Below, one piece after another: positions 1-64,000 of a stretch of DNA of 64,000 bases. The stretch covers positions 1 through 64,000 of the forward strand of contig JAQTTH010000018.1 of assembly GCA_028710895.1 (NCBI GenBank), given 5' to 3'. Source of the stretch: Paludibacter sp. Lineage in GTDB: Bacteria > Bacteroidota > Bacteroidia > Bacteroidales > Paludibacteraceae. The position numbers and the translations under genes were made by a program. How positions within the stretch are numbered: position 1 is the stretch's first letter; every line of letters starts with the position of its first letter. The notes under the pieces are model-generated. The model saw only the letters and a list, made by a program, of their open reading frames with translations, did not search any database and had not been told where the DNA came from.

Positions 1-83
1 TTGTGTTATCACAAAACAGCTCCCTGTTTTATAATCTTGTTTCTGTTTGTTTCGCTCTCAAATTTTACAAGCGAAACGGGCTG

Positions 84-398
84 CAAAGGTAATGCTTTCT
101 TTTAAACTACCAAATGTTTTCGAAAAAAATATTTTTTTTATTTGGCAGTATTTATTTAAACCAGAATGATACTTTTACCGTTATAACTATTTTTTAATCA
201 AACACTTATTCAGTAAATTCTCGTCCAATTCCTTTCCTCTGAAAGCGGCTGCAAAGGTAATGCTTATTTCCAAACTACCAAACTTTTTCGAAAAATAAAA
301 TCAGTGCTATTTGACTAATTTTCTATTCAGTATTTGTATTACAGTGCTTCTCTCTCAAAGCGGGTGCAAAAGTACTCGCTTTTATAATACAAACCAAA
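84..398 (-). promoter_or_regulatory. Three tandem Bacteroidota promoters firing off the left edge
   Basis: On the minus strand three matches to TTTG-N19/20-TAnnTTTG are seen. They are TTTG-N19-TACCTTTG at 114-84, TTTG-N19-TACCTTTG at 282-252 and TTTG-N20-TACTTTTG at 398-367. The bases around the -7 boxes are also alike (GCAAAGG preceded by an AGCGG-type tract), so the three look like diverged copies of one promoter. They would drive a gene beyond position 1, which cannot be seen. Stacked strong promoters are typical of stable RNA or ribosomal operons, but that is inference. Confidence 0.7.
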
Positions 399-748
399 TC
401 TTTTCTGCAAATATTTCTGCTGTAGAACATATAATACAACCTAAAACCCTAAAACAAAACCACTTTTAAACCGAAATATTTTTGAAATATTATTTTAGCT
501 GTATTGTATTTTCAGTCCAAAGACCCTATTCTTGTACCAACACTATCCTCAAAAAGCTTCTTTTATGCAAAACAGATACAGCGTAAGGGTTCATTTGTTG
601 TCTTTTTGAGAAACAATTATTCCTAAATCTTACATTTTAATGTCTAAAAAGAGATGAAAACAGGAACAATTAACTTGAATAACAAAGAAAGCAGGTCTTT
701 GCATGCAAAAAGGAATGACTCAGATCTGGAATTTTGAAGAAAAAACAA
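399..748. other. Intergenic, nothing recognised
   Basis: This stretch lies between the tandem promoters and the stop codon of plsY. It is AT-rich. No ORF, hairpin with a T-run, or further promoter match was seen. Confidence 0.5.
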
Positions 749-1360
749 TCAGTTTTCCGACTTATTTTCTGTTCCATTGATTAACCGAACGATATTGGGA
801 AGGTGCATAATAACAATCAGCGCTGCACAAACAACAAAAAAATAGAACCTAAAAGTGAACTTATGAATAAAAAGTTCGCAAACGGGCAGTGCTACGGACA
901 AGCAAATAGAACCTAAGGAAACGTATTTTGATTTCCGCTTTACAATATAATAGACAGCGACCGATAATAAAACCGCAACCGGACTTAATAAAAAGGAAGC
1001 TCCCAGTGTTGTATTTACTCCTTTGCCTCCTTTAAAATTTAGAAACAGACTAAAGTTATGACCAAAAATTGTGGCCAGTGCAATCATATAAATATAAGTG
1101 TCACCAAAATTACTGCATTTCATATGTTGCAAAAAAATAATGATACCCACTGGGAAAAGTCCTTTGAACATATCGCAAAGTTGTGTGAGCAAAGCTACCT
1201 TAGCCCCTGCCACACGTCTGACATTTGTAGACCCGATATTACCGCTTCCCAGTTCCCGGATATTCTTTCCGGTAAATTTACGGGTGAAGATATAGCCAAA
1301 AGGAATTGAACCTGAAAAATAGGCCGACAAGACTAGTAATATTTGAAAAGCGGTATTCAT
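749..1360 (-). CDS. plsY: Acyl-phosphate:glycerol-3-phosphate acyltransferase PlsY
   Basis: PlsY is the membrane enzyme that moves an acyl chain from acyl-phosphate to glycerol-3-phosphate, making lysophosphatidic acid. The 203-residue product has the family length and its three conserved loops: SGSIPFGY near residue 16, GSGNIGSTNVRR at 38-49, and HNFSLFLNFKGGKG near 101-114. Hydrophobic segments between them fit an integral membrane protein. The start codon overlaps the stop of the upstream peroxiredoxin gene as ATGA, so the two are translationally coupled. It is the last gene of an operon whose first gene encodes a FakA-DegV fusion, a likely source of its acyl-phosphate substrate. Confidence 0.93.
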   Translation of the reverse strand: MNTAFQILLVLSAYFSGSIPFGYIFTRKFTGKNIRELGSGNIGSTNVRRVAGAKVALLTQLCDMFKGLFPVGIIIFLQHMKCSNFGDTYIYMIALATIFGHNFSLFLNFKGGKGVNTTLGASFLLSPVAVLLSVAVYYIVKRKSKYVSLGSICLSVALPVCELFIHKFTFRFYFFVVCAALIVIMHLPNIVRLINGTENKSEN

Positions 1361-2094
1361 TTTAATCCCTTCAGAATTCGTAAAGCTTCTTCAATATGTT
1401 TCCCGGCATTGAGCTGCGAGTTAAACACAAACAACACTTTTCCGTCCTTGTCAACAATATAGGTTACACGTCCCGGAAGCAATCCGAAAAAACTTGCAGG
1501 AACACCAAACAATTTACGTACAGTATTACCCTCATCGCTTAAAAGCGTATAATTCAATCGGTGTTTCCTGGAAAATTCCAAATGACTTTGAACCGACTGA
1601 GCACTGATACCTATAATTAATGCATCCTGCTGCCTGAAAACTTCATACTGGTCGCGAAAAGAACATGCCTCTTTTGTACAACCAGGCGTTTCATCTTTGG
1701 GGTAAAAGTAGATTACCAGATTCTTTTTGCCTTTTACAGCATCCAGGTTAAAGGTTTGCCCGTTCTGATCTTTCAGAGTAAATGCCGGAACTGTGCTACC
1801 GACACCAACAACTCCGGAATTTGAACCGTCACTCAGGTTAAAATAGCAAATGAACAAGACCAAATATACAGCCAGGTAAAAGCGGTAAAAGTTTCTGAAT
1901 TTACGATACGAATGATTGTCAGGATAGATATTACCAACCAAACCCCTGATTTCTTTCAAAAAGACCGGCTTGATATTGATAACCCAACTATCGGTTTGAT
2001 AAACTATTTTTCGAAACTTACTACGATAAATGCTCAGAGGCAAGCCCCAGGCAATAAAAAGAATCAACCAGATATTGTTCATAATAAAAGTCAT
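1357..2094 (-). CDS. Peroxiredoxin (BCP/PrxQ type) with an N-terminal membrane extension
   Basis: The C-terminal part, about residues 97-245, is a bacterioferritin-comigratory-type peroxiredoxin that reduces peroxides with a thiol donor. The motif ETPGCTKEACSF supplies the peroxidatic Cys139 and a resolving Cys144, the five-residue spacing usual for this class. About 95 residues precede it, including hydrophobic stretches at about 7-20 and 71-87, which normal cytosolic BCP (about 150 residues) lacks. The enzyme is therefore probably membrane-anchored, though its orientation is not clear. It lies 15 bp after the DUF1295 gene and overlaps plsY by four bases. Lipid peroxide defence is a reasonable guess from that setting. 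Confidence 0.85.
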   Translation of the reverse strand: MTFIMNNIWLILFIAWGLPLSIYRSKFRKIVYQTDSWVINIKPVFLKEIRGLVGNIYPDNHSYRKFRNFYRFYLAVYLVLFICYFNLSDGSNSGVVGVGSTVPAFTLKDQNGQTFNLDAVKGKKNLVIYFYPKDETPGCTKEACSFRDQYEVFRQQDALIIGISAQSVQSHLEFSRKHRLNYTLLSDEGNTVRKLFGVPASFFGLLPGRVTYIVDKDGKVLFVFNSQLNAGKHIEEALRILKGLK

Positions 2095-2109
2095 AGTGCA
2101 ATTTTGCGT

Positions 2110-2883
2110 TTATTTTTTTGGAAACCAGGGGATAAATGAACTTGTACGCTGAATATAATCTGCATATTCCGGTTTTTGAACCTTTAATGATTTTTCGAGC
2201 AACGCAACGCCGGATACCTTAATAATAAGTAAAGTCATAATAACAGAACCAGCTACAAAGCCATAACTACCGGCTGACAAGCACAACAAACCATACCCCC
2301 ACCACACAGCAGAATCTCCAAAATAATTGGGGTGGCGCGTATAATGCCAGAATCCGGTATTGAGCACTTTGCCTTTATTAGAAGCATCCTTTTTAAACCT
2401 CGCCAACTGCATATCGCCACCCGCTTCGAAAACAAATCCGATAAGCCAGACAATAACAGCTACAAAATCAATAAAATTCAATTCAGCAGAAGTGGAATAC
2501 GTATTGATTCCATACAAAGTCATTGAAATAATCCACATCAAAATACCCTGTAGCAGGAAAGTCTGAAAAAAACTAATCCACCAGTAATTTTTCTCGCCGT
2601 ATTTCTTTCGGAATTCTCTGTATCGGAAATCTTCCCCTTTACCGATATTTCTCCAGGCCAGATAAACAGACAACCTGAGCCCCCAAAGTGTTACGAGAAC
2701 CAAAAGGAGCGTCTTAGCCGGAGTGATATTGGTACTGAAAAAATAAAATGAATTGACCGCAACAAAGCCCAGCCCCCAAAAGAGATCGACAATACTTACA
2801 TTTTTGAGTATCACGCTAATAATCCAAAGCGTGGACATCATGCCTAAAATCAGGAGTAAACCCTGAACATATAATGGTATCAT
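2110..2883 (-). CDS. DUF1295 / steroid 5-alpha-reductase-like membrane protein
   Basis: The 257-residue product is hydrophobic throughout, with about six likely membrane segments. Near residue 185 it carries the family signature RHPNYFGDSAVWWGYGL, shared by DUF1295 proteins, isoprenylcysteine methyltransferases and the C-terminal domain of steroid 5-alpha-reductases. These enzymes act on lipophilic substrates with NADPH or SAM, but the bacterial DUF1295 reaction is not settled. The gene sits 21 bp after the FakA-DegV fusion and 15 bp before the peroxiredoxin, inside a lipid-flavoured operon. An acyl or lipid reductase role is inference only. Confidence 0.8.
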   Translation of the reverse strand: MIPLYVQGLLLILGMMSTLWIISVILKNVSIVDLFWGLGFVAVNSFYFFSTNITPAKTLLLVLVTLWGLRLSVYLAWRNIGKGEDFRYREFRKKYGEKNYWWISFFQTFLLQGILMWIISMTLYGINTYSTSAELNFIDFVAVIVWLIGFVFEAGGDMQLARFKKDASNKGKVLNTGFWHYTRHPNYFGDSAVWWGYGLLCLSAGSYGFVAGSVIMTLLIIKVSGVALLEKSLKVQKPEYADYIQRTSSFIPWFPKK

Positions 2884-2904
2884 AAATTTATTTTCAAAAT
2901 GTTA

Positions 2905-4698
2905 TTAATCAAACAATAATGAAACCGCAATTGTTCCGTTGCCGGCATTCATTCCAATAACCGGAGATATATCCACTACCGAAACGGGACTTTTCCCTGT
3001 CAGTTCAAGCATTTTCTGAACATAGATTTCAGCACCGGGCTCATTATGAGCATGCAACACGGTATAATTCCATATCGTTTTGCCGGCACTTATTTTTCGG
3101 ACATGCTTCATTACTTTATTTATATTAGCCTGCTGACTGAAAGCCTGACCAAACAGCACCGATTTTCCACTTTCATCCATCGACACAATCGGATTAATGT
3201 TCAGCATGTTGGCAATAAAGCCCTTTCTTTTGGAAACACGTCCACCTTTAATCATATATTTCAAATCCTTCACACTCACAAATATCCTGGCATCAGGCTT
3301 CCATTTTTCCACAGACTCCACTATTTCTGTTGGAGCCAAACCGGCTTCTATGGATTGTGCAACACGTAGCACCAACAACCCCAGTGAGCCTGAGAGCGTT
3401 TTTGAGTCTATGGTGTAAACAGGCTTATTGAATTCAGCAGAAATTTTTTCTGCTGCCCTGACGCTATTCATATAAGTACCGCTAAACTGTGAAGTGAGAT
3501 GAAGAGAAATGATGGCATCGTAATGCGAAGCAAGGTGAGAATATAGGTTTACAAAACTATGCTCGTTTATCTGGGACGTTTTTGGAAAATCGGAAGAGCT
3601 TTCCAGCAAGTCGTAAAAATGGTCAGGTGTAATAGTCACCTTATCTAGGTAATGATTATCTCCAAAGTTTATATTCAGCGGGAGAGTGTAAATCTGATAA
3701 AAGTCAATCAACTCTTGTGATAAGTCACAGGTTGAATCTGTCACTACCGCAACATTCCATTTTCTACTTGTTGCCGCTTCATTCTGTCGAATCATATCGT
3801 CAGCCTTTTGAAACGTGATTGTACCAAAATCCTTCAGTTTATAAAACAACTCTGCCGGATCGTTGGTGTGAATATGGATACGGGTAAGGCTATCAGAACC
3901 AGCCACAACCACTGAGTCACCATCTTTACTCAAAAACTGCTGTAGTTCTACCTTAGTTACTTTGAGATTTTTCAGAATAGCTTCGGTACAATACCTGAAG
4001 GTTATTTCACCATCGTACATTTCCTCGTCGTGAATGAGTGCAATTGTATCATCGGGTTGCGCAACGAATTTTCGGATGTTATTGCTCAGAATAAATTCAA
4101 TGATTCCCTCAATAAAAACAACAAAACCTTTGGCACCAGCATCAACCACATTACTTTGCCGAAGCGATTTCATCTTCTGCCGGGTTTCTTCGAGCGATTT
4201 ATTCAACGACTCCAGCGATTCAACAACGAATTTCCGGAAATCAGTCGATTTTTTGTTCGCCGCAATAGACTCCGACCATTCTTTAATAACCGTAATCATA
4301 GTCCCCTCAACCGGGTTTGAAACAGCATCGTACATATATGGTATCGACTGACCCACACTGTCGATAAATTCCGAAACAGAAATAATACCCTTTTCTATGG
4401 TCCCGAGATTCATTCCATACAGAAACTGGGCGAAAATAATCCCTGAATTTCCACGCGCACCAATCAGTGCATTTTCTGCAATAAGATTCAGGGTTGTTTT
4501 GTACGATTTATGAGGCTTGATGTTGTCCAACACCGAACGGATAGTAGACGCCAGATTAGTACCGGTATCTTTATCATTTACCGGAAATACATTAATTTTA
4601 TTTATTTCGGCTTGTTGCTGAATAATTCTGTGTCCTCCGGCTTTAAAAGCGTAGTATAATATGCGACCGTCAATCTGCGACAATGGTTTATCAATCAT
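2905..4698 (-). CDS. FakA-type (DAK2) kinase fused to a DegV fatty-acid-binding domain
   Basis: This 597-residue protein joins two parts that in Firmicutes are separate proteins of fatty acid kinase, which phosphorylates exogenous fatty acids to acyl-phosphate. The N-terminal DhaL/DAK2 domain (about 1-200) has NVFPVNDKDTGTN with the metal-binding Asp42 and Asp44, and GARGNSGIIFAQ near 78-90. The region around 225-305 resembles the FakA middle domain. From about residue 313 there is a full DegV/FakB fold: VAVVTDSTCDL, the TSQ loop, LTSQFSGTY and GGRVSKRKG. It heads a four-gene operon ending in plsY. The fusion and context strongly suggest acyl-phosphate supply, although the substrate is not proven. 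Confidence 0.88.
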   Translation of the reverse strand: MIDKPLSQIDGRILYYAFKAGGHRIIQQQAEINKINVFPVNDKDTGTNLASTIRSVLDNIKPHKSYKTTLNLIAENALIGARGNSGIIFAQFLYGMNLGTIEKGIISVSEFIDSVGQSIPYMYDAVSNPVEGTMITVIKEWSESIAANKKSTDFRKFVVESLESLNKSLEETRQKMKSLRQSNVVDAGAKGFVVFIEGIIEFILSNNIRKFVAQPDDTIALIHDEEMYDGEITFRYCTEAILKNLKVTKVELQQFLSKDGDSVVVAGSDSLTRIHIHTNDPAELFYKLKDFGTITFQKADDMIRQNEAATSRKWNVAVVTDSTCDLSQELIDFYQIYTLPLNINFGDNHYLDKVTITPDHFYDLLESSSDFPKTSQINEHSFVNLYSHLASHYDAIISLHLTSQFSGTYMNSVRAAEKISAEFNKPVYTIDSKTLSGSLGLLVLRVAQSIEAGLAPTEIVESVEKWKPDARIFVSVKDLKYMIKGGRVSKRKGFIANMLNINPIVSMDESGKSVLFGQAFSQQANINKVMKHVRKISAGKTIWNYTVLHAHNEPGAEIYVQKMLELTGKSPVSVVDISPVIGMNAGNGTIAVSLLFD

Positions 4699-4794
4699 AA
4701 AAAAGCATTTACCACTACAAACAGTATAAAAGCACTTTATGTTTTTGATAGCATATTTTTATTTCAGGAAACAAATATAGAAGCTTTAATATGC

Positions 4795-5886
4795 CTAAAA
4801 ACGGTTTGCAAAGTCATCTTCGTCGAAATTAATGAGCAGTTGAGTGTCATCAGACGACCCTGTTTCCACTTCAATATTTTTTACGCCCAAACCTATCAAC
4901 CTCACTTTCGGTGATAAATCCACTAACTCCAGCAACTCAAAACCAGCCTTGCGAAGTGTCTCATAATCGGTTATGTGAGTTGGAAATGTTTTACTGCGGG
5001 TGATAATCCTGAAATCGGCAAATTTTATTTTCAAGGTTACCGTTCTTCCCCTGAAATTCTTTTTGTTGATATATTTGATTACATCGTCAGCAACTTTATC
5101 CAATTCGGGCAGCAGATATTCAGGCTTATCAATATCTTCACTGAAAGTCGTTTCGGAGCTTATCGATTTTCGAATCCGCTTCCACTCTACAGGTCGGTTG
5201 TCGATAGCACGGGCATTCAGATAATATATATGTCCGGCCTTGCCAAAGTTTGCAACAAGTCCATCCTCCGACCATTGTTTTAAATCGGCACCAGTTTTTA
5301 TACCCAAGTGATGCATTCGCTCAGCTGTAACCTTACCCACACCAAAAAACTTCTCAATCTCTAGCTTTTCCACAAACTGTTCTGCATCTTTAGGGTGTAC
5401 TACATATAAACCGTTGGGCTTGTTGAAATCAGAGGCTATTTTAGCCAAAAACTTATTGAACGACACGCCAGCCGAAGCCGTAAGTCCTACCCGTTCGGTA
5501 ATTTTCTGCTTAATTTCCCGTGCTATTTGTGTTGCAAGTTCAATATTCTTGTGATTTTCAGTCACATCCAGGAATGCCTCATCCAACGACAATGGTTCGA
5601 CCAAATCGGTATATTCGTGAAATATCTCCATAATTTGCCCGGATACAGCCTTATAGACATCGAAATGCGGCATGACGAAAATCAAATGCGGACATTTGCG
5701 CAAAGCAGTTTTAGACGCCATAGCCGAGCGAACTCCATACTGCCTCGCCTCGTAACTCGCCGCTGCAACCACTCCGCGCGGTCCGGCATAACCCACTGCC
5801 AAAGGTTTACCTCTGTAATCAGGGTTGTCTCTTTGCTCAATAGAGGCAAAAAAAGCATCCATATCTATATGTATGATTTTGCGCAT
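4795..5886 (-). CDS. dinB: DNA polymerase IV (Y-family translesion polymerase)
   Basis: The 363-residue protein matches DinB in length and layout. The start IHIDMDAFFASIEQRD holds the first catalytic aspartate, and SLDEAFLDVTEN near residue 100 holds the remaining acidic pair. The helix-hairpin-helix thumb (FFGVGKVTAERMHHLG) and a little-finger domain follow. The C-terminus LLINFDEDDF resembles a beta-clamp-binding QLxLF-type tail. It copies past damaged bases at the fork. The gene stands alone, 97 bp upstream of the FakA-DegV operon on the same strand, and no LexA-type operator was recognised before it. Confidence 0.93.
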   Translation of the reverse strand: MRKIIHIDMDAFFASIEQRDNPDYRGKPLAVGYAGPRGVVAAASYEARQYGVRSAMASKTALRKCPHLIFVMPHFDVYKAVSGQIMEIFHEYTDLVEPLSLDEAFLDVTENHKNIELATQIAREIKQKITERVGLTASAGVSFNKFLAKIASDFNKPNGLYVVHPKDAEQFVEKLEIEKFFGVGKVTAERMHHLGIKTGADLKQWSEDGLVANFGKAGHIYYLNARAIDNRPVEWKRIRKSISSETTFSEDIDKPEYLLPELDKVADDVIKYINKKNFRGRTVTLKIKFADFRIITRSKTFPTHITDYETLRKAGFELLELVDLSPKVRLIGLGVKNIEVETGSSDDTQLLINFDEDDFANRF

Positions 5887-5973
5887 AGGTAAGATATCTG
5901 TATAGAACTGTTAACTTTTCACTGAACAGCATCAAGCAATAGTCTAAAACGAGTAGAATTGAATACTCCTAAT

Positions 5974-6498
5974 TTATTTTTCGAGCAATTGTTTGAGTTT
6001 ATTATTCATTAATTCAAATTTACGAGCCGTATCCACATAAATCTTCTTCCCATACATTCCACCAAAAATACCACGCCAGTATTCACCCTGAATTAATTTC
6101 ACACTATCACCTTGTACAGTTTCAATCTTATAATAATGTTTCGCTCTGAATATAAACCCCAACGATCCGCCCCATGAAAGCAGTTTATTTGGCTCCACAT
6201 CTATAATGTAAGCCGAAAATACGGCATCCTGTACATCGTTCTTTTTATAAGTCACTCTTATTCTGGCATTCTTTTCCATCCTTCCTTCTATTTTTCTTAT
6301 ATACGGATGCCAATCGGGGTATTTATCTATATCCATCAACACCTTCCAGACTTCAGCAGAAGTTGTTTTAATCCTTACTTGAGTTATCACTTCATGCTTA
6401 TTAGATGTTGTTTGTGATAGCATGGGTATTGAAATACAGAAAAGAGATAGTAACAATGGCGCAATCGGGAATAGTACTCTATAGAATAATCTGTGCAT
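5974..6498 (-). CDS. SRPBCC (START-like) domain protein, exported or membrane-anchored
   Basis: After an N-terminal hydrophobic segment (about residues 6-28) the 174-residue product shows the polyketide-cyclase/SRPBCC pattern: TTSAEVWKVLMDIDKYPDWHPYIRKIEG, then alternating beta strands and a long C-terminal helix. Members bind hydrophobic ligands in a deep cavity and have very varied roles, so no substrate can be named. The gene is monocistronic, between dinB and a long gene-free stretch. The segment could be a signal peptide cut near SQTTSN or a membrane anchor. Confidence 0.75.
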   Translation of the reverse strand: MHRLFYRVLFPIAPLLLSLFCISIPMLSQTTSNKHEVITQVRIKTTSAEVWKVLMDIDKYPDWHPYIRKIEGRMEKNARIRVTYKKNDVQDAVFSAYIIDVEPNKLLSWGGSLGFIFRAKHYYKIETVQGDSVKLIQGEYWRGIFGGMYGKKIYVDTARKFELMNNKLKQLLEK

Positions 6499-6585
6499 AA
6501 ATCTCTGTAATTAATTTTGTTTCTCTTATTCTGACAAACCCGAAAACAATATAATATGTTCTCACACGAATGAATTTGCACAAAT

Positions 6586-6618
6586 AAAGAAAGTCGAATG
6601 GTTAGTTCGACTTTCTTT
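6586..6618 (-). terminator. Hairpin terminator (minus-strand reading)
   Basis: A perfect 13-bp stem AAAGAAAGTCGAA/TTCGACTTTCTTT closes a 7-nt loop. Read on the minus strand it is followed by TATTTG, giving a T-rich tail. It could end a transcript coming from 8033. Confidence 0.6.
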
Positions 6619-6625
6619 AAACAGT

Positions 6626-6655
6626 AAGAGGGCACCCTTGCGGACGCCCTCTTTT
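6626..6655. terminator. GC-rich hairpin with T-run
   Basis: The stem AAGAGGGC/GCCCTCTT is followed by TT on the plus strand and by TACTGTTT on the minus strand. Together with the neighbouring hairpin it forms a double stop at the left end of the 1.4 kb gene-free stretch. Confidence 0.55.
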
Positions 6656-8032
6656 GAACATAAAACTATATGTAATTGTCTTTGTATACTGATTTAACCA
6701 TCATGAGTTTGATTTGGAGCTGTTGTAATAAACTGGATTTTATCTTGCTTACTGCTGCAGTGTCTTTTCCGCTTCAGGTTGATATTCCAAACCATTTTAC
6801 CGGTTTTTCCTTTTCATGCCTCCGCCAGATAGCGTGCTTGCAGCCATCTCTGTCTTCGAATCGTTTTTTACTTCGCTAAATCCGGCTTACTGTTTTGCAG
6901 TCTTTTTTACAAAACTGCAGGTTAACAATTTCCAAATTATATCAAGCTTCACTTTCAAATGATCGCTCATCTTATTTTAAAACCTGATAGGACAAAGTAT
7001 GTGTTTCAATCGGCAATCTTTTTACAGATTTACCGCCGACTTCACTTCTCTTCTAAGAACTCAAATCACCTGTCAATAGAAATTGAAATTCTGTATATCT
7101 ATCTTCATCGTCTTGCAATGAAAATAACATTGAACAAAGCTTTTTGCACTATCATTTCGTTATTCAAGATTTTTCGCCGTTTGCACAGCTCTTGATTCTG
7201 ACAACAACCGCGTCTTTGCAGCCGCCTTTGTTAGTTTTGAATTACCCTGATTACCGTTTTGTCCGATGCCTTTGTCTGTTTCCTAACCGAAAATGAAACC
7301 ATCTTCAATTTTCCACCGACAATTTTTCCCGTTTCACGTTTTCGGACTTCTTTCCCCTGTTACGGTTATTTCTGTCTTTTCACGCATCTCGGTATCTATT
7401 TTAGCATTCCGACTTGCTGACTACGCCCGCTTCATTTGTTTGGCACAATCTCAATATCACTATCGGTCTTGCACTTACACAGTTCATTTATTCTTGACAG
7501 TTTTACTCTGTTGGTATATTTACCAAAAAATAAAATTCGTTCAATTATAAACTCATTTAAATTATTAAACACCGAACTCCTTGACTTTTAATTTTTTTGT
7601 ACTGCATCGCCTGGAACTTTTTGTCACAATTTAAACAGCATTGCTGCCTTTACTCTTGTGGCCGGAAACGAATATAAGTAACGGATTACTGTGTATTGAA
7701 TTTCCATCCCGACTACCCGGCTTACCTGTCTGAGAGACAGGGTTACGTTTTATTCAAACGTACCATAATTATATCTATTGAGTCTAACCCACAGCGAATC
7801 ACAATTTTGCCAGAGACCGTAAGACTATTTACGTTGCTATGCATCTCATTGCACGCTTGCGCATACAACAACGGAGATAACTTTGTTTTAATAGTCAGTG
7901 CGTTCTTTACATAAACCATATCATCTGCTTTGGATTTGGGTTCTAGTATTTAACTATTGACTTTTTTTGATGTATCAGTATTTCAAAGAGCGTTTCACAT
8001 ATCATTTCATGTTTGAGTCGTAACTCATGCTG
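6656..8032 (-). other. 1.4 kb gene-free stretch; possible long non-coding transcript or decayed gene
   Basis: No ORF with recognisable content lies on either strand. The minus strand is markedly purine-rich, as transcribed strands often are. A -7-like TATATTTG with CTTG 21 bases upstream sits at its right end (8040-8033) and two hairpins sit at its left end. Local inverted repeats occur, for example CCTGTCT/AGACAGG near 7730. A 58-codon open frame (7919-7743) is the longest clean minus-strand frame noticed and resembles nothing known to me. A decayed gene and an untranslated RNA are both possible. Confidence 0.3.
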
Positions 8033-8065
8033 CAAATATAATGTATTGAACATACGATTTGCAAG
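8033..8065 (-). promoter_or_regulatory. Promoter-like element reading into the gene-free stretch
   Basis: On the minus strand CTTG-N21-TATATTTG matches the Bacteroidota promoter with one mismatch in the -33 box. It faces the 6656-8032 stretch, where no gene is evident. Confidence 0.4.
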
Positions 8066-8200
8066 TTTTTTTACCTGTACTTGTGAACAACTTTTCAACA
8101 CAAGTTATGAACAGGATAATTATTTGATTATCAATATCATTTCGGAGTGTATGTTCATAAGTATCCTTTGAAAATGTTGATATTTCTGTGAAACCCGGAA

Positions 8201-9058
8201 TTATTTAATGACAAAAGTAGAAGGCAATGCCAGCAATTGATACTGAATGGTTTTAGCCAAACGATAATCGCCCAACGCATTTGGGTGTAAACGGTCCGTT
8301 TCTTTATTATTGAAATATTGCGATTGAGCATCGGCGAGAGGATAAAGCCCGCTTGTAGTATAAAGATCAATGAGCGGAACCGCCCAATAGGATGCAGCTT
8401 GCTTCAGCACATCAATATATGAATCAATATACAGTCCTTGTGAGTTAGCATAGTTTTCGTCGGGTTGAACGTTCTTATCGCTAAACTGAGCAAAACCCCT
8501 GTGAATAGGAGTCATAATAACTATTTGCTGCTGAGGGTAATTGTTTTTGAGGTAAGACATTACTTTATTTATGCGCCCGCAAAATGTTGTATCATTCACC
8601 ACCGGAGTGCGGTATTTTCGGTTCACCACATTTCCGTTGTGGTTAGTCTGCCTGGTAGTTTCCGCAAAAAACTGTCCCAGAGGTGTACCGTGACTGTAGT
8701 CGTTCGTTCCGGCAAAAATAAATATTGCATCAATGTCAGTTCCCTTTTCGTCGTGCAGCTTCAGCGCTTGTTTGTAAATTCCATCCCATTGATTACCGCT
8801 TATTCCATATACAGAAGGAATAATACCCAACAATTCGTTCAAATACTCCCAATAAATACAGGTTGTACCTACCCGACGTTTATCGGTCATCGAATCGCCG
8901 AGATAAGCCACCCGCTTACCCTTCCATTGTGAATCAAGTGTTTTATCACTTGCAGTTACAATCACTTTGGGAACTACCGTAGGTGCTGCCTGCTGAGCAT
9001 ATCCGCAAAAACCAACAGTCGATAAAAGCATGCCGACACCTATTATTATTGTTCTCAT
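8201..9058 (-). CDS. Secreted SGNH/GDSL-type esterase
   Basis: The 285-residue product begins with a signal peptide ending near GYAQQAA and continues as an SGNH hydrolase. Block I is AYLGDSMTD (nucleophile in GDS, about residue 55). Block III is FAGTNDYSHG and the catalytic pair is in DRLHPN near residue 265. Such enzymes remove acetyl or other acyl groups from polysaccharides or lipids. The neighbour upstream on the same strand is a GH28 pectinase, so a pectin or rhamnogalacturonan acetylesterase is a sensible inference. A promoter precedes the gene (9083-9113), so it has its own start even if co-regulated. Confidence 0.85.
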   Translation of the reverse strand: MRTIIIGVGMLLSTVGFCGYAQQAAPTVVPKVIVTASDKTLDSQWKGKRVAYLGDSMTDKRRVGTTCIYWEYLNELLGIIPSVYGISGNQWDGIYKQALKLHDEKGTDIDAIFIFAGTNDYSHGTPLGQFFAETTRQTNHNGNVVNRKYRTPVVNDTTFCGRINKVMSYLKNNYPQQQIVIMTPIHRGFAQFSDKNVQPDENYANSQGLYIDSYIDVLKQAASYWAVPLIDLYTTSGLYPLADAQSQYFNNKETDRLHPNALGDYRLAKTIQYQLLALPSTFVIK

Positions 9059-9082
9059 ATCCTGATTTTAATTATATACTCA

Positions 9083-9113
9083 CAAAAGTAGGTGTTTTCA
9101 ACTGGCGAACAAA
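9083..9113 (-). promoter_or_regulatory. Promoter of the SGNH esterase gene
   Basis: On the minus strand TTTG-N19-TACTTTTG matches both boxes of the Bacteroidota consensus, about 25 bases before the start codon at 9058. Confidence 0.7.
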
Positions 9114-9130
9114 TAGCAACTACAGTTAAA

Positions 9131-10459
9131 TTATTTGACTATCTTGCCATCGATAGTCACGCTTGCGTTGGTAAGTGCCAACTTATTTAAGCCCCAACTA
9201 GTCACAATCTTGCAATTCTGCAATTGTACATCGTTGGCAAAGAAAATACCGAAGGGCTTATCAGCACTGATATTGACATTTTTAAAGATAACATTGGATA
9301 TAGCCGCTTCGGGCAATCCCCAAATTAATCCTGCCCGTTTTCCACTGGCAGCAGTAGCCGTTATATCGTAGAATGAAATATTACTGTAAGTGGGTGTGAG
9401 TCCAGTAAAAGGAGCTGTAGGGTATGTTTCTGCAATTTCAGGTGTTAGCTTTTGTAAATCTCTGTACTGGCGGTCCTTTGCCATGTAAGTAGCGTATATT
9501 AAAATAGGAATACCTACATTTGTCATATGCAGATTGCGATAAGTTATGTTCTGAAGTACCCCACCCCGATCGCGATCCGATTTGATACGAATTCCACAAT
9601 CTGTATTGGTGAATGTACAATTTTCGACTGTAAAATTTGAAACACCTCCCATTGTCGGACTCCCGATAGATACGCCGTGTCCATTACCATACGTACAATC
9701 CTTTATAAGAACATTCGAAGTTCCGCCGCCACAGGTAAAGTCATCATCGCCTACACTAACGTCGCAGTGCTGAATCAATATTCTGTTTCCACTTACATCG
9801 CACGCATCCGTATTATGACTCGGATTCACCGGATCGGTCGATGCCGGAGCTCGAATAATCACATCCCGCACAGTCACATCCAGGTTTTTTCCACCAATGG
9901 CAATATGAAACATCGGTGAGTTTATCAGCGTCACTTGCTCTATCAGCACCCGTTCGCAATCCTTCAAAGCAATCATGCGGGGACGTTTTGCACCTTGTGT
10001 TTTGGCAAATGGCCACCATGGATTTCCCTGACCATCAATCATTCCTTTGCCCGATATCGCCACATCGTGAAGCGCCGAACCACTGATAAAAGCCGTTCCG
10101 GAAACAATCCCGCCAGGATACCTATCGATAGGCAACATTCTGAGTATAGCAGCCGAGTCAATCTGAAGATTCAGATTATTGCAGAACCGCAACGGACCAC
10201 ATAAATACTCTCCGCGTGGTACCACTACTTTTCCACCACCCACAGCCGAAGCTGCATTAATGGCATTTTGAATGGACTGAGTATTATCAGTGATATTATC
10301 GCCCACAGCAGCAAAATCTTTTATGTTGAATGTTTTATTCGGAATTACAGGTAACGCAGGAGCCACATACACCGATTGAGCCTGAACATCTGAAAAAATG
10401 GCGCCCGTCAAAGACAGGAAGACAAATAAAAACAGAGAAATAGCGTGTGTTGATTTCAT
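9131..10459 (-). CDS. Secreted GH28 polygalacturonase-family glycoside hydrolase
   Basis: GH28 enzymes cleave galacturonic acid linkages in pectin by inversion. The right-handed beta-helix signature is complete: HNTDACDV, SVGDDDFTCGGG, GNGHGVSIGS and RIKSDRDRGG, which hold the catalytic aspartates, histidine and the Arg-Lys pair. I use the ATG beginning MKSTHAISLF, nine codons inside the longest frame, because it starts directly at a signal peptide (442 residues, cut near VQAQS). It is next to an SGNH esterase, and the window also holds mannonate dehydratase, a hexuronate pathway enzyme, so uronic acids released outside could be used inside. Confidence 0.9.
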   Translation of the reverse strand: MKSTHAISLFLFVFLSLTGAIFSDVQAQSVYVAPALPVIPNKTFNIKDFAAVGDNITDNTQSIQNAINAASAVGGGKVVVPRGEYLCGPLRFCNNLNLQIDSAAILRMLPIDRYPGGIVSGTAFISGSALHDVAISGKGMIDGQGNPWWPFAKTQGAKRPRMIALKDCERVLIEQVTLINSPMFHIAIGGKNLDVTVRDVIIRAPASTDPVNPSHNTDACDVSGNRILIQHCDVSVGDDDFTCGGGTSNVLIKDCTYGNGHGVSIGSPTMGGVSNFTVENCTFTNTDCGIRIKSDRDRGGVLQNITYRNLHMTNVGIPILIYATYMAKDRQYRDLQKLTPEIAETYPTAPFTGLTPTYSNISFYDITATAASGKRAGLIWGLPEAAISNVIFKNVNISADKPFGIFFANDVQLQNCKIVTSWGLNKLALTNASVTIDGKIVK

Positions 10460-10690
10460 CTTTACTATTGTTTGATTTAAAAACAAAAGTATTATTTATC
10501 TATATCTTCGTTGTTGATTATTTGATAATTGATGTGGAGATATTGACAATAACTGAAATTCACAAACAAATTATTCAAATAATCTCAGATTCTAACTGTT
10601 TGATATTTAAAATAAAAATTATCCTCTGCATACTCAAGAATCTTATCAAATTCGTAAAAATTGAAAAATTGCATCAATCAATGCTTAAAA

Positions 10691-11014
10691 TCAGTTTGCC
10701 AGCACATTTTCCTTACCCCATATTTCCAACTCGCGAATTACCGACGACAGGCTCTTGCCAAGGTCGGTAAGCGAGTATTCCACACGCGGAGGTATCTCCT
10801 TGAATTGTTCACGTAATATCAATCCATCTGCTTCCAACTCTTTCAGTTGCTCGGTAAGCACTTTTCGGGAAATATCGGGAATACGAACAGCTATTTCGCC
10901 AAATCGTCTGGTTCCCGCCGAAAGGGAGTACAATATAATGGTCTTCCATCTTCCGCCTATCAATTGTAATGTTGCCGTTACGGGACATTGGGTCTTTTCT
11001 TTTATTCTTGCCAT
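10691..11014 (-). CDS. HxlR-family winged-helix regulator
   Basis: The 107-residue protein has the HxlR layout: CPVTATLQLIGGRWKTIIL near the N-terminus, the helix-turn-helix SRKVLTEQLKELEADGLI, and the wing with PPRVEYSLTDLGKSL. Cys10 in the CPV motif sits where redox-sensing members such as YodB and QorR have their reactive cysteine. It is divergent from a QorB-like quinone reductase gene, the same arrangement as ytfH/ytfG in enterobacteria. GTTAC repeats lie between the two genes. Repression of the reductase, relieved by quinones or electrophiles, is the likely role. Confidence 0.88.
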   Translation of the reverse strand: MARIKEKTQCPVTATLQLIGGRWKTIILYSLSAGTRRFGEIAVRIPDISRKVLTEQLKELEADGLILREQFKEIPPRVEYSLTDLGKSLSSVIRELEIWGKENVLAN

Positions 11015-11018
11015 GATT

Positions 11019-11103
11019 GTTACCTTTAGGTTACTACTATTTTCATTGTTACTAAAAAGTAACCTGTTTCATATACAAACTATTATTAGTTACTTTGCGT
11101 AAC
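11019..11103. promoter_or_regulatory. GTTAC operator cluster between hxlR and qorB-like gene
   Basis: Three sites share the word GTTAC. GTTACT-AAAA-AGTAAC (11048-11063) is a perfect 16-bp palindrome. GTTAC-TTTGC-GTAAC (11089-11103) is a second palindrome. GTTAC at 11019 and 11030 is a direct pair lying just before the hxlR start codon. HxlR proteins bind dyads as dimers, so this is the likely operator region. A -7-like TACTTTTG on the minus strand at 11110-11103 abuts the second palindrome. Confidence 0.6.
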
Positions 11104-11285
11104 AAAAGTAAGGAAAATATAAATAGGTTGTCTAGCTATTTCAGGAAAAATAATTTTATTAACCCTAAAGGTCAATCAAAATAATTTGAAAATTGTTTTA
11201 GTTGCAATAATATATAAACTGAAAACACGGACGAAATTGAAAATTACAAATTTATAATATTCATCAAAAGAAAGGAAACAAAAAA

Positions 11286-12131
11286 ATGAAAATTGGAGTA
11301 ACCGGAGCGACCGGACAATTGGGTCGCCTTGTAGTAGAAAAACTGAAAGAAAAAGTATCGGCTGACAGCCTGGTGGCATTAGTGCGCACGCCTGAGAAAG
11401 CAGCTGATTTGGGCGTTGAGGCCCGCGTATTTGACTATACCAAACCGGAAAGTTTGGTGGCTTCATTGGCAGGTATAGATAAATTATTGTTGATTTCCGG
11501 TAACGAAATTGGACAACGTCTGCCACAACACAAAGCTGTAATTGAGGCGGCTAAAGAAGCCGGAGTAAAACAGATTATTTATACAAGCATCTTGCACGCA
11601 GATACATCTTCGCTGGGTTTGGCGGGAGAACATTTGGGCACTGAAGTTGCTATAAAAGCATCAGGATTGACCTACACCATTTTGCGGAATGGTTGGTATA
11701 CAGAAAACTATACGGGTTCTGCCAAAGGCGCCATCGGTGCAGGAGCATTTATCGGTTGCGCAGGCGACGGAAAAATATCATCGGCAGCGCGTATTGACTT
11801 TGCCGAAGCAGCGGCTGTTGTATTGGCAAGCGAAGGGCATGAAAACAAAATTTACGAGTTAGCAGGAGACACAGCTTATACGTTGACGGAACTGGCTGCA
11901 GAAATCTCACGTCAGACAGACAAAACAATACCTTACAACAACCTAACCGAAACGCAATATGCCGACATTTTGAAAAGCTTCGGTTTGCCGGAAGGTTTGG
12001 CCAATATGCTTGCCGATTCTGATATCGGAGCAAGTAAGGGAGGATTGTTCGACGATCGAAAACAGCTATCGGCACTAATTGGTAGGCCAACAACCCCATT
12101 GGCAACTGTGCTGGCTGCCGCAATAGCCTGA
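11286..12131 (+). CDS. NAD(P)H:quinone oxidoreductase, QorB/YtfG-like (NmrA-type SDR)
   Basis: This 281-residue protein starts with the dinucleotide-binding loop GATGQLGRL and follows the atypical SDR/NmrA pattern, with IIYTSILHADTSSLGLAGEHLGTE and the segment ILRNGWYTENY typical of QorB. Such enzymes reduce quinones with NADPH in the cytoplasm. The divergent HxlR-family gene and the GTTAC palindromes between them support control by that regulator. The 5' leader is long and AT-rich, with AAAGAAAGGAAAC before the ATG as a likely purine-rich ribosome site. The exact electron acceptor is not shown by the sequence. Confidence 0.85.
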   Translation: MKIGVTGATGQLGRLVVEKLKEKVSADSLVALVRTPEKAADLGVEARVFDYTKPESLVASLAGIDKLLLISGNEIGQRLPQHKAVIEAAKEAGVKQIIYTSILHADTSSLGLAGEHLGTEVAIKASGLTYTILRNGWYTENYTGSAKGAIGAGAFIGCAGDGKISSAARIDFAEAAAVVLASEGHENKIYELAGDTAYTLTELAAEISRQTDKTIPYNNLTETQYADILKSFGLPEGLANMLADSDIGASKGGLFDDRKQLSALIGRPTTPLATVLAAAIA

Positions 12132-12154
12132 TAAATTAGATATTGCCATAATAC

Positions 12155-12195
12155 AAATCACGACTAAGCACCTTTGCCTGGCCGTGATTTTTTAT
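12155..12195 (+). terminator. Terminator after the QorB-like gene
   Basis: The stem AAATCACG/CGTGATTT is followed by TTTTATTTTG, 24 bases after the stop codon. Confidence 0.75.
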
Positions 12196-12223
12196 TTTGT
12201 GCTGCTAATCCGGGGAAAGTAAT

Positions 12224-12254
12224 TTTGACAATTTGAAATAGATTCGTACATTTG
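12224..12254 (+). promoter_or_regulatory. Promoter of the exported helical-repeat protein gene
   Basis: TTTG-N19-TACATTTG fits the Bacteroidota consensus exactly, 26 bases before the ATG at 12281. Confidence 0.75.
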
Positions 12255-12280
12255 GAACTCAAATCACTATTGATTCTATT

Positions 12281-13030
12281 ATGATATCAAATTCAATCAA
12301 ATCATTTATACTACTGACAATACTAACATTCACATCCGGTTTGTTTGCTCAAAGCCCTTATTCTAAAACAATCTACAGCGCTTTTATTGTACGCGATATG
12401 GGGAAATGGGAAAATGTGATTCATACCATGGAAGCTTCGAATACGATTAATACGGTTGACGAAAAACTGGAACTGATAAATTATTACTACGGGTATATAG
12501 GCTATTTACTTGGCAGCAAACAGTATGCTCATGTTGAGAAACTGACCGAAAGAGGCGAAAAACTCATTGCGCAGGTATTACATGTTTCGCCGCACAATGC
12601 TACTGCCTATTCGTTTAAAGGATCATTTATTGCCTTTCATGTAGGGGTGAATAAGTTCAAAGCGGTATTTTTGGGTGCCGAAAGCAGAAATTGTGTAAAC
12701 AAAGCACTTGAACTTGACCCGCAGAATATTCAGGGACTTATCGACAAAGGAAATCAATTGTTTTATGCTCCGGAAATGCTGGGAGGCGACAAAAAAGAGG
12801 CACTAACATATTTCCATAAGGCAGCAGGTATACTTGAACGAAGGAAGGAAACAAGCGAAAACTGGGTGTACCTGAATGTGCTTACAATGATTGCCAGTGC
12901 CTACGAAAAAGTAGATGACCTTAAAAATGCTAAGATTACCTACGAAAAAGTAATCCACAACGAACCCAATATAACCTGGGTAAAAAACGATTTATATCCG
13001 AACTTACTAACAAGGATAAATGGAAAGTAG
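12281..13030 (+). CDS. Exported TPR-like protein of unknown function
   Basis: The 249-residue product has a signal peptide ending near LFAQSPY. The mature part is helical, with TPR-like pairs such as ALELDPQNIQGLIDKGNQLFYAPEM..ALTYFHKAAGIL and IASAYEKVDDLKNAKITYEKVIHNEP near the C-terminus. It probably scaffolds other envelope proteins, but nothing indicates a partner. The gene has its own promoter and converges on lipB, whose stop codon lies 13 bp away. The family is not recognised beyond the repeat class. Confidence 0.75.
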   Translation: MISNSIKSFILLTILTFTSGLFAQSPYSKTIYSAFIVRDMGKWENVIHTMEASNTINTVDEKLELINYYYGYIGYLLGSKQYAHVEKLTERGEKLIAQVLHVSPHNATAYSFKGSFIAFHVGVNKFKAVFLGAESRNCVNKALELDPQNIQGLIDKGNQLFYAPEMLGGDKKEALTYFHKAAGILERRKETSENWVYLNVLTMIASAYEKVDDLKNAKITYEKVIHNEPNITWVKNDLYPNLLTRINGK

Positions 13031-13043
13031 ACCAAAAAGGGAA

Positions 13044-13703
13044 TTATACAATAAATAATTCTTCAATTGATTTACGCATATTGGCTTTCAGCTCCTCCAT
13101 ATCTACTTTTGTGCCAAGTTCCTTCTCCATAGAAGTTACTCCCTTATCAACAAATCCACAGGGATTGATATGACCGAAATAGCTTAGGTCGGTATTGACA
13201 TTCAAGGCAAAACCATGCATAGTTACAAAACGGGAACTCCGAACACCGATAGCACATATTTTTCGGCAGGTGGGTTTACCAACATCGAGCCACACTCCGG
13301 TTGCGCCTTCAAGCCGTGTTGAAGGAATGTTGTAAAATGCCAACGTATTAATTATGGCCTCTTCCACATTATGAATATATTGCTTAAGCCCCAGATTGAA
13401 ATTAGCCAAATCGAAAATGGGGTAACCCACCAACTGCCCCGGTCCGTGGTAGGTAATATCTCCACCTCTGTTTGTTTTCACAAAAGTAACATCCTTTGCC
13501 TGCAACTGAATATAATTCAATAACATATTGTGCTCGTCGCCACTCTTACCGAGGGTGTACACATGCGGATGTTCGCAAAAAACCAGGTAATTGTCGGTAG
13601 GGAGATTTTGCAATTTCCGTTCAATAGATCCATTGAAGAGTGTTTCTTGCTTTGCCCAGGCATCATTGTATTCCACCAGTCCCCAGTCAATATACTGTAT
13701 CAT
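13044..13703 (-). CDS. lipB: Octanoyltransferase LipB
   Basis: LipB moves octanoyl from acyl carrier protein to lipoyl domains of 2-oxoacid dehydrogenases and GcvH, the first step of lipoate synthesis. The 219-residue product has RGGDITYHGPGQ (79-90), the lysine in RKICAIGV (Lys148) and the acyl-carrying cysteine in HINPCGF (Cys182). The start codon overlaps the mtgA stop by one base (TAATG), so the two genes form an operon. No lipA is visible nearby. Confidence 0.95.
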   Translation of the reverse strand: MIQYIDWGLVEYNDAWAKQETLFNGSIERKLQNLPTDNYLVFCEHPHVYTLGKSGDEHNMLLNYIQLQAKDVTFVKTNRGGDITYHGPGQLVGYPIFDLANFNLGLKQYIHNVEEAIINTLAFYNIPSTRLEGATGVWLDVGKPTCRKICAIGVRSSRFVTMHGFALNVNTDLSYFGHINPCGFVDKGVTSMEKELGTKVDMEELKANMRKSIEELFIV

Positions 13704-14497
13704 TATCTTCTTTTTTTATGTCGGTGAGTTGATTTATGAGCAACGGGTTTCTTATCGAAGTCGACAGGTCCGAGTTTACTCATGAGCATCATAATCTTAG
13801 TTTTGCGCCACTGAATGTAAGTTGACGGATTTCCTGCGTCATATTTTCGTGGATTGGGCAGGCAGGCAGCAATGAGCGCAGCCTGATTTTTAGAAAGTTG
13901 TGAGGCACTTACTCCAAAATGTTCCTGCGCAGCAGCTTCTACCCCATAAATACCATCGCCCATCTCAATCACGTTGAGGTACACCTCCATAATGCGTTTT
14001 TTCGACCAAACCAATTCAATCAGCACTGTGAAATAAGCTTCCAGCCCCTTACGAATGTACGATCGCTGAGGGAAAAGGAAAACATTTTTGGCTGTTTGTT
14101 GCGAAATAGTACTGCCCCCCCGTATCTTCTTTCCTTTCAGATTATGTTCAAAAGCCTTTGTTATATCGCCAAACGAGAAACCATAATGCGTCAGAAACAG
14201 ATTGTCTTCAGACGATACCACAGCATCAACCATATTCGGAGAGATCTCATCAATAGACACCCACTTTTTACTATTTTTAGGTGATTCGCCCTGGGCAATA
14301 GACTCAACGGTACGCATAATCATGAGCGGTGTCAGATACACCGGAACAAAGCGGTCAATGACTACCCAGCTGACGCTGACAACCAAAAAGAGCAAGAATA
14401 AATTGCGTATAAACTTACCTAATCTGCTCCAGAATCCTTTACGGATTTTGGGAGCGGGAGTTTCGGGAGTAATTTCAGGAGCGGTTTCTTCTGACAT
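13703..14497 (-). CDS. mtgA: Monofunctional peptidoglycan glycosyltransferase MtgA (GT51)
   Basis: MtgA polymerises glycan strands from lipid II. I start at MSEETAPE, three codons inside the longest frame. A cytoplasmic tail is followed by one membrane anchor (about residues 29-47) and the GT51 domain, with VSSEDNLFLTHYGF (catalytic Glu), RGGSTISQQTAKNVF and the second glutamate region LIELVWSKKRIMEVYLNVIEMG. There is no transpeptidase domain, and the tail is basic (HKSTHRHKKRR). It precedes lipB with a one-base overlap. Confidence 0.93.
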   Translation of the reverse strand: MSEETAPEITPETPAPKIRKGFWSRLGKFIRNLFLLFLVVSVSWVVIDRFVPVYLTPLMIMRTVESIAQGESPKNSKKWVSIDEISPNMVDAVVSSEDNLFLTHYGFSFGDITKAFEHNLKGKKIRGGSTISQQTAKNVFLFPQRSYIRKGLEAYFTVLIELVWSKKRIMEVYLNVIEMGDGIYGVEAAAQEHFGVSASQLSKNQAALIAACLPNPRKYDAGNPSTYIQWRKTKIMMLMSKLGPVDFDKKPVAHKSTHRHKKRR

Positions 14498-14545
14498 AAA
14501 ATACAAATAATAGGATGCAATTCCCTGTTGAACAAGGATAAATGG

Positions 14546-14983
14546 TTATATTAATTTAAACCGAACACGCCAGCGCCCGTTCTCAAAATCGTGACTAATA
14601 ATCTCAAAACGACCAAGCTCGGAAGTATTATCGACATGCTGACCAATACAGGCACAGGCATCGTAATCACCCACCCGAATAACCCGAAGCATTTCCGAGG
14701 CATCGTCAGGTAACTTGGATAAATCGGCTATTTTAGCAGCCTCCACTCTTGTCATCACTTCTTCGTAGACCGCCAAGTTTTGACCAATTACCTCATTTAC
14801 GGTGTGAGTAATCTCAGCAATTTGATCTTGAGTAGGACATGCTGCCAACAAATAATCACATTTACTTTTTTTCCGTTCGATATGAGCATTCATTGATCGT
14901 CCGCAACCAAACATACAAACCATGGTCTGATTCAAAATGTGCTCGCAAGTATGCATTGAAGGTTCCTTATAGACTTTAACCAT
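14546..14983 (-). CDS. AlaX-like / tRNA synthetase editing-domain protein
   Basis: The 145-residue product corresponds to the second additional domain of alanyl-tRNA synthetase, which clears mischarged tRNA as a free-standing protein. The metal ligands are visible as HTCEH near the N-terminus and CACIGQH further on, equivalent to the HxxxH and CxxxH sets. I take the internal ATG (MVKVYKEP) because the 54 residues upstream overlap the divergent recombinase gene and its promoter region and resemble nothing. It is shorter than full AlaX proteins. A large serine recombinase starts 44 bp away, which makes this gene the left neighbour of the island. Confidence 0.7.
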   Translation of the reverse strand: MVKVYKEPSMHTCEHILNQTMVCMFGCGRSMNAHIERKKSKCDYLLAACPTQDQIAEITHTVNEVIGQNLAVYEEVMTRVEAAKIADLSKLPDDASEMLRVIRVGDYDACACIGQHVDNTSELGRFEIISHDFENGRWRVRFKLI

Positions 14984-15027
14984 TTTATTGTTATCTTTGT
15001 GTCTTAAACACCGCAAAGATAAATAAA

Positions 15028-17175
15028 ATGGCACGAAAAGCAGCAATATATGTTCGTATTTCCACTCAATCTCAACACACAGACAGACAAAAGGAAGAAC
15101 TAATAAAACTAGCTGAGAATGAGGGCTACGATGTCGTAGACACATACACAGACATATTATCTGGTTTTAAAGACGAAGAGCATAGACCTGAACTGAAGAG
15201 ACTAATAGAGGATTGCAAATTACAAAAATTCAACCTAGTACTTTTCTCTGAATTTTCACGACTTTCAAGAAAAGTTGGAGACCTAAATAAAATGATTGAT
15301 ACGTTTCGGGGAAACAATACCGAGCTATATTTTCAGAAACAAAATCAATGGGTAAAAAAGAAAGGTGATTTAGGTACAAATATCTTAATACAAGTTTTAG
15401 GAGTAGTCTCAGAATACGAAATTGACCTCTTTAAAGAGCGAAGTATATCGGGTAAAATATCAGCGGTAAAAAACCGAGGGATTAACATAGGCGGTCTAAC
15501 TGCATACGGCTACAAATCAGAAGAAGGTACAAAGAAGCTGATAATTGATACCGATGAAGAACCTATTGTAAGACGAATTTTTGACCTGTATGCCGGAGGC
15601 AAGACAGCTCAATATATTTGTGATTTACTTAACTCTGATGGAATAAGTTCACCATATAACAAAAGAATTGCAGAATCAAAAAACAGGCGGAAAGAAAAAG
15701 GGATACAAGAAAAAGAGTACAAGAGCCTAAACCCAGACAAGCTTGTCTGGATAGCTTCAACATTAACCAAGATTCTAAAAAATCCACTTTACATTGGAAA
15801 GCGCAGTATAAAAATCCGCATTCCAAACTCACTTGACAATAATATAAACAGCAAAGAGAACTTCGAACTAATAGAAATAGAAGACAATGAATCAATTAGA
15901 ATCATCGATGACAACCTATTCCAACAGGTGCAGTTAAAACTAAAAGAAAATAGTTTGGTAAAAGACACTGCGGTAAAACATCCTACCCTATTGAAAAGTG
16001 TACTAAAATGCGGTTGCTGTGGTAGAAATGTTGTAAGTACTAAAGCAAATGGCTCTTATAGATATATGTGCTTTGGAAAGATTAAAGACACAAAAACAAG
16101 GGTGATAAATTGCACAGACTCTTTAGAAATTGCCCAATATAAACTTGACGGGCTAGTTGTACAACTTATTATAACTAGACTTGCCGATTCAGAAAGAACA
16201 AAACAGTCAACAATAAGAATCGAGGAATTGAGTTTGCAGAAAAAAGAGCAAGAAAAGATTCTATTTAGCAAAGAAACAGAGCTATCTAATAAGACTGAAA
16301 GTTGGTTGAGGTATTATGACAACTCAACTGAATTTAATATCCCCATTAATTCAATTCGAGACAAGAAAAGTGAATATGATTCTGTAGCAAACAAGCTTAA
16401 TCAAGAAATAAACAAACTAAAAAATGACATTACTGGCATTGAACGAACAATTCGGTCAATTCAAATTATGGTCAATAGCGAAACCCAAAGACAGCAACAA
16501 GCAACCATAAAAGAGAACAAAGAACTATTAAAACAGCTAACCGATGAATACCTTGAAAAAGTTACAATTTATCCCATTTTTGACAAGTACAGCCTTGTGA
16601 TTATCTCATTTAAGGATGGCTCTGAAACATGGGGAACAATTAAATCAGCCAAATATAAAAATGAAGAAACATGGTTTGACCCTACCTACTGCAAAGTACC
16701 CCATTACATATACCAGTACTGGAACAATGACGACAAATCAGCAGAATATAACCACTATGATAAAACGGTGCTTTACAAGAGCAAAACTATAACAACATGG
16801 AATAGCTTAGAACCGAAAGAAAGCAAGCCAAAATTTGAAACAATTCCAAGAGAAGGTCAAAACCCAATAATAAGAATGATTAAAACAGAGGCTGATACCA
16901 ACGACTCAAGTTCTTTGCAGATAACCATTCCTGACCCATATATAACAATCGAATCTGGAACATATCCGATTAAAGAATTCATCAGTCTACTAAAAGAGGA
17001 TAATGCCAAAGGACACAACAATAATGGAGATTTTCCACCGTATGACTTCCATGAAGACGAAGAAGGTCACGAAGATAGCAAAGAAAAAGCCAAACAATAC
17101 AGACTTGACAATGCTGACAAGAGAAATGCCAGAACTAAAGAATTACGGAGAACTAGGAAAATGGAAAGTGAATAA
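15028..17175 (+). CDS. Large serine recombinase (site-specific integrase)
   Basis: The 715-residue protein has the order of large serine integrases. A resolvase catalytic domain (about 1-150) carries AIYVRISTQS with nucleophile Ser12 and EFSRLSRK. A recombinase domain (about 160-300) follows, then a zinc ribbon with LKCGCCGRN..YMCFG..INC near 335-375, then a long coiled coil (about 390-500). The last 180 residues are an unusual acidic, low-similarity extension ending in KRNARTKELRRTRK. Such enzymes join attP to attB without accessory sites and probably moved this island. The start lies 44 bp from the divergent AlaX-like gene, which suggests insertion in its promoter region. Confidence 0.9.
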   Translation: MARKAAIYVRISTQSQHTDRQKEELIKLAENEGYDVVDTYTDILSGFKDEEHRPELKRLIEDCKLQKFNLVLFSEFSRLSRKVGDLNKMIDTFRGNNTELYFQKQNQWVKKKGDLGTNILIQVLGVVSEYEIDLFKERSISGKISAVKNRGINIGGLTAYGYKSEEGTKKLIIDTDEEPIVRRIFDLYAGGKTAQYICDLLNSDGISSPYNKRIAESKNRRKEKGIQEKEYKSLNPDKLVWIASTLTKILKNPLYIGKRSIKIRIPNSLDNNINSKENFELIEIEDNESIRIIDDNLFQQVQLKLKENSLVKDTAVKHPTLLKSVLKCGCCGRNVVSTKANGSYRYMCFGKIKDTKTRVINCTDSLEIAQYKLDGLVVQLIITRLADSERTKQSTIRIEELSLQKKEQEKILFSKETELSNKTESWLRYYDNSTEFNIPINSIRDKKSEYDSVANKLNQEINKLKNDITGIERTIRSIQIMVNSETQRQQQATIKENKELLKQLTDEYLEKVTIYPIFDKYSLVIISFKDGSETWGTIKSAKYKNEETWFDPTYCKVPHYIYQYWNNDDKSAEYNHYDKTVLYKSKTITTWNSLEPKESKPKFETIPREGQNPIIRMIKTEADTNDSSSLQITIPDPYITIESGTYPIKEFISLLKEDNAKGHNNNGDFPPYDFHEDEEGHEDSKEKAKQYRLDNADKRNARTKELRRTRKMESE

Positions 17176-17513
17176 GCCTACTACCCTAGGAAGACCTTCA
17201 TAGCCCCACCCCCACAGGAGAGCACCCCACAGGGAGGTAGCCCCCTAAAACAAAACACCAATTAATCCCCTATCGCTTTTTTCAAAAAATAAGACCGCCC
17301 CTATTATTTGGACGGTCAGTTAAATTATTTTTTCATAGAAATTGTCGATTTCTGAACAAAATTCAACGTTCGCTTTAGAATAACAAAATCATAAAAATAC
17401 AACCAAATTACTGATTGTTATATAATTATACGCTTTTTTAATGCAAAAAACACCCTGTTTTTGCACATGACACCGTTAGCCATCTCAATTGTTCACAAAA
17501 ATTTTCATCAATA
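17176..17513. other. Intergenic between convergent recombinase genes, with terminator hairpin
   Basis: The stretch holds a C-rich tract with two CCCCACAG repeats (about 17203-17232) and a GACCG/CGGTC hairpin at 17293-17317 followed by TTAAATTATTTTTT, which can terminate the recombinase transcript. No ORF is seen. Confidence 0.6.
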
Positions 17514-18146
17514 TCAAAGACCAAACTCCTTTTTCACCCTCTGAACGGTACTAATACTGGTTTCTGTGAGCTTTGCCGTGTTACGAATAGAATAATTTCT
17601 TTTCAAAAGTGAAATAACTTCCTTGTATTCCTCTTTTTTTGCTTCGCTAGACTTCGTACTACCTTTAGACCGTCCAAGCGCACCACCTGCATTTATATAG
17701 CTTTGGCGACCACTATTTAACCTATATACAATATTGGTTCTTTCAATCTTTGCCATTTCAGCCATAACGGTAACTATTATGCTTGCAATTGGATTAATCT
17801 CACGCTGTTCATTAAGAGTATTTAAAGACAAATTCTGAATATAAACATTAACTTTATTGCTGTGCAATATATCCAATGAGCGCAAAACTTGAAGGGTATC
17901 CCTGCCGATACGTGAAAGTTCTGAGCAAAGTAGGGTATCGATTTTGTTCGTAACACAAAACTCAATACATTCCATCAAAACGGTTCTTTCCTCGTTCTTT
18001 TTCGCACCGCTGATATTTTCAGAGAACTCCGCTATAACAAGAAAGTCATTCTTTGTTGCATAGCTATTTAAGTCTGAAACTTGTCTTTCGGTGTTTTGTC
18101 TGTCGCTTACTGAACTAACTCTTGAATAAATAACTGCCGGCTTCAT
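17514..18146 (-). CDS. Small serine recombinase (resolvase/invertase family)
   Basis: This 210-residue protein is a typical resolvase. Its N-terminal catalytic domain has VIYSRVSSVSDRQNTERQ (nucleophile probably Ser11) and ELSRIGRDTLQVLRSL. An E-helix with AEMAKIERTNIVYRLNSGR follows, then a C-terminal helix-turn-helix (YSIRNTAKLTETSISTVQRV). It could resolve cointegrates or invert DNA of the island. It has a well-matched promoter (18172-18203) and shares a 227-bp regulatory gap with the divergent Rep-like gene, where repeated sequences that might be res sites or iterons lie. Confidence 0.9.
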   Translation of the reverse strand: MKPAVIYSRVSSVSDRQNTERQVSDLNSYATKNDFLVIAEFSENISGAKKNEERTVLMECIEFCVTNKIDTLLCSELSRIGRDTLQVLRSLDILHSNKVNVYIQNLSLNTLNEQREINPIASIIVTVMAEMAKIERTNIVYRLNSGRQSYINAGGALGRSKGSTKSSEAKKEEYKEVISLLKRNYSIRNTAKLTETSISTVQRVKKEFGL

Positions 18147-18171
18147 TTTGGTGTCTTTTAAATTTGTCTTA

Positions 18172-18203
18172 CAAAGATAAACAAAAGAATTGATATATTC
18201 AAA
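18172..18203 (-). promoter_or_regulatory. Promoter of the small resolvase gene
   Basis: On the minus strand TTTG-N20-TATCTTTG fits both consensus boxes, 26 bases before the start codon at 18146. Confidence 0.75.
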
Positions 18204-18217
18204 TATATCAAAGATTA

Positions 18218-18284
18218 TTTTGAATACATTTTCGATTTGTATTCATATTGATTTATAGATTTTTTTGAATACAGTTGCGGTTTG
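18218..18284. repeat. Two direct repeats (iteron- or res-like) between resolvase and Rep-like genes
   Basis: TTTTGAATACA followed by a TTGCGGTTTG-type half occurs at 18218-18239 and 18263-18284, 45 bp apart, with 4 mismatches in 22. A dyad TTGAACA/TGTTCAA follows at about 18282-18306. The spacing is about four helical turns. They could be iterons for the Rep-like protein or binding sites of the resolvase. Confidence 0.5.
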
Positions 18285-18316
18285 AACACAATTGCATTTT
18301 TGTTCAACTCCCTACG

Positions 18317-18347
18317 ATTGTCATTTGCTAAATTAGTTGTACATTTG
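18317..18347 (+). promoter_or_regulatory. Promoter of the Rep-like gene
   Basis: ATTG-N19-TACATTTG differs from the consensus by one base in the -33 box and lies 27 bases before the ATG at 18374. Confidence 0.65.
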
Positions 18348-18373
18348 CTTTATAAACTCAACAAACAGAATAT

Positions 18374-19468
18374 ATGGCAGGACAAGGAATTTTTCAGGTT
18401 TTCACTATTGACAAAATAGGTGTTAGATATATGATTCCAAAAACCGTATTTGACAAATTTATCTTGAACTCAAAAACCGAATGGCATTTCTCAACAGATG
18501 ACCCCTCCGGAGAAAACATTATGCAACTCCCAGAAATGAAGATTGTCCGTACCGATAAAAAATTAAGATTCAAAATACATATTCTATTTCCACACGATTC
18601 AACAGATTATTTTGAGTTTGGTGACTTCGTTATTAGCCATGAATCAAAACTCTCAATTGAAGAAAGAACATTAATCGGCGAAAAGATTGATGACTCAGGA
18701 GCTTGCTACATCAATGTAAACAATGAGGTGTTTTACAACCCACTTATTACAACTAATTTGCCCGCCACATTTTACAAGAAAAAAGGAACACGTGCAAAGG
18801 CAACGAGTAAGGTCAAGGTCAAGCCAACAAACATTTCACTTCATGCCCAACTTGCCCAACCCCAAGCAGTAAAGACATGGACTCAAACTTCAACAAACGG
18901 TATTTTCCTATTAAACCAGATTGCCGACTTTTTATGTATTCAATTCCTTTCATTCACAAATTTCGAAATTGCATTGGATGGCAACATGAATTACGGTAGC
19001 AAGATATGGCAAGCTATAAGAAAACCCGAACTCATACCTTATATTAATGGAAAATCTTATGAAGACTACGAATCTGACAAACGACTGGACGGCATCGGGC
19101 TTTATTATAGCATTACGAGAAAAAGGCAAGTAGATATGACAGTATACTTTTCTTTCAAAGACTCAACCCTTAAACTAAAGAGCTACAATAAATCCAGAGA
19201 GATTGAAACTAATAGCTTTCGGAAAAGATACATTCTTAATAAAATAGGAAGAGATTGTGAACTATTCCGATTGGAAATAACCGCAACAGAAAAACAGATT
19301 AGACCTCTAATCAACAAACTATATGGCATTAACAGAGAAGCAGACTTTATTCATGCCCTTACAGACGAATACGAGCTTAAACGAATTTTTGAATACTGGA
19401 TTGAAAAGCTGGTCTATTTCAGATTAGGCGACAAAGCGGGGGAGAAAGTGACTATTTTCAACTTATAA
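18374..19468 (+). CDS. Putative rolling-circle replication initiator-like protein
   Basis: I cannot assign this 364-residue protein with certainty. Its second half contains LKLKSYNKSREIE at about 267-278, then RDCELFRLEITA, an order seen in rolling-circle initiators and phage gpII/CRI-type proteins, where a YxK-containing strand precedes an RLEV strand. The first 150 residues show no known motif. It sits between a resolvase and a structured RNA unit in a mobile island, with repeats in front that could be iterons, all of which fits a replication role. A relaxase or an unrelated island protein are alternatives. Confidence 0.4.
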   Translation: MAGQGIFQVFTIDKIGVRYMIPKTVFDKFILNSKTEWHFSTDDPSGENIMQLPEMKIVRTDKKLRFKIHILFPHDSTDYFEFGDFVISHESKLSIEERTLIGEKIDDSGACYINVNNEVFYNPLITTNLPATFYKKKGTRAKATSKVKVKPTNISLHAQLAQPQAVKTWTQTSTNGIFLLNQIADFLCIQFLSFTNFEIALDGNMNYGSKIWQAIRKPELIPYINGKSYEDYESDKRLDGIGLYYSITRKRQVDMTVYFSFKDSTLKLKSYNKSREIETNSFRKRYILNKIGRDCELFRLEITATEKQIRPLINKLYGINREADFIHALTDEYELKRIFEYWIEKLVYFRLGDKAGEKVTIFNL

Positions 19469-19480
19469 CCACCTAGGTGG
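19469..19480 (+). terminator. Perfect palindrome just after the Rep-like gene
   Basis: CCACCTAGGTGG is a 12-bp perfect dyad starting at the stop codon and followed after nine bases by TTTTTTC. It may end the rep transcript or be a binding site. Confidence 0.45.
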
Positions 19481-19572
19481 CTGTCCATTTTTTCATATCT
19501 AAAAATCTGAAAATCTATTTTTTAAATCAAAAAAAGGGTGTTACTATTTTTTGTCAATTTTTCTCATTTTCA

Positions 19573-19602
19573 TTTGCAAATGCAAAATTTTTCATACATT
19601 TG
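19573..19602 (+). promoter_or_regulatory. Promoter of the structured RNA unit
   Basis: TTTG-N18-TACATTTG has both boxes, with a spacer one base shorter than usual. Transcription would start near 19608. Confidence 0.6.
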
Positions 19603-19607
19603 TACTT

Positions 19608-19825
19608 CATTATAACATTTCGTCCATTGTGGAGACAATGGCATTACATATTAGTAAAGCGTTAGCTTTTGTTCTTTGCTCCTAAAAACGACCAAACTTT
19701 AAAGACAAGTCAAGAATAAGTTAGTAAACGCCTGCGCCAAATGGCGTGGGCTTTAACTTGTTCAGACTTGTGGGTACTTGGTCGTACCTTAGGAGCGTGT
19801 ACAGTTGAAGTACCACGCTTTTTTT
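19608..19825 (+). ncRNA. Structured RNA with five nested stems, promoter and terminator
   Basis: About 218 nt between a promoter and an intrinsic terminator contain no ORF but dense pairing. CCATTGT/ACAATGG (19624-19641) is the first hairpin. One long arm then nests five stems: GCTCCTAA/TTAGGAGC (19678/19789), ACGACCAA/TTGGTCGT (19688/19778), ACAAGTC/GACTTGT (19705/19765), AAGTTA/TAACTT (19718/19754) and CGCC/GGCG (19735/19743). The terminator GCGTG..CACGC plus TTTTTTT (19795-19825) shares two bases with the outer stem, so the two folds may compete. It could be a regulatory RNA of the island or a leader attenuating the lipoprotein gene at 19900. It matches no RNA family I know. Confidence 0.5.
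19795..19825 (+). terminator. Intrinsic terminator of the structured RNA
   Basis: GCGTGTAC pairs with GTACCACGC (one bulged base) across a 7-nt loop and runs into TTTTTTT. Confidence 0.8.
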
Positions 19826-19899
19826 GTGTCCAAATGCCAATAAGTCAATATATGCGGTAGCCGAAAAGCTTAGAGTAGGCGCAATTAAATCAACAAAGT

Positions 19900-21375
19900 A
19901 TGAAAAAACAATTATTTATTCTGGCTGTGCTATCTATAGCATTGTTTTCGTGCAAAAGCAACAATGATGTGGAAACACTTGTAACCGTAAAGCTAAACCC
20001 TTCTTTCATTTCTTTAAACGAGGGCAGTAACGAACCAATGAAAGTCAAAGGTGATGGGCTTATGAAGATGAACTCAGCAACCGCAGCTGATTCGGTGATA
20101 TATGCCATTCAAGTGTACGAAAACGATGCGCCCAGTTATTATGGATTGTTTAATGATGTAAGTAAAATGCAGCTGGCTCTTACTACTTCTAAAACTTATA
20201 AATTTAAAGTCTCAGCCTATAAGATAGGTACAGGCAAAGGGTTAAATGCGGTTGTAGATACAGCAGGAACTAATTATTTTCTACCAACCAAAACGCCTTT
20301 GAAAAACAAATTCATTAAAGGTGACGCACTTAAAGACATTGACTTAGCAAGCAGTATTGGAATGAACATAGCTGCAAAAGCCTATCCAGAAGTGGATGCG
20401 TTTTATGCCACCAAAACGTTAACATTAGACAAAGGCACTACTTCTGTTGATTTTACATTGCTCCGCATGGGCTTTGGTATTAACTTCACAGTGGATGCTC
20501 TGACTTCGGGCAACATGGAGATATATTTGGGCAATGATACGATTAGGCTCAACAGTGCCAAGACCTCCGCTTACACAGTACGGCAATTTGCAACTTCAAC
20601 CAATACATTCACGAACATCAATACCAGTGCTGCGACATTTGGAGATTCAATAACCATAACAGCCAAATGGACAAGTACAAGCGGAACGACAGTAACCGCA
20701 GCAGGAAAATATAAGTTCCTAAGAAATTATCAGAAGACAATAAACATTCAGCTAAACACAACTACAAATGGTTTCAATTTTGAAGGTTGGGGCACTATTG
20801 CTGATATAGATGGAAATATATACCATACTGTTACAATAGGAACGCAGACATGGATGGTTGAAAATCTAAAAACTACAAAATATAATGATGGAACTACGAT
20901 TCCAAATGTCACAGCAGCAAATTCATGGCAACCATTAACTACGCCCGCATACTGTTGGGGTAACAATGATATTGCAAATAAAGACGTATATGGTGCATTA
21001 TATAATTGGTATGCAGCAAGCAACAGCAAATTAGCCCCTACTGGCTGGCATGTAGCTACAAGTACAGAATGGAATACTTTATTGAGTTATTTAGGAGGAA
21101 GTAGTGTTGCAGGAAGCAAACTAAAAGAATCAGGTACAACCCATTGGAAAGCTCCAAATACAGGGACTAATGAAACTGGCTTCACTGCACTTCCTTCGGG
21201 ACAACGCATTGAGAATGGGGTTTACAATCTTGATGGTACTTTGGGAATTTGGTGGACATCATCAGCTAGTGGTAGTTTAGGTACATATGTAAATATGGGG
21301 TATAGCACCGCAGCTGCAACTCCAGCCACTTACTATAAATATGATGGGTTTGCGGTTCGTTGCATAAGAGATTAA
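19900..21375 (+). CDS. Lipoprotein with C-terminal FISUMP domain
   Basis: The 491-residue product begins with a lipoprotein signal, LSIALFSCKS, with Cys18 as the lipidated residue. Residues of about 20-300 form a beta-rich region without a recognised family, similar to Bacteroidota fimbrillin-like adhesins. The last 190 residues are a Fibrobacter succinogenes major paralogous (FISUMP) domain: TVTIGTQTWMVENLKTTKYNDG, ALYNWYAA, PTGWHVATSTEWNTLL and GFAVRCIRD. FISUMP proteins are surface proteins of unknown molecular function. It is cargo of the island and follows the structured RNA, whose terminator may control it. Confidence 0.85.
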   Translation: MKKQLFILAVLSIALFSCKSNNDVETLVTVKLNPSFISLNEGSNEPMKVKGDGLMKMNSATAADSVIYAIQVYENDAPSYYGLFNDVSKMQLALTTSKTYKFKVSAYKIGTGKGLNAVVDTAGTNYFLPTKTPLKNKFIKGDALKDIDLASSIGMNIAAKAYPEVDAFYATKTLTLDKGTTSVDFTLLRMGFGINFTVDALTSGNMEIYLGNDTIRLNSAKTSAYTVRQFATSTNTFTNINTSAATFGDSITITAKWTSTSGTTVTAAGKYKFLRNYQKTINIQLNTTTNGFNFEGWGTIADIDGNIYHTVTIGTQTWMVENLKTTKYNDGTTIPNVTAANSWQPLTTPAYCWGNNDIANKDVYGALYNWYAASNSKLAPTGWHVATSTEWNTLLSYLGGSSVAGSKLKESGTTHWKAPNTGTNETGFTALPSGQRIENGVYNLDGTLGIWWTSSASGSLGTYVNMGYSTAAATPATYYKYDGFAVRCIRD

Positions 21376-21462
21376 ATAAAAGGAGTTACCTGAAAATCCA
21401 TAAAGAGTAAGGAGCGAAGACCGAAAAGCTTATGAGTAGGCAAAAAAAATAAAATTTAAAAA

Positions 21463-21633
21463 ATGGAAAATTTAAAAGAGCTAAAAGTAGAAATTACCAG
21501 AGTTGAAGAAGCCGTAAATCATCTAACTGAAGAACAGCAAATAATAGTTCTCTGTGATGTTGTGTCAAGAATTGGTTCTAAAGAATGGCAAACTAATGTT
21601 CAAGATTTAATTGACCGTATGAACAATCTATAA
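21463..21633 (+). CDS. Small acidic protein, 56 residues
   Basis: A complete small frame starts at ATG with AAATTTAAAAA before it and encodes a mostly helical acidic protein (MENLKELKVEITRVEEAVNH at the N-terminus). It lies 27 bp before a lipoprotein gene on the same strand and 87 bp after the FISUMP gene. Regular amphipathic spacing (LKEL.VEITRVEEAVNHL) hints at a coiled coil. No family is recognised. Confidence 0.5.
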   Translation: MENLKELKVEITRVEEAVNHLTEEQQIIVLCDVVSRIGSKEWQTNVQDLIDRMNNL

Positions 21634-21660
21634 AAAACATTATCAAAAACAATAAATATC

Positions 21661-22353
21661 ATGAAAAAAATTAAAATCAATTTACTCTTGCTTGGATTGT
21701 CTTTTTTGTTGTTTAGTTGTAATCCTAATAGCGAAAACTTGCAAGAGGGAACTATAACTGGTACAATAGAAAATTATACTCCTGGGTCAATTGATAAGAT
21801 TGAAGCCTCTAGTTCTTATATAAATGATAAAAGCAGCGACAACCCAATAAGTTTAGGAGTTGGCACTACTAAAAACTCTGGCAAATTTTCAATTAATCTA
21901 ATTGACGTGCCAGCAACATATATTACCTATTCAGAAAATTGGGCTAAATTATTTGACAAAAAAGTATCAAATGATACAATTGAATATGATGCAGATTTCT
22001 TTAAAATTGAAGCATATAAAGGTACTATGAAAGTTGGGTATATTGTAAAAACAAATGCTACATATTCATTAGCTCCATATGATTTGGGTCTTTACCTTGA
22101 TAATGGCGTAACTTTAGTTTATTTACTTTATTCTAAAAGTAGCTTCACAATTAAGGGAATCTACAAATTGGCATATTGTCATAAAGTTTTTAATTTCAAT
22201 GTAGATATAAAACAGGGATGGAATGAAGTAGCAAGGACTATTCAAAAAGACCACGATTATACCACATTCCCTCCAAATTACCATGAATTTGATACTTATA
22301 CTTACACAACTAACATACCAACAGATGTAAAATGGCGGTATTTTAGCTATTGA
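21661..22353 (+). CDS. Predicted lipoprotein of unknown function
   Basis: The 230-residue product has a lipoprotein signal ending LSFLLFSCNPN, so it is probably anchored by Cys20. The mature part is rich in Tyr, Asn and Thr and shows alternating beta strands. No family was recognised. It is the last gene of the island on the plus strand and follows the 56-residue ORF at 27 bp, so the two are probably co-transcribed. Low GC, like the rest of the island, suggests transfer. Confidence 0.65.
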   Translation: MKKIKINLLLLGLSFLLFSCNPNSENLQEGTITGTIENYTPGSIDKIEASSSYINDKSSDNPISLGVGTTKNSGKFSINLIDVPATYITYSENWAKLFDKKVSNDTIEYDADFFKIEAYKGTMKVGYIVKTNATYSLAPYDLGLYLDNGVTLVYLLYSKSSFTIKGIYKLAYCHKVFNFNVDIKQGWNEVARTIQKDHDYTTFPPNYHEFDTYTYTTNIPTDVKWRYFSY

Positions 22354-22600
22354 TTTTAACCTTTTTTGTCATAACTCAACACATATTCGACTTAATGTAA
22401 TATTCTAAATATTCGGCTGAACTCAAATTACGAAGTTCAGCTAAAATAGATATATTATGCATAATTGGTTTGAGTGTAAAATAAAATGGCTGGATTTCAA
22501 ATAAAAAGTTCAGCCATTTAAAAATTTCAAAACTTTCAAGCAAAATAAAACGCACTATATCATTGATTTAGTGCGTTTTACATATGCAGTTTATTGTATG
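22354..22600. other. Gene-free stretch with three hairpins
   Basis: Three inverted repeats follow each other: GCTGAACT/AGTTCAGC (22416-22441), AAATGGCTG/CAGCCATTT (22484-22519) and AAAACGCACTA/TAGTGCGTTTT (22547-22579). The first two share GTTCAGC in their right arms. The third reads as a terminator on either strand. Confidence 0.6.
22547..22579 (-). terminator. Terminator after the 23-codon ORF
   Basis: AAAACGCACTA/TAGTGCGTTTT is an 11-bp perfect stem. Read on the minus strand it ends in TTTTATTTTG. Confidence 0.65.
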
Positions 22601-22672
22601 TTACAAAGAATTACCTGTATGCATAGGCTCATTGTACAATTTTTTGGCTTCGTTGAGTATTGGTTCTTCCAT
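22601..22672 (-). CDS. Possible 23-residue peptide gene or truncated gene start
   Basis: A short frame begins MEEPILNEAKKLYNEPMHTG and stops after 23 codons. A -7 box TATCTTTG lies at 22697-22690, about 18 bases before the ATG, and an 11-bp terminator hairpin follows the stop. It could be a true micro-peptide, a small RNA, or the 5' stub of a gene cut by the island's right end. No homologue is recognised. Confidence 0.3.
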   Translation of the reverse strand: MEEPILNEAKKLYNEPMHTGNSL

Positions 22673-22769
22673 GTTTATTAATTTGGGTGCAAAGATAAAC
22701 ATTCATATTGAATAAAAAACGGATAACTCATTTCTGAATTATCCGTTTTATCATTATGGGATATTATAC

Positions 22770-24683
22770 TTATCGTCTTTTGTACGATGAACCACCGCCT
22801 TTGTAGCCTCCACCAGTGCTTCGGCGTTCGCTGCTACGCTCTGCGCCACCCGAAGGACGACTGTTTCTGTCACCTAAATCGCGATTGCGCCAGGGTTTAT
22901 CGCCACCGCCAGCACTTGCTGCCGGACGACTTCCACGATCTCCGCCTCTGTCACCACCACGCCAGCTATTACCACCACCGCGAGATTCACCTGCACCGCC
23001 ACGTCCGCGGTATTCAGGCTTGCGGCTTCCACCACCTTCGAATGATTTACTACCTTTAGCCTCGCTTACTTCCAGTTCGGTTTGTCCGGCAAAAGCTGTT
23101 ACAACCTGATCCAGTTGATCGGCAAAAACATCAAAGAAAGTGAACTTATTGGTAACTTCAATCGAACCGATATTGATTGATTTATCGCCTGTTACATCAT
23201 TAATGATACCCAGGAAACGTTTTGGATCAATACCTTCACGCTCACCAACGTTCATTTTCAGACGAACACGGTTGCCTTTTGTTCCGTAATCACCACGGTC
23301 GCCACGATCCGGACGTTCGCCGCGTTCTATACGTTCGGCACGCTCACGAGGTGAACGTTCAACGTAATTCAAATCTTCAGAGTTTTTATAATAGTCAAGG
23401 AAACGGTTGAATTCCAACGACACGAAACGTTTCAGAAGTTCCTCTTTGCTGAGTTCCTCCAATTGTTTCATAATCTGTGGAATGTATGGTTCAATTTGCT
23501 CTTCGTTCACGTCTACATTCTGCATACGGTCAATCATAAAGAACAACTGTTTTTTACAAACTTCCAATCCGTTTGGAATTTGTTCCTGAATAAAAGTCTT
23601 ACGAAGCATACGTTCGATATCTTTTATCTTGAACTTTTCTTTTGAATGAATAATTGAAACAGCAATACCTTTTTTGTTGGCACGTCCGGTACGACCGCTA
23701 CGATGTGTATAAATTTCCACATCGTCAGGCAAGTTGTAATTGATCACGTGAGTCAAATCGCTTACGTCCAATCCACGAGCAGCCACGTCGGTAGCAACCA
23801 GCAACTGAATGTTACGAATACGAAACTTCTGCATAACACTGTCGCGTTGAGCCTGCGATAAGTCACCGTGCAATGCATCAGCATTGTAACCATCGTGCAT
23901 CAGGCGCTCAGCCACTTCTTTTGTCTCCTGACGGGTACGACAGAAAACGATACCGTAAATATCTGGATTCAAATCCACAATACGTTTCAGTACCAGATAA
24001 CGTTGTTTGGCTTGCGAAACATAGTAGATATGCTCCACATTTTCCGAACCTGCATTTTTTGTTCCAACAGTAATTTCTTCGTAATTCTTCATATAGCGTT
24101 TAGCTATATTGGCAATTTCTTTAGGCATAGTAGCCGAGAAAAGCATGGTACGACGAGTATCGGGCGTACGTTCAAGGATAGTTTCAATATCTTCTTTGAA
24201 ACCCATGTTCAACATTTCGTCAGCCTCGTCCAATACAAGGAAATCGATAGCACCCAGTTCTACTTTGCCACGCTCAATCAGGTCAATCAAACGACCCGGA
24301 GTAGCTACAATAATTTGTGGAGCAGTATCTAACTGACGTAATTGTGTGCGAATATCTTCGCCACCATACACCGGTACAATACGCATTCCACGCATGTTTT
24401 TCGAATAACCCTTCAGGTCGTTCGCAATTTGGATACACAGCTCGCGGGTTGGCGCCAACACCAATGCCTGCACTTGTTTGCGGGTTGAATCAATCATGTT
24501 CAACACGGGCAAGCCAAAAGCTGCTGTTTTTCCAGTTCCGGTTTGAGCCAAAGCCACTAAATCAGCTGTTTGTTCCAACATGAACGGAATGGTTTTTTCC
24601 TGCACGGGCATAGGTTGCTCGTAGCCAAGTTCTTCGATGGCCGATAGGATATCGTCCTTCAAATTCAATTCTCTAAATGTCAT
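22770..24683 (-). CDS. DEAD-box RNA helicase with DbpA-type RNA-binding domain
   Basis: The 637-residue protein (started at MTFRELNLKDDIL, 17 codons inside the longest frame) carries all the motifs: AQTGTGKTAAFG, PTRELCIQ, DEADEMLNMGF, SATMPKE, the C-terminal helicase lobe and HRSGRTGR. A linker rich in Arg-Glu follows. A DbpA/CsdA RNA-binding fold (about 460-535) and a tail full of RGG, RGGD and RPS repeats come last. It unwinds structured RNA in ribosome assembly or mRNA decay, probably most important in the cold. A -7 box TACCTTTG is at 24844-24837. The low-complexity tail may drive phase separation, which is inference. Confidence 0.9.
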   Translation of the reverse strand: MTFRELNLKDDILSAIEELGYEQPMPVQEKTIPFMLEQTADLVALAQTGTGKTAAFGLPVLNMIDSTRKQVQALVLAPTRELCIQIANDLKGYSKNMRGMRIVPVYGGEDIRTQLRQLDTAPQIIVATPGRLIDLIERGKVELGAIDFLVLDEADEMLNMGFKEDIETILERTPDTRRTMLFSATMPKEIANIAKRYMKNYEEITVGTKNAGSENVEHIYYVSQAKQRYLVLKRIVDLNPDIYGIVFCRTRQETKEVAERLMHDGYNADALHGDLSQAQRDSVMQKFRIRNIQLLVATDVAARGLDVSDLTHVINYNLPDDVEIYTHRSGRTGRANKKGIAVSIIHSKEKFKIKDIERMLRKTFIQEQIPNGLEVCKKQLFFMIDRMQNVDVNEEQIEPYIPQIMKQLEELSKEELLKRFVSLEFNRFLDYYKNSEDLNYVERSPRERAERIERGERPDRGDRGDYGTKGNRVRLKMNVGEREGIDPKRFLGIINDVTGDKSINIGSIEVTNKFTFFDVFADQLDQVVTAFAGQTELEVSEAKGSKSFEGGGSRKPEYRGRGGAGESRGGGNSWRGGDRGGDRGSRPAASAGGGDKPWRNRDLGDRNSRPSGGAERSSERRSTGGGYKGGGSSYKRR

Positions 24684-25014
24684 TTTGTAGTTTTTAGTAC
24701 ACGTTATTAAGCATTCATCCGGCGATAATTTCATTCGTTAATGAAAACGTGTACCATTTTGGTAAGCAGACTACTAATATAAAGTAGTGAAATTCGGATA
24801 TTTACTTGCAACGTATAGTTGTTTTTAAATCGGGTGCAAAGGTAGTCAAAAGATTTCAATATTTCATGAATGAGTCTTAAATAAGTTTTCCGAGAAAAAT
24901 TGACTCATATCAATCATGCATTTATCTTGCATTATTGAAATTTTTCATTAATTTTGCAACCGAATTCGTACAAAATCATATAATTGAATATCAAACTATT
25001 ATAAAAATATATTT
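24684..25014. other. Divergent intergenic region between helicase and pfp
   Basis: The region holds the minus-strand -7 box TACCTTTG (24844-24837) for the helicase and the plus-strand promoter for pfp (24926-24956). Nothing else was seen. Confidence 0.6.
24926..24956 (+). promoter_or_regulatory. Promoter of pfp
   Basis: CTTG-N19-TAATTTTG fits the consensus with one mismatch in the -33 box. The leader to the ATG at 25015 is about 50 nt. Confidence 0.65.
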
Positions 25015-26670
25015 ATGAAACCAATGACTAAAAGTCCTTTACAAATTGCCCGTGCAGCTTACCAACCTAAGTTGCCTGCAGCTCTTAAAGGCAATGTGGT
25101 ACTGAAAGAAGGTGCTGCAACTGAATCGGTAGCCGATCAGGCTGACATCAAAACACTTTTCCCAAATACCTACGGTATGCCACTTGTAACTTTCGAAGCG
25201 GGTGCAAAAAAAGATAATCCGGTAGTTGGTGTGGGTGTTATTCTTTCGGGAGGACAAGCTCCGGGTGGTCATAATGTTATTTCAGGATTATTTGATGGCC
25301 TAAAGGCATTGAATCCTGCTAACAAATTGTATGGTTTCCTGGGTGGCCCAAGCGGCTTAGTTGATCATCAGTATATTGAACTAACGAAAGAAATCGTTGA
25401 CGAATATCGCAACACCGGTGGATTCGACATTATCGGTTCGGGCCGTACCAAACTGGAAGAAGAAGCGCAATACGAAAGTGGTGCAGTTATTTGTAAACAA
25501 TTAGGTATTAACGCTATCGTAGTGATTGGTGGTGACGATTCAAATACAAATGCTTGTGTTTTAGCCGAATATTATTCAGAGAAAAAAACAGGTATTCAGG
25601 TTATTGGTTGTCCTAAGACCATTGATGGTGACCTTAAAAACGAAATGATTGAAACTTCATTCGGTTTCGATACTGCTTGTAAAGTGTACTCTGAGTTGAT
25701 TGGTAACATTCAACGCGATGCTAACTCTGCTAAAAAGTACTGGCACTTCATCCGTTTGATGGGTCGCTCTGCTTCACACATCACCTTGGAATGTGCTTTG
25801 CAAAGTCAACCAAACATCTGTATTGTTTCGGAAGAAGTTGAAGCAAAAAATCAAACATTGAATGATGTTGTTGACGATATTGTGAAAGTAATTGTAAATC
25901 GTGCCAATCACGGTTTGAATTTCGGAACTATACTTATTCCTGAAGGATTAATTGAATTTATTCCTGCCATGAAGAAACTTATTTCTGAACTTAACGACCT
26001 GTTAGCTCACAACGATGACTTCAACGCATTGGAAACAGATGACGAAAAACGTCAATATGTAAAAGGTATGCTTCAACCTTCAAGTCGTGAGGTATACAAT
26101 AGTCTTCCAAAAGGAATTGCCAAACAATTGACGTTGGATCGTGACCCACACGGAAACGTTCAGGTTTCATTGATTGAAACAGAGAAATTGTTGATCGAGA
26201 TGGTAGCAAAGCGGTTAGCTCAACTAAAAGCTGAAGGCAAATACAAAGGTAAATTCTCGGCTATCAACCACTTCTTTGGTTACGAAGGTCGTTGTGCCAT
26301 CCCTTCAAACTTTGATGCTGATTACACATACTCATTGGGCTATACAGCTTCTGTATTGATTTCGGAAGGCAAAACAGGTTACATGTCATCTGTACGCAAC
26401 CTGACAGCTCCTGCAGCTGAATGGATTGCCGGTGGTGTGCCAATCACCATGATGATGAATATGGAAAAACGTCACGGAAAAATGAAACCGGTTATTCAAA
26501 AAGCGTTGGTATTGCTTGATGGTGCATCGTTCAAATTCTTCGCTGCAAACCGCGTAGATTGGGCTGACGAAAAAGCAAGCTACATTTACCCGGGCCCGGT
26601 TCAATACTACGGTCCTACCGAAGTTTGCGACCTTCCAACAAGAACATTGTTACTGGAACAAGGAAAATAA
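25015..26670 (+). CDS. pfp: PPi-dependent 6-phosphofructokinase
   Basis: This 551-residue enzyme phosphorylates fructose-6-phosphate with pyrophosphate in a reversible glycolytic step. Seen motifs are [13 protein letters not shown] (phosphate binding), [11 protein letters not shown], where the second Asp of GGDD marks PPi use instead of ATP, and CPKTIDGDL with the catalytic Asp and the PPi-specific Lys. MGRSASHI for substrate binding follows. The length fits the long plant-type PFP class common in Bacteroidota. A strong terminator follows at 26695. Confidence 0.95.
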
Positions 26671-26694
26671 GCTTTTAGAAGCAAAAAATAAAAG

Positions 26695-26730
26695 AAACGG
26701 ACTTGCCTGAATGGTGAGTCCGTTTTTGTT
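26695..26730 (+). terminator. Terminator after pfp
   Basis: AAACGGACT/AGTCCGTTT forms a 9-bp perfect stem over a 13-nt loop, followed by TTGTTT. Confidence 0.8.
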
Positions 26731-26788
26731 TCCGATTATAATTTGTAATTTTGCATAGAATAAATCAAAAAAAAGATTCCCTGAAAAT

Positions 26789-27556
26789 ATGCTCATTATA
26801 CTTTCTCCCGCCAAAATACAGAACTTTGAACCACAGCAGCTGATCACAGATTTTACCCAACCTGAATTTTTGAAAGATGCAGAAATATTGGTAAAGCAAA
26901 TTCGGCAGTTGTCGGCCATGGAATTAGCTAAGTTATTCGGGATCAATTCTAAGCTAGCGCAACAAAATGCAGATCGTTACTTCCACTGGCATCGCCCTTT
27001 CACACCCGGGAACGCAAAACAAGCAGTGCTCGTTTTCAACGGAGAAGTTTTTCATGGACTCAATGCTAAGAGTTTCACGTCCGAAGATTTCAGCTATCTA
27101 CAATCAAACCTTCGCATCCTCTCCGGATTATATGGCATCCTCCGGCCATTGGATTTAATTCAACCTTATCGGCTGGAAATAAGCACAAAACTGGCAACTG
27201 AAAAGGGAAAAGATGTGTATACTTTTTGGGGTGAGCGACTTACAAAATCTGTCAACAAGCTCGCAAAGGAACTTGGCAAACCAGAAATAATCCTAAATTT
27301 AGCTTCGGATGAATATTTCAAAGCATTGAACAGAAAAGCATTGAAAGCAAAGGTTATCGACTTTGAGTTTTACCAATACAAAGACGACGAATACAAATCG
27401 GCTGTTATGTACACAAAAAAAGCCCGTGGTATGATGGCCCGATATGTAATTCAGAACCGGATTGAAGATATTGAAGATCTGAAGGGATTTAACGACGAAG
27501 GTTATTGGTTTACTCCACAACTATCAACTGAAACAAAATTGGCTTTTACCAGATGA
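26789..27556 (+). CDS. yaaA: Peroxide stress protein YaaA (DUF328)
   Basis: The 255-residue protein matches YaaA in length and motifs: the start IILSPAKIQNFE, then VFNGEVFHGLNA, LSGLYGILRPLDLIQPYRLEI, NLASDEYFKAL and GMMARYVIQNRI. In E. coli YaaA lowers free iron during hydrogen peroxide stress and binds DNA. The gene is 118 bp after pfp behind its terminator and converges on rsmE with only 4 bp between the stops. Confidence 0.93.
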   Translation: MLIILSPAKIQNFEPQQLITDFTQPEFLKDAEILVKQIRQLSAMELAKLFGINSKLAQQNADRYFHWHRPFTPGNAKQAVLVFNGEVFHGLNAKSFTSEDFSYLQSNLRILSGLYGILRPLDLIQPYRLEISTKLATEKGKDVYTFWGERLTKSVNKLAKELGKPEIILNLASDEYFKALNRKALKAKVIDFEFYQYKDDEYKSAVMYTKKARGMMARYVIQNRIEDIEDLKGFNDEGYWFTPQLSTETKLAFTR

Positions 27557-27560
27557 GAGA

Positions 27561-28262
27561 TTAGAATTGATTGATAATTGCTGCAGTATGACAAGCAACC
27601 ACTCCGGCAGTCTCGGTTCGCAAACGACTTTCACCCAATGATACCGGTTCAAAACCCATTGAAATTGCCTTTTGAACCTCTTCTTTACTGAAATCACCCT
27701 CCGGACCAATCAAAATCAGTACATCTGAAGATTTTGTAATTTCAGTTTGGAGTAAACGTTTATTTTCTTCGTAACAATGAGCAATAAACTTCTGCGATGC
27801 CTCGTGCTTTTTCAACAAGTCATCAAAAGTAGAAAGCGGATTTAGTTTGGGGAAGTAAGCTTTGAGCGATTGTTTAGCTGCCGAAACAACGATTTTTTCC
27901 AGACGCTCTTCTTTTACGATTTTTCGTTCAGAAAAACGACAAATAATAGGTGTAATTTCATCAATACCTATCTCCGTTGCTTTTTCGATAAACCATTCTA
28001 AGCGTTCAATATTTTTGGTGGGTGCAATGGCAATGTGAAGTTTATAATCACGCTTACCAAAACATTTCAGAGTTTCGGTAATCTCAAAGCCACAATGCTT
28101 CGGGTGAGGATTAGTGATTCTTGCTTTATAAAACCCTCCTATTCCATCTACCACACTGATTTCTGCTCCAACTTGTAACCGCAACACTTTGACAGCATGT
28201 TGCGATTCTTCCTCGGGAAGAACAGAACCAGAAGAAAGATTTGGAACGTAGAATAAGGCCAT
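27561..28262 (-). CDS. rsmE: 16S rRNA m3U1498 methyltransferase RsmE
   Basis: RsmE methylates N3 of U1498 in 16S rRNA of the 30S subunit with SAM. The 233-residue protein has a PUA-like N-terminus (FYVPNLSSG..LPEEESQHAVKVLRL) and a SPOUT C-terminal domain. Its knot motifs are LIGPEGDFSKEE and SLGESRLRTETAGVVA. It is the usual length. A perfect 22-bp inverted repeat lies between its start and the stop of folD. Confidence 0.95.
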   Translation of the reverse strand: MALFYVPNLSSGSVLPEEESQHAVKVLRLQVGAEISVVDGIGGFYKARITNPHPKHCGFEITETLKCFGKRDYKLHIAIAPTKNIERLEWFIEKATEIGIDEITPIICRFSERKIVKEERLEKIVVSAAKQSLKAYFPKLNPLSTFDDLLKKHEASQKFIAHCYEENKRLLQTEITKSSDVLILIGPEGDFSKEEVQKAISMGFEPVSLGESRLRTETAGVVACHTAAIINQF

Positions 28263-28280
28263 AAATACAATTCACAAAGC

Positions 28281-28330
28281 ATAATTGATAATGCATAATT
28301 CAAAACTGTGAATTATGCATTATCAATTAT
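28281..28330. repeat. Perfect 22-bp inverted repeat between rsmE and folD
   Basis: Positions 28281-28302 and 28309-28330 are exact reverse complements around a 6-nt loop (AAACTG). The arms are AT-rich and contain ATGCAT. There is no T-run of the usual terminator kind, though the RNA would end folD transcription upstream of rsmE only if read leftwards. It resembles short palindromic repeats scattered in Bacteroidota genomes. Confidence 0.75.
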
Positions 28331-28333
28331 AAA

Positions 28334-29221
28334 TTATTTGTAGATTTCTCCTTTAGCTGCTAACAGCGTGTTTTTCAACAACGAAACAATCGTCATTGGC
28401 CCAACACCGCCCGGAACTGGAGTTATGAAAGAACATTTAGGTGCAACTTCGTCGAATTTCACATCGCCACTCAAGCGGAAACCGCTTTTCGTTTTGTCCG
28501 AAGGAACACGGGTTGTACCAACATCAATAATGGCAGCACCATTTTTCACCATATCGGCAGTAAGAAATTCGGGCATTCCCAATGCAGCGATAATAATATC
28601 TGCCTGTAAGCATATTTCCTTTAGATTTTTAGTGCGGCTGTGACAAACTGTAACAGTAGCATCGCCCGGATAACCCTTTTGCATCATCAACGAAGCAACC
28701 GGCTTACCAACGATATTGCTACGACCAATTACCACGCAGTTTTTACCGGCAGTTGGAATTTCATACCGTTTCAACAATTCGATTATTCCCGATGGAGTTG
28801 CAGAAACATAGCATGGCAAACCAATAGACATACGACCCACGTTTACCGGATGGAAACCATCCACATCTTTGCGGTAATCAATTGCTTCAATCACTTTCTG
28901 TTCTGAGATATGTTTTGGCAAAGGCAATTGAACAATAAATCCATCCAACCCTTTATCGTTATTCAGTTCAGCAATTTTCGACAACAACTCTGTTTCTGTA
29001 ACATCGTCTTCGAAGGTGATTTTTGTGGATGTAAAACCAACTTGTTCACACGATTTCACTTTGTGCGCCACATAAGTTTCGCTACCACCGTCGTGTCCAA
29101 CAATGATTACAGCCAGATGAGGTGCCCGCTTTCCGGCAGCCACCATAGCTTTTACTTCTTCGGCAATTTCTGCTTTTACCTGTTCCGAAATGGCTTTGCC
29201 ATCAATAATTTGGTATGACAT
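28334..29221 (-). CDS. folD: Bifunctional methylenetetrahydrofolate dehydrogenase/cyclohydrolase FolD
   Basis: FolD interconverts 5,10-methylene- and 10-formyl-tetrahydrofolate with NADP. The 295-residue protein shows the catalytic lysine in [16 protein letters not shown], the substrate site [24 protein letters not shown], the nucleotide loop [14 protein letters not shown] and the end motif [12 protein letters not shown]. It follows ffh on the same strand with a 111-bp AT-rich gap that contains an imperfect inverted repeat of GATGTGATGAT-type words. Confidence 0.96.
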
Positions 29222-29332
29222 ATTTTTAATGAGTTTGAATAGTTGATATTCGATGTGATGATATGATAATGTGATAATAAGAGATTTGTTGATGTGGTAA
29301 TTATTGAATCATCACATCAACATATCAGTCAA

Positions 29333-30652
29333 TTATCTGCGTTTTCCTAATTTAAGCTTTCCCTGACTCATAGTAGCCATTTTCATCATCTTGCTTGTTT
29401 GTTCAAACTGTTTCAACAAACGATTCACGTCAACAATTGTGGTACCACTTCCTTTGGCAATACGCTGCTTGCGACTTCCGTTCAACAACGCAGGATTCTC
29501 ACGTTCAGCAGGTGTCATTGAGTGAATAATTGCTTCTATTCCTTTAAATGCATTATCATCAATATCCACATCCTTCAGCGCTTTTCCCATACCCGGAATC
29601 ATAGCAGCCAAGTCTTTGATATTACCCATTTTTTTGATTTGGGCTATTTGCGATAAAAAGTCGTTGAAGTCAAACTGGTTCTTAGCTATACGTTTTTGAA
29701 GGCGACGTGCATCTTCTTCATCATATTGTTCCTGAGCACGTTCCACCAAAGAAACGATATCACCCATTCCCAAAATACGATCGGCCATACGTTCAGGATA
29801 AAATACATCCAACGCATCCATTTTTTCGCCAGTACCCACAAACTTAATTGGCTTGTTTACTACCGAACGAATAGAAAGAGCAGCACCACCACGGGTATCA
29901 CCATCCAATTTCGTCAGGATAACTCCATCGAAATCCAGTCTGTCATTAAATTCCTTAGCGGTATTTACAGCATCCTGCCCAGTCATGGAATCTACCACGA
30001 ACAGAATTTCCTGCGGATTAATGGCTTTTTTGATAGCAGCAATCTCGTTCATCATCGCTTCATCAACAGCTAAACGACCGGCAGTATCGACAATCACTAC
30101 ATCGTTACCATGTTGTTTGGCATATTTGATAGCAGCTTCAGCAATAGCTACAGGATTCTTGCTTTCCAAATCAGAATAAACAGGAATGCCTATTTGCTCT
30201 CCCAGCACTTTCAACTGCTCAATAGCTGCAGGACGATACACGTCACAAGCCACCAACAAAGGATTTTTGCTGCGTTTGGTTTTCAGCAAATTAGCGAGTT
30301 TCCCTGAGAATGTTGTTTTACCTGAACCTTGCAAACCGGACATTAAAATCACTGAAGGATTACCTTTCAGGTTAATATCCACGCTGGCACCACCCATCAA
30401 TTCAGCTAATTCGTCGTGTACAATCTTCACCATCAGCTGGTTTGGTTTCAGCGAGGTAAGCACATTTTGCCCGATTGCTTTTTCTTTTACCGTATCGGTA
30501 AAAGTTTTAGCTATTTTGAAGTTTACGTCGGCATCCAACAAGGCTTTACGCACATCTTTCAACGTTTCGGCCACATTAATTTCGGAGATTTTACCTTCCC
30601 CTTTCAGGATCTTAAACGACCGTTCCAGTCTTTCACTAAGAGATTCAAACAT
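29333..30652 (-). CDS. ffh: Signal recognition particle protein Ffh (SRP54)
   Basis: Ffh binds 4.5S RNA and signal sequences and, as a GTPase with FtsY, targets nascent membrane proteins. The 439-residue protein has the N domain, the G domain motifs GLQGSGKTTFSGKLA, DTAGRLAVDE and LTKLDGDTRGGAAL, and a methionine-rich M domain ending QTSKMMKMATMSQGKLKLGKRR. A minus-strand promoter GTTG-N20-TACCTTTG lies at 30762-30731. Confidence 0.96.
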   Translation of the reverse strand: MFESLSERLERSFKILKGEGKISEINVAETLKDVRKALLDADVNFKIAKTFTDTVKEKAIGQNVLTSLKPNQLMVKIVHDELAELMGGASVDINLKGNPSVILMSGLQGSGKTTFSGKLANLLKTKRSKNPLLVACDVYRPAAIEQLKVLGEQIGIPVYSDLESKNPVAIAEAAIKYAKQHGNDVVIVDTAGRLAVDEAMMNEIAAIKKAINPQEILFVVDSMTGQDAVNTAKEFNDRLDFDGVILTKLDGDTRGGAALSIRSVVNKPIKFVGTGEKMDALDVFYPERMADRILGMGDIVSLVERAQEQYDEEDARRLQKRIAKNQFDFNDFLSQIAQIKKMGNIKDLAAMIPGMGKALKDVDIDDNAFKGIEAIIHSMTPAERENPALLNGSRKQRIAKGSGTTIVDVNRLLKQFEQTSKMMKMATMSQGKLKLGKRR

Positions 30653-30856
30653 AAATTTAGTTGTATTTTAAATACCCCTGACCGCAAAAAGGTATTAATT
30701 AATGAGTTATATTTCCAAAATTTGAGAGCACAAAGGTACAAAAATTGTAGGAAAAAGGCAACACGAATACCATTTTGATTTCAGGTATAAAAAAAGAGCG
30801 AATTACTTCACTCTTATGAAATTTAAAATCAACAAAAAGGGGATAAAAGAATGCTT

Positions 30857-31672
30857 TTACACCCCGCTAAATGAGCTAAAACCACCATCCACTGGCAACA
30901 CAACTCCTGTAATAAAAGAGGCAGCTTCGGAACATAAAAACTGAACGGCTCCATTGAGTTCGCTAATATCACCAAATCTGTTCATAGGCGTATTTGCTAA
31001 TACCTTCCCACTTCTTTCGGTCAGCGACCCATCGGGATTAATAAGAACTGCACGATTCTGATCGCCAATAAAGAAACCCGGAGCAATAGAATTGACACGA
31101 ATACCATCACCATATTTCATAGCCATTTCCATAGCCATCCATTTCGTGAAATTGTCAACAGCTGCTTTTGCTGCAGAATATCCCGGCACACGAGTTATTG
31201 ATTGCATTGAAGCCATCGAAGATATATTGATGATACTTCCTTTTTTTTGTTCAGCCATTACTTTCCCAAATACGTAACTCGGATACACTGTTCCATTCAT
31301 ATTCAAATTGGTGACATCGTCCCACTTCGAAATATCCATCTCAAAAAAACTTTGATCGGGCATAAGGGTGGCCCCGGGCACATTACCACCGGCAATATTC
31401 AACAGAATATCTATCCTTCCCCATTTGGCAACAACTTCAGTTGCAATTTTTTCAAGACTTGGAATGTTGAGGATATTACCAACGAACCCAATAGCTTCAC
31501 CGCCCAGATTGGATAGTTCTTTTACTTTTGCATCAAGCTTATCCTGATTGGTACCGATAGCTACCACTTTTGCTCCTGATTTTACAAAACTTTGTGCCAC
31601 ACTACCGCCCAACACACCGCACGCTCCGGTGATAATGGCTACCTTTCCTTCAATACTAAATAATTCGTTCAT
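30857..31672 (-). CDS. SDR oxidoreductase, probable D-mannonate/fructuronate oxidoreductase
   Basis: The 271-residue protein is a classical SDR with TGACGVLGGSVA for cofactor binding, NIAGGN, the Ser of INISSMASM and the YSAAKAAV catalytic pair. It follows uxuA by 24 bp on the same strand. In Bacteroidota an SDR next to UxuA commonly stands in for UxuB, reducing fructuronate to mannonate, which UxuA then dehydrates. That assignment comes from context, since the substrate cannot be read from the sequence. Confidence 0.82.
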   Translation of the reverse strand: MNELFSIEGKVAIITGACGVLGGSVAQSFVKSGAKVVAIGTNQDKLDAKVKELSNLGGEAIGFVGNILNIPSLEKIATEVVAKWGRIDILLNIAGGNVPGATLMPDQSFFEMDISKWDDVTNLNMNGTVYPSYVFGKVMAEQKKGSIINISSMASMQSITRVPGYSAAKAAVDNFTKWMAMEMAMKYGDGIRVNSIAPGFFIGDQNRAVLINPDGSLTERSGKVLANTPMNRFGDISELNGAVQFLCSEAASFITGVVLPVDGGFSSFSGV

Positions 31673-31696
31673 ATTTTACTGTAAAATAACATTCAA

Positions 31697-32869
31697 TCAA
31701 TCAATTTTTTCACTCTCTACTGCGGCCATTATGCCCGATACCTGTGCCAGAGCAAACATGCGACCAAGAAACGAATAGCCCGGATTGTGTTTGGTTTCGC
31801 CATCAGTCAGCATTAGTTTTCCGTGATCTACCCGCATAGGCAAGCCCGGATTTTCTCGTTCGAAAATGCGAACCAATTCCACCAAATGACCACGACCTTC
31901 GAGGTGCGATGCCTCTATAAAGTTTCCATTTTCAGCTACCTCGGTACTCCGCAAATGGACAAAATGTGTTCGTTTAGCAAACTGCTGTGCCATAGCAGGG
32001 ACATTATTATGCAAACCGGAACTGAGAGATCCTGCACAAAATGTGAAACCGTTGTTTTTACTATCCACTGCGTTTAAAATCCATTCAATGTCTTCGGTAT
32101 TACCCACAATGCGAGGCAAGCCCAACACCGGAAATGGAGGATCATCAGGGTGAATGCAAAGATTTATACCGTATTGCTCGGCAGTGGGGATTACGCTTTC
32201 CAAAAAATATTTAAGGTTAGCACGTAACTGATTTTTATCAATGCCTTTATAAAGCTCCAACAGTTGATTGAATAATTCCACTGGCTTTTGCACATTCCCC
32301 TTAAAGCTATCATTCACAAACCCTTGAGTCTTCACAATAATTGTATGAATCAATTCAGCTTTCTCCTCTTCTGAAATCGTTATATCTAATTCATTTACCT
32401 GCTTCATCTCCTCTACGGAGTAATCGGCCGCAGCTCTTGCCCTATTCAAAATACAGCAATCAAAATAAGCAAATCTGATTTTATCAAAATATAGCGTTGA
32501 AGTTCCATCAGCCAGTTTATAATTCAGGTCGGTACGAATCCAGTCGATAACAGGCATAAAATTATATACAACCGTTTTAATACCAGCTTTGCCTAAATTC
32601 GCCAGACTAATTTTGTAGTTTTCGATAAGCTGCTCTCTGTTTGCTCCGGCAAACTTTATACTTTCTGAAACCGGCAAACTTTCCACCACCGACCAACGCA
32701 AATCGTGACTTTCGATGTAGGTTTTCAGGTCATTAATAGCTTCAAAAGACCACACCTCACCGCCTGGTACATCGTGCAAAGCTGTTACAATTCCCTCTAC
32801 TCCTATCTGGCGGAGCATATCAAGAGTAATGTTGTCGTTCTTACCAAACCAACGCCAGGTTTTTTCCAT
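31697..32869 (-). CDS. uxuA: Mannonate dehydratase UxuA
   Basis: UxuA converts D-mannonate to 2-keto-3-deoxygluconate in hexuronate breakdown. The 390-residue product has the family start MEKTWRWFGKNDNI, VTALHDVPGGEVW, metal-site segments NLCIHPDDPPFPVLGLPRI and FCAGSLSSGLHNN, and HLRSTEVAENGNF..EASHLEGRGH. It heads a two-gene operon with the SDR. A -7-like TAATTTTG lies at 32939-32932. The genes probably serve uronic acids released by enzymes such as the GH28 in this window. Confidence 0.95.
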   Translation of the reverse strand: MEKTWRWFGKNDNITLDMLRQIGVEGIVTALHDVPGGEVWSFEAINDLKTYIESHDLRWSVVESLPVSESIKFAGANREQLIENYKISLANLGKAGIKTVVYNFMPVIDWIRTDLNYKLADGTSTLYFDKIRFAYFDCCILNRARAAADYSVEEMKQVNELDITISEEEKAELIHTIIVKTQGFVNDSFKGNVQKPVELFNQLLELYKGIDKNQLRANLKYFLESVIPTAEQYGINLCIHPDDPPFPVLGLPRIVGNTEDIEWILNAVDSKNNGFTFCAGSLSSGLHNNVPAMAQQFAKRTHFVHLRSTEVAENGNFIEASHLEGRGHLVELVRIFERENPGLPMRVDHGKLMLTDGETKHNPGYSFLGRMFALAQVSGIMAAVESEKID

Positions 32870-33040
32870 GTCTATTAATTAAAGTCAAGTTTTTTATTCG
32901 TCAATATTTTTCAGGTTCTCAAAATCGGGTACAAAATTAATATCATTTCTTATATCAATATGTGAAACGTATTATTCTCCATGTTTTTCGACTTTAATTA
33001 CATACTTTGATTTTTAAATTGGAAAAAGAAATAAATATTC

Positions 33041-33628
33041 CTACCCAATGTACATTTCATTTTCGACAAATTCGACCAAATCCGGAAAAAATAAATGAAA
33101 GCGATTCCTGAGTTCCTCGTGATTTTCCAACAGGAAAGTAATTGTTTTATCCGGTTCCAGCGCTGAAACTTTGTGTCGGGCCATAATTTCAAGTGACTCC
33201 TTAAGTCCATCCGAAGTTGAATACGATGCAAGACGGTTGGTGAACACAAAATGAAAAATAAATCCCTTTACCCGCTCGGGTAAGTGCCTGTAACGGACAA
33301 GTACTGATACATAAAACTCAAACGAAAAGCGCCTGAGCGATTTGTGGGGAGAATAAACCTGAAAGTCAAGCGCCAAAAAATAATCGAAATACATATCCAC
33401 CAATATAGCTGAATACCGGCCAAAAGCAGGACGAAGAAAAGCCACTGTATCGCGAACCACCTCATGCGAATCGGTGTAACTGTCTATCTTCCGGTGCAGC
33501 ACGATGCCGTTTCTGATTTGGTCAGGGTAATCATTCATGCGACTACCTTTTACAAAATCGCCAATAAAATTACCAACCTGCAGTTGACTATTATTGCCGG
33601 AAAGAAATATATGAGCAAGATAATTCAA
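33041..33628 (-). CDS. Acyl carrier protein phosphodiesterase family protein (AcpH/DUF479)
   Basis: The 195-residue protein begins MNYLAHIFLSGNNSQLQVGN and continues FIGDFVKGS..GIVLHRKIDSYTDSHEVV, with the His and Asp residues that place AcpH in the HD-like phosphohydrolases. AcpH removes the phosphopantetheine arm from acyl carrier protein. The length matches. It is monocistronic, with a -7 box TACTTTTG at 33670-33663. How far the Bacteroidota members share the E. coli activity is not known from sequence. Confidence 0.88.
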   Translation of the reverse strand: MNYLAHIFLSGNNSQLQVGNFIGDFVKGSRMNDYPDQIRNGIVLHRKIDSYTDSHEVVRDTVAFLRPAFGRYSAILVDMYFDYFLALDFQVYSPHKSLRRFSFEFYVSVLVRYRHLPERVKGFIFHFVFTNRLASYSTSDGLKESLEIMARHKVSALEPDKTITFLLENHEELRNRFHLFFPDLVEFVENEMYIG

Positions 33629-33788
33629 AATATCTGTCTATTAGGTGCTTAAAACTGTAGAACAAAAGTACATAAAATAGTTTCAACTCAGTTGAATTCA
33701 ACCCGAAGAAGGTCTCATTTCCCTAAATAGATAAAAGCTATCGGCTTATTGATAAATCCATATTTAAATTTAACTTCAAATATATTAT

Positions 33789-33815
33789 AAATGAACAAAC
33801 ATTCATTTATCTTTG
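33789..33815 (+). promoter_or_regulatory. TetR operator overlapping the tetR promoter
   Basis: AATGAA-CAAACA-TTCATT (within 33789-33808) is a perfect half-site dyad. The -7 box TATCTTTG (33808-33815) overlaps its end by one base, and the ATG of the TetR gene is only four bases further. Transcription would begin at or next to the start codon, so the message may be leaderless. Confidence 0.6.
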
Positions 33816-33819
33816 CAGC

Positions 33820-34392
33820 ATGAGAATTAAAGATGACGAAAAAGTAACAAGAATCTATCAAGCAGCCATAAAAGTCGTAAACAGCGATGGTTTTCAGGGT
33901 AGTTCTATGTCGAAGATAGCCAAGGAGGCTGATGTTTCGGCAGCTACTATCTATCTTTATTTCGAAAACAAGGATGATATGATTAAAAAGTTATTCATTC
34001 ATCTTAAATCCAAAATGGGTCATTCCTACTTTAGCGAAGAAAGTGATTTATCCTCATCAAAAGGTACTTTCAGAACGATATGGCTTAATCATTATCAATA
34101 TGTTATGGAAAATCTGGAAGAATACAACTTCCTCGAAAATTTTTCCAACTGCCCGTTGATTGAACGAATTGAAGATGAAAACAAAGTGGACTACTGTCCA
34201 ACTTTTGAATCACTCTTCGACAAATCGAAATTGAACGGATTGATTATAAATACGAATAATGATTTAATTTTCAGTTTGTTATTTTCGCCAATCAACTATT
34301 TAGTAAAGAAGTCAAAATCAACGGGTAAAATGCTCAACACAAATGAACTCATAGAGGTTTTTGAAGCTTCGTGGAGAGCAATTTCCAAATAA
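33820..34392 (+). CDS. TetR/AcrR-family transcriptional regulator
   Basis: The 190-residue protein has a TetR DNA-binding domain: IYQAAIKVVNSDGFQGSSMSKI, AKEADVSAATIYLYFENKDDMIKKLF. A helical ligand domain without known motifs follows. A dyad operator overlaps its own promoter and an almost identical one lies before the nitroreductase gene downstream, so it likely represses both itself and that gene. The inducer may be a nitro or quinone compound, judged only from the neighbours. Confidence 0.9.
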   Translation: MRIKDDEKVTRIYQAAIKVVNSDGFQGSSMSKIAKEADVSAATIYLYFENKDDMIKKLFIHLKSKMGHSYFSEESDLSSSKGTFRTIWLNHYQYVMENLEEYNFLENFSNCPLIERIEDENKVDYCPTFESLFDKSKLNGLIINTNNDLIFSLLFSPINYLVKKSKSTGKMLNTNELIEVFEASWRAISK

Positions 34393-34412
34393 AAATAAAA
34401 TAATTCAAACAT

Positions 34413-34432
34413 AAATGAACAATCATTCGTTT
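34413..34432 (+). promoter_or_regulatory. Second TetR operator copy, before the nitroreductase
   Basis: AATGAA-CAATCA-TTCGTT repeats the operator at 33789 with three base changes in 18, in the 93-bp gap between tetR and the first nitroreductase gene. Confidence 0.6.
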
Positions 34433-34485
34433 TAGAATGTTATTCAGACATAAAAACAACAAACAACAACAAACAGAATAAAATT

Positions 34486-35112
34486 ATGAGCTTAATAGAC
34501 AAACTTAACTGGCGATATGCCACCAAAAGAATGAACGGAACAAAAGTTCCACAAGAAAAAGTAGACAGAATTCTGGAAGCTATCCGTTTAGCTCCTACTT
34601 CATTCGGTTTACAGGGTTTTAAAGTAATTGTTATCGAAGATGAAGCATTGCGTGAGCAAATTTTCAATGGTGCTTGCCAACAACCACAAATCAAAGAAGC
34701 ATCGCACGTACTTGTTTTTGCTGCCAACAAAAAAGTAACTCAGGAACAGGTTAATGAATATATTCAAGATATTGCAACCACCCGTAACATGCCGTTAGAA
34801 GCGCTAGATGGATTTAAAGGGATGTTCGCAGGAGTTGTCGCCGGAGATGAGCAACAAAACTTTGGCTGGACTGCTCGCCAAACTTATATTGCACTTGGTG
34901 TAGGACTTGCTGCTGCTGCAGAAGAAGAAGTGGATGCAACTCCGATGGAAGGCTTTAGCGCCGAAGCATTGGATGCAATTCTTGGTCTTGCAGAACAAAA
35001 CCTGGGATCGGTATCGGTACTTACATTGGGCTACCGTGATGCTGCAAACGATTACCTTGCAAGCGCCCCCAAAGTACGCAAAAGCAAAGAAAATCTATTC
35101 ATACTCAAATAA
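34486..35112 (+). CDS. NAD(P)H-dependent FMN oxidoreductase (nitroreductase family), copy 1
   Basis: This 208-residue flavoprotein has the nitroreductase start WRYATKRMNG and FMN contacts in APTSFGLQGFKVIVIED, then TARQTYIALGVGLAAAAEEEVDATPMEGF and LGYRD. It would reduce nitroaromatics, quinones or flavins with NAD(P)H. It follows a TetR gene and its operator and precedes a paralogue. Physiological substrate unknown. Confidence 0.88.
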   Translation: MSLIDKLNWRYATKRMNGTKVPQEKVDRILEAIRLAPTSFGLQGFKVIVIEDEALREQIFNGACQQPQIKEASHVLVFAANKKVTQEQVNEYIQDIATTRNMPLEALDGFKGMFAGVVAGDEQQNFGWTARQTYIALGVGLAAAAEEEVDATPMEGFSAEALDAILGLAEQNLGSVSVLTLGYRDAANDYLASAPKVRKSKENLFILK

Positions 35113-35154
35113 TATCGGATTTTCGTCGGGTTACCGACACTTCTATATATAGCC

Positions 35155-35190
35155 AAACGGTCGGATTTTGGAAATAAAATCCGACCGTTT
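35155..35190 (+). terminator. Strong hairpin between the two nitroreductase genes
   Basis: AAACGGTCGGATTTT/AAAATCCGACCGTTT is a 15-bp perfect stem over a 6-nt loop, followed by TT. It should end most transcription from copy 1, so copy 2 depends on read-through or its own promoter. Confidence 0.8.
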
Positions 35191-35227
35191 TTAATTAGAA
35201 ATTACAAACATAAGGTATACATCAGAA

Positions 35228-35863
35228 ATGGAATTATTAGAAGCATTCAAATGGCGCTATGCCACGAAGAAATTTGACCCAACAAAAAAGATTGAGTTGG
35301 AGCTCGTTGATAAGATTATAGAAGCAGTATGGCTGTCTCCAACCTCTTCGGGTTTGCAACCATTCGAATTATTGGTAATCACTAATCAGGAACTTAAGAA
35401 CAAACTTGCTGAAGCATCTTACGGACAACAAATTGTAGCCGATTGTTCCCACCTATTGGTTTTTGCAGCCTGGGATAATTATACCGAAGAGCGTATTGAA
35501 ACCATTTACGGACACATTACCCGCGAAAGAGAACAACCTGAAGACCGTTATCAGGCCTACAAAGACCGGTTAAAAACAAATTATCTGAACCGTCCGGCAG
35601 AAAATAATTTTGAGCACGCTGCCCGTCAGGCATATATCGCCATGGGCTTTGCAATGGCAGAAGCAGCCAGTCTACGCATTGATGCAACTCCCATGGAAGG
35701 TTTTGTGGCCAGTGAGGTTGATGCTATTCTGGACCTGACAAGCAAAGGTTTGAAATCGGTACTTCTATTGCCTATTGGTTACAGGGATGAAGCAAACGAT
35801 TGGTTGGTGAATCAGAAAAAAGTGCGTCATCCAAAATCTGATTTTCTAACAGTCATCGAGTAA
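35228..35863 (+). CDS. NAD(P)H-dependent FMN oxidoreductase (nitroreductase family), copy 2
   Basis: The 211-residue product is a paralogue of the gene upstream: FKWRYATKKFDP, WLSPTSSGLQPFELLVI, ARQAYIAMGFAMAEAASLRIDATPMEGF and LLPIGYRDEANDW align with it along the whole length, though many residues differ. This indicates an old tandem duplication. It ends with a strong bidirectional terminator at 35885. Confidence 0.88.
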   Translation: MELLEAFKWRYATKKFDPTKKIELELVDKIIEAVWLSPTSSGLQPFELLVITNQELKNKLAEASYGQQIVADCSHLLVFAAWDNYTEERIETIYGHITREREQPEDRYQAYKDRLKTNYLNRPAENNFEHAARQAYIAMGFAMAEAASLRIDATPMEGFVASEVDAILDLTSKGLKSVLLLPIGYRDEANDWLVNQKKVRHPKSDFLTVIE

Positions 35864-35884
35864 ATAAACTCACTCAAAAACATA

Positions 35885-35920
35885 ATAAAAGCCTGAAACA
35901 AATTGTTTCAGGCTTTTTTA
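35885..35920. terminator. Bidirectional terminator
   Basis: AAAAGCCTGAAACA/TGTTTCAGGCTTTT with a short loop has A-runs on one side and T-runs on the other, and separates convergent genes. Confidence 0.85.
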
Positions 35921-35948
35921 TTATGTTGGAAATAATCTAACTATCAAA

Positions 35949-36626
35949 TCACGGCATCGCCAATAAATAGGCTTTGTCGTACTCGTTCTTTACTGTCGAT
36001 AATTCAGCGTCAGCCTGAACCTGATCGTAATAGAACTTCGTAAACACCCTGTACTTATTCTGATAATACATCATCCCGGCAAATGGATATCCACCAGCAA
36101 GTAATTTATTCATAAGAACTTTGGCATCTTCTTCCTTATCATATACCGAACAAATTAAATAGATGGGTGATGTTTTTACCTCACAATCGGAAGGCGCTAC
36201 AGATTGCTCCGGCTGAACTGAGACCGTGTTCTTGTCAACCAAAGGCAAATTCAGCTCTCCGCGTTGAAATTTCAGCCGAATTGTATCTACAACATCCTGC
36301 AAGGGCAGTGCCACCAGTCCCGTATCGGCCTTATAAGCCGGATGATAGAGCTTATTATTCAGAAATATTACGGGCAAGTAAATCGATTGCTTGTAACCTA
36401 TCGCAGCCATTCTACTGAGCATTTCGGCAGCATTTACATCCTTATCCAGGCTTTTTTCAATAAACGAAATCCCCGATTGCGTCAGAATCTGCTTCGCCGC
36501 ATGACAGTTTGAACAGCCGGGCTTTGTAAACAAAAGGAGTGTATCCTGTTGCTGCACAGCATATCCATTCGCCAGTTGAAAGACGAACAGAAGAGTTAAG
36601 CTTATTTTGAGAACTAATTTATCCAT
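35949..36626 (-). CDS. Exported glutaredoxin-like protein with C-terminal SPOR-like domain
   Basis: The 225-residue product has a signal peptide (to about residue 23). A glutaredoxin/thioredoxin-fold domain follows with FTKPGCSNCHAAKQIL, a CxxC site. The last 75 residues (SPIYLICSVYDKEEDAKVLMNKL..AGMMYYQNKYRVFTKFYYD) look like a SPOR peptidoglycan-binding fold. A periplasmic thiol-disulfide role near the cell wall is inferred. A -7 box TATATTTG (36639-36632) ends only six bases before the start codon, suggesting a leaderless message. Confidence 0.65.
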   Translation of the reverse strand: MDKLVLKISLTLLFVFQLANGYAVQQQDTLLLFTKPGCSNCHAAKQILTQSGISFIEKSLDKDVNAAEMLSRMAAIGYKQSIYLPVIFLNNKLYHPAYKADTGLVALPLQDVVDTIRLKFQRGELNLPLVDKNTVSVQPEQSVAPSDCEVKTSPIYLICSVYDKEEDAKVLMNKLLAGGYPFAGMMYYQNKYRVFTKFYYDQVQADAELSTVKNEYDKAYLLAMP

Positions 36627-36658
36627 GAAGGCAAATATACAAATTTATTTATATAGAA

Positions 36659-36683
36659 ATCCCGACTGCAATGCAGTCGGGAT
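36659..36683. terminator. Perfect hairpin between convergent-type ends
   Basis: ATCCCGACTGCA/TGCAGTCGGGAT is a 12-bp perfect stem with a minimal loop and T-rich sequence on both sides. It ends the cysteine-repeat gene on the minus strand. Confidence 0.75.
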
Positions 36684-36711
36684 CACTTTTTTCAGTATAT
36701 CAAAAAACGGA

Positions 36712-38349
36712 TTAATACTTAGCAAATTTAATTGTTTCGATTACAGCACCATTTCTATTGATAGTAATGAAGTGTAAACCGGCTTTCAAATTGCTGGTAT
36801 TGATTGCAAAATTATTTGAACCACTTATTGAAGAAACATTTGTGCTGATTAGTTTACGACCATCAACCGAATAAATGTTCAATTGCAGATTATCGTTTGT
36901 ATCATTTACATAGGTTACGTTCAACTGATCTCTTACCGGATTAGGATAAAGCGTTACAGCATTAGCGTTCGCGGCAGCACTTGCTAAACCTGAAACCAGA
37001 TTATTAGCATATGAAGCAACAGTTACACCTTTCACAACATCGGTAACAATAGAGCTTGATTTGTAGCGAATCATACCTGAAGCAGTTGTTGTCTTTGTTG
37101 AGTCAGCAGCCTGATTACATACAAGCGATAAGTAAAGCAATGAAGTTCCTTTTTTCTGTAATGTAAATACGGTATTTACCGTTGTAGTTACAGAGCCTTG
37201 TACAATTGCCCATTGAACATCAAAGTTTCTCACTCCTGGAACCGGTTTTACTTTCACAATATACACTGTATCAATTGGCAATGTATAATCGAAACCACAG
37301 GAAGCCTGAAGCACTTTACCCAATGTATCGGCAATAGCAGTCATTTCGGGAGTAATGGTAGTAGGCAATACTACATTTCCGGGGTGAGCAAAAATACAAC
37401 TTCCATCTTCTTTTGTAGCGTTAGGATTATAGTTCAACGCTTTTTTCGATTTACAACCTAAAATTGGAGTGGTTGGAGTTACAGTATAAATACATTTACC
37501 GGGTTTTGTGGCAGCAGCGTTAAAGTTCAATGCCAACGAATCTTTACAACCTTTGATAGTATCGGTTACCAATTCGTATTTACATTTACCGTTATCTTTC
37601 TTAGCATATTTATTGAAGTTCAATGCATACGGATCGGTACAACCCATAATTGTATCATTTGATAAGAAGATACAGGTTCTGTTATCTTTATTAGCCAGCG
37701 GATTGTAATTGATAGCTGTTTTATCGGTACAACCTTTAATCACTTTAGTATATACACAATACCCATTATCGTGTGTTGCTTTTGGATTGTAATTCAAAGC
37801 AGTAGAATCGGTACAACCCCAGATTTTCTTTTCGTAGCGGCAAGAACCATCGTTTACATTGGCTCCTTTTTTGTAATTCAACGCCAATGAATCGGTACAA
37901 CCGGGAATAATTTTCTTGTAAATACAGTTGTGATTACCGATGCTGGCTTTTGGGTTATAATTAAGTGCCGTAGAATCTTTACAGCCATAAATCATAAGTG
38001 TAGCAATTGAATCCATACGGTGAGTTTCGGTTGAATCCATGTGATGAACAGCCAATGTATCAAAAATACAGCTTCCATTCGGCTTAGTTGCAAACTTGTT
38101 GTAGTTAACTGCTTTAGGGTTCATACAACCGTAAATTACGGGAGCTGTAGGAGGCACAGGAGGAAGTGTATACACACAAGTTCCGTTGTCTTTCGTTGCC
38201 ATTGGATTGTAGTTGATCGCTTTGGAATCTCTACAACCATAAATCACCATTTTGGTCGAATCTGTCATCATTCCGCTCTGAGCAGATACTGCCGACGAAA
38301 TGAACATAGCGACTGTAAGTAATGTAAGAAGTAATTTTTTTCGTTTCAT
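36712..38349 (-). CDS. Secreted protein with nine cysteine-containing repeats and T9SS sorting domain
   Basis: After a signal peptide (cut near AVSAQSG) the 545-residue product holds nine repeats of about 27-45 residues with the core GCxDxxAxNYNPxAxxxNGxC. Each has two cysteines, which may form a disulfide per repeat. A beta-rich region follows. The last 80 residues (VTLYPNPVRDQLNV..GLHFITINRNGAVIETIKFAKY) form a type IX secretion C-terminal sorting domain, so the protein is exported across the outer membrane and attached or released. The repeats occur in many Bacteroidota surface proteins of unknown function. It has a well-matched promoter. Confidence 0.88.
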   Translation of the reverse strand: MKRKKLLLTLLTVAMFISSAVSAQSGMMTDSTKMVIYGCRDSKAINYNPMATKDNGTCVYTLPPVPPTAPVIYGCMNPKAVNYNKFATKPNGSCIFDTLAVHHMDSTETHRMDSIATLMIYGCKDSTALNYNPKASIGNHNCIYKKIIPGCTDSLALNYKKGANVNDGSCRYEKKIWGCTDSTALNYNPKATHDNGYCVYTKVIKGCTDKTAINYNPLANKDNRTCIFLSNDTIMGCTDPYALNFNKYAKKDNGKCKYELVTDTIKGCKDSLALNFNAAATKPGKCIYTVTPTTPILGCKSKKALNYNPNATKEDGSCIFAHPGNVVLPTTITPEMTAIADTLGKVLQASCGFDYTLPIDTVYIVKVKPVPGVRNFDVQWAIVQGSVTTTVNTVFTLQKKGTSLLYLSLVCNQAADSTKTTTASGMIRYKSSSIVTDVVKGVTVASYANNLVSGLASAAANANAVTLYPNPVRDQLNVTYVNDTNDNLQLNIYSVDGRKLISTNVSSISGSNNFAINTSNLKAGLHFITINRNGAVIETIKFAKY

Positions 38350-38443
38350 CTTATTGAATTTAATTGGTTATTTATATGTTTAAAACACTATTCTTTCCTT
38401 TTAAGTTTTCCGACCCCGGACTCGCGTTCAATTATTTATGACG

Positions 38444-38475
38444 CAAATATAGAATTGGACAACCAAAAAACCAAA
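38444..38475 (-). promoter_or_regulatory. Promoter of the cysteine-repeat T9SS gene
   Basis: On the minus strand TTTG-N20-TATATTTG matches both consensus boxes. The leader is about 85 nt. Confidence 0.75.
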
Positions 38476-38601
38476 CTTTATCAGTAAAACGGCATTTTTA
38501 TCAGTGGAAATTGATTTTATATTACAATAATGTATTTTTTATATGCTTTTTATACATTAAATTTAAAATTACAAGAGTACTGATGATAAATAAATACAAA
38601 A

Positions 38602-38633
38602 ACGGGCAAACTGAACTCAATCAGTTTACCCGT
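38602..38633 (-). terminator. Terminator of the beta-barrel/TPR operon
   Basis: A 12-bp stem with one mismatch (ACGGGcAAACTGA against TCAGTTTaCCCGT) runs into TTTTTGTATTT on the minus strand, 25 bases after the stop codon at 38659. Confidence 0.75.
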
Positions 38634-38658
38634 CTCTCATTATTTTATTTCGGATGAC

Positions 38659-40440
38659 TTAGAACGAGAACCCCGCTCCCACCAATACATTAAATCCCTG
38701 CACGTAATATCCGTAAAAATCCTGATAATGATTATTAATCAGATTATTTACTTTTACAAAGGCTGACAACCAATTGTTGTAACTATAATTTGCTCCCAGG
38801 TTAATGTCTATTTTATCGCGCATCAGTATGGGTGCCAGGTTGCCAAGCTTCGCATATCGCTCGCCTTCGTAAAAAGCATTGGCCGATACGCTCCATTCGG
38901 AGTTAATGCGAACACCTGTATTCAGGCTGGCTTCCCATTTAGGTTTGTTCCACGCATATTGTTCGGTGGCTACCGCCCAGCCGTTATAGGCACCTTTCAG
39001 TTCAACATTCACAAGGTTCTTGAAATTATAATTGGCACGCGCCCCCACTTTAAACTGTGTAGCATCGCTGTAGATTACATTAAAACGGTTTGTAAATAAT
39101 CCCGAAGTTGGAACAACAGGCGGAACTGTCATGGTGCTAATGCTGTACTCTTTATTCACAAAGAAATACTGATTATTGATGCTGCAATAATCGACAAAGG
39201 CATCCAACAATAGATTGTAAAGCGGTTTCAGTTTAAAACCCGCATACACATCATAAGGGGTGTAGGTGTCGTTTACCTTTGTGTCGGAATACAGATAGCG
39301 GTTTTCGTCGGCCATAGCATCCAGTGTGTTCACTGCATACCCACCGGCAGCTCCACCATAAACCGAGAAGAACTCGGGAGCAACTTTCCATTCGGCGCGT
39401 ATATCGGCCGATGGATTAAAAAAATCGCCACGTCCAAACGACAAGCCCGTCTTCAGGCCCAATCGAACATTGTAATTTTCACGCTCAATACCGTAATACG
39501 GATTCAGGGTAACAACCGTATATGCAGTGTTGAAATAGTTCATTAAGAGATTATCAGACCGATAACTGAGGTTATACATTTCCACATCCAGTCCCATTCG
39601 GTTTTCTTTGCTTGGAATATTGAATCCGGCCTGCGTGTGAATCAGGTGTTCGGAAAGTCCATAGTGCGAACTAAAAACCTTATACTGCACTTCTGCCCGA
39701 TAGCGCAATTCATCCGATTCGGGCAACGATCGAACACCTGCCAATGCATTAAATCGCCAAAATATATTGCCGATAGAGTCATTAGCCAATTGCGAGAGAC
39801 TAAAATCCTTTGCTGTTCTGTTTAAATGAGTCAAATCCTCTTCGCGATAGGTATCCGTACCATTTGCAATAGCAAGAGTTTTCAAATCCACCACCGTACC
39901 ATTGTTATTAAAGTTATCGGCGTAATATTTCAGGTATTCGTGTCCGCCACCGAGTCCGGCATATAAATTAAATTCAGCAAACGATTTATCGAATGATAAA
40001 GCGGCTTTGGTTGTTGTGTGGGCCTTTATTCCATAGGCGCCCAGATGATTCAACGAAAAATCGAGATGCATATCCGACGTACGAACAAGCGGATAAGCAA
40101 AATCGGCAAGCGTATTGAAATAGTTTCCAATTCCCACACGAGCATAGCCAGGCTTGTTATCTGCTTTCTTCCCAAAGTCAAGCTGAGCGGCCGGCAAGGT
40201 ATGAATATTAAACCCGGCATTGAGCGGCAAATTGAAATCGCTGTAGTTAGCCGCAGCTTTATCCACATTCAGTTCGAGCACCTTAGGCACCGAATTTATT
40301 TTTCCGGCATCGTGAATAATGGGTTTATACTCACGCTCCACAGTTACATTTCGGTTTACAATAGAATCGTCGGCCTGCACAGTGAGAACTGAGCCAATGC
40401 CAAGCAAAACCAATGACAGAATATATTTTGAGGTTTTCAT
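38659..40440 (-). CDS. Outer membrane beta-barrel protein (TonB-receptor-like barrel)
   Basis: I start at MKTSKYILSLVLL, 18 codons inside the longest frame, which gives a signal peptide ending at VQADDS and a 13-bp gap to the upstream TPR gene. The 593-residue mature protein is rich in alternating aromatic strands (for example YARVGIGNYFNTLADFAYPL), turns with Asn/Asp and ends with Phe (VLVGAGFSF), the outer-membrane insertion signal. No plug domain is visible, so it is not a full TonB-dependent receptor. It pairs with a 1010-residue TPR lipoprotein-like gene and probably forms an envelope complex. Confidence 0.75.
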   Translation of the reverse strand: MKTSKYILSLVLLGIGSVLTVQADDSIVNRNVTVEREYKPIIHDAGKINSVPKVLELNVDKAAANYSDFNLPLNAGFNIHTLPAAQLDFGKKADNKPGYARVGIGNYFNTLADFAYPLVRTSDMHLDFSLNHLGAYGIKAHTTTKAALSFDKSFAEFNLYAGLGGGHEYLKYYADNFNNNGTVVDLKTLAIANGTDTYREEDLTHLNRTAKDFSLSQLANDSIGNIFWRFNALAGVRSLPESDELRYRAEVQYKVFSSHYGLSEHLIHTQAGFNIPSKENRMGLDVEMYNLSYRSDNLLMNYFNTAYTVVTLNPYYGIERENYNVRLGLKTGLSFGRGDFFNPSADIRAEWKVAPEFFSVYGGAAGGYAVNTLDAMADENRYLYSDTKVNDTYTPYDVYAGFKLKPLYNLLLDAFVDYCSINNQYFFVNKEYSISTMTVPPVVPTSGLFTNRFNVIYSDATQFKVGARANYNFKNLVNVELKGAYNGWAVATEQYAWNKPKWEASLNTGVRINSEWSVSANAFYEGERYAKLGNLAPILMRDKIDINLGANYSYNNWLSAFVKVNNLINNHYQDFYGYYVQGFNVLVGAGFSF

Positions 40441-40453
40441 ATCTACAACTAAA

Positions 40454-43400
40454 TTATTTGATGATCTTATTGTTTTCGCGTTGGGTAATTCCACTCAATC
40501 GGTCGGTGATGAGCGTTTGAATTTCGTCGGCTGTCGTATAATTCTTTTGCAAACTCAACAAATATTGTTTCGCCTGAAAATCATTGCCTTGTTTGATATA
40601 CACATCGGCCAATAATACAAAGCTGCGGGCTAACCAGAATTGGTGCGGCGTATTCTTTTTTGCGAAATCAAGCACTTCGTTTTCGGTTTCCGTCAGTTTT
40701 CCCTGCGTAAAGTAAACATTAGCCAACAGGTATTTCGATTCAGCACCGTTTTCGTTTCGTGTTTCGGCCGACAACATTTTCAAATCGGGAATTGCCTGAG
40801 CCGATTGCCCTAACGCAATATAAGCTTTCGCACGATTATAAACCGCTTCTGCTTTCAGTTCGTCTTTCGAATACGGATCGGCCATGATATCGTTGACAAT
40901 ATTAATGGTTGTTTGATGGTCGTTCAGAAAATAGCTACAACGCAAAACTCCCAACCTGCCCACATTCTTATTCTCAGTACTCTGAGCCACCGATTGCAAC
41001 TGCTTGAAGTAAGGCAATGCAGCCGCGTAATCTTTTTGATCGTAGGTTATTTCGGCGCAACGCATATCGGCTTCTTCGGTATACTGGTTACCGGTTATTT
41101 TCAACAAAGCCTGAAAAGCTGTCAGTGCCGACGGTTTGTCGCCGGTGCGGTAGTAACTGTCGGCAATGTAATATTGCGCATTGGTGCAATAGCGTCCACC
41201 GGCACAGAACTTAATCAGGTAGGTTTTGAATCCGCTGATTGCCTGATCGTATTTTGCATTCATATATTGCTTTTCGGCAGCAATATACGAAATAGAATCT
41301 TCGCGACCAGCCGTTGCGTTGCTTATGCTCCGACCCAGGGTTTTAGTATATGCCATATACGATTGCACATCGTTTATTTCGATATATACAGTTTCCATGC
41401 TTTCGAGCGCCGTGAATGACTCTTCCGTTCCCGGATATTTAGCCACCACATTTTTAAATGCAGTAATGGCCTGCTCGTATTCTTTGCCGTTGAAATAAAT
41501 CATACCGATTTCCAACCCGGCTTTACGAGCCAGACTTGCGGTGGGCATTGCATTCAACAAGCGTTGATAGGTTGAGATGGCTTTCGCATCGTTTTCCAAC
41601 ATCAAATAAGAGCGGCCCATTTCATACAAAGCATCGTCTCCAAATTCCGATTTCGGGTATTTGGCAAGCAAATTCTCCAACCGGGATATTTTGCCGGCAT
41701 AATTCTTTTGCAATCCGGCCACATAGGCTGCCTGAAACAAGGCATAATCCGCAGTATTCGGACTAGCGGCAGCTGCTTTGTTGTAATAATTCTCAGCTTT
41801 TGTAAAACTGCGCGCATTAAAATAGCAATCACCAATACGATTGAGTGCGTCGGCATAGGTTGTTGCATTCTGATTAGATTCTGTATCCACGTATTTCAGA
41901 AACCAGTTGAGCGATTCGGAATAATTCTTTTTCGAGAAATAACCGTAGGCCAATGCATAATTGGCAATCACGTAATTGACACTCGATTGAGCTCTTGGGT
42001 TATTGAAAAATGCTTTCAAATCAGCAACACTCTCTTCGGGACGATTGGTGCGGAAATAACTTTCGGAGCGCCAGTACTGACTTTCGGCAGAGTACTTTCC
42101 GCTTGGAGAACTTTGGAGTGACAATGTAAAATACTGCACCGCCATGCTCAGTTTGTTCTGTGTAAAAGACTCGGTACCGAGTTGATACAACAGATATTGT
42201 TTGGTTTCCAACAGTTTGGCATTGGGTTGTTTTATCCGACAAACCGACTGATAAGCCGATTCGTAGTTTTTGGTAGTCATATACACCGAAGCCAGGTAAT
42301 CATAGGCTTTATCGGCATATTTCGAATCGGGAAATTCGTTTAGCAATTGCTCAAAAGCTTTAATCGATTCACCAAAAGCCGAAGTTGTTTCGTAAGTTGT
42401 AAGCGCATAATTGTAGAGGGCTTCTTCACGCACTGTTTTATTGAAGTTGGTACTCAACGAAGCTTCATAGGCCAGCCGCGCATTCGTCAAATCGTTGAGT
42501 TGAATATACGAATATCCAAGATGCAGGTAAGCATTTTCCGACATTTCGTCCTTTTCGGTTGTGGCTTTTGATAAATACTTTACAGTGTTGTTGTAATCTT
42601 TGGTTTCGAAATACGACAATCCCAACAAATACATATCGTTGCGCAAAACCTGTGGGAAAAGCTTTTCGTAGTTCTTCAAATAGCTGATAGCTTTTGCGTA
42701 ATCGTGCTTTCTGTATGCCATTTCGCCACCTATGCGGTAAATCTCAGCATTGTTTTTATTGTCCGGGTTGTTTTTCAGCAACGAATCGGTGCGATCGGCA
42801 ACTTTATCGTAGTCTTTTTGAGCATAATATATCTGTACGATATAATAAGGAACAATATTTTTATAGGCGGGGTTATCCTCTATCTTCAGAAACTCGGGCA
42901 AAGCTGCCCCATAATCGCCCATTGTATATTGCGTGTAGGCGTAATAATAGGTTGCCGAAAGATTGTAGCGCGTATTCATAGCTTTCAGGTCTTTGAAAAT
43001 CAGCAAAGCCTGAGCATAGCTTTTGGTATCGAGGAAACAATAGCCTTTTCGGAACATTACATCAATCATTTCACGCTTATCCAAATGCTTTTCGTTCACC
43101 TGTTTGAAATAAGTAAGTGCAGCCGGATATTTCTTTTTCTCGAAAAGAAGTGTACCCAACATAGCATTCGTTTTATCCCGGAAAGGCGTAACAGGATATT
43201 GAGCCAAATAGCGAGTCAACTTATCCGAAGCATCAGTCTCCCGCAGTTCGTAGGCATTGGCAGCCAGATAGAACTCCGCTTCCTGAACCTGACCGGCATC
43301 GGTGGGTTTGGTTGATTTCAGGTAGTTTTCGAAACAGCGAACAGAAGCTGCATATTTCTCCTGCGTAAACAGGTCTTTCCCCTGATTGAACAGGTTATCG

Positions 43401-43486
43401 GAATTGCTGAAAATAAGCGTGTGCTGTGCGGTTGCTATTCCGGCAAACAGGCTCAACACTAAACTTAGAACGATTATTTTTCTCAT
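40454..43486 (-). CDS. Large exported TPR protein
   Basis: The 1010-residue product has a signal peptide (FAGIATAQ) followed by TPR units almost to the end, such as AASVRCFENYLKSTKP, KKYPAALTYFKQV, KDYNNTVKYLSKA and KEYEQAITAFKNVVAKYPG. It resembles BamD-like or gliding-associated periplasmic scaffolds of Bacteroidota. It is the first gene of a two-gene operon with a beta-barrel protein, 13 bp away, so it may feed or hold that barrel. Substrates are unknown. Confidence 0.85.
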   Translation of the reverse strand: MRKIIVLSLVLSLFAGIATAQHTLIFSNSDNLFNQGKDLFTQEKYAASVRCFENYLKSTKPTDAGQVQEAEFYLAANAYELRETDASDKLTRYLAQYPVTPFRDKTNAMLGTLLFEKKKYPAALTYFKQVNEKHLDKREMIDVMFRKGYCFLDTKSYAQALLIFKDLKAMNTRYNLSATYYYAYTQYTMGDYGAALPEFLKIEDNPAYKNIVPYYIVQIYYAQKDYDKVADRTDSLLKNNPDNKNNAEIYRIGGEMAYRKHDYAKAISYLKNYEKLFPQVLRNDMYLLGLSYFETKDYNNTVKYLSKATTEKDEMSENAYLHLGYSYIQLNDLTNARLAYEASLSTNFNKTVREEALYNYALTTYETTSAFGESIKAFEQLLNEFPDSKYADKAYDYLASVYMTTKNYESAYQSVCRIKQPNAKLLETKQYLLYQLGTESFTQNKLSMAVQYFTLSLQSSPSGKYSAESQYWRSESYFRTNRPEESVADLKAFFNNPRAQSSVNYVIANYALAYGYFSKKNYSESLNWFLKYVDTESNQNATTYADALNRIGDCYFNARSFTKAENYYNKAAAASPNTADYALFQAAYVAGLQKNYAGKISRLENLLAKYPKSEFGDDALYEMGRSYLMLENDAKAISTYQRLLNAMPTASLARKAGLEIGMIYFNGKEYEQAITAFKNVVAKYPGTEESFTALESMETVYIEINDVQSYMAYTKTLGRSISNATAGREDSISYIAAEKQYMNAKYDQAISGFKTYLIKFCAGGRYCTNAQYYIADSYYRTGDKPSALTAFQALLKITGNQYTEEADMRCAEITYDQKDYAAALPYFKQLQSVAQSTENKNVGRLGVLRCSYFLNDHQTTINIVNDIMADPYSKDELKAEAVYNRAKAYIALGQSAQAIPDLKMLSAETRNENGAESKYLLANVYFTQGKLTETENEVLDFAKKNTPHQFWLARSFVLLADVYIKQGNDFQAKQYLLSLQKNYTTADEIQTLITDRLSGITQRENNKIIK

Positions 43487-43543
43487 ACAACTAAAAGTGA
43501 TATTTATTAGTTTGTTCGACTAAAGTCAATTTTGCTTTTAAAT

Positions 43544-44071
43544 CTATACAGCGGTTTTGTCTTTCAAAAACAGTGCCACGGCCTTTCTGATAGATTGTAA
43601 ACCGAAAAGTTCGGGATTTATTTCATGCAAGGGCACAAAAAAACATTCGGCCACATCGTCACCCGCAATTAAATTATCGACACGCTCCACCGTGCATGCA
43701 AAAATCATATCCAACGTTGGAATCAACAATCCGCTGTATTCATACTCGTTGGGTAACGAAAACAGGTATTTCGCCTCTACAACTGTTGCTTGTAATTCTT
43801 CCGCAATTTCTCTTTTCACGGCCTCTTCGGCAGTTTCGTTGGCATCAATAAACCCACCGGGTAAATCCAACGTACCTTTTGCAGGCTCTTTTCCCCTGCG
43901 GCACACAAGCAGGTCGCCGGCATCGTTTACAATAAAAGCAGCAACAGCAGCCGATGCGTTCATGTAGAATACAAAATTGCAGGCTTCGCAGCGTTTCGAT
44001 TTTTCGTTGTTTTGCACAAATAGGGATGAACCGCAAACCGGGCAGTGTGTGAATAAAGCAGAAAAATGCAT
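43544..44071 (-). CDS. NUDIX hydrolase with N-terminal zinc ribbon
   Basis: The 175-residue protein has a zinc ribbon, CPVCGSS..CEAC, in its first 35 residues and a NUDIX domain with GGFIDANETAEEAVKREI and AEELQ, the full GX5EX7REUXEEXGU pattern. The ribbon-NUDIX order resembles NudC-type NADH pyrophosphatases, but the protein is shorter and lacks the C-terminal NudC motif, so the nucleotide substrate stays open. A textbook promoter lies at 44099-44129. Confidence 0.87.
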   Translation of the reverse strand: MHFSALFTHCPVCGSSLFVQNNEKSKRCEACNFVFYMNASAAVAAFIVNDAGDLLVCRRGKEPAKGTLDLPGGFIDANETAEEAVKREIAEELQATVVEAKYLFSLPNEYEYSGLLIPTLDMIFACTVERVDNLIAGDDVAECFFVPLHEINPELFGLQSIRKAVALFLKDKTAV

Positions 44072-44098
44072 AAGAAATAAATTTAGTGCGACTTAAGG

Positions 44099-44129
44099 CA
44101 AAGGTACAAATAAATAATCAGCAGTCAAA
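44099..44129 (-). promoter_or_regulatory. Promoter of the NUDIX gene
   Basis: On the minus strand TTTG-N19-TACCTTTG is a complete consensus match, 28 bases before the start codon. Confidence 0.78.
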
Positions 44130-44348
44130 AGGGAAATTAAGTATACGCTTCAAAGATATCAGCAAAACACAAAGCCCTGAAGCAGAAAGTTGCGAATGTG
44201 CTTTTCATCCATTTTGCAGAAAAAACGGCAAATCAACAGCCTTAGTATGTGAAAAAAGCAGCTAAAACAAGTTCGATGTTAATAACTTTTGTATAAAGGG
44301 TTTAGCCATTTACATATAAAATCGTATTTTTGCAGAAAAATGTAGGGT

Positions 44349-45728
44349 ATGAGCCGAAAATTATCGCTTCCGGTGGATGATGAATCCAGTGATATCGTTA
44401 AACGTTACGAGCAATTTCTGTCAGGAAAAGCTACGGGCTATTTTGACGTGGAAGAACTGGAAAGTATCGTTGAATTTTACCTCCGCCGCGGACGCACAAA
44501 AGATTGCAACAAAGCGCTGGAACTCGGTCAGCAACTTCACCCGAACAGCATTGCCCTGAAAACAAAACGCGCCAAAATTTACCTGGCTACCGGCGACGAT
44601 CAAAAAGCATTCCGCATACTGGAGTCGCTTGCCGAATCGACCGACTACGAGGTGATGCTGCTCAAAACGGAAGTATTGCTCAAACTCGAACATCCCGAAG
44701 AAGCCCGCAAGATGTGTGATAAAATCATTGCCGAAGAAACCGACGACATTGATAATGTATGCCTCGATCTGGCCTACATCTATCTGGGACTTGGCGAATA
44801 CGAAACGGCATTGGAACTGCTCGAAAAAGGTGATGAATACAATCCATCAAGCCCCGACTTACTTTTCGAACTGGCTTTTTGTTACGAGCAAACCGAGAAC
44901 TACATCAAAGCAATTGCCACTTACAACCGGATTATTGACATTGACTCTTACTCTAACGAAGCCTGGTTTAACCTGGGGCAACTATACTTTGCGTTGCAGG
45001 AATTCCAGAAGGCATTGAATGCTTATGAATTTGCTCAGACTATTGACGAAAACGACTCGCTCACCTGTCTGCAAAAAGCCCATGTTCATTTTCAACTCAA
45101 TCAGTTCGAAGAAGCCATTGAAGCCTACCTGGAATACGGGCAGATGACCGATAACAAATGGGAGACCAATATATTTGTGGCCGAGTGTTACGAAAAACTG
45201 GAGAAATACAACGAAGCTATTATCTATTATACAAGATCGCTCGAAAACAACCCGAAGAACTACGATGCCCTTACCGGTATAGCTATCTGCTTATTGGATC
45301 AGGAAAAATTTGCCGATGGCATGCCATTTATCCTGCGTGCACTGGAAATAAATGACGAAGCCGAAGATGCCTGGGTGTATCTGGCCGAAGCATATATTGG
45401 GCTCGACGATACAAAAAATGCCCTGATGGCTTATCTGAAATCGATTTCGCTCGACCCCGACCAACCGGACACATTGATGGCCATTGCAAACATATTTCTT
45501 GAAAACGGTGAATACGAAACTGCCATTCAATACTATCTGGCTGCACAAACTCTCGACGACACACTCGAATTTGTAAACCTGTTTATAGCCGTTTCAAAAT
45601 TTAAACTGGGAGAAATTCATGAAGCCATCCTGTATCTGAGAATAGCCGTGAAGGAAAATGAAACCGCAGCAGCATTATTTTTGGAACTATGCCCCGAAGC
45701 AGACAATTTTAATTTACCCGAAAATTAA
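44349..45728 (+). CDS. Cytoplasmic TPR-repeat protein
   Basis: The 459-residue protein consists of about 12 TPR units (for example ALELLEKGDEYNPSSPDLLF, EAWFNLGQLYFALQEFQKAL) and has no signal peptide, so it acts inside the cell. It is acidic. A -7 box TATTTTTG (44327-44334) stands before it. The DedA gene follows by 12 bp, so the two form an operon. A partner protein is not evident. Confidence 0.85.
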   Translation: MSRKLSLPVDDESSDIVKRYEQFLSGKATGYFDVEELESIVEFYLRRGRTKDCNKALELGQQLHPNSIALKTKRAKIYLATGDDQKAFRILESLAESTDYEVMLLKTEVLLKLEHPEEARKMCDKIIAEETDDIDNVCLDLAYIYLGLGEYETALELLEKGDEYNPSSPDLLFELAFCYEQTENYIKAIATYNRIIDIDSYSNEAWFNLGQLYFALQEFQKALNAYEFAQTIDENDSLTCLQKAHVHFQLNQFEEAIEAYLEYGQMTDNKWETNIFVAECYEKLEKYNEAIIYYTRSLENNPKNYDALTGIAICLLDQEKFADGMPFILRALEINDEAEDAWVYLAEAYIGLDDTKNALMAYLKSISLDPDQPDTLMAIANIFLENGEYETAIQYYLAAQTLDDTLEFVNLFIAVSKFKLGEIHEAILYLRIAVKENETAAALFLELCPEADNFNLPEN

Positions 45729-45740
45729 TTCAATTTATTT

Positions 45741-46460
45741 ATGACAAAGAAAATTCTTGTTGCATTGCTTGTTCTTTTTTCAGTAGCAAGTGTATATGCA
45801 GCGCCGGTTGAGCAGCCAGCAACTTCAAACAGCGATACACTTTCGTTTATTCAACACATCGAAACCTGGTACAAAAACAATACAAACTATTACAGCATAA
45901 CGGCTCTGATGGCTTGCGAAAGTTCTATCCTGCCAGTACCTTCCGAAATGGTTATTCCACCTGCCGTGTATGTGGCTATGGAGCCCGATAGTGGTTTAAG
46001 CATAATCTGGATTATCGTTTTCGGAACACTTGGGGCATTAATCGGTGCTTCGTTCAACTACCTGATGTCTATGTGGCTCGGGCGATTTGTAATATACAAA
46101 TTTGCCGACAGCAAAGTGGGACGACTGCTTATGCTGAGCAGTGCCAAGATTCAAAAATCGGAAAACTTTTTCAACGAACACGGAAAAACATCCACTTTTA
46201 TCGGTCGGTTGATACCCGTTATTCGTCATCTGATATCTATCCCTGCCGGACTGGCCAAAATGAATTACCTGAGCTTTCTTTTGTATACATTTTTGGGTGC
46301 GGGTCTGTGGAATATTATCCTTGCAGGACTTGGCTACCTGGCTCACGGACAGCAAGACCTGATTAATAAATACAGTCATCAGTTATCGTACGTATTTCTA
46401 CTTATCGGAGCCGTGTTGTTGGTTTGGTTGGTGTTGAAATCTGTACGGAAGAAAAAATGA
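45741..46460 (+). CDS. DedA-family membrane protein
   Basis: The 239-residue protein has DedA/VTT features: CESSILPVPSEMVIPPA, GTLGALIGASFNYLMSMWLGR and the signature GRLIPVIRHLISIPAGLAKM, with four or more membrane segments. DedA proteins move phospholipids or undecaprenyl-phosphate across the membrane. Unlike most of the family it begins with what looks like a cleavable signal peptide (VASVYAAPVEQ). It sits between a TPR gene and aroE on the same strand. Confidence 0.88.
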   Translation: MTKKILVALLVLFSVASVYAAPVEQPATSNSDTLSFIQHIETWYKNNTNYYSITALMACESSILPVPSEMVIPPAVYVAMEPDSGLSIIWIIVFGTLGALIGASFNYLMSMWLGRFVIYKFADSKVGRLLMLSSAKIQKSENFFNEHGKTSTFIGRLIPVIRHLISIPAGLAKMNYLSFLLYTFLGAGLWNIILAGLGYLAHGQQDLINKYSHQLSYVFLLIGAVLLVWLVLKSVRKKK

Positions 46461-46503
46461 CCCCTAAATCCCCTAAAAGGGGACTTAAAGAAAAACACAT
46501 TCA

Positions 46504-47241
46504 ATGAAACAATTTGGTTTAATAGGGTTTCCGTTGGGACACTCATTCTCAAAAAAGTTCTTCACCGAAAAATTCGAGCGGGAGAATATTGACGCTCGTT
46601 ACGATTTATACGAGTTGGCTACTATTGCTGAGTTTACAGCACTTAAAGAAAAACAGGAACTCTGCGGGCTGAACGTAACTATCCCGTATAAAGAACAGGT
46701 AATTCCTTTTCTGGATGAGTTGGACGATACAGCAGCTAAGATTGGTGCTGTAAACGTGATTAAGTTTATTCGTACCGGAGACAAACTGCTACTCAGAGGA
46801 TATAACTCCGACGCTATCGGTTTTGAAAGTTCGGTAAAGCCACTGCTTAAATCGCATCATACCAAAGCACTTATTCTGGGAACAGGTGGTGCTTCTAAAG
46901 CCGTCGATTACACGCTGCGTAAACTCGGCATTGCTACTACTTTTGTTTCGCGCACTGCCCGGCCGGACATGCTTAGCTACTCCGAACTGGATGCTGCAAC
47001 ATTAACCGACTATACTGTTATCGTCAATGCCTCACCTGTTGGGACATTCCCTCATTCCGACGAGTGTCCGGACATTCCATATCAGTTTCTGACCGACAAA
47101 CATTTGTTGTTTGATGTGGTATATAACCCTGCCGTAACGCTGTTTCTGAAAAAAGGAATCGAACAGGGCGCACAGGGATTAAATGGTGAAGGCATGCTCA
47201 CAGGACAAGCCGTTGCCGCCTGGGAAATCTGGAATAAATAA
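46504..47241 (+). CDS. aroE: Shikimate dehydrogenase AroE
   Basis: AroE reduces 3-dehydroshikimate to shikimate with NADPH. The 245-residue protein has the shikimate site IGFPLGHSFSKKFF, the catalytic Lys in NVTIPYKEQV, NSDAIGF, the cofactor loop LGTGGASKAV and the end GEGMLTGQAVAAWEIW. It is shorter than the E. coli enzyme (272) but complete, as usual in Bacteroidota. It ends before a strong terminator at 47287. Confidence 0.93.
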   Translation: MKQFGLIGFPLGHSFSKKFFTEKFERENIDARYDLYELATIAEFTALKEKQELCGLNVTIPYKEQVIPFLDELDDTAAKIGAVNVIKFIRTGDKLLLRGYNSDAIGFESSVKPLLKSHHTKALILGTGGASKAVDYTLRKLGIATTFVSRTARPDMLSYSELDAATLTDYTVIVNASPVGTFPHSDECPDIPYQFLTDKHLLFDVVYNPAVTLFLKKGIEQGAQGLNGEGMLTGQAVAAWEIWNK

Positions 47242-47286
47242 CAGAACAACCGAAATCTGTTTCAACCAACTTAGCATATTCAAAAC

Positions 47287-47322
47287 GAGAGCTGCATCCC
47301 AGGGGACGCAGCTCTCATTTTT
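47287..47322. terminator. Terminator between aroE and the PepSY gene
   Basis: GAGAGCTGC/GCAGCTCTC is a 9-bp perfect stem over 12 bases, followed by ATTTTTT on the plus strand. It separates convergent genes. Confidence 0.85.
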
Positions 47323-47341
47323 TCCCGCTTGATATCAAGCC

Positions 47342-47896
47342 TTAGAAAGCACTCAGAACAAGTATAAATACTATTGGGAACAGTAATCCGGCTATAGCCA
47401 ATCCCCATATTTTCTTTTTCACAGCGGGTGAAGGTGCTTTCATCATAAGTCCCGTAATGGCAATAATAATCAGTGAAATGCCAAACGCATCGGAATAATA
47501 AATCCACCAGTTGGAAGAGTTCTTGTGCAAATCCATTATATGTCCGATAAGCGGTGTCTTCACAAATTCGGTTACTTCTCCTTTTCCCGTTTTCAGGTCA
47601 ATATCAATGTCGCAGTTGGAGCATGAAATTCGCAATTCGCCTTTGCGTACATTGTGCCTTTTCACTTTGTCATCTATCCCCTGTTTCTTTACAAGCTCTG
47701 CCACAAAATCTTCGTTAATGGCCGATTCTTCGATGGGTTGAGTCAGCGCGATTTCTTTTTTCGCCATAGTATATTTATCGGGATGCCACGATTGACGGTG
47801 GTTCATAAAAATGCCCGACAACGCGAACGAAATAATCAGTCCTACGTAAAAGTACCCCAGGTAAGCGTGGAGTGTTCTTATCTTTTTTCTATTCAT
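47342..47896 (-). CDS. PepSY-associated membrane protein
   Basis: The 184-residue protein begins with the PepSY-TM pattern KIRTLHAYLGYFYVGLIISFALSGIFMNHRQSW. A soluble loop follows, then two further membrane segments (near 133-150 and 162-182). A pair CSNC in the loop is unusual and may bind metal or form a disulfide. It follows a TonB-dependent siderophore-type receptor by 2 bp. PepSY-TM partners often act as ferric reductases in siderophore uptake, which fits. Confidence 0.85.
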   Translation of the reverse strand: MNRKKIRTLHAYLGYFYVGLIISFALSGIFMNHRQSWHPDKYTMAKKEIALTQPIEESAINEDFVAELVKKQGIDDKVKRHNVRKGELRISCSNCDIDIDLKTGKGEVTEFVKTPLIGHIMDLHKNSSNWWIYYSDAFGISLIIIAITGLMMKAPSPAVKKKIWGLAIAGLLFPIVFILVLSAF

Positions 47897-47898
47897 CG

Positions 47899-50085
47899 TT
47901 AGTTGATATTATATTGAACATTGACACTAAAATTAAACGGAGCAATCGGGTTCAGGCTGTTGTCGTCGTGAACGTTGTAGCTGAGGGCATTGGTTATGTT
48001 GGCCAGCTTGACTTTAAAGTTCCATTTCTTCAGGTCGTAACCAAGTGTAATGTCGTGCAGCAGATAAGCCGAAAGCGGGATAAGTTTATACGCATCGTTC
48101 TGAACAGTCAGTCGGGTGGAGCGTCCGGCAAAGCGTTCGCCCACGTAACTTGATATAAATCCAAGCTGAAGGTTTTTCAACGCACCTTTTTCGAACATAT
48201 AATTAGCGCTTACGTTCGCCGTATTTTTCGGGTTGTATCGCAGTTCACTGCCCACAATATAGGTATTACTTGCCGTGTAGGTTGTTTTTGTATAGCTGTA
48301 ACCCGCCATAATTCTCAGGTTGTGCCAAGGCAGGTATTCCATATCCAGTTCGGCCCCCTGCCCTTTGGTAGCACCCGCCAACTCTTTAATATTGCTGTTG
48401 GTATTCCCATTTTCGAGCGAAGTCTGCGCCAGGTTGCTGTTGTTGATTTGATACACGGTGGCATTCACCGACAGTTTATTTTTCAACAATTTATTTTTAA
48501 TCCCGATTTCGTACTGATCGATGATGGACGGATCGAGTGCATTGCCGTTTATATCGGTACCAGTATTCAGCGCAAAGGAATTAGAGTACGATGTAAACAC
48601 CGATAGTTGTCGGGTTGGCTGAATGGTGAGGCCTGCTTTCGGAGAAAAAGGATGGTCGGTAGCTTTTGTCCCGGTTGTTTTTTGCGTAGCGTAGGTATAT
48701 ACATGGCTTGTCGACTCGATATTGCTATAGCGCACACCCAACAGCAGCTTGATGTATTTTTGCAGGCTAATTAAATCCTGCGCATAAATTCCGTAGCGAT
48801 CTATCGGGTTTTTAGTCAGCGTGTTTGCTGTCATGGAAGGGATTGCCGCTTCCAGTGCCGGATTATAGGCATTGAAAATGTTTATCACGTCGTAGTTCGA
48901 AAACTGATTGTAAGCTATCGTTTTAGTTTCCGACGATTCCACATCGAAACCCACCAAAGCCTGATGTTTTACCGACCCCGTTTTGAAGTTCGCATTCAGG
49001 TCTACCTGCTCTATAAAGTAGCTATCGTCAACCCCGCTTCGTTGTATGTTTCTTTTCCAGTCGCCGTTTTGCGCAATCACACTGCCGCTTGTGTTCGGAC
49101 GGGTATTGCTGAACAGGTCGGTGTTGTAGTACCGCAACCCGGTAAGCGACGAAATGCTCAGCTTATCGTTGAATGCATGGGTTATTTTAGCCGACATAAA
49201 CGATTGGTTGGCCTTGTATTTTCCCCACGACACACCCAGAAAGCGGTCACGGGGTATATCCACCAACTGATAATTCACAATCCCTGTTCCAAAGTCGGGT
49301 GTTGTTTCGGTATTTGTATAATCGCCTTCGAGCAAAATACTTGTGCGTGGAGTCACATTAAAAATAAACGAGGGGTTGATATACCAGGTTTTCGAGTTTA
49401 CATACTTCCTGAAACTGTTAGCCTGCTCGTACGAACCGTTGAGGCGGAAAGCAATTGTTTTTTGTTTATTCAACGCCCCGTAAAAGTCGAACTGCGGCTT
49501 ATAACGGTCGAAGCTGCCATAGGTGAACGCAACATTTCCGCCAACATCGAACTTCGGTTTCTTTGTAACAAGATTCAACACACCACCCGCAGCCACATTA
49601 CCAAAAAGCAATGCCGTATTCCCTTTCAGTATTTCGGCCTTTTCAATGCCGCTTATCTCGGTTTTCATTCCACCGTAGTAGCGTATGCCGTTTTTAAAGG
49701 TGTTTGAGCTTGTAAGGCTCGTACCCCGCGAGGCAATTTCCTCCTGGTACCCTCCGGTAGTACTCATAATGTACATACCGTTTACGTTTTTCAATAAATC
49801 GGTGATATTGCTTATCTGTTGTGCTTTAAATGCATTCTCATCAATCACAATCAGCGCCTGGGGCAAATCCATTACACTGATATTTGTTTTAGCTACTGCC
49901 GGACCCTTTTTGTTGTTGCCAACTACCGCCACCTCATTCAGGTGATACGAACTCAGGGAGTCGCCCATCGAAAACGGACGGTCGCTAATGCCCGTCACAG
50001 GATTATTTCCGGCCTGCACGGTTGAAGAATTTATCATGGATAATACGAGTCCACCTACTAGAAGAATTGTTTTTATCGTTTTCAT
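47899..50085 (-). CDS. TonB-dependent siderophore receptor
   Basis: The 728-residue protein has a signal peptide, the plug domain (KTNISVMDLPQALIVIDENAF, ITDLLKNVNGMY, IEKAEILKGNTALLFGNVAAGG) and a long barrel ending VNVQYNIN. It matches the FpvA/FhuA class and would import ferric siderophores with TonB energy. No N-terminal signalling domain was seen. Promoter ATTG-N20-TACCTTTG lies at 50146-50115. The downstream PepSY protein is probably its partner. Confidence 0.92.
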   Translation of the reverse strand: MKTIKTILLVGGLVLSMINSSTVQAGNNPVTGISDRPFSMGDSLSSYHLNEVAVVGNNKKGPAVAKTNISVMDLPQALIVIDENAFKAQQISNITDLLKNVNGMYIMSTTGGYQEEIASRGTSLTSSNTFKNGIRYYGGMKTEISGIEKAEILKGNTALLFGNVAAGGVLNLVTKKPKFDVGGNVAFTYGSFDRYKPQFDFYGALNKQKTIAFRLNGSYEQANSFRKYVNSKTWYINPSFIFNVTPRTSILLEGDYTNTETTPDFGTGIVNYQLVDIPRDRFLGVSWGKYKANQSFMSAKITHAFNDKLSISSLTGLRYYNTDLFSNTRPNTSGSVIAQNGDWKRNIQRSGVDDSYFIEQVDLNANFKTGSVKHQALVGFDVESSETKTIAYNQFSNYDVINIFNAYNPALEAAIPSMTANTLTKNPIDRYGIYAQDLISLQKYIKLLLGVRYSNIESTSHVYTYATQKTTGTKATDHPFSPKAGLTIQPTRQLSVFTSYSNSFALNTGTDINGNALDPSIIDQYEIGIKNKLLKNKLSVNATVYQINNSNLAQTSLENGNTNSNIKELAGATKGQGAELDMEYLPWHNLRIMAGYSYTKTTYTASNTYIVGSELRYNPKNTANVSANYMFEKGALKNLQLGFISSYVGERFAGRSTRLTVQNDAYKLIPLSAYLLHDITLGYDLKKWNFKVKLANITNALSYNVHDDNSLNPIAPFNFSVNVQYNIN

Positions 50086-50114
50086 TCTGTTGAATTATTA
50101 TAAATTTGACTCTG

Positions 50115-50146
50115 CAAAGGTAGATGTGCTAACAAAAGTCAACAAT
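50115..50146 (-). promoter_or_regulatory. Promoter of the siderophore receptor operon
   Basis: On the minus strand ATTG-N20-TACCTTTG differs from the consensus at one base of the -33 box. Confidence 0.6.
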
Positions 50147-50264
50147 CACTTAAAGTAAGTAAAGATTCGGTGGGTGTTCATTATTAATGGGGATAAAACC
50201 GCAGGGGATTTCTATTGCCGTAAGCTACACTATCAATTCAACAGGTTTTCTGATACAATTCAGC

Positions 50265-50570
50265 AACATTATTCATCCAGAATACGTCAACTCTCATCCG
50301 TTGTGTTACAACTCTCATCCAAAATGCCGTATTCTTGTACAAGAATGCTCCATTATTCATCCAAAACGTTCCATTCTTGTACAAGAATGCTTCATTATTC
50401 ATCCAGAATGACCCCATTATTGTACAAGAATGTTCCATTATTCATCCAGAATGCTTCATTCTTGTACAAGAATGCTCCATTATTCATCCAGAATGACCCC
50501 ATTATTGTACAAGAATGTTCCATTATTCATCCAGAATGCTTCATTCTTGTACAAGAATGTTGCATTATTC
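50265..50570. repeat. Short palindromic tandem array (21-bp half units, 85-bp duplicated block)
   Basis: Two related words alternate about every 21 bp: CATTCTTGTACAAGAATG, a perfect palindrome, and CATTATTCATCCAGAATG. From 50372 the pattern becomes an 85-bp block repeated at 50457 with one difference and begun again at 50542. Open frames through it are by-products of the repeat and shift frame, so it is probably not coding. It lies at the left border of the cassette-like region. Confidence 0.85.
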
Positions 50571-50924
50571 CCCCGTTTTATAGCTACTTTATACAAAATA
50601 AGGGCTTATTTACAGGGTTTTAAACGAAAACACCCTTAGATGAATGAGCCTCTCCCCGGTTTAGAATGCAAGCTCAGTGGTTCGCCGAAATTAGGTTTGT
50701 ATTTATATCTGTATTTTATACTGTATAACATAAAATTACCACACTCTTTTAGGTTAAATATAAAAATGTTATTTGTATATTTGCAAACGTTCAACAGAAA
50801 TCAATAGCACATATTTCGGGTAATAAAATGGTATGCGCTATTGAAAGTAGAAAATACAGTAAATATATGTGCTGTTGCGTATATTTGGGGGTTAGGGGTT
50901 ATTGTAAAAAAAAGAAAGACAGAG
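50571..50924. other. Left border of the cassette-like region
   Basis: A plus-strand -7 box TATATTTG at 50776-50783 lies just before the first cassette-type site (50789-50896), in the place where an array promoter would be expected. Its -33 box is poor. No gene is seen before 50925. Confidence 0.45.
50789..50896 (+). repeat. Cassette site, second type, full copy
   Basis: The element starts GTTCAAC, folds through CAATAGCACATAT (50802-50814) pairing with ATATGTGCTGTTG (50865-50877, one mismatch), and ends with GTTAGG. Its right 65 bp recur at 52710-52774 with few changes. Confidence 0.6.
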
Positions 50925-51983
50925 ATGAAGCACGTAATAATGACATATATATTTACACTGACAAGCAGCATTTTATATGGGCAAAATTCTGAAGCTTGGA
51001 CTGCTTTTTATAATAAAGACTCAACATTGATTGGCTATAAAGACAACTTAGGTATTGTGAGAATTGAACCAAAATTTAAAGGTTTTACAACAGCAAAAAG
51101 ATTTGAGAATATTATTGCTGTTTCGGCCGAAAATTATAACTCTTATTACTTGACAAAATCGGGTCGAATTGTTGGCAAGGACAGTTTACATGTTTTCGAC
51201 AATGGAGCTGATTGTGAGAGTGAAGGTTTTATTCGTTTTAGAGACAAAAAGACAGATAAAGTTGGGATGTTTAATAGGAATGGAGATATTATAATTCCTG
51301 CTGAATATAATGATTTGACAAGAGTCATAAACGGAATGGTAGTTGGATTAAAAAATGGAAAGAAAAAAATCGAGGGCGAACATTCTCGTTTTATAGGTGG
51401 AAATGTGTTGCTTATTGATACCACTAACAGAGTTCTAATTGGCAGTTTTAAATATGATGACAATATAGATTTTTACTCTTTAGAAATTTCAAATCAGCTA
51501 AATACAAAAGAAAACAGACAAAACTTCAAGACTATAAATGGTGAATATTTCTCATTTATCGACTATGAAAAAGAGTTTAAATCTTGGTTAAAGTCAGCTT
51601 TACTTGAAAACTTTACGAAAGAAAATCTTATTAATGCCAGTTTCAAAGAAATTTACATTTGGAAAGAATCAGAAGGCTGGACAAGTGAATTAAAAGAAAG
51701 TTATATTGAACATAATTTTGAACTTATCAAATCGAAGCTACTTCAACTGAACAATAAAGGCTGTGATTATAATATTTTCAACGAAGGACTTAATTTTTAT
51801 ATTTACGACTCATTAGAATTTAAAGATTACTTTAATGATTGCGGCGAATCAAAAGATTGGAAATATCCAATAAAGAACATTGTCATAAGTTACAGGAATA
51901 AGAAGAATTTAGTACAAGATCAGTTTGAGTTTTTACGGACAGACAATGGGTACAAACTAATTTCTTTGACAACGGAAAAATAA
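50925..51983 (+). CDS. Exported WG-repeat-like protein
   Basis: I start at MKHVIMTYIFTLT because it gives a signal peptide (ILYGQNSE), leaving 352 residues. The first 200 show WG-type repeats (STLIGYKDNLGIVRIEPKFKGF, DKVGMFNRNGDIIIPAEYNDL). The rest is unassigned. It is the first ORF of the array, lying between a second-type site and the first 136-bp element, with the AT-rich codon use of its neighbours. Function unknown. Confidence 0.72.
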   Translation: MKHVIMTYIFTLTSSILYGQNSEAWTAFYNKDSTLIGYKDNLGIVRIEPKFKGFTTAKRFENIIAVSAENYNSYYLTKSGRIVGKDSLHVFDNGADCESEGFIRFRDKKTDKVGMFNRNGDIIIPAEYNDLTRVINGMVVGLKNGKKKIEGEHSRFIGGNVLLIDTTNRVLIGSFKYDDNIDFYSLEISNQLNTKENRQNFKTINGEYFSFIDYEKEFKSWLKSALLENFTKENLINASFKEIYIWKESEGWTSELKESYIEHNFELIKSKLLQLNNKGCDYNIFNEGLNFYIYDSLEFKDYFNDCGESKDWKYPIKNIVISYRNKKNLVQDQFEFLRTDNGYKLISLTTEK

Positions 51984-52000
51984 CAAGACAAATAACAACC

Positions 52001-52136
52001 GCTAACACACGCTCTTTGTTCATTGGCTGGTTGACCCCGATAGATCGGGACAAGTTGTCATTTAGCAGGTTTTGATCCCGCAAATGAAACATGCCGTAAA
52101 ACGGTACCGCCAATGCCCATAGTTCGGTGGTTAGGC
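52001..52136 (+). repeat. attC-like cassette element, copy 1
   Basis: The 136-bp element begins GCTAACACACGC and ends GTTAGGC, so its ends pair. Inside, CATTGGC pairs with GCCAATG. Between these lie hairpins CCCGAT/ATCGGG and ACCGT/ACGGT. It starts 17 bases after the stop of the WG-repeat gene and ends 15 bases before the next start codon. Confidence 0.7.
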
Positions 52137-52151
52137 ACAATACAAAAAAAA

Positions 52152-52568
52152 ATGAAAGGAACTTGGATAGGAACATATAAATATGTTGGTCACCCCAATT
52201 TTGAATTCAATGAAAGAGAAACATTGTTCACCATTATCATTACGGAATATGATGGGGTGAACTTCAAAGGGACTGTAACGGACAATCTTGAAAGTGGTGG
52301 AACAAAAGGAGAAGGAACAATTATTGGCAGAGTAAGAAATGGTAAAATAGAATTTATAAAACATATGCCAACAATGACACTTTCGACAAAAGATGGAAAT
52401 CGAATTGAGATTTTCAAAAAGCATAAACCTATTTATTACTCAGGTAATTTAAGTAATGGTAGTTTTGAAGGTAAATGGAAGATTAAAGGAGGAATTATAT
52501 TTAATAAAACTATTGTAGGTATTGCAGTTAGGACAACTGGAGAGTGGAAAATGCATAAAACAATCTGA
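52152..52568 (+). CDS. Small cytoplasmic protein of unknown function (array ORF)
   Basis: The 138-residue product (start MKGTWIGTYKYVG, preferred over an upstream ATG that lies within the element) is basic and beta-rich. It resembles lipocalin-like small proteins in its GTWIGTYKY opening and the GSFEGKWKI strand. The stop codon lies directly before the ATG of the next short ORF (TGAATG). No family recognised. Confidence 0.55.
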   Translation: MKGTWIGTYKYVGHPNFEFNERETLFTIIITEYDGVNFKGTVTDNLESGGTKGEGTIIGRVRNGKIEFIKHMPTMTLSTKDGNRIEIFKKHKPIYYSGNLSNGSFEGKWKIKGGIIFNKTIVGIAVRTTGEWKMHKTI

Positions 52569-52709
52569 ATGAAAAAATCGATAACCATATTGCTAATATT
52601 ATTTTCATTAACCATGTATGGACAAGAAGAAAAAACAATCATGTTTAAAACATTGTATTTCAATTTAGAGAGTAAAGTTGTTAGAACAGAAATTAACATA
52701 ATAGAATGA
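52569..52709 (+). CDS. Truncated exported protein, 46 residues
   Basis: The frame starts directly after the preceding stop and encodes a clear signal peptide (MKKSITILLILFSLTMYGQ) but only 27 mature residues. The stop TGA sits at the border of a second-type repeat (52710). The gene probably lost its 3' part when that repeat was joined to it. Confidence 0.5.
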   Translation: MKKSITILLILFSLTMYGQEEKTIMFKTLYFNLESKVVRTEINIIE

Positions 52710-52774
52710 TATGCGCCATTGAAAGTAGAAAATACAGTAAATATATGTGCTATTGTGCATATTGGGGGGTTAGC
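52710..52774 (+). repeat. Cassette site, second type, right part only
   Basis: These 65 bp match 50832-50896 at nearly every base (TATGCGC, GAAAGTAGAAAATACAGTAA and ATATATGTGCT words) and end GTTAGC. The left arm present in the first copy is missing, so the site is a truncated or recombined form. Confidence 0.7.
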
Positions 52775-52792
52775 GGATAGTTTAGAAAAAGA

Positions 52793-53425
52793 ATGATTAA
52801 GTGGTTTATGGCAGACAAGAAAAAAGATTACAAAGAGAGACTTTTGAATGCTTTCCCTGAATCTTTGAAACAAGACGCTATTGTCGTTATTGACATATTG
52901 CCTCTTGACAATTGCATGGTAAAACTTTGCGACGGAGAAACTCATAAAGTAGACAACTTAATTCATTCCTCGACTATAACTGTTCAGTTGAATGGAAAAC
53001 TTTTGATAATTCCATACAGACTATATTTCAACGAACCAGACAAAGAAAAAGAAGACAAATTAACTGAGAAACAGAAAACCATTTTAAATTGTATTTATCT
53101 AAGACACCATAACGGTTTCCTAAGACAAGAAAGACTGGAAAGGCTTGCTGATAGTAAAGAATACTGGGTTATACCTTTTACATTTCAACTTTTAGGCGAA
53201 TACGTTTTTGAAATTTTGGAAGTCTTAGAAAAACACGTAAACGAAAAAAATATTGAAAACTATATTCGGTATAAACTTGAAAATCCGCGGTGTTTTCAAC
53301 AAACTGAGAGTAGAATGATTAGTTATTGGAACGAGTATTACCGGCGACCACTGTTTCCGAAACTAAAAGACTATATCGGCAAGAAACTGATAGACAGAAT
53401 AAAACAACAAAAAACGACCGCATAA
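52793..53425 (+). CDS. Protein of unknown function, 210 residues (array ORF)
   Basis: The product is charged and soluble. It has no signal peptide, and has helical sections such as KTILNCIYLRHHNGFLRQER and a C-terminal KLKDYIGKKLIDRIKQQ. The start could also be the ATG six codons later (MADKKKDYK). It is framed by a second-type site at 52769 and an attC-like element at 53420. The AT-rich codon use is like its neighbours. Not recognised. Confidence 0.6.
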   Translation: MIKWFMADKKKDYKERLLNAFPESLKQDAIVVIDILPLDNCMVKLCDGETHKVDNLIHSSTITVQLNGKLLIIPYRLYFNEPDKEKEDKLTEKQKTILNCIYLRHHNGFLRQERLERLADSKEYWVIPFTFQLLGEYVFEILEVLEKHVNEKNIENYIRYKLENPRCFQQTESRMISYWNEYYRRPLFPKLKDYIGKKLIDRIKQQKTTA

Positions 53426-53556
53426 CACACGCAATGGTCATTGGCTGGTTGACCCCGATAGATCGGGACAAGCTGTGTATTTAGCAGGTTTTGCTCCGGC
53501 AAATGAAACATACCGTAAAACGGTTCCGCCAATGCCCATAGTCTCGGTCGTTAGCA
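53420..53556 (+). repeat. attC-like cassette element, copy 2
   Basis: The 137-bp element starts GCATAACACACGC and ends GTTAGCA. It keeps CATTGGC/GCCAATG, CCCGAT/ATCGGG and ACCGTAAAACGGT and is very similar to copies 1 and 3. It overlaps the stop codon region of the preceding ORF by six bases. Confidence 0.72.
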
Positions 53557-53577
53557 ATAATTAAAAAAAACAAAAAT

Positions 53578-54165
53578 ATGACACAAGACTTCAGCGAATC
53601 AATGTCAAACCTAACTGACGAAGAACTAATAAAAATAGTGACGATTGACAGAAATGATTACCAAACAGAAGCGGTTGCAGCCGCTGAGAAAGAACTTAAA
53701 ACAAGAAACATTGACGCAACAAAAATTGAGTCAGTAAAACTTGACATTGAAGAGAAAGAAACAAAAGACAAAGAATTTGAATCAAGTATTGTAAGTTCCT
53801 GGACAAGACTAATTCATACAGTCATTGACTTTTTTGGATTCATAATAATTGCAGTAATATTGAGTCATATTTTACAGCTATTTTACAATCCTAGCGACAA
53901 ACTCACAATTAGACTTCTTGGCTACGCACTGTTACTAGTTTCCTTTTTTTTATACTTTGTATTTATGGAGTACAAATTTCAAAAAACGATTGGAAAATTT
54001 CTAACAAAAACAAAAGTAGTTATGGCTGACGGTAGACGGCCAGAGTTAAACGAAATAGTCATTAGAACAGCTTGCCGACTAATTCCATTCGACTACATTT
54101 CATATATTTTTACGAAAAATGGATTTCACGACAAGTTTTCAAACTCAACTGTAATAAGAGACTAA
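53578..54165 (+). CDS. RDD-family membrane protein (array ORF)
   Basis: The 195-residue product has a soluble acidic N-terminus (about 1-75) and a C-terminal RDD domain: SSWTRLIHTVIDFFGFIIIAV, two or three membrane segments, then KTIGKFLTKTKVVMADGRRP. RDD proteins are small membrane proteins, some acting as ion antiporters. It is in the array between the element at 53420 and a short GCTAACC/GGTTAG site at 54176. Confidence 0.7.
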   Translation: MTQDFSESMSNLTDEELIKIVTIDRNDYQTEAVAAAEKELKTRNIDATKIESVKLDIEEKETKDKEFESSIVSSWTRLIHTVIDFFGFIIIAVILSHILQLFYNPSDKLTIRLLGYALLLVSFFLYFVFMEYKFQKTIGKFLTKTKVVMADGRRPELNEIVIRTACRLIPFDYISYIFTKNGFHDKFSNSTVIRD

Positions 54166-54489
54166 AAAACCTACTGCTAACCCTAATTATTCCAAGTTTG
54201 CACGAGTTGGTTAGTTCAAGTTTAGCGAAGCGTAATCCGCCAGTTGTCGGACAGGCTTTGGACTGAGAACAAATCAGTCTATTGACTAATAACAGAAGTT
54301 GAAAATGGTACATGCCGATATATCGGCACAATAAATTATGAGTCCAAGTCTCCGCTCCGCTCAGACTTGAACTAAGCACAGGGTGCAAACCTGGAAGAAA
54401 AAGGGAATTTAAAGGAAATAAGCGTCATTTAGCGAACAAATTATCGAGACAACTCGACTTAAATACAAACAAATATCAATAAGACAAGA
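54166..54489. other. Gene-free stretch with mini-site, palindrome and second repeat family
   Basis: GCTAACC (54176-54182) and GGTTAG (54209-54214) form a minimal cassette-like site. A repeat shared with 60751 follows (54213-54286). TGCCGATATATCGGCA (54313-54328) is a perfect 16-bp palindrome. ACTTGAACT near 54365-54373 is the inverse of AGTTCAAGT at 54213, so about 160 bp could fold back. Confidence 0.65.
54213..54286 (+). repeat. Second repeat family, copy 1
   Basis: AGTTCAAGTTTAGCGAAG followed by ATCCGCCAGTTGTCGGA and CTTTGGACTGAGAA recurs at 60751-60823 with few substitutions. It contains the small hairpin TCCG..CGGA. Confidence 0.8.
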
Positions 54490-54924
54490 ATGAAAACAAA
54501 AACGACTATTTTATTACTGATTACTTTACTGACTTGGAGTTGTAACGGTAAATTCGACAAAATCTCTGACGACAAATTTATTGGACTTTGGGAAATCAAA
54601 GGTGCAGACGTAACGGAAGGAATTCAGATTAAAATTCAGAGAGAGAATGGTAAACTAATCGGACGTGTTTATAAACTTAACGACAACAAATATGTGAAAC
54701 TATTTGTAGATAGTAATGAAGTGTTTGTTGCTGGAATTGAAAGAAAATCTAACTATCAATTCAAACTGACAGAAAACAAAGTTGGAAAAACATTATTCTC
54801 ATTATACGGGCAAAAAACTTCACAAGAATTTGAAGTACAATTCATTGATGACAACACTATTGGTTTAGCTCTTGAAAGTTCGAGTCCAGTTCAGTCAACG
54901 AGAATCTATAAGAAAGTGAAGTAA
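54490..54924 (+). CDS. Small lipoprotein of unknown function (array ORF)
   Basis: The 144-residue product has a lipoprotein signal (LLTWSCNGK, Cys18). The mature part is a compact beta-rich domain (FIGLWEIKGADVTEGIQIKIQ, then LIGRVYKL) similar in style to lipocalin-like cassette proteins. No family recognised. It lies after the mini-site region. Confidence 0.6.
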   Translation: MKTKTTILLLITLLTWSCNGKFDKISDDKFIGLWEIKGADVTEGIQIKIQRENGKLIGRVYKLNDNKYVKLFVDSNEVFVAGIERKSNYQFKLTENKVGKTLFSLYGQKTSQEFEVQFIDDNTIGLALESSSPVQSTRIYKKVK

Positions 54925-54984
54925 ATCCGTTCGAAAACTGATTGAAGTTCAGAAAAAATGAAAATTAAACACCATTAATCTGCA

Positions 54985-55314
54985 ATGGATAAGACAAAGA
55001 AAAAAGAACTAAACTTAAAATATAAGTTCGATTTTAATCAATTACAAGAATTGGTCAATTCATTTGACCCTATTTCTCTAATTGAAGGTGGCGCACCTGA
55101 CGATGAATATGACTGTTTGACAGAACAAATTCTTTCATATGTTTACAAGAAAAAAACGAAAACAGAAATGGAAGATTTAGTCAGACACGAAATTGAACAC
55201 CATTTTGGACTTGTAGTTGAAGAAAAGTATAAGGAGAAATTTAGAACTGACATTGAAGAATTTATCGAAACTGTATATGACAAATTCGAACTGAATGAAA
55301 AACAAAACACCTAA
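54985..55314 (+). CDS. Small acidic protein of unknown function (array ORF)
   Basis: The 109-residue product is acidic, soluble and mostly helical (KKELNLKYKFDFNQLQELVN, EEFIETVYDKFEL). It has no signal peptide or cysteines of note. It ends one base before an attC-like element begins. Size and charge would fit an immunity or antitoxin protein, but there is no evidence beyond that. Confidence 0.55.
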   Translation: MDKTKKKELNLKYKFDFNQLQELVNSFDPISLIEGGAPDDEYDCLTEQILSYVYKKKTKTEMEDLVRHEIEHHFGLVVEEKYKEKFRTDIEEFIETVYDKFELNEKQNT

Positions 55315-55315
55315 C

Positions 55316-55452
55316 GCATAACACACGCAATGGTCATTGGCTGGCTGACTCCGATAGATCGGGACAAGCTGTGCATTTAGCAGGTTTTGCTCCCGCAAAT
55401 GAAACATACCGTGTAACGGTACCGCCAATGCCCATAGCCTCGGTGGTTAGCG
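55316..55452 (+). repeat. attC-like cassette element, copy 3
   Basis: The 137-bp element starts GCATAACACACGC and ends GTTAGCG. The inner stems are kept. ACCGTGTAACGGT replaces the ACCGTAAAACGGT hairpin, so pairing is preserved while the loop changed. The bases after it (GTTATTGTAAAAAAAAGAAA) are the same as after the site at 50891. Confidence 0.75.
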
Positions 55453-55476
55453 GTTATTGTAAAAAAAAGAAAGACT

Positions 55477-55761
55477 ATGAATGAACTGATTGACATAGAA
55501 TATTTGATTTGACTGGTTAAACAACAAGAAGCAGAAAGACAAGATATAATTTCTGCATTACAAAATTGCAAAGGAGGACATTGGTCAGAAAATAGATATT
55601 ATAGTTTTGTTGACTCTAAGAATCCAAATCTACCTAATTCAGACTGGCAACATGAGTAATGCATTGTTTTAAAACAACATGAAAAAGGGGATATTGTAAT
55701 TGACCTGCTTAAAGATGGTCGAATTGGTGGTATTGAATTTATTGACCTAATTGACAAATGA
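55477..55761 (+). pseudogene. Broken array ORF with two in-frame stops
   Basis: One continuous frame of 95 codons encodes a coherent soluble protein (QQEAERQDIISALQNCKGGH, GDIVIDLLKDGRIGGIEFID) but is cut by TGA at 55510 and TAA at 55657. The frame ends TGA overlapping the next start codon (ATGA), which shows it was once translated and coupled to that gene. Simple decay is likely. Readthrough is not excluded. Confidence 0.65.
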
Positions 55762-56192
55762 AATTGAGACAAGAAATTAAAATAAAGATACTTGATATTG
55801 ACGACGAAGAAACTCAATTTCAAATCAAGTTGACAAATGGTATAAACTCGACTACCATTAATTTTTATGGCTATTTGGACGAGTTTGAAAACTTTGCAAA
55901 TGGACTACTAACTTTTCCCAAAACCATAAATAACACAGTGAAATATGAACTCGGTGAAGTTGGAAATAACTGGGCTTATTACATCCTATTAAGAGTATTT
56001 TGCTACGAGACAAATGGTTATTCTGCGATTCATATCAAGGTTGACAATAACAAAACTGAACCAAAAACAAACAAATCCGAATTTTATATCACAACATATC
56101 CTGCCTCTTTGAACAAATTTGGACAACTATTAAAAGAGTGGAATCCGAAAATTGAGAAAGAAATCGTATGGATAGCAGAATGTATAAATTGA
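55758..56192 (+). CDS. Protein of unknown function, 144 residues (array ORF)
   Basis: The soluble product has beta strands at the N-terminus (IKIKILDIDDEETQFQIKL) and a tryptophan-rich end (LLKEWNPKIEKEIVWIAECIN). Its start overlaps the stop of the broken ORF by ATGA, so the two were a translationally coupled pair in one cassette. Such pairs occur in toxin-immunity systems, but no toxin motif is visible. Confidence 0.6.
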   Translation: MKLRQEIKIKILDIDDEETQFQIKLTNGINSTTINFYGYLDEFENFANGLLTFPKTINNTVKYELGEVGNNWAYYILLRVFCYETNGYSAIHIKVDNNKTEPKTNKSEFYITTYPASLNKFGQLLKEWNPKIEKEIVWIAECIN

Positions 56193-56203
56193 AAGCCCTA
56201 ACC

Positions 56204-56344
56204 GCTTACACACGCTCGTATGTTTATTGACTGGCAGACCCCGATAGATCGGGACAAGCTGTGCATTCCGTCAGTTTTGCTCCCGCAAATGAAACATACC
56301 GTGTAACGGTGCCGCCAATGCCCTTAGTCTCGGGAGGTATGGGC
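56204..56344 (+). repeat. attC-like cassette element, copy 4 (mutated ends)
   Basis: The left box reads GCTTACAC instead of GCTAACAC and the right box GTATGGGC instead of GTTAGGC. CATTGGC has become TATTGAC. The central hairpins are retained. The site looks inactivated. Confidence 0.65.
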
Positions 56345-56417
56345 AAGTTAAAAAAAAGAAAACAAAACTGTCAAACTACAACTATTCAACAAAAAAACAC
56401 GAAAATAGAAAAGAAGA

Positions 56418-56939
56418 ATGTCCAAAAATAGACTAAAGAAAAGACCTATAAAATTTGTTCAACAAATAAGCAACAAGAAGGATAATTCGAAGAAAAAAAA
56501 GAATTTAAAGGCAATTGCAATACTAACAGTTGTTTTTATAGTTTTTATTTTCTCATTTAGTTATTATGTAGTAAATGAACACAACTCAATTCGCGAGACA
56601 GTAAATAATAACCCAAAAACAATTTCAGCAAAAGTGACTGACATTTCAAGAGGAAAAGGAAGTCATACTGCATTATATGAATTCGTTACTAACGGGAAAA
56701 AGTATACCGGAAGAACTTTTCAAACTTATAAAGGACAAATTGGAGACATTATTTCTGTCGAATATTCGATAGTCAAACCGGAGGTTAATATATACTGTGA
56801 AGACACAACTCCTGAGACTTTCTTTGACGATGTATTTATTTCGACTTTGGAAGTTACAGGTGTTTTTATAGTTTTTCTTTCAGTAGCACTACTATATTTG
56901 AAACTCAAAAATCCAAAGAAAAGTATATGGGAGTTATAA
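56418..56939 (+). CDS. Small membrane protein, DUF3592-like (array ORF)
   Basis: The 173-residue product has two membrane segments (about 31-52 and 140-160) flanking an extracytoplasmic loop with TISAKVTDISRGKGSHTALY and GKKYTGRTF, the arrangement of DUF3592 proteins. The N-terminus is strongly basic (RLKKRPIKFVQQ). Function unknown. It lies between a mutated and a shortened element. Confidence 0.6.
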   Translation: MSKNRLKKRPIKFVQQISNKKDNSKKKKNLKAIAILTVVFIVFIFSFSYYVVNEHNSIRETVNNNPKTISAKVTDISRGKGSHTALYEFVTNGKKYTGRTFQTYKGQIGDIISVEYSIVKPEVNIYCEDTTPETFFDDVFISTLEVTGVFIVFLSVALLYLKLKNPKKSIWEL

Positions 56940-56988
56940 CAGCAATTGCAAAAAATAAATTCAACCCAAACTGAAAACCTAAAAACCA

Positions 56989-57068
56989 GCCCATAACACG
57001 CGCTTTTATGCTCATTGGCTGGCTGACCCGTAGCAATTGGGACAAATGTTTATAGTCTTGGTCATAGC
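56989..57068 (+). repeat. attC-like element, shortened copy 5
   Basis: The left part (GCCCATAACACGCGC, then CATTGGCTGGCTGACC) and the right end (ATAGTCTTGGTCATAGC) remain, while the middle hairpins are lost. The right box GTTAGC has become CATAGC. Confidence 0.6.
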
Positions 57069-57130
57069 AGTAAGTGTGAATGTTAAAATACAGAGATTGA
57101 TTCAATGATTAAATAATAAAAGAAGGTTTT

Positions 57131-57604
57131 ATGGCTGACTATAATTGGGAAGAAATTTTCAAAGGAAAAACTGAAAAAGAATTGGTTGATATTTACAAAG
57201 GAAAATCATTTTTAGATTTCGAAGCTGAAATATATGCCGGTTTAGAATTGAAAAATAGGAATTGTGATTTCAATAAGATCGAACAATTTCATATTGCAAA
57301 AGAAGAAAAGCTGAAAAAGGAGATCGCTGATTTCCAGAATCTCGACTTTAAAAGTTCCGGATATTTAAAGAAGCAAATAATATATTCTCTTGGAATTATT
57401 TTTGTCTTAATAGTATTGATTACCAACGATTTTAATTCGAATTTCAGATTTTATGAAGCACTAATTTATTTAGTTGTTTTTGTCGTTTCAATCCTTACTT
57501 CTAAATGGAGTTATAAGCGATTTGTAAGAAAAAAAGAGGAATCCATAAAAACTAAAATTGAATTGCTCAATAAAATGAATCCTCTTTTCCGTCCAAGTCT
57601 GTAG
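57131..57604 (+). CDS. Membrane protein of unknown function, 157 residues (array ORF)
   Basis: The soluble N-terminal part contains TEKELVDIYKGKSFLDFEAE and LELKNRNCDF, a pattern also seen in the RDD-type array protein (EELIKIV..AAEKELKTRNIDATKIE). Two membrane segments (about 82-97 and 104-122) follow. The shared N-terminal pattern may link cassettes as relatives. No known family. Confidence 0.55.
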   Translation: MADYNWEEIFKGKTEKELVDIYKGKSFLDFEAEIYAGLELKNRNCDFNKIEQFHIAKEEKLKKEIADFQNLDFKSSGYLKKQIIYSLGIIFVLIVLITNDFNSNFRFYEALIYLVVFVVSILTSKWSYKRFVRKKEESIKTKIELLNKMNPLFRPSL

Positions 57605-57728
57605 TTTTACATTCGGTGTCTGCTGAAAGTCTGTGTAAAACGGAGACTCTGTACTAAAAGGATTTGTAATCTGAAATAAAAAAAATATGCAGTAAAAAGT
57701 ACAAGCTTTAGCAGGTGAAATTTATAAA

Positions 57729-57920
57729 ATGGACATTACAGAAGTATCAAAAGGACCTGACAAATTTTATATTTGTTTTAATGAGAAAATGAAATACAGA
57801 TTAAGAGTTTCTGAAGACAATTACACTAAATATAAAGAAGGAGACAAAATCAACTTAAAAGTTTATAAAGGTAGATTTTGGGGATATTATTTAGTTGACA
57901 AGTATGAATTTAAATACTGA
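57729..57920 (+). CDS. Small protein, 63 residues (array ORF)
   Basis: The small, beta-rich product (FYICFNEKMKYRLRVS, INLKVYKGRFWGYYLVDKYEF) has no signal peptide. The upstream gap of 124 bases lacks a cassette element. Whether it is translated is uncertain, but codon use is like its neighbours. Confidence 0.4.
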   Translation: MDITEVSKGPDKFYICFNEKMKYRLRVSEDNYTKYKEGDKINLKVYKGRFWGYYLVDKYEFKY

Positions 57921-58042
57921 AACACCTCTAGCCCCTAACACATTTCTAGGTACAACAAGCAGGGGCGTGCTATTTGAGAAGTATAAAAAACAAGAAAACA
58001 AATCTACTTTTAACGTAGAATACAAACAAAAAAACAACTGAT

Positions 58043-58510
58043 ATGAATACAAAAAGAGTTACTATTTTAATAATAATCGTTGCGATTTCAATATTTTTCG
58101 CATATAATTTTTTGACGGGTAAAAATTCAGAGAATAAAAATCCTGATACAAATGCATTTATCGGAAATTGGGTTGGCGATAAACATGAAAATAATAGTTA
58201 TGTAACTTGGATTCAGAAAAGACTATCAGATGGCACTTATACAATCTTTTTTGTTACAATTAAAGAGAATAAAATAATAAGAGATATTGAAACTGGAAAA
58301 TGGTGGATAAAGGATGGTAAATTTTATGAAATCTCACAAAATGCAATGACAGAGCCAAGCATATACTATTATAAGATTATTTCAAATGACAGCATAATGT
58401 TTAGTAGCACGTCCACAGATTATAAGTTCGTTAACAAAAGAATTGAAGAAAACAATTTTGATTCAACATATATAAATAAGCCAAAAGAGACTCTTAATTA
58501 CAAACTGTAA
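58043..58510 (+). CDS. Membrane-anchored protein of unknown function, 155 residues (array ORF)
   Basis: An N-terminal membrane segment (VTILIIIVAISIFFAYNFL) is followed by a beta-rich extracytoplasmic domain (FIGNWVGDKHENNSYVTWIQ..). The FIGxW opening is also present in the array lipoprotein at 54490, again suggesting lipocalin-like folds are common here. It precedes the next gene by 22 bp. Confidence 0.55.
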   Translation: MNTKRVTILIIIVAISIFFAYNFLTGKNSENKNPDTNAFIGNWVGDKHENNSYVTWIQKRLSDGTYTIFFVTIKENKIIRDIETGKWWIKDGKFYEISQNAMTEPSIYYYKIISNDSIMFSSTSTDYKFVNKRIEENNFDSTYINKPKETLNYKL

Positions 58511-58532
58511 AAGAAAATAAATTTAGACAGAC

Positions 58533-59483
58533 ATGAACAGAGTGATTTTAGGATTTATCGTACTACTTTTTTTGAGTTGTGGTCACTCGAAAAAAGACTT
58601 TGTTGCTGTCGACTTTAGAGAAATTAAAGACTGCAATAAGAATGGGATTCCGAATGATTCTTCAGTTGAATATTATCCAATTGAATTATTTAGAGATACA
58701 TTTTCAGGATTCTTCAACGGTTACGACATTTTTAGAAATTCCGATATGAGTAAAAAACAATTTGCTCGTATTTTTAAAGTTAACATAAAAACGTTGAAAG
58801 ACACTTTCGAGGTGGTGACTAAAGACACCAAATTATTAAGCTTGTATTCATACATGTATTATAAAATGCATGAATCAGTTCTGTATAGTCACTATTTAGA
58901 CAAAGAGGTTTACAGATTGACCTCGATAAGTTCGAATTATCATTCTCCCTTAGTGGTGACAATTGAAAAATACAGAGACAGTGTTGTGCTAATAACAAAA
59001 CAACTAAATAGGTCTGTAGACTTTCCTTTTATAAAGAACCCTGGACCCGTTGTATATGTTGCGCCTATAAACCCAAACAATTTAGACAAAAAAGAAAAAC
59101 AACGATGTAAGGCAATACAAAAGTCTCTAGAAGATTCGATTGCAAAAATATATAGAAATTGCAACTATCATTTAGTTATGAATAAACGAGTGAGAATTTC
59201 GAGAGTTGCTTGGGATTCTTTAGAAGTTCTGGTTGACTCGGCAAAATTCTGGAGATCGAAACCTGAATTGAATTTAAGCCAAGTTGAAGCAGATGGCTCA
59301 AGAATGATATTTGAAGGACATTCTGAAAATGGATACCAGATAAGGATTATACCAAGTCTACATTTGTATAGAGAACGGAACGTAAAAGCAGGTAGAGACA
59401 ATTATGATTCGAAGAACAATTACACGAAGATTTTCAGATTTATTGCGAGACAAACAAACTTGAAAGACGAAGACATATATTGA
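58533..59483 (+). CDS. Predicted lipoprotein, 316 residues (array ORF)
   Basis: The signal LLFLSCGHSK places the lipidated Cys16. The mature protein is mixed alpha/beta and unassigned. It follows the 155-residue gene at 22 bp, so they are probably co-transcribed. The left half of an attC-like element begins 11 bases after its stop. Confidence 0.6.
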   Translation: MNRVILGFIVLLFLSCGHSKKDFVAVDFREIKDCNKNGIPNDSSVEYYPIELFRDTFSGFFNGYDIFRNSDMSKKQFARIFKVNIKTLKDTFEVVTKDTKLLSLYSYMYYKMHESVLYSHYLDKEVYRLTSISSNYHSPLVVTIEKYRDSVVLITKQLNRSVDFPFIKNPGPVVYVAPINPNNLDKKEKQRCKAIQKSLEDSIAKIYRNCNYHLVMNKRVRISRVAWDSLEVLVDSAKFWRSKPELNLSQVEADGSRMIFEGHSENGYQIRIIPSLHLYRERNVKAGRDNYDSKNNYTKIFRFIARQTNLKDEDIY

Positions 59484-59493
59484 ATAAAAAACC

Positions 59494-59530
59494 AGCCCAT
59501 AACACACGCTCGTCATTGGCTGACTGACGT
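59494..59530 (+). repeat. attC-like element, left part only, copy 6
   Basis: GCCCATAACACACGCTCG followed by TCATTGGCTGACTGACG matches the left side of the other elements. The hairpins and right box are missing. Confidence 0.65.
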
Positions 59531-59611
59531 GAATTCTATGTTTAAATCTAAATTAATTCGTTCAGAACAATGAACGTAATAAATAGGTACAAACAACTTA
59601 ATTTTAAAGAA

Positions 59612-60673
59612 ATGAAAGTCAAATTAATAGCAATTGTTCTTATTCTGTGTGCTTATATATCCGCTCAAACAGGTTTCCGTCCGGGGTATCTTATAACTCA
59701 AAACGGGGATACAGTGAGGGGTCAGATTTTCTATAAAAAGATAGAAGACATGTGCAAAGTATGTACAATCAGAATTAAAGACAGTACAATAGATTATACT
59801 CCGTCTGAAATTTCCGGTTTTAGATTTATTAATGGAAAGTATTTTGTTTCAAAAAAACTAGAAGATAAAACAGTATTTCTGGAATTTTTAGTAAAGGGAA
59901 AAGTAAATGTTTACTTTAGTACCGATTTGTATTCTGATCATTACTATATTGAAAAAGATAGTCTGGGGCTAACAGAGTTGCCTTATAAGGAAGAGTATAA
60001 AACTAAAGATAACAACGAAGTTTTAATTAAGTCAAAAAAACATTTCGGATTACTAACCTACTATATGCAAGATGCAATCGGATTAGAACCTGAGATTCTG
60101 TCGATAAAAACACCTGATGAAAAAAATCTGATTGCTTTGGCTAAAAAATATCACAAGACAGTTTGTAATGGTGATAATTGTATTGTATATGAAAATACTC
60201 CTCCGGGATTGAAGGTAAATCTTGAATTCTCAGCAGGACTTGAAAATTTTCCCGGATATGGAAATGGATTAAATCCAACCTGTGCATCAACTAATATATT
60301 TGCTCATTTTTGGCTTCCTGCTTTTAGTGAGGATTGTTTCTTAAGAACTGGAATTAGATACGCTTGGGTTAAATTGCCAGAGGATAATTCGTTGTCTACA
60401 TCGGCATCGGTTTTCAGAATTCCAATTCAATTGGAATATGTTGCACCAACCAGGTTGATTCAACCCAAAATGGCAATAGGGGCAACTCTTTATCCAACCA
60501 CATTTGGTCCGTTTAATTTTCCTGTTACCTCAGCCATGGCAGGCATAGACATCAAACTCAGCAAAAAATATTTTCTTTCAATAGAATACGACATTGACTT
60601 TGACTCCGAATATTTTGTGATAAAGAGCGTTGGGTCCAATGCGCTTACTATCGGATTCAATGTCTCACTTTAA
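59612..60673 (+). CDS. Exported outer-membrane-type protein, 353 residues (array ORF)
   Basis: I start at MKVKLIAIVLILCAY, 14 codons inside the longest frame, because it gives a signal peptide (CAYISAQTG). The first part has YLITQNGDTVRGQIFYKK, a pattern common in Bacteroidota exported proteins. The second half has aromatic beta strands ending VGSNALTIGFNVSL, like a small barrel. It closes the array. Function unknown. Confidence 0.65.
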   Translation: MKVKLIAIVLILCAYISAQTGFRPGYLITQNGDTVRGQIFYKKIEDMCKVCTIRIKDSTIDYTPSEISGFRFINGKYFVSKKLEDKTVFLEFLVKGKVNVYFSTDLYSDHYYIEKDSLGLTELPYKEEYKTKDNNEVLIKSKKHFGLLTYYMQDAIGLEPEILSIKTPDEKNLIALAKKYHKTVCNGDNCIVYENTPPGLKVNLEFSAGLENFPGYGNGLNPTCASTNIFAHFWLPAFSEDCFLRTGIRYAWVKLPEDNSLSTSASVFRIPIQLEYVAPTRLIQPKMAIGATLYPTTFGPFNFPVTSAMAGIDIKLSKKYFLSIEYDIDFDSEYFVIKSVGSNALTIGFNVSL

Positions 60674-60750
60674 ACTTCTTGCTGAACAAAGTATATTAGT
60701 ATTCGTTGTAGTCCTTTTTTAATCCAAATATAGGAAGATAAACTATCTTT

Positions 60751-60823
60751 AGTTCAAGTTTAGCGAAGTCTTATCCGCCAGTTGTCGGATAAACTTTGGA
60801 CTGAGAATTAATTAGTCTATTGT
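60751..60823 (+). repeat. Second repeat family, copy 2 (right border of the array)
   Basis: The sequence matches 54213-54286 with few changes: AGTTCAAGTTTAGCGAAG, ATCCGCCAGTTGTCGGA and CTTTGGACTGAGAA are intact. It marks the right end of the region of odd genes. Confidence 0.8.
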
Positions 60824-60948
60824 TCACCTTCCCCTTACTTTCTTCAATTTTACTGTTTGTTTTTGAAAAATAGTCGTCAATACAGATTATTTCTTTATTT
60901 TTGTGTGCCGTAGTGCAAATTGACACCTTAAATACCAATCAATTACGT

Positions 60949-62901
60949 ATGAAAAAACCATTAAAGAAGCTAAGATCTTTAAAATGGCCGGCTATTGCCT
61001 GTAGCTTGTTCGCATTAATTGCCATGGATATGGCTTTCAATACAAATCAGGTTGTGATTGAGGGTTCTTTCAGGGCCGATTCACTTTTTACGGCTGCCCC
61101 TTCCCATGCCACATCGGTAGCCGTTATTGCTTCCGACAATGCTGCGTTGACCAATCCGGCAGCAGTTACTTCCACTACCCTTACGTTTGCCCAGATAAAA
61201 GACATGGTAAAGAAATCAATTGATATGGTTGGTGGCATTTCCAGATACGTTCATAATGGTGATTCTGTGATTATCAAACCCAATATTGTGGGTGCCAAAC
61301 TTACAGGCGACGGTGAGAATACAGATATACGGGTTGTAAAAGCCATTATCAAAATCATTTACGAACAATACGGAAATGGTTGTACCATTTTCATTGGCGA
61401 AGGTTCGGCGCGCAGCACAGCTACCATGGGTGGCGCTCTGTGGAAATTAGCCGGGTATCAGGATTTGGCTACTGATGCTGACTTAGCCGGAATCAATTTT
61501 AAGTTGGTCGACCTCAACGACGAAGCAGCTGCAGGCGTAAACCTGATTTATAAACAAACAACCAATAGCCTGGCGGTTGGACAGGGAGGAAAATACTGGA
61601 TTCACAAATACCTTGTTTCGCCCAATGTAAGGTATATTGATGTTCCTGTATTGAAAATGCATGAACCGGGAATGACCAATTGCCTGAAAAACCAGATTGG
61701 TATTGCAGCAGGTTACCGATATGGTTTCAATAAAATGGCCGGTGGCGCCGGTGGTTATAAGCTAATCCATCACAATCAGTTTTTGTCAACTTACAACTAC
61801 AAAACCTGGCAGGACGAAGAGCTGACCGACCTTTCGAGTTGCATCGACCATTTCGATTTGTGTGTTGTAGATGCAACATTATGTCTCGAAAGCCAAAAAA
61901 CACTGATTACAGGAGGTGTCAATCAGGTAAGACTGAATACAATTATTGCCGGCCCCGATCCTGTGGCCGTTGACCATGTTTGTGCCCGAATCATTGGTTC
62001 CAATCCGGATGATATTGCACACATTTGTATGGCAGCCAAGATAGGACTTGGAACGAATAACCCCGATAGTATCAGTATCCTGGGCGAAAATATTGCAACA
62101 AAATATATGCATCGTTTCGATCGTGGAACAACCGTTCATGCCACCTATGGTCAGGGCAATCGCATTTGGTTGGTTTCTCAGGCTTTTCCTTACACAAGCA
62201 TGACGAATCAATATATCCCCAACGAAGCAACAATAGCTCCCTCGAAAGGTGATGCGGGTTGGTCGGCTCCCATCTATTTTTTCGACGACCGGATTGATTT
62301 AGCAAGCTTTCATAATCCTACGGGCAGTGTTGTGACCTATTGTTATACGAATTTTTATTCGCCCACTGCAACAACAGGGTCGGAACTCTGGCTCAATTCC
62401 GAAGAACAAATGATTGTTTATCTGAACGGGGTTCAGGTGTACAATTACAGTGGCATAGCCCGTCCGAATGCAAATTTAGTGACTGATAAACCCCTTGTAA
62501 ATCTGAAAGCAGGAGAAAACACCCTGCTTGTAAAAGTACTGCAGACTGCAGGTTGTTACGATTTTGCTGTGAACATTTGCGAACCCGGCACATTGGGAAA
62601 CAGAGTAAATGGGTTGAAATTTTATATCAAGAAATACAACGCACCCGCTGTGTTGAATGCAGTAACTGAAACCAAAAAAGTTACAACCGGTAAGAAGTTA
62701 CATATCATACAAACTCCGGATCAACTATCAATTCAGGACAACAATGTTACCGAACTGGCTCTTTACACAGTCAATGGCAAGAAAGTTGCCTTTGCTCACG
62801 GTGAAAACCTGAATACCGGCTCGTTGAATAGAGGAGTGTATGTGGTGTGGGTTAAACTGACTGATGGTTCGGTGCTGACTGAGAAAATTATAAAAAAGTA
62901 A
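60949..62901 (+). CDS. DUF362-domain protein with T9SS C-terminal sorting domain
   Basis: I start at MKKPLKKLRSLKW, 16 codons inside the longest frame, next to a likely signal or anchor segment (IACSLFALIAMDMAF). Residues of about 95-400 are a DUF362 domain (VIIKPNIVGAKLTGDGEN.., GEGSARSTATMGGALW, MTNCLKNQIGIAAGYRYGF). A beta-sandwich follows. The last 70 residues (LALYTVNGKKVAFAHG..GVYVVWVKLTDGSVLTEKIIKK) are a type IX sorting domain. DUF362 is often found with ferredoxins, so a secreted form is unusual. The role is unknown. Confidence 0.8.
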   Translation: MKKPLKKLRSLKWPAIACSLFALIAMDMAFNTNQVVIEGSFRADSLFTAAPSHATSVAVIASDNAALTNPAAVTSTTLTFAQIKDMVKKSIDMVGGISRYVHNGDSVIIKPNIVGAKLTGDGENTDIRVVKAIIKIIYEQYGNGCTIFIGEGSARSTATMGGALWKLAGYQDLATDADLAGINFKLVDLNDEAAAGVNLIYKQTTNSLAVGQGGKYWIHKYLVSPNVRYIDVPVLKMHEPGMTNCLKNQIGIAAGYRYGFNKMAGGAGGYKLIHHNQFLSTYNYKTWQDEELTDLSSCIDHFDLCVVDATLCLESQKTLITGGVNQVRLNTIIAGPDPVAVDHVCARIIGSNPDDIAHICMAAKIGLGTNNPDSISILGENIATKYMHRFDRGTTVHATYGQGNRIWLVSQAFPYTSMTNQYIPNEATIAPSKGDAGWSAPIYFFDDRIDLASFHNPTGSVVTYCYTNFYSPTATTGSELWLNSEEQMIVYLNGVQVYNYSGIARPNANLVTDKPLVNLKAGENTLLVKVLQTAGCYDFAVNICEPGTLGNRVNGLKFYIKKYNAPAVLNAVTETKKVTTGKKLHIIQTPDQLSIQDNNVTELALYTVNGKKVAFAHGENLNTGSLNRGVYVVWVKLTDGSVLTEKIIKK

Positions 62902-62910
62902 ATCATCAGA

Positions 62911-63831
62911 ATGCATTACCCGGAAACACTTATATCAAGATTTCTCCATTCCTACACCTATAATATTCTGATTGATTCGTGGAAACTCTTCGCTAGTTTA
63001 TGGATTTATCTGATTGTCGGTATCTTTCTTACTGCGCTTTTTCAGGCTTTTCTGGATAAACAGAAACTGAGCGACTGGGTAAAACGACACTCACATGTTT
63101 CCATTATTGGTGCTGCAGCGTTTGGTGTTATTTCGCCTCTCGGAACTTATATCTGCTTGCCCATGGCAGGAAGCTTATACCGCAAAGGTACTCCCTTGGC
63201 ACCTTTAATGGCTTTTCTGGTAGCATCACCCATACTTAATCCAACCATTTTCATGCTGACTGTCGGTGCTTTTAGTTACGAAATGGCATTGGTACGTTTA
63301 TTCACCGGCATACTACTTGGAGTGATTGGCGGATACCTGTTCAGGTATCTGGATAATCGGGTTGGAAAAATATCCATGGAAGAGTCAGTTATGCCGGATA
63401 GAAAAAAAGACGCGGTAGAAAGAACATTGATTCAAAAGTTTTTGAAAGAGTTTAAAGGTTCGGCTTTGTATATGCTCAAATACTTCTCCATAGCAATAGT
63501 TATTGCTGCAGCCATCAAAAATCTGATTACAACTGAGCAGGTAGACTGGATGTTAGGAAGTGGTTCGTTTATGTCGGTAGTTTTTGCTGCCGGAGCGGGC
63601 ATACCGCTTTATTCGTGTGGCGGTGCTGCCATACCGGTGCTGTATCAATTATCGGAATTGGGTATGACCAAAGGAGCTGTACTCGCCTTTTTTATTTCGG
63701 GTCCTTCCACTCGGGTTTCAAACTTAGTGATTATGAAGTCTGTATTTAATCTGCGAATTCTTGCTATTTACCTGGGATTGGTTCTTTCGGGATCGATCTT
63801 GTTTGGCTTTATATATAACCTGATTCCCTGA
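62911..63831 (+). CDS. Permease, SO_0444-type Cu/Zn efflux family
   Basis: The 306-residue membrane protein has about eight membrane segments and the UPF0718 permease motifs: GVISPLGTYICLPMAGSL, FLVASPILNPTIFMLTVGAF, GAGIPLYSCGGAAIPVL and SGPSTRVSNLVIM. The Cys in LYSCGGA and the metal-related family name suggest export of copper, zinc or arsenic-type ions, which is unproven. It follows the DUF362 gene by 9 bp, so they are co-transcribed. Confidence 0.82.
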   Translation: MHYPETLISRFLHSYTYNILIDSWKLFASLWIYLIVGIFLTALFQAFLDKQKLSDWVKRHSHVSIIGAAAFGVISPLGTYICLPMAGSLYRKGTPLAPLMAFLVASPILNPTIFMLTVGAFSYEMALVRLFTGILLGVIGGYLFRYLDNRVGKISMEESVMPDRKKDAVERTLIQKFLKEFKGSALYMLKYFSIAIVIAAAIKNLITTEQVDWMLGSGSFMSVVFAAGAGIPLYSCGGAAIPVLYQLSELGMTKGAVLAFFISGPSTRVSNLVIMKSVFNLRILAIYLGLVLSGSILFGFIYNLIP

Positions 63832-63861
63832 ACTATATTCAACCAAATGCATCAGCTAAAT

Positions 63862-64000
63862 ATGAAGAAAATAGTACTCTATTGTATTTTTCTACTCGTA
63901 AACATCAACTCCATATTCGCTATCGACAATCAGGTTATCTGGAATCTCGATAACCTGTCGACTATTGGTGGATATGCTGTAACGCTTTATGGCAACCCCA
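63862..64000 (+). CDS. Exported protein, truncated by the window edge
   Basis: The first 46 codons show a signal peptide (MKKIVLYCIFLLVNIN, cut near IFA) followed by DNQVIWNLDNLSTIGGYAV, which could begin a concanavalin-like or LamG domain. An in-frame ATG 15 bases earlier is possible. It follows the permease by 30 bp. Confidence 0.5.
   Translation, partial: MKKIVLYCIFLLVNINSIFAIDNQVIWNLDNLSTIGGYAVTLYGNP

Follow-up and report, generated by a model that had tools for sequence, protein, structure and literature searches.

An integrase-less array of integron-type gene cassettes in Paludibacter, probably the remnant of an integron lineage that is specific to Bacteroidota and has a separate integrase

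The window, the whole 64 kb stretch of Paludibacter sp. DNA analysed here, is best read as containing an array of exchangeable single-gene cassettes of the integron type, which is partly decayed, lacks an integrase and is CALIN-like. In relatives, such cassettes lie behind an integrase that falls outside the known IntI family, and the Bacteroidota therefore seem to have an integron lineage of their own. We consider it very probable that such a lineage, with its own integrase, exists and that the window array is an integrase-less, partly decayed remnant of it; the system would be widespread in the phylum.

The six element copies listed in an earlier note on this DNA were all found in place on direct reading, and five of them were recovered by covariance model R1 (built from 43 sites, three of which are from the window), with the stub at 59500 identified by motif only. 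The motif TAACACACGC, allowing at most one mismatch, occurs seven times in the 64 kb (six of them in the array) compared with 3.2 expected and is therefore weak evidence by itself. The long copies resemble each other beyond chance, with BLAST E values down to 3.5e-54 within the window. Three copies are intact, a fourth has TTAC replacing TAAC and a broken GTTA, and two are truncated. Folded singly, four copies have z scores of -1.5 to -2.8 relative to shuffles and a fifth, truncated copy shows no fold (z of +1.4). A divergent decayed site and two attI-like sites are additional features of the array (Table 1). An Rfam scan of the window gave nothing above gathering scores, and the element was absent from plasmid and phage records by blastn at E 1e-5. 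Two further details of the earlier description needed revision. The element was said to end in a fixed GTTAGC, but the letters 3' of GTTA vary (GTTAGGC, GTTAGCA, GTTAGCG), as they are already part of the cassette that follows. The CCCGAT/ATCGGG hairpin, taken as a kept core, is not conserved as such; it lies in a 21-nt piece present in four of the 43 sites, all from the window's genome; this piece is also spanned by BLAST matches in a few genomes of the genus (e.g. G017, G004 and G013).

Table 1. Features of the cassette array, in window coordinates
Feature	Position	Strand	Details
TATATTTG	50776..50783	+	Matches -7 consensus TAnnTTTG; 5' of attI-like site 1; read directly
attI-like site 1	50808..50894	+	Repeat architecture; closing GTTA 50891-50894; no adjoining integrase
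Cassette 1	50891..52006	+	ORF 50928-51983; weak WG-repeat match, under Pfam cut-off; ends GTTAGGGGTTATTG / reverse complement GTTAGCGGTTGTTA, 7/10 nt agree past GTTA
attC-like site 1, full	52003..52133	+	R1 62.6 bits, E 2.8e-14
Cassette 2, truncated, without own site	52130..52698	+	ORF 52152-52568; complementary end not found
attI-like site 2, within array	52699..52772	+	87% identity to attI-like site 1
Cassette 3	52769..53426	+	ORF 52793-53425; no Pfam match; ends unpaired in register (5/10)
attC-like site 2, full	53423..53553	+	R1 76.3 bits, E 8e-18
Cassette 4, RDD-family membrane protein	53550..54181	+	ORF 53578-54165; PF06271 E 3.8e-15; ends 6/10 nt
Divergent decayed site	54178..54405	+	TAAC 54178; inverted arms 54181-54221 / 54365-54405; closing GTTA absent; contains 74-nt repeat
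Two ORFs, 54490-54924 and 54985-55314	54490..55314	+	Between decayed site and attC-like site 3
attC-like site 3, full	55319..55449	+	R1 75.8 bits, E 1.1e-17
Cassette 5	55446..56209	+	ORF 55758-56192; ends 8/10 nt agree; leading ORF at 55478 interrupted by in-frame stops
attC-like site 4, mutated (TTAC; broken GTTA)	56206..56339	+	R1 38.9 bits, E 3.9e-8
Cassette 6	56337..56997	+	ORF 56418-56939; start GTATGGGC versus reverse-complemented end GTTATGGGC, lacking one base
attC-like site 5, internal deletion	56994..57066	+	R1 19.5 bits, E 0.004
Further ORFs, 57131-57604, 57729-57920, 58043-58510 and 58533-59483	57131..59483	+	TAACACA remnant at 57936
attC-like site 6, 5' stub only	59500..59540	+	Motif

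Sites running from TAAC to GTTA fold as attC-like hairpins and have the attC architecture of inverted outer boxes, a spacer, an inner stem and a variable centre. The two ends of a cassette are complementary: in 72 of 99 adjacent pairs, 3 nt match exactly; the control, the two ends of one site, gave 9 of 99 (shuffle mean 9%, maximum 18%). End pairing fails in two of the six window intervals. Among 162 arm pairs, CTATG:CATAG was found in 100, CTAAG:CTTAG in nine and CTATG:CTTAG in three, with 50 lacking both 5-mers, and the duplex of a site's own arms scores -12.35 compared with -10.03 (s.d. 0.12) for permuted arms. Covariation is seen for the named structure, with 39 double-change cells versus 11.7 after shuffling and 86% paired cells versus 22-36% on sliding, figures that lean towards the MAFFT alignment from which this structure was drawn and on which it was tested. 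RNAalifold run on the MAFFT alignment of sites predicted zero pairs, probably because the variable centre misaligns. The bottom strand gives the more stable fold in 193 of the 198 Paludibacter-type sites and in 10 of 19 distant sites; the preference is clear only in Paludibacter-type sites and was not seen in the distant ones. In 151 of 182 cassettes the longest ORF has the same strand as the site, and the scan of cassette ORFs covered 117 of the 147 distinct ones. The sites share descent, so that their counts are not independent.

The cassettes also behave as units of homology. In all three testable pairs of homologous cassettes the between-site stretch is common and the flanks are unrelated. 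Along its full length, cassette 5 shares 86-87% identity with a cassette of a Bacteroidales UBA1309 locus (L155), with the homology bounded by GTTA and by TTAC in the window or TAAC in L155. Gapped identities of 0.74-0.79 in flanks were rejected as homology, as random upstream pieces give 0.65-0.81. The gene co-moves with the start of the following site while the flanks differ, and the independent movement of elements that would have spoken against cassettes was not seen in the examined pairs. End complementarity, stem covariation, cassette-sized homology and ORF strand together bear out the original proposal of a gene-cassette array with attC-like sites in gene-then-site order.

Upstream of the array, relatives have a codirectional gene for a tyrosine recombinase that falls outside the IntI clade. 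At 14 integrase loci all 20 sites found are downstream on the integrase strand, with no R1 site in 49 kb of sequence upstream of the integrase, and the order integrase, attI-like site, array recurs in several families across the phylum. The R, K, H, R, H and Y positions of tyrosine recombinases are invariant among 66 relatives. The best PDB profile match is the integron integrase IntI4 (E 6e-49), including the C-terminal SPL tail, and TIGR02249, with a cut-off of 265, gives 210 and 222 bits for two integrases linked to arrays. In a tree of 43 rows, from which XerA was absent and some rows were dropped (including L289 and L361, which lack the HxxR motif), the new integrase forms a separate clade, with the Xer proteins of the window's genome outside it. 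The distance from the K-box to HxxR is 63-64 residues (68 in one) in 51 of 52 new-family rows, the remaining row being unmeasured, versus 105-107 residues in 19 of 21 IntI rows, with two unmeasured and eight of the 19 having further motif matches at 63 or 146. The new integrase thus lacks the ~42-residue IntI insert, a gap that is visible in the alignment with IntI4; this insert is reported to be essential (PMC8138268). An AlphaFold model of the integrase has a mean pLDDT of 78.7 and a pTM of 0.41, values that leave the domain arrangement unsure, and the structure comparison covers only the catalytic part. In the Paludibacter branch there appear to be three N-terminal domains of beta-beta-alpha-beta-beta-alpha type that are weakly similar to HARP, a DNA-fork binding domain. 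HARP matches stay under the Pfam cut-off: 33 of the 66 members give one with an E of no more than 0.5, the lowest being 0.0039, and the N-terminal part of one integrase gives E 0.041.

Shortly 3' of the integrase gene in relatives, a GTTA is followed by letters that match the end of a following cassette (5 nt) at 20 of 48 loci, compared with 4.4% in the control (P 4e-15); about two of the 20 are expected by chance, and most of the 28 loci without a match have 1.5 kb or less of downstream sequence. An attI beside the integrase, joined to the first cassette, is therefore found in relatives, and the window has attI-like sites without an integrase. By eye, attI-like site 1 resembles the sites 3' of relatives' integrases in its repeat architecture and closing GTTA. 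Its identity is 73% to L375 (G019) across 88 nt and 82% to L378 (G035) across 44 nt, with no integrase in either of these short loci, and its 76% identity over 50 nt to the integrase-adjacent site of G026 (L386) lies mostly in the cassette leader. No strong sequence match of the window's sites to an integrase-adjacent attI was found, and they are classed as attI-like mainly by architecture. The -7 promoter consensus of Bacteroidota is TAnnTTTG; TATATTTG is a possible cassette promoter, and similar boxes were also seen by eye 3' of the integrase stop codon in several relatives.

Neither a canonical IntI (TIGR02249 over cut-off) nor, at E <= 1e-60, a new-family integrase was found in the window's genome, although arrays are present, in line with the earlier observation that no integrase is in view. 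A tblastn search for an integrase remnant in the window and 14 loci of its genome gave a best E of 0.44. The earlier note had suggested looking elsewhere in the genome for a tyrosine recombinase beside the same element; the new integrase occurs upstream of arrays in relatives and was not found in the window's own genome. The array could instead be an ordinary CALIN, in which a canonical IntI elsewhere acts on attC sites of the standard type and the new recombinase is incidental. The sites are attC-like and the two integrases are related, one of two new-family proteins tested passes the NCBI model NF040815 ('site-specific tyrosine recombinase/integron integrase'), and 70 of 247 phylum genomes have a canonical IntI over cut-off, among them G064, where four sites lie 3.8-6.4 kb upstream of it. 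However, none of 36 genus genomes has IntI over cut-off, the attI matches adjoin the new integrase and, in the phylum tables read by eye, one genome has sites near a canonical IntI, compared with six that have them downstream of the new integrase. We regard an ordinary CALIN as improbable. The earlier note had left a choice between a CALIN and a different Bacteroidota system; as relatives combine a distinct integrase with an attI-like site and an array of this kind, the latter is nearer the truth than a plain CALIN.

Slightly less probable still, the new recombinase might be a passenger, or serve a transposon or prophage, while another enzyme such as XerC or XerD moves the cassettes. Array-rich genomes without it exist; the single-contig genome G016 showed none in six stretches by eye, by phmmer or genome-wide at E 1e-60, and the best scores of the IntI model in the window's genome are those of XerC- and XerD-like proteins. 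Co-occurrence by genome was dropped as evidence, as it showed no clear association: in the genus, six of the 13 genomes with the integrase and 14 of the 23 without it have the element, and in the phylum sample both occur together in eight genomes with about five expected. In six of these eight, a site on the integrase strand follows the integrase at 1-14 kb. The recurring locus order, the joining of attI to a following cassette end and the lack of R1 sites in the upstream sequence argue against a passenger role. MITE or REP-like repeats that have dispersed among genes and only mimic cassettes would account for copies dispersed over 12 contigs of the window's genome, the variable centre and the hairpins, but are very improbable given homology units that span the between-site stretch, variable end letters that pair across the gene and not across the element, and the integrase/attI linkage.

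For the favoured Bacteroidota integron lineage, we infer the following mechanism from sequence comparison. A cassette comprises one gene or a few, bounded 5' by TTANNNNN and 3' by NNNNNTAAC with a hairpin site most often of ~125 nt. In a putative excised circle the two variable ends would meet and pair, giving an attC-like hairpin in which an unpaired spacer separates the outer stem NNNNNTAAC/GTTANNNNN from an inner stem and the centre varies. The XerA/IntI-like recombinase, upstream and codirectional in relatives, would join this presumably single-stranded hairpin to the attI-like site shortly 3' of its gene, with exchange at or beside the junction between G and TTA, so that new cassettes would enter first and might use the adjacent promoter. 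We lean slightly towards a fuller version, a second integron lineage in Bacteroidota in which an insert-free integrase acts on folded sites, the three N-terminal domains of the Paludibacter branch read hairpin or attI repeats in place of the insert, and cassettes exchanged among Bacteroidota form a large unannotated gene pool.

If this is right, the class Bacteroidia has its own cassette-collecting system, which would be missed by searches built on the IntI insert and whose integrase is often filed as XerD, and a large pool of mobile genes without assigned function is added. Recombination of folded-site cassettes would then be possible without the insert described as essential in PMC8138268. 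Cassette arrays may also explain the frequent contig breaks at arrays in these genomes. Searches of open-access PMC papers found no description of the system.

Canonical integrons, such as that of Vibrio cholerae with IntI4 and VCR sites, likewise consist of single-gene cassettes, each a gene followed by a hairpin site, with attI beside a tyrosine recombinase; the IntI4 profile match extends to the SPL tail. Complementarity of a cassette's own ends in the outer stem is a property of integrons that Bacteroidota cassettes share. The new integrase differs in its separate clade and missing insert, and the Bacteroidota array is on the 3' side of the integrase gene, an arrangement indicated in three of 21 canonical loci here. 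The canonical core letters RYYYAAC/GTTRRRY, earlier ascribed to the element ends, are mostly not followed (35 and 27 of 213 sites, respectively, comply). The window's array, like several genus genomes, resembles a CALIN in lacking an integrase, but a CALIN is defined by the attC model of IntegronFinder, whereas the window's five sites were found by our own model R1. From XerA, XerC, XerD and NF040815 (recomb_XerA_Arch) the new integrase differs by its link to attI-like sites and cassette arrays. Finally, the delta-attI-type gene cassettes of mobile integrons (PMC12901181) may be comparable in that a second attI-like site lies inside the window's array.

The cassettes have their own inverted ends, TTANNNNN...NNNNNTAA(C). 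In a sample of 213 distinct attC-like sites (the TAAC...GTTA hairpins that close each cassette at its 3' end) and 99 distinct adjacent pairs from the window's genome, its relatives and public records, the letters that follow GTTA in one site and those that precede TAAC in the next are reverse complements. The match is exact at three nucleotides in 72 of the 99 pairs; taken singly, five positions are complementary in 80–89% and the sixth in 31%. Within a single site, the two ends are complementary at three nucleotides in 9/99, and 2000 shuffles gave a mean of 9% and a maximum of 18%. Because complementarity is found across the cassette and is scarce within the site, the inverted ends belong to the cassette. 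Integron cassettes likewise have inverted ends that rebuild the site in the circular form. Pairing ends occur in four of the six intervals of the window (one of the four with a one-base deletion) and are missing from the other two.

Re-reading of the window bore out the positions of the six element copies on which the earlier note had based a cassette-like array (50789–60823), and five of the six were recovered by a covariance model trained on 43 sites, with three window copies among them. BLAST gave 32 matches to the element (E ≤ 0.01, halves of single sites included) in the genome assembly (41 contigs, 4.9 Mb), spread over 12 contigs and several of them at contig ends. Among these copies the outer ends are kept and the centre is variable, with lengths from stubs of 25 and 37 nt up to ∼175 nt. 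A 74-nt repeat (54211–54284 and 60749–60822, 88% between copies) is dissimilar to the site; a sequence resembling it is found near 3430 of locus L051, inside a cassette site and within its variable centre. Tandem repeats at 50245–50566 (spacings of 21 and 42), between a 728-residue receptor-like ORF and attI-like site 1, occupy the place where an integrase would be expected. The leading ORF of cassette 5 (55478–55760) has in-frame stops and is a decayed gene.

Recombination sites in the window
Feature	Position	Remarks
attI-like site 1	50808–50894	87% alike to attI-like site 2
attI-like site 2	52699–52772	inside array, resembling an attI-bearing cassette
Intact attC-like sites	52003–52133, 53423–53553, 55319–55449	n = 3
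attC-like site with mutations at both ends	56206–56339	n = 1
Truncated attC-like sites	56994 and 59500	n = 2

Among 230 distinct stretches, 34 homologous pairs (≥250 nt) were found. Homology runs from GTTA to TAAC between window 55446–56209 and L155 of Bacteroidales UBA1309 (86–87%), between L062 and L126 (a Paludibacter-genus genome and a Flavobacterium-labelled MAG) and between L088 and L089 (two contigs of a single genome). The Flavobacterium label may be a binning error, since both genomes come from one metagenome. Between L053 and L119 homology begins 55–80 nt inside and reaches TAAC, and the ends change in step (GTTAGCAGC/GCTGCTAAC versus GTTACCAGC/GCTGGTAAC). For the three pairs other than that with L155, which is masked, blastn comparison of the flanks (five of six being long enough) found no homology save matches of 17 and 33 nt. 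Other pairs begin or stop within a stretch, at a missed or absent site. In 151 of the 182 cassettes the longest ORF and the site share a strand; 117 such ORFs matched 101 Pfam families with no more than five members each, including TPR proteins, DNA methyltransferases, AbiEii and Fic.

A search with known recombinases among the ORFs around arrays revealed four tyrosine recombinases of ∼570 residues (L105, L164, L175 and L192), all on the array strand and upstream of the array. The closest solved relative by profile is the integron integrase IntI4 (E of 5e-46 with the first profile and 6e-49 with a larger one), followed by XerA. The two proteins tested scored 210–222 bits with the integron-integrase model TIGR02249, below its cut-off of 265, and 218–232 bits with NF040815 (recomb_XerA_Arch), whose name mentions integron integrase and whose cut-off of 220 one of them passes. 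The new integrase differs from canonical IntI in being without the IntI insert: the spacing from K-box to HxxR is 63–64 residues (68 in one) in 51/52 new-family rows and 105–107 in 19/21 canonical rows. In a tree of 43 rows, built without XerA and placing the new family against IntI and two Xer rows only, all 31 members of the new family cluster together (95/80), with ten IntI rows in a second clade (100/99) and the two Xer rows a third (100/99). Scoring of 8000 candidates gave 5893 proteins at E ≤ 1e-40, not all of which need serve cassettes; among the 120 relatives listed, source names, where given, are mostly XerD or tyrosine-type recombinase. The Paludibacter form is predicted by AlphaFold (mean pLDDT 78.7, pTM 0.41) to have three repeated N-terminal domains, which give weak HARP matches.

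Integrase and array are linked in these relatives. The covariance model detected 27 sites in 39 loci: 20 fall in 14 loci with the new integrase, all on the integrase strand and downstream, and seven in loci without it. The first cassette begins at a GTTA 3' of the integrase gene, preceded by a YATAYA-like box discerned by eye and, in Paludibacter, also by genome-specific repeats. The letters after this attI-like GTTA match the end of the first cassette, over 9 nt (GTTA included) in L260, L261, L263, L105, L336, L338 and L340; no match was found downstream of the integrase in L339, L269 and L264, and the sole one in L265 is 4.5 kb off. A perfect 5-nt match lies 47–246 nt past the last codon in 20 of 48 integrase loci, most scanned over ≤1.5 kb of downstream sequence, compared with 4.4% of random points in the same loci (P = 4e-15; about two of the 20 expected by chance). 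The 48 loci include L337, where the integrase is probably the canonical IntI of genome G064. Canonical IntI loci have a similar match on the 3' side in 3/21 and on the 5' side in 5/21, so an array 3' of the integrase is not unique to the new system. In L337, four sites lie 3.8–6.4 kb upstream of the canonical IntI gene; G064 also carries the new integrase with its own site.

The two attI-like sites of the window have the architecture of the integrase-adjacent sites. Their better sequence matches are L375 (73% over 88 nt) and L378 (82% over 44 nt), short loci within which no integrase was found; the integrase-adjacent site of genome G026 is 76% alike over 50 nt, mostly cassette leader. The earlier note had no integrase in view; no integrase was found in the window's genome, nor a remnant of one in the window or in 14 loci of the genome. 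The best reading of the window's array is therefore that its own integrase was lost or never present.

The sites fold. Across 162 arm pairs, a site's own arms form a more stable duplex (−12.35) than permuted arms do (−10.03; means of the permutations with s.d. 0.12). The arm 5-mers are CTATG:CATAG in 100 pairs, CTAAG:CTTAG in nine and mixed in three, with one or both missing in 50. The named structure, derived from the same 43-site alignment on which it was scored, pairs 86% of cells versus 80% shuffled, falls to 22–36% when slid by 1–3 columns and shows 39 double-change cells versus 11.7 shuffled. As in attC, the bottom strand is more stable in 193/198 Paludibacter-type sites (69/209 for control pieces of cassettes); among 19 distant sites it is more stable in ten and the top strand in nine.

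Exact matches to an 18-nt segment of the site occur in at least 110 stretches of the species-genome collection, with titles mostly of Paludibacter or other Bacteroidota and some of other phyla, which may be mis-binned. Eight MAG contigs with exact matches (L111, L117, L123, L125, L130, L187, L190 and L195) are labelled Proteobacteria, Sulfurospirillaceae, Kosmotogaceae, Clostridia or Bacilli, reflecting either mis-binning or true transfer. Sites on 16 IMG/VR viral contigs (L211–L226), recovered with the same 18-nt segment, possibly represent phage-borne cassettes or mislabelled contigs. Two Myroides records without a MAG label (sp. NP-2 and sp. 1354; L182, L184 and L206), possibly of cultivable organisms, carry sites and cassettes. 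In the genus sample the element was found in 20/36 genomes, the integrase or part of it in 13/36 and both in six; in the phylum sample (247 genomes) the counts were 29, 45 and eight, and six of these eight have both on one contig and strand, the site 1–14 kb 3' of the integrase. By genome, integrase and element show no association, which may be owing to assembly fragmentation, site divergence and relic arrays.

No description of this cassette system was found in the part of the open-access literature covered. By analogy with integron recombination (PMC8138268, PMC3053210), the recombinase would bind the cassette site in its folded form and recombine it with attI, the exchange falling at or next to the point between G and TTA; linkage, cassette ends and folding are observed, and we infer that the new integrase would be the catalyst. 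In the IntegronFinder 2.0 paper, complete integrons are described for this group in Chlorobi, Ignavibacteriae and Salinibacter. The system would function like an integron; by the model cut-off and by the lack of the IntI insert in its integrase, it falls outside the canonical integron family.
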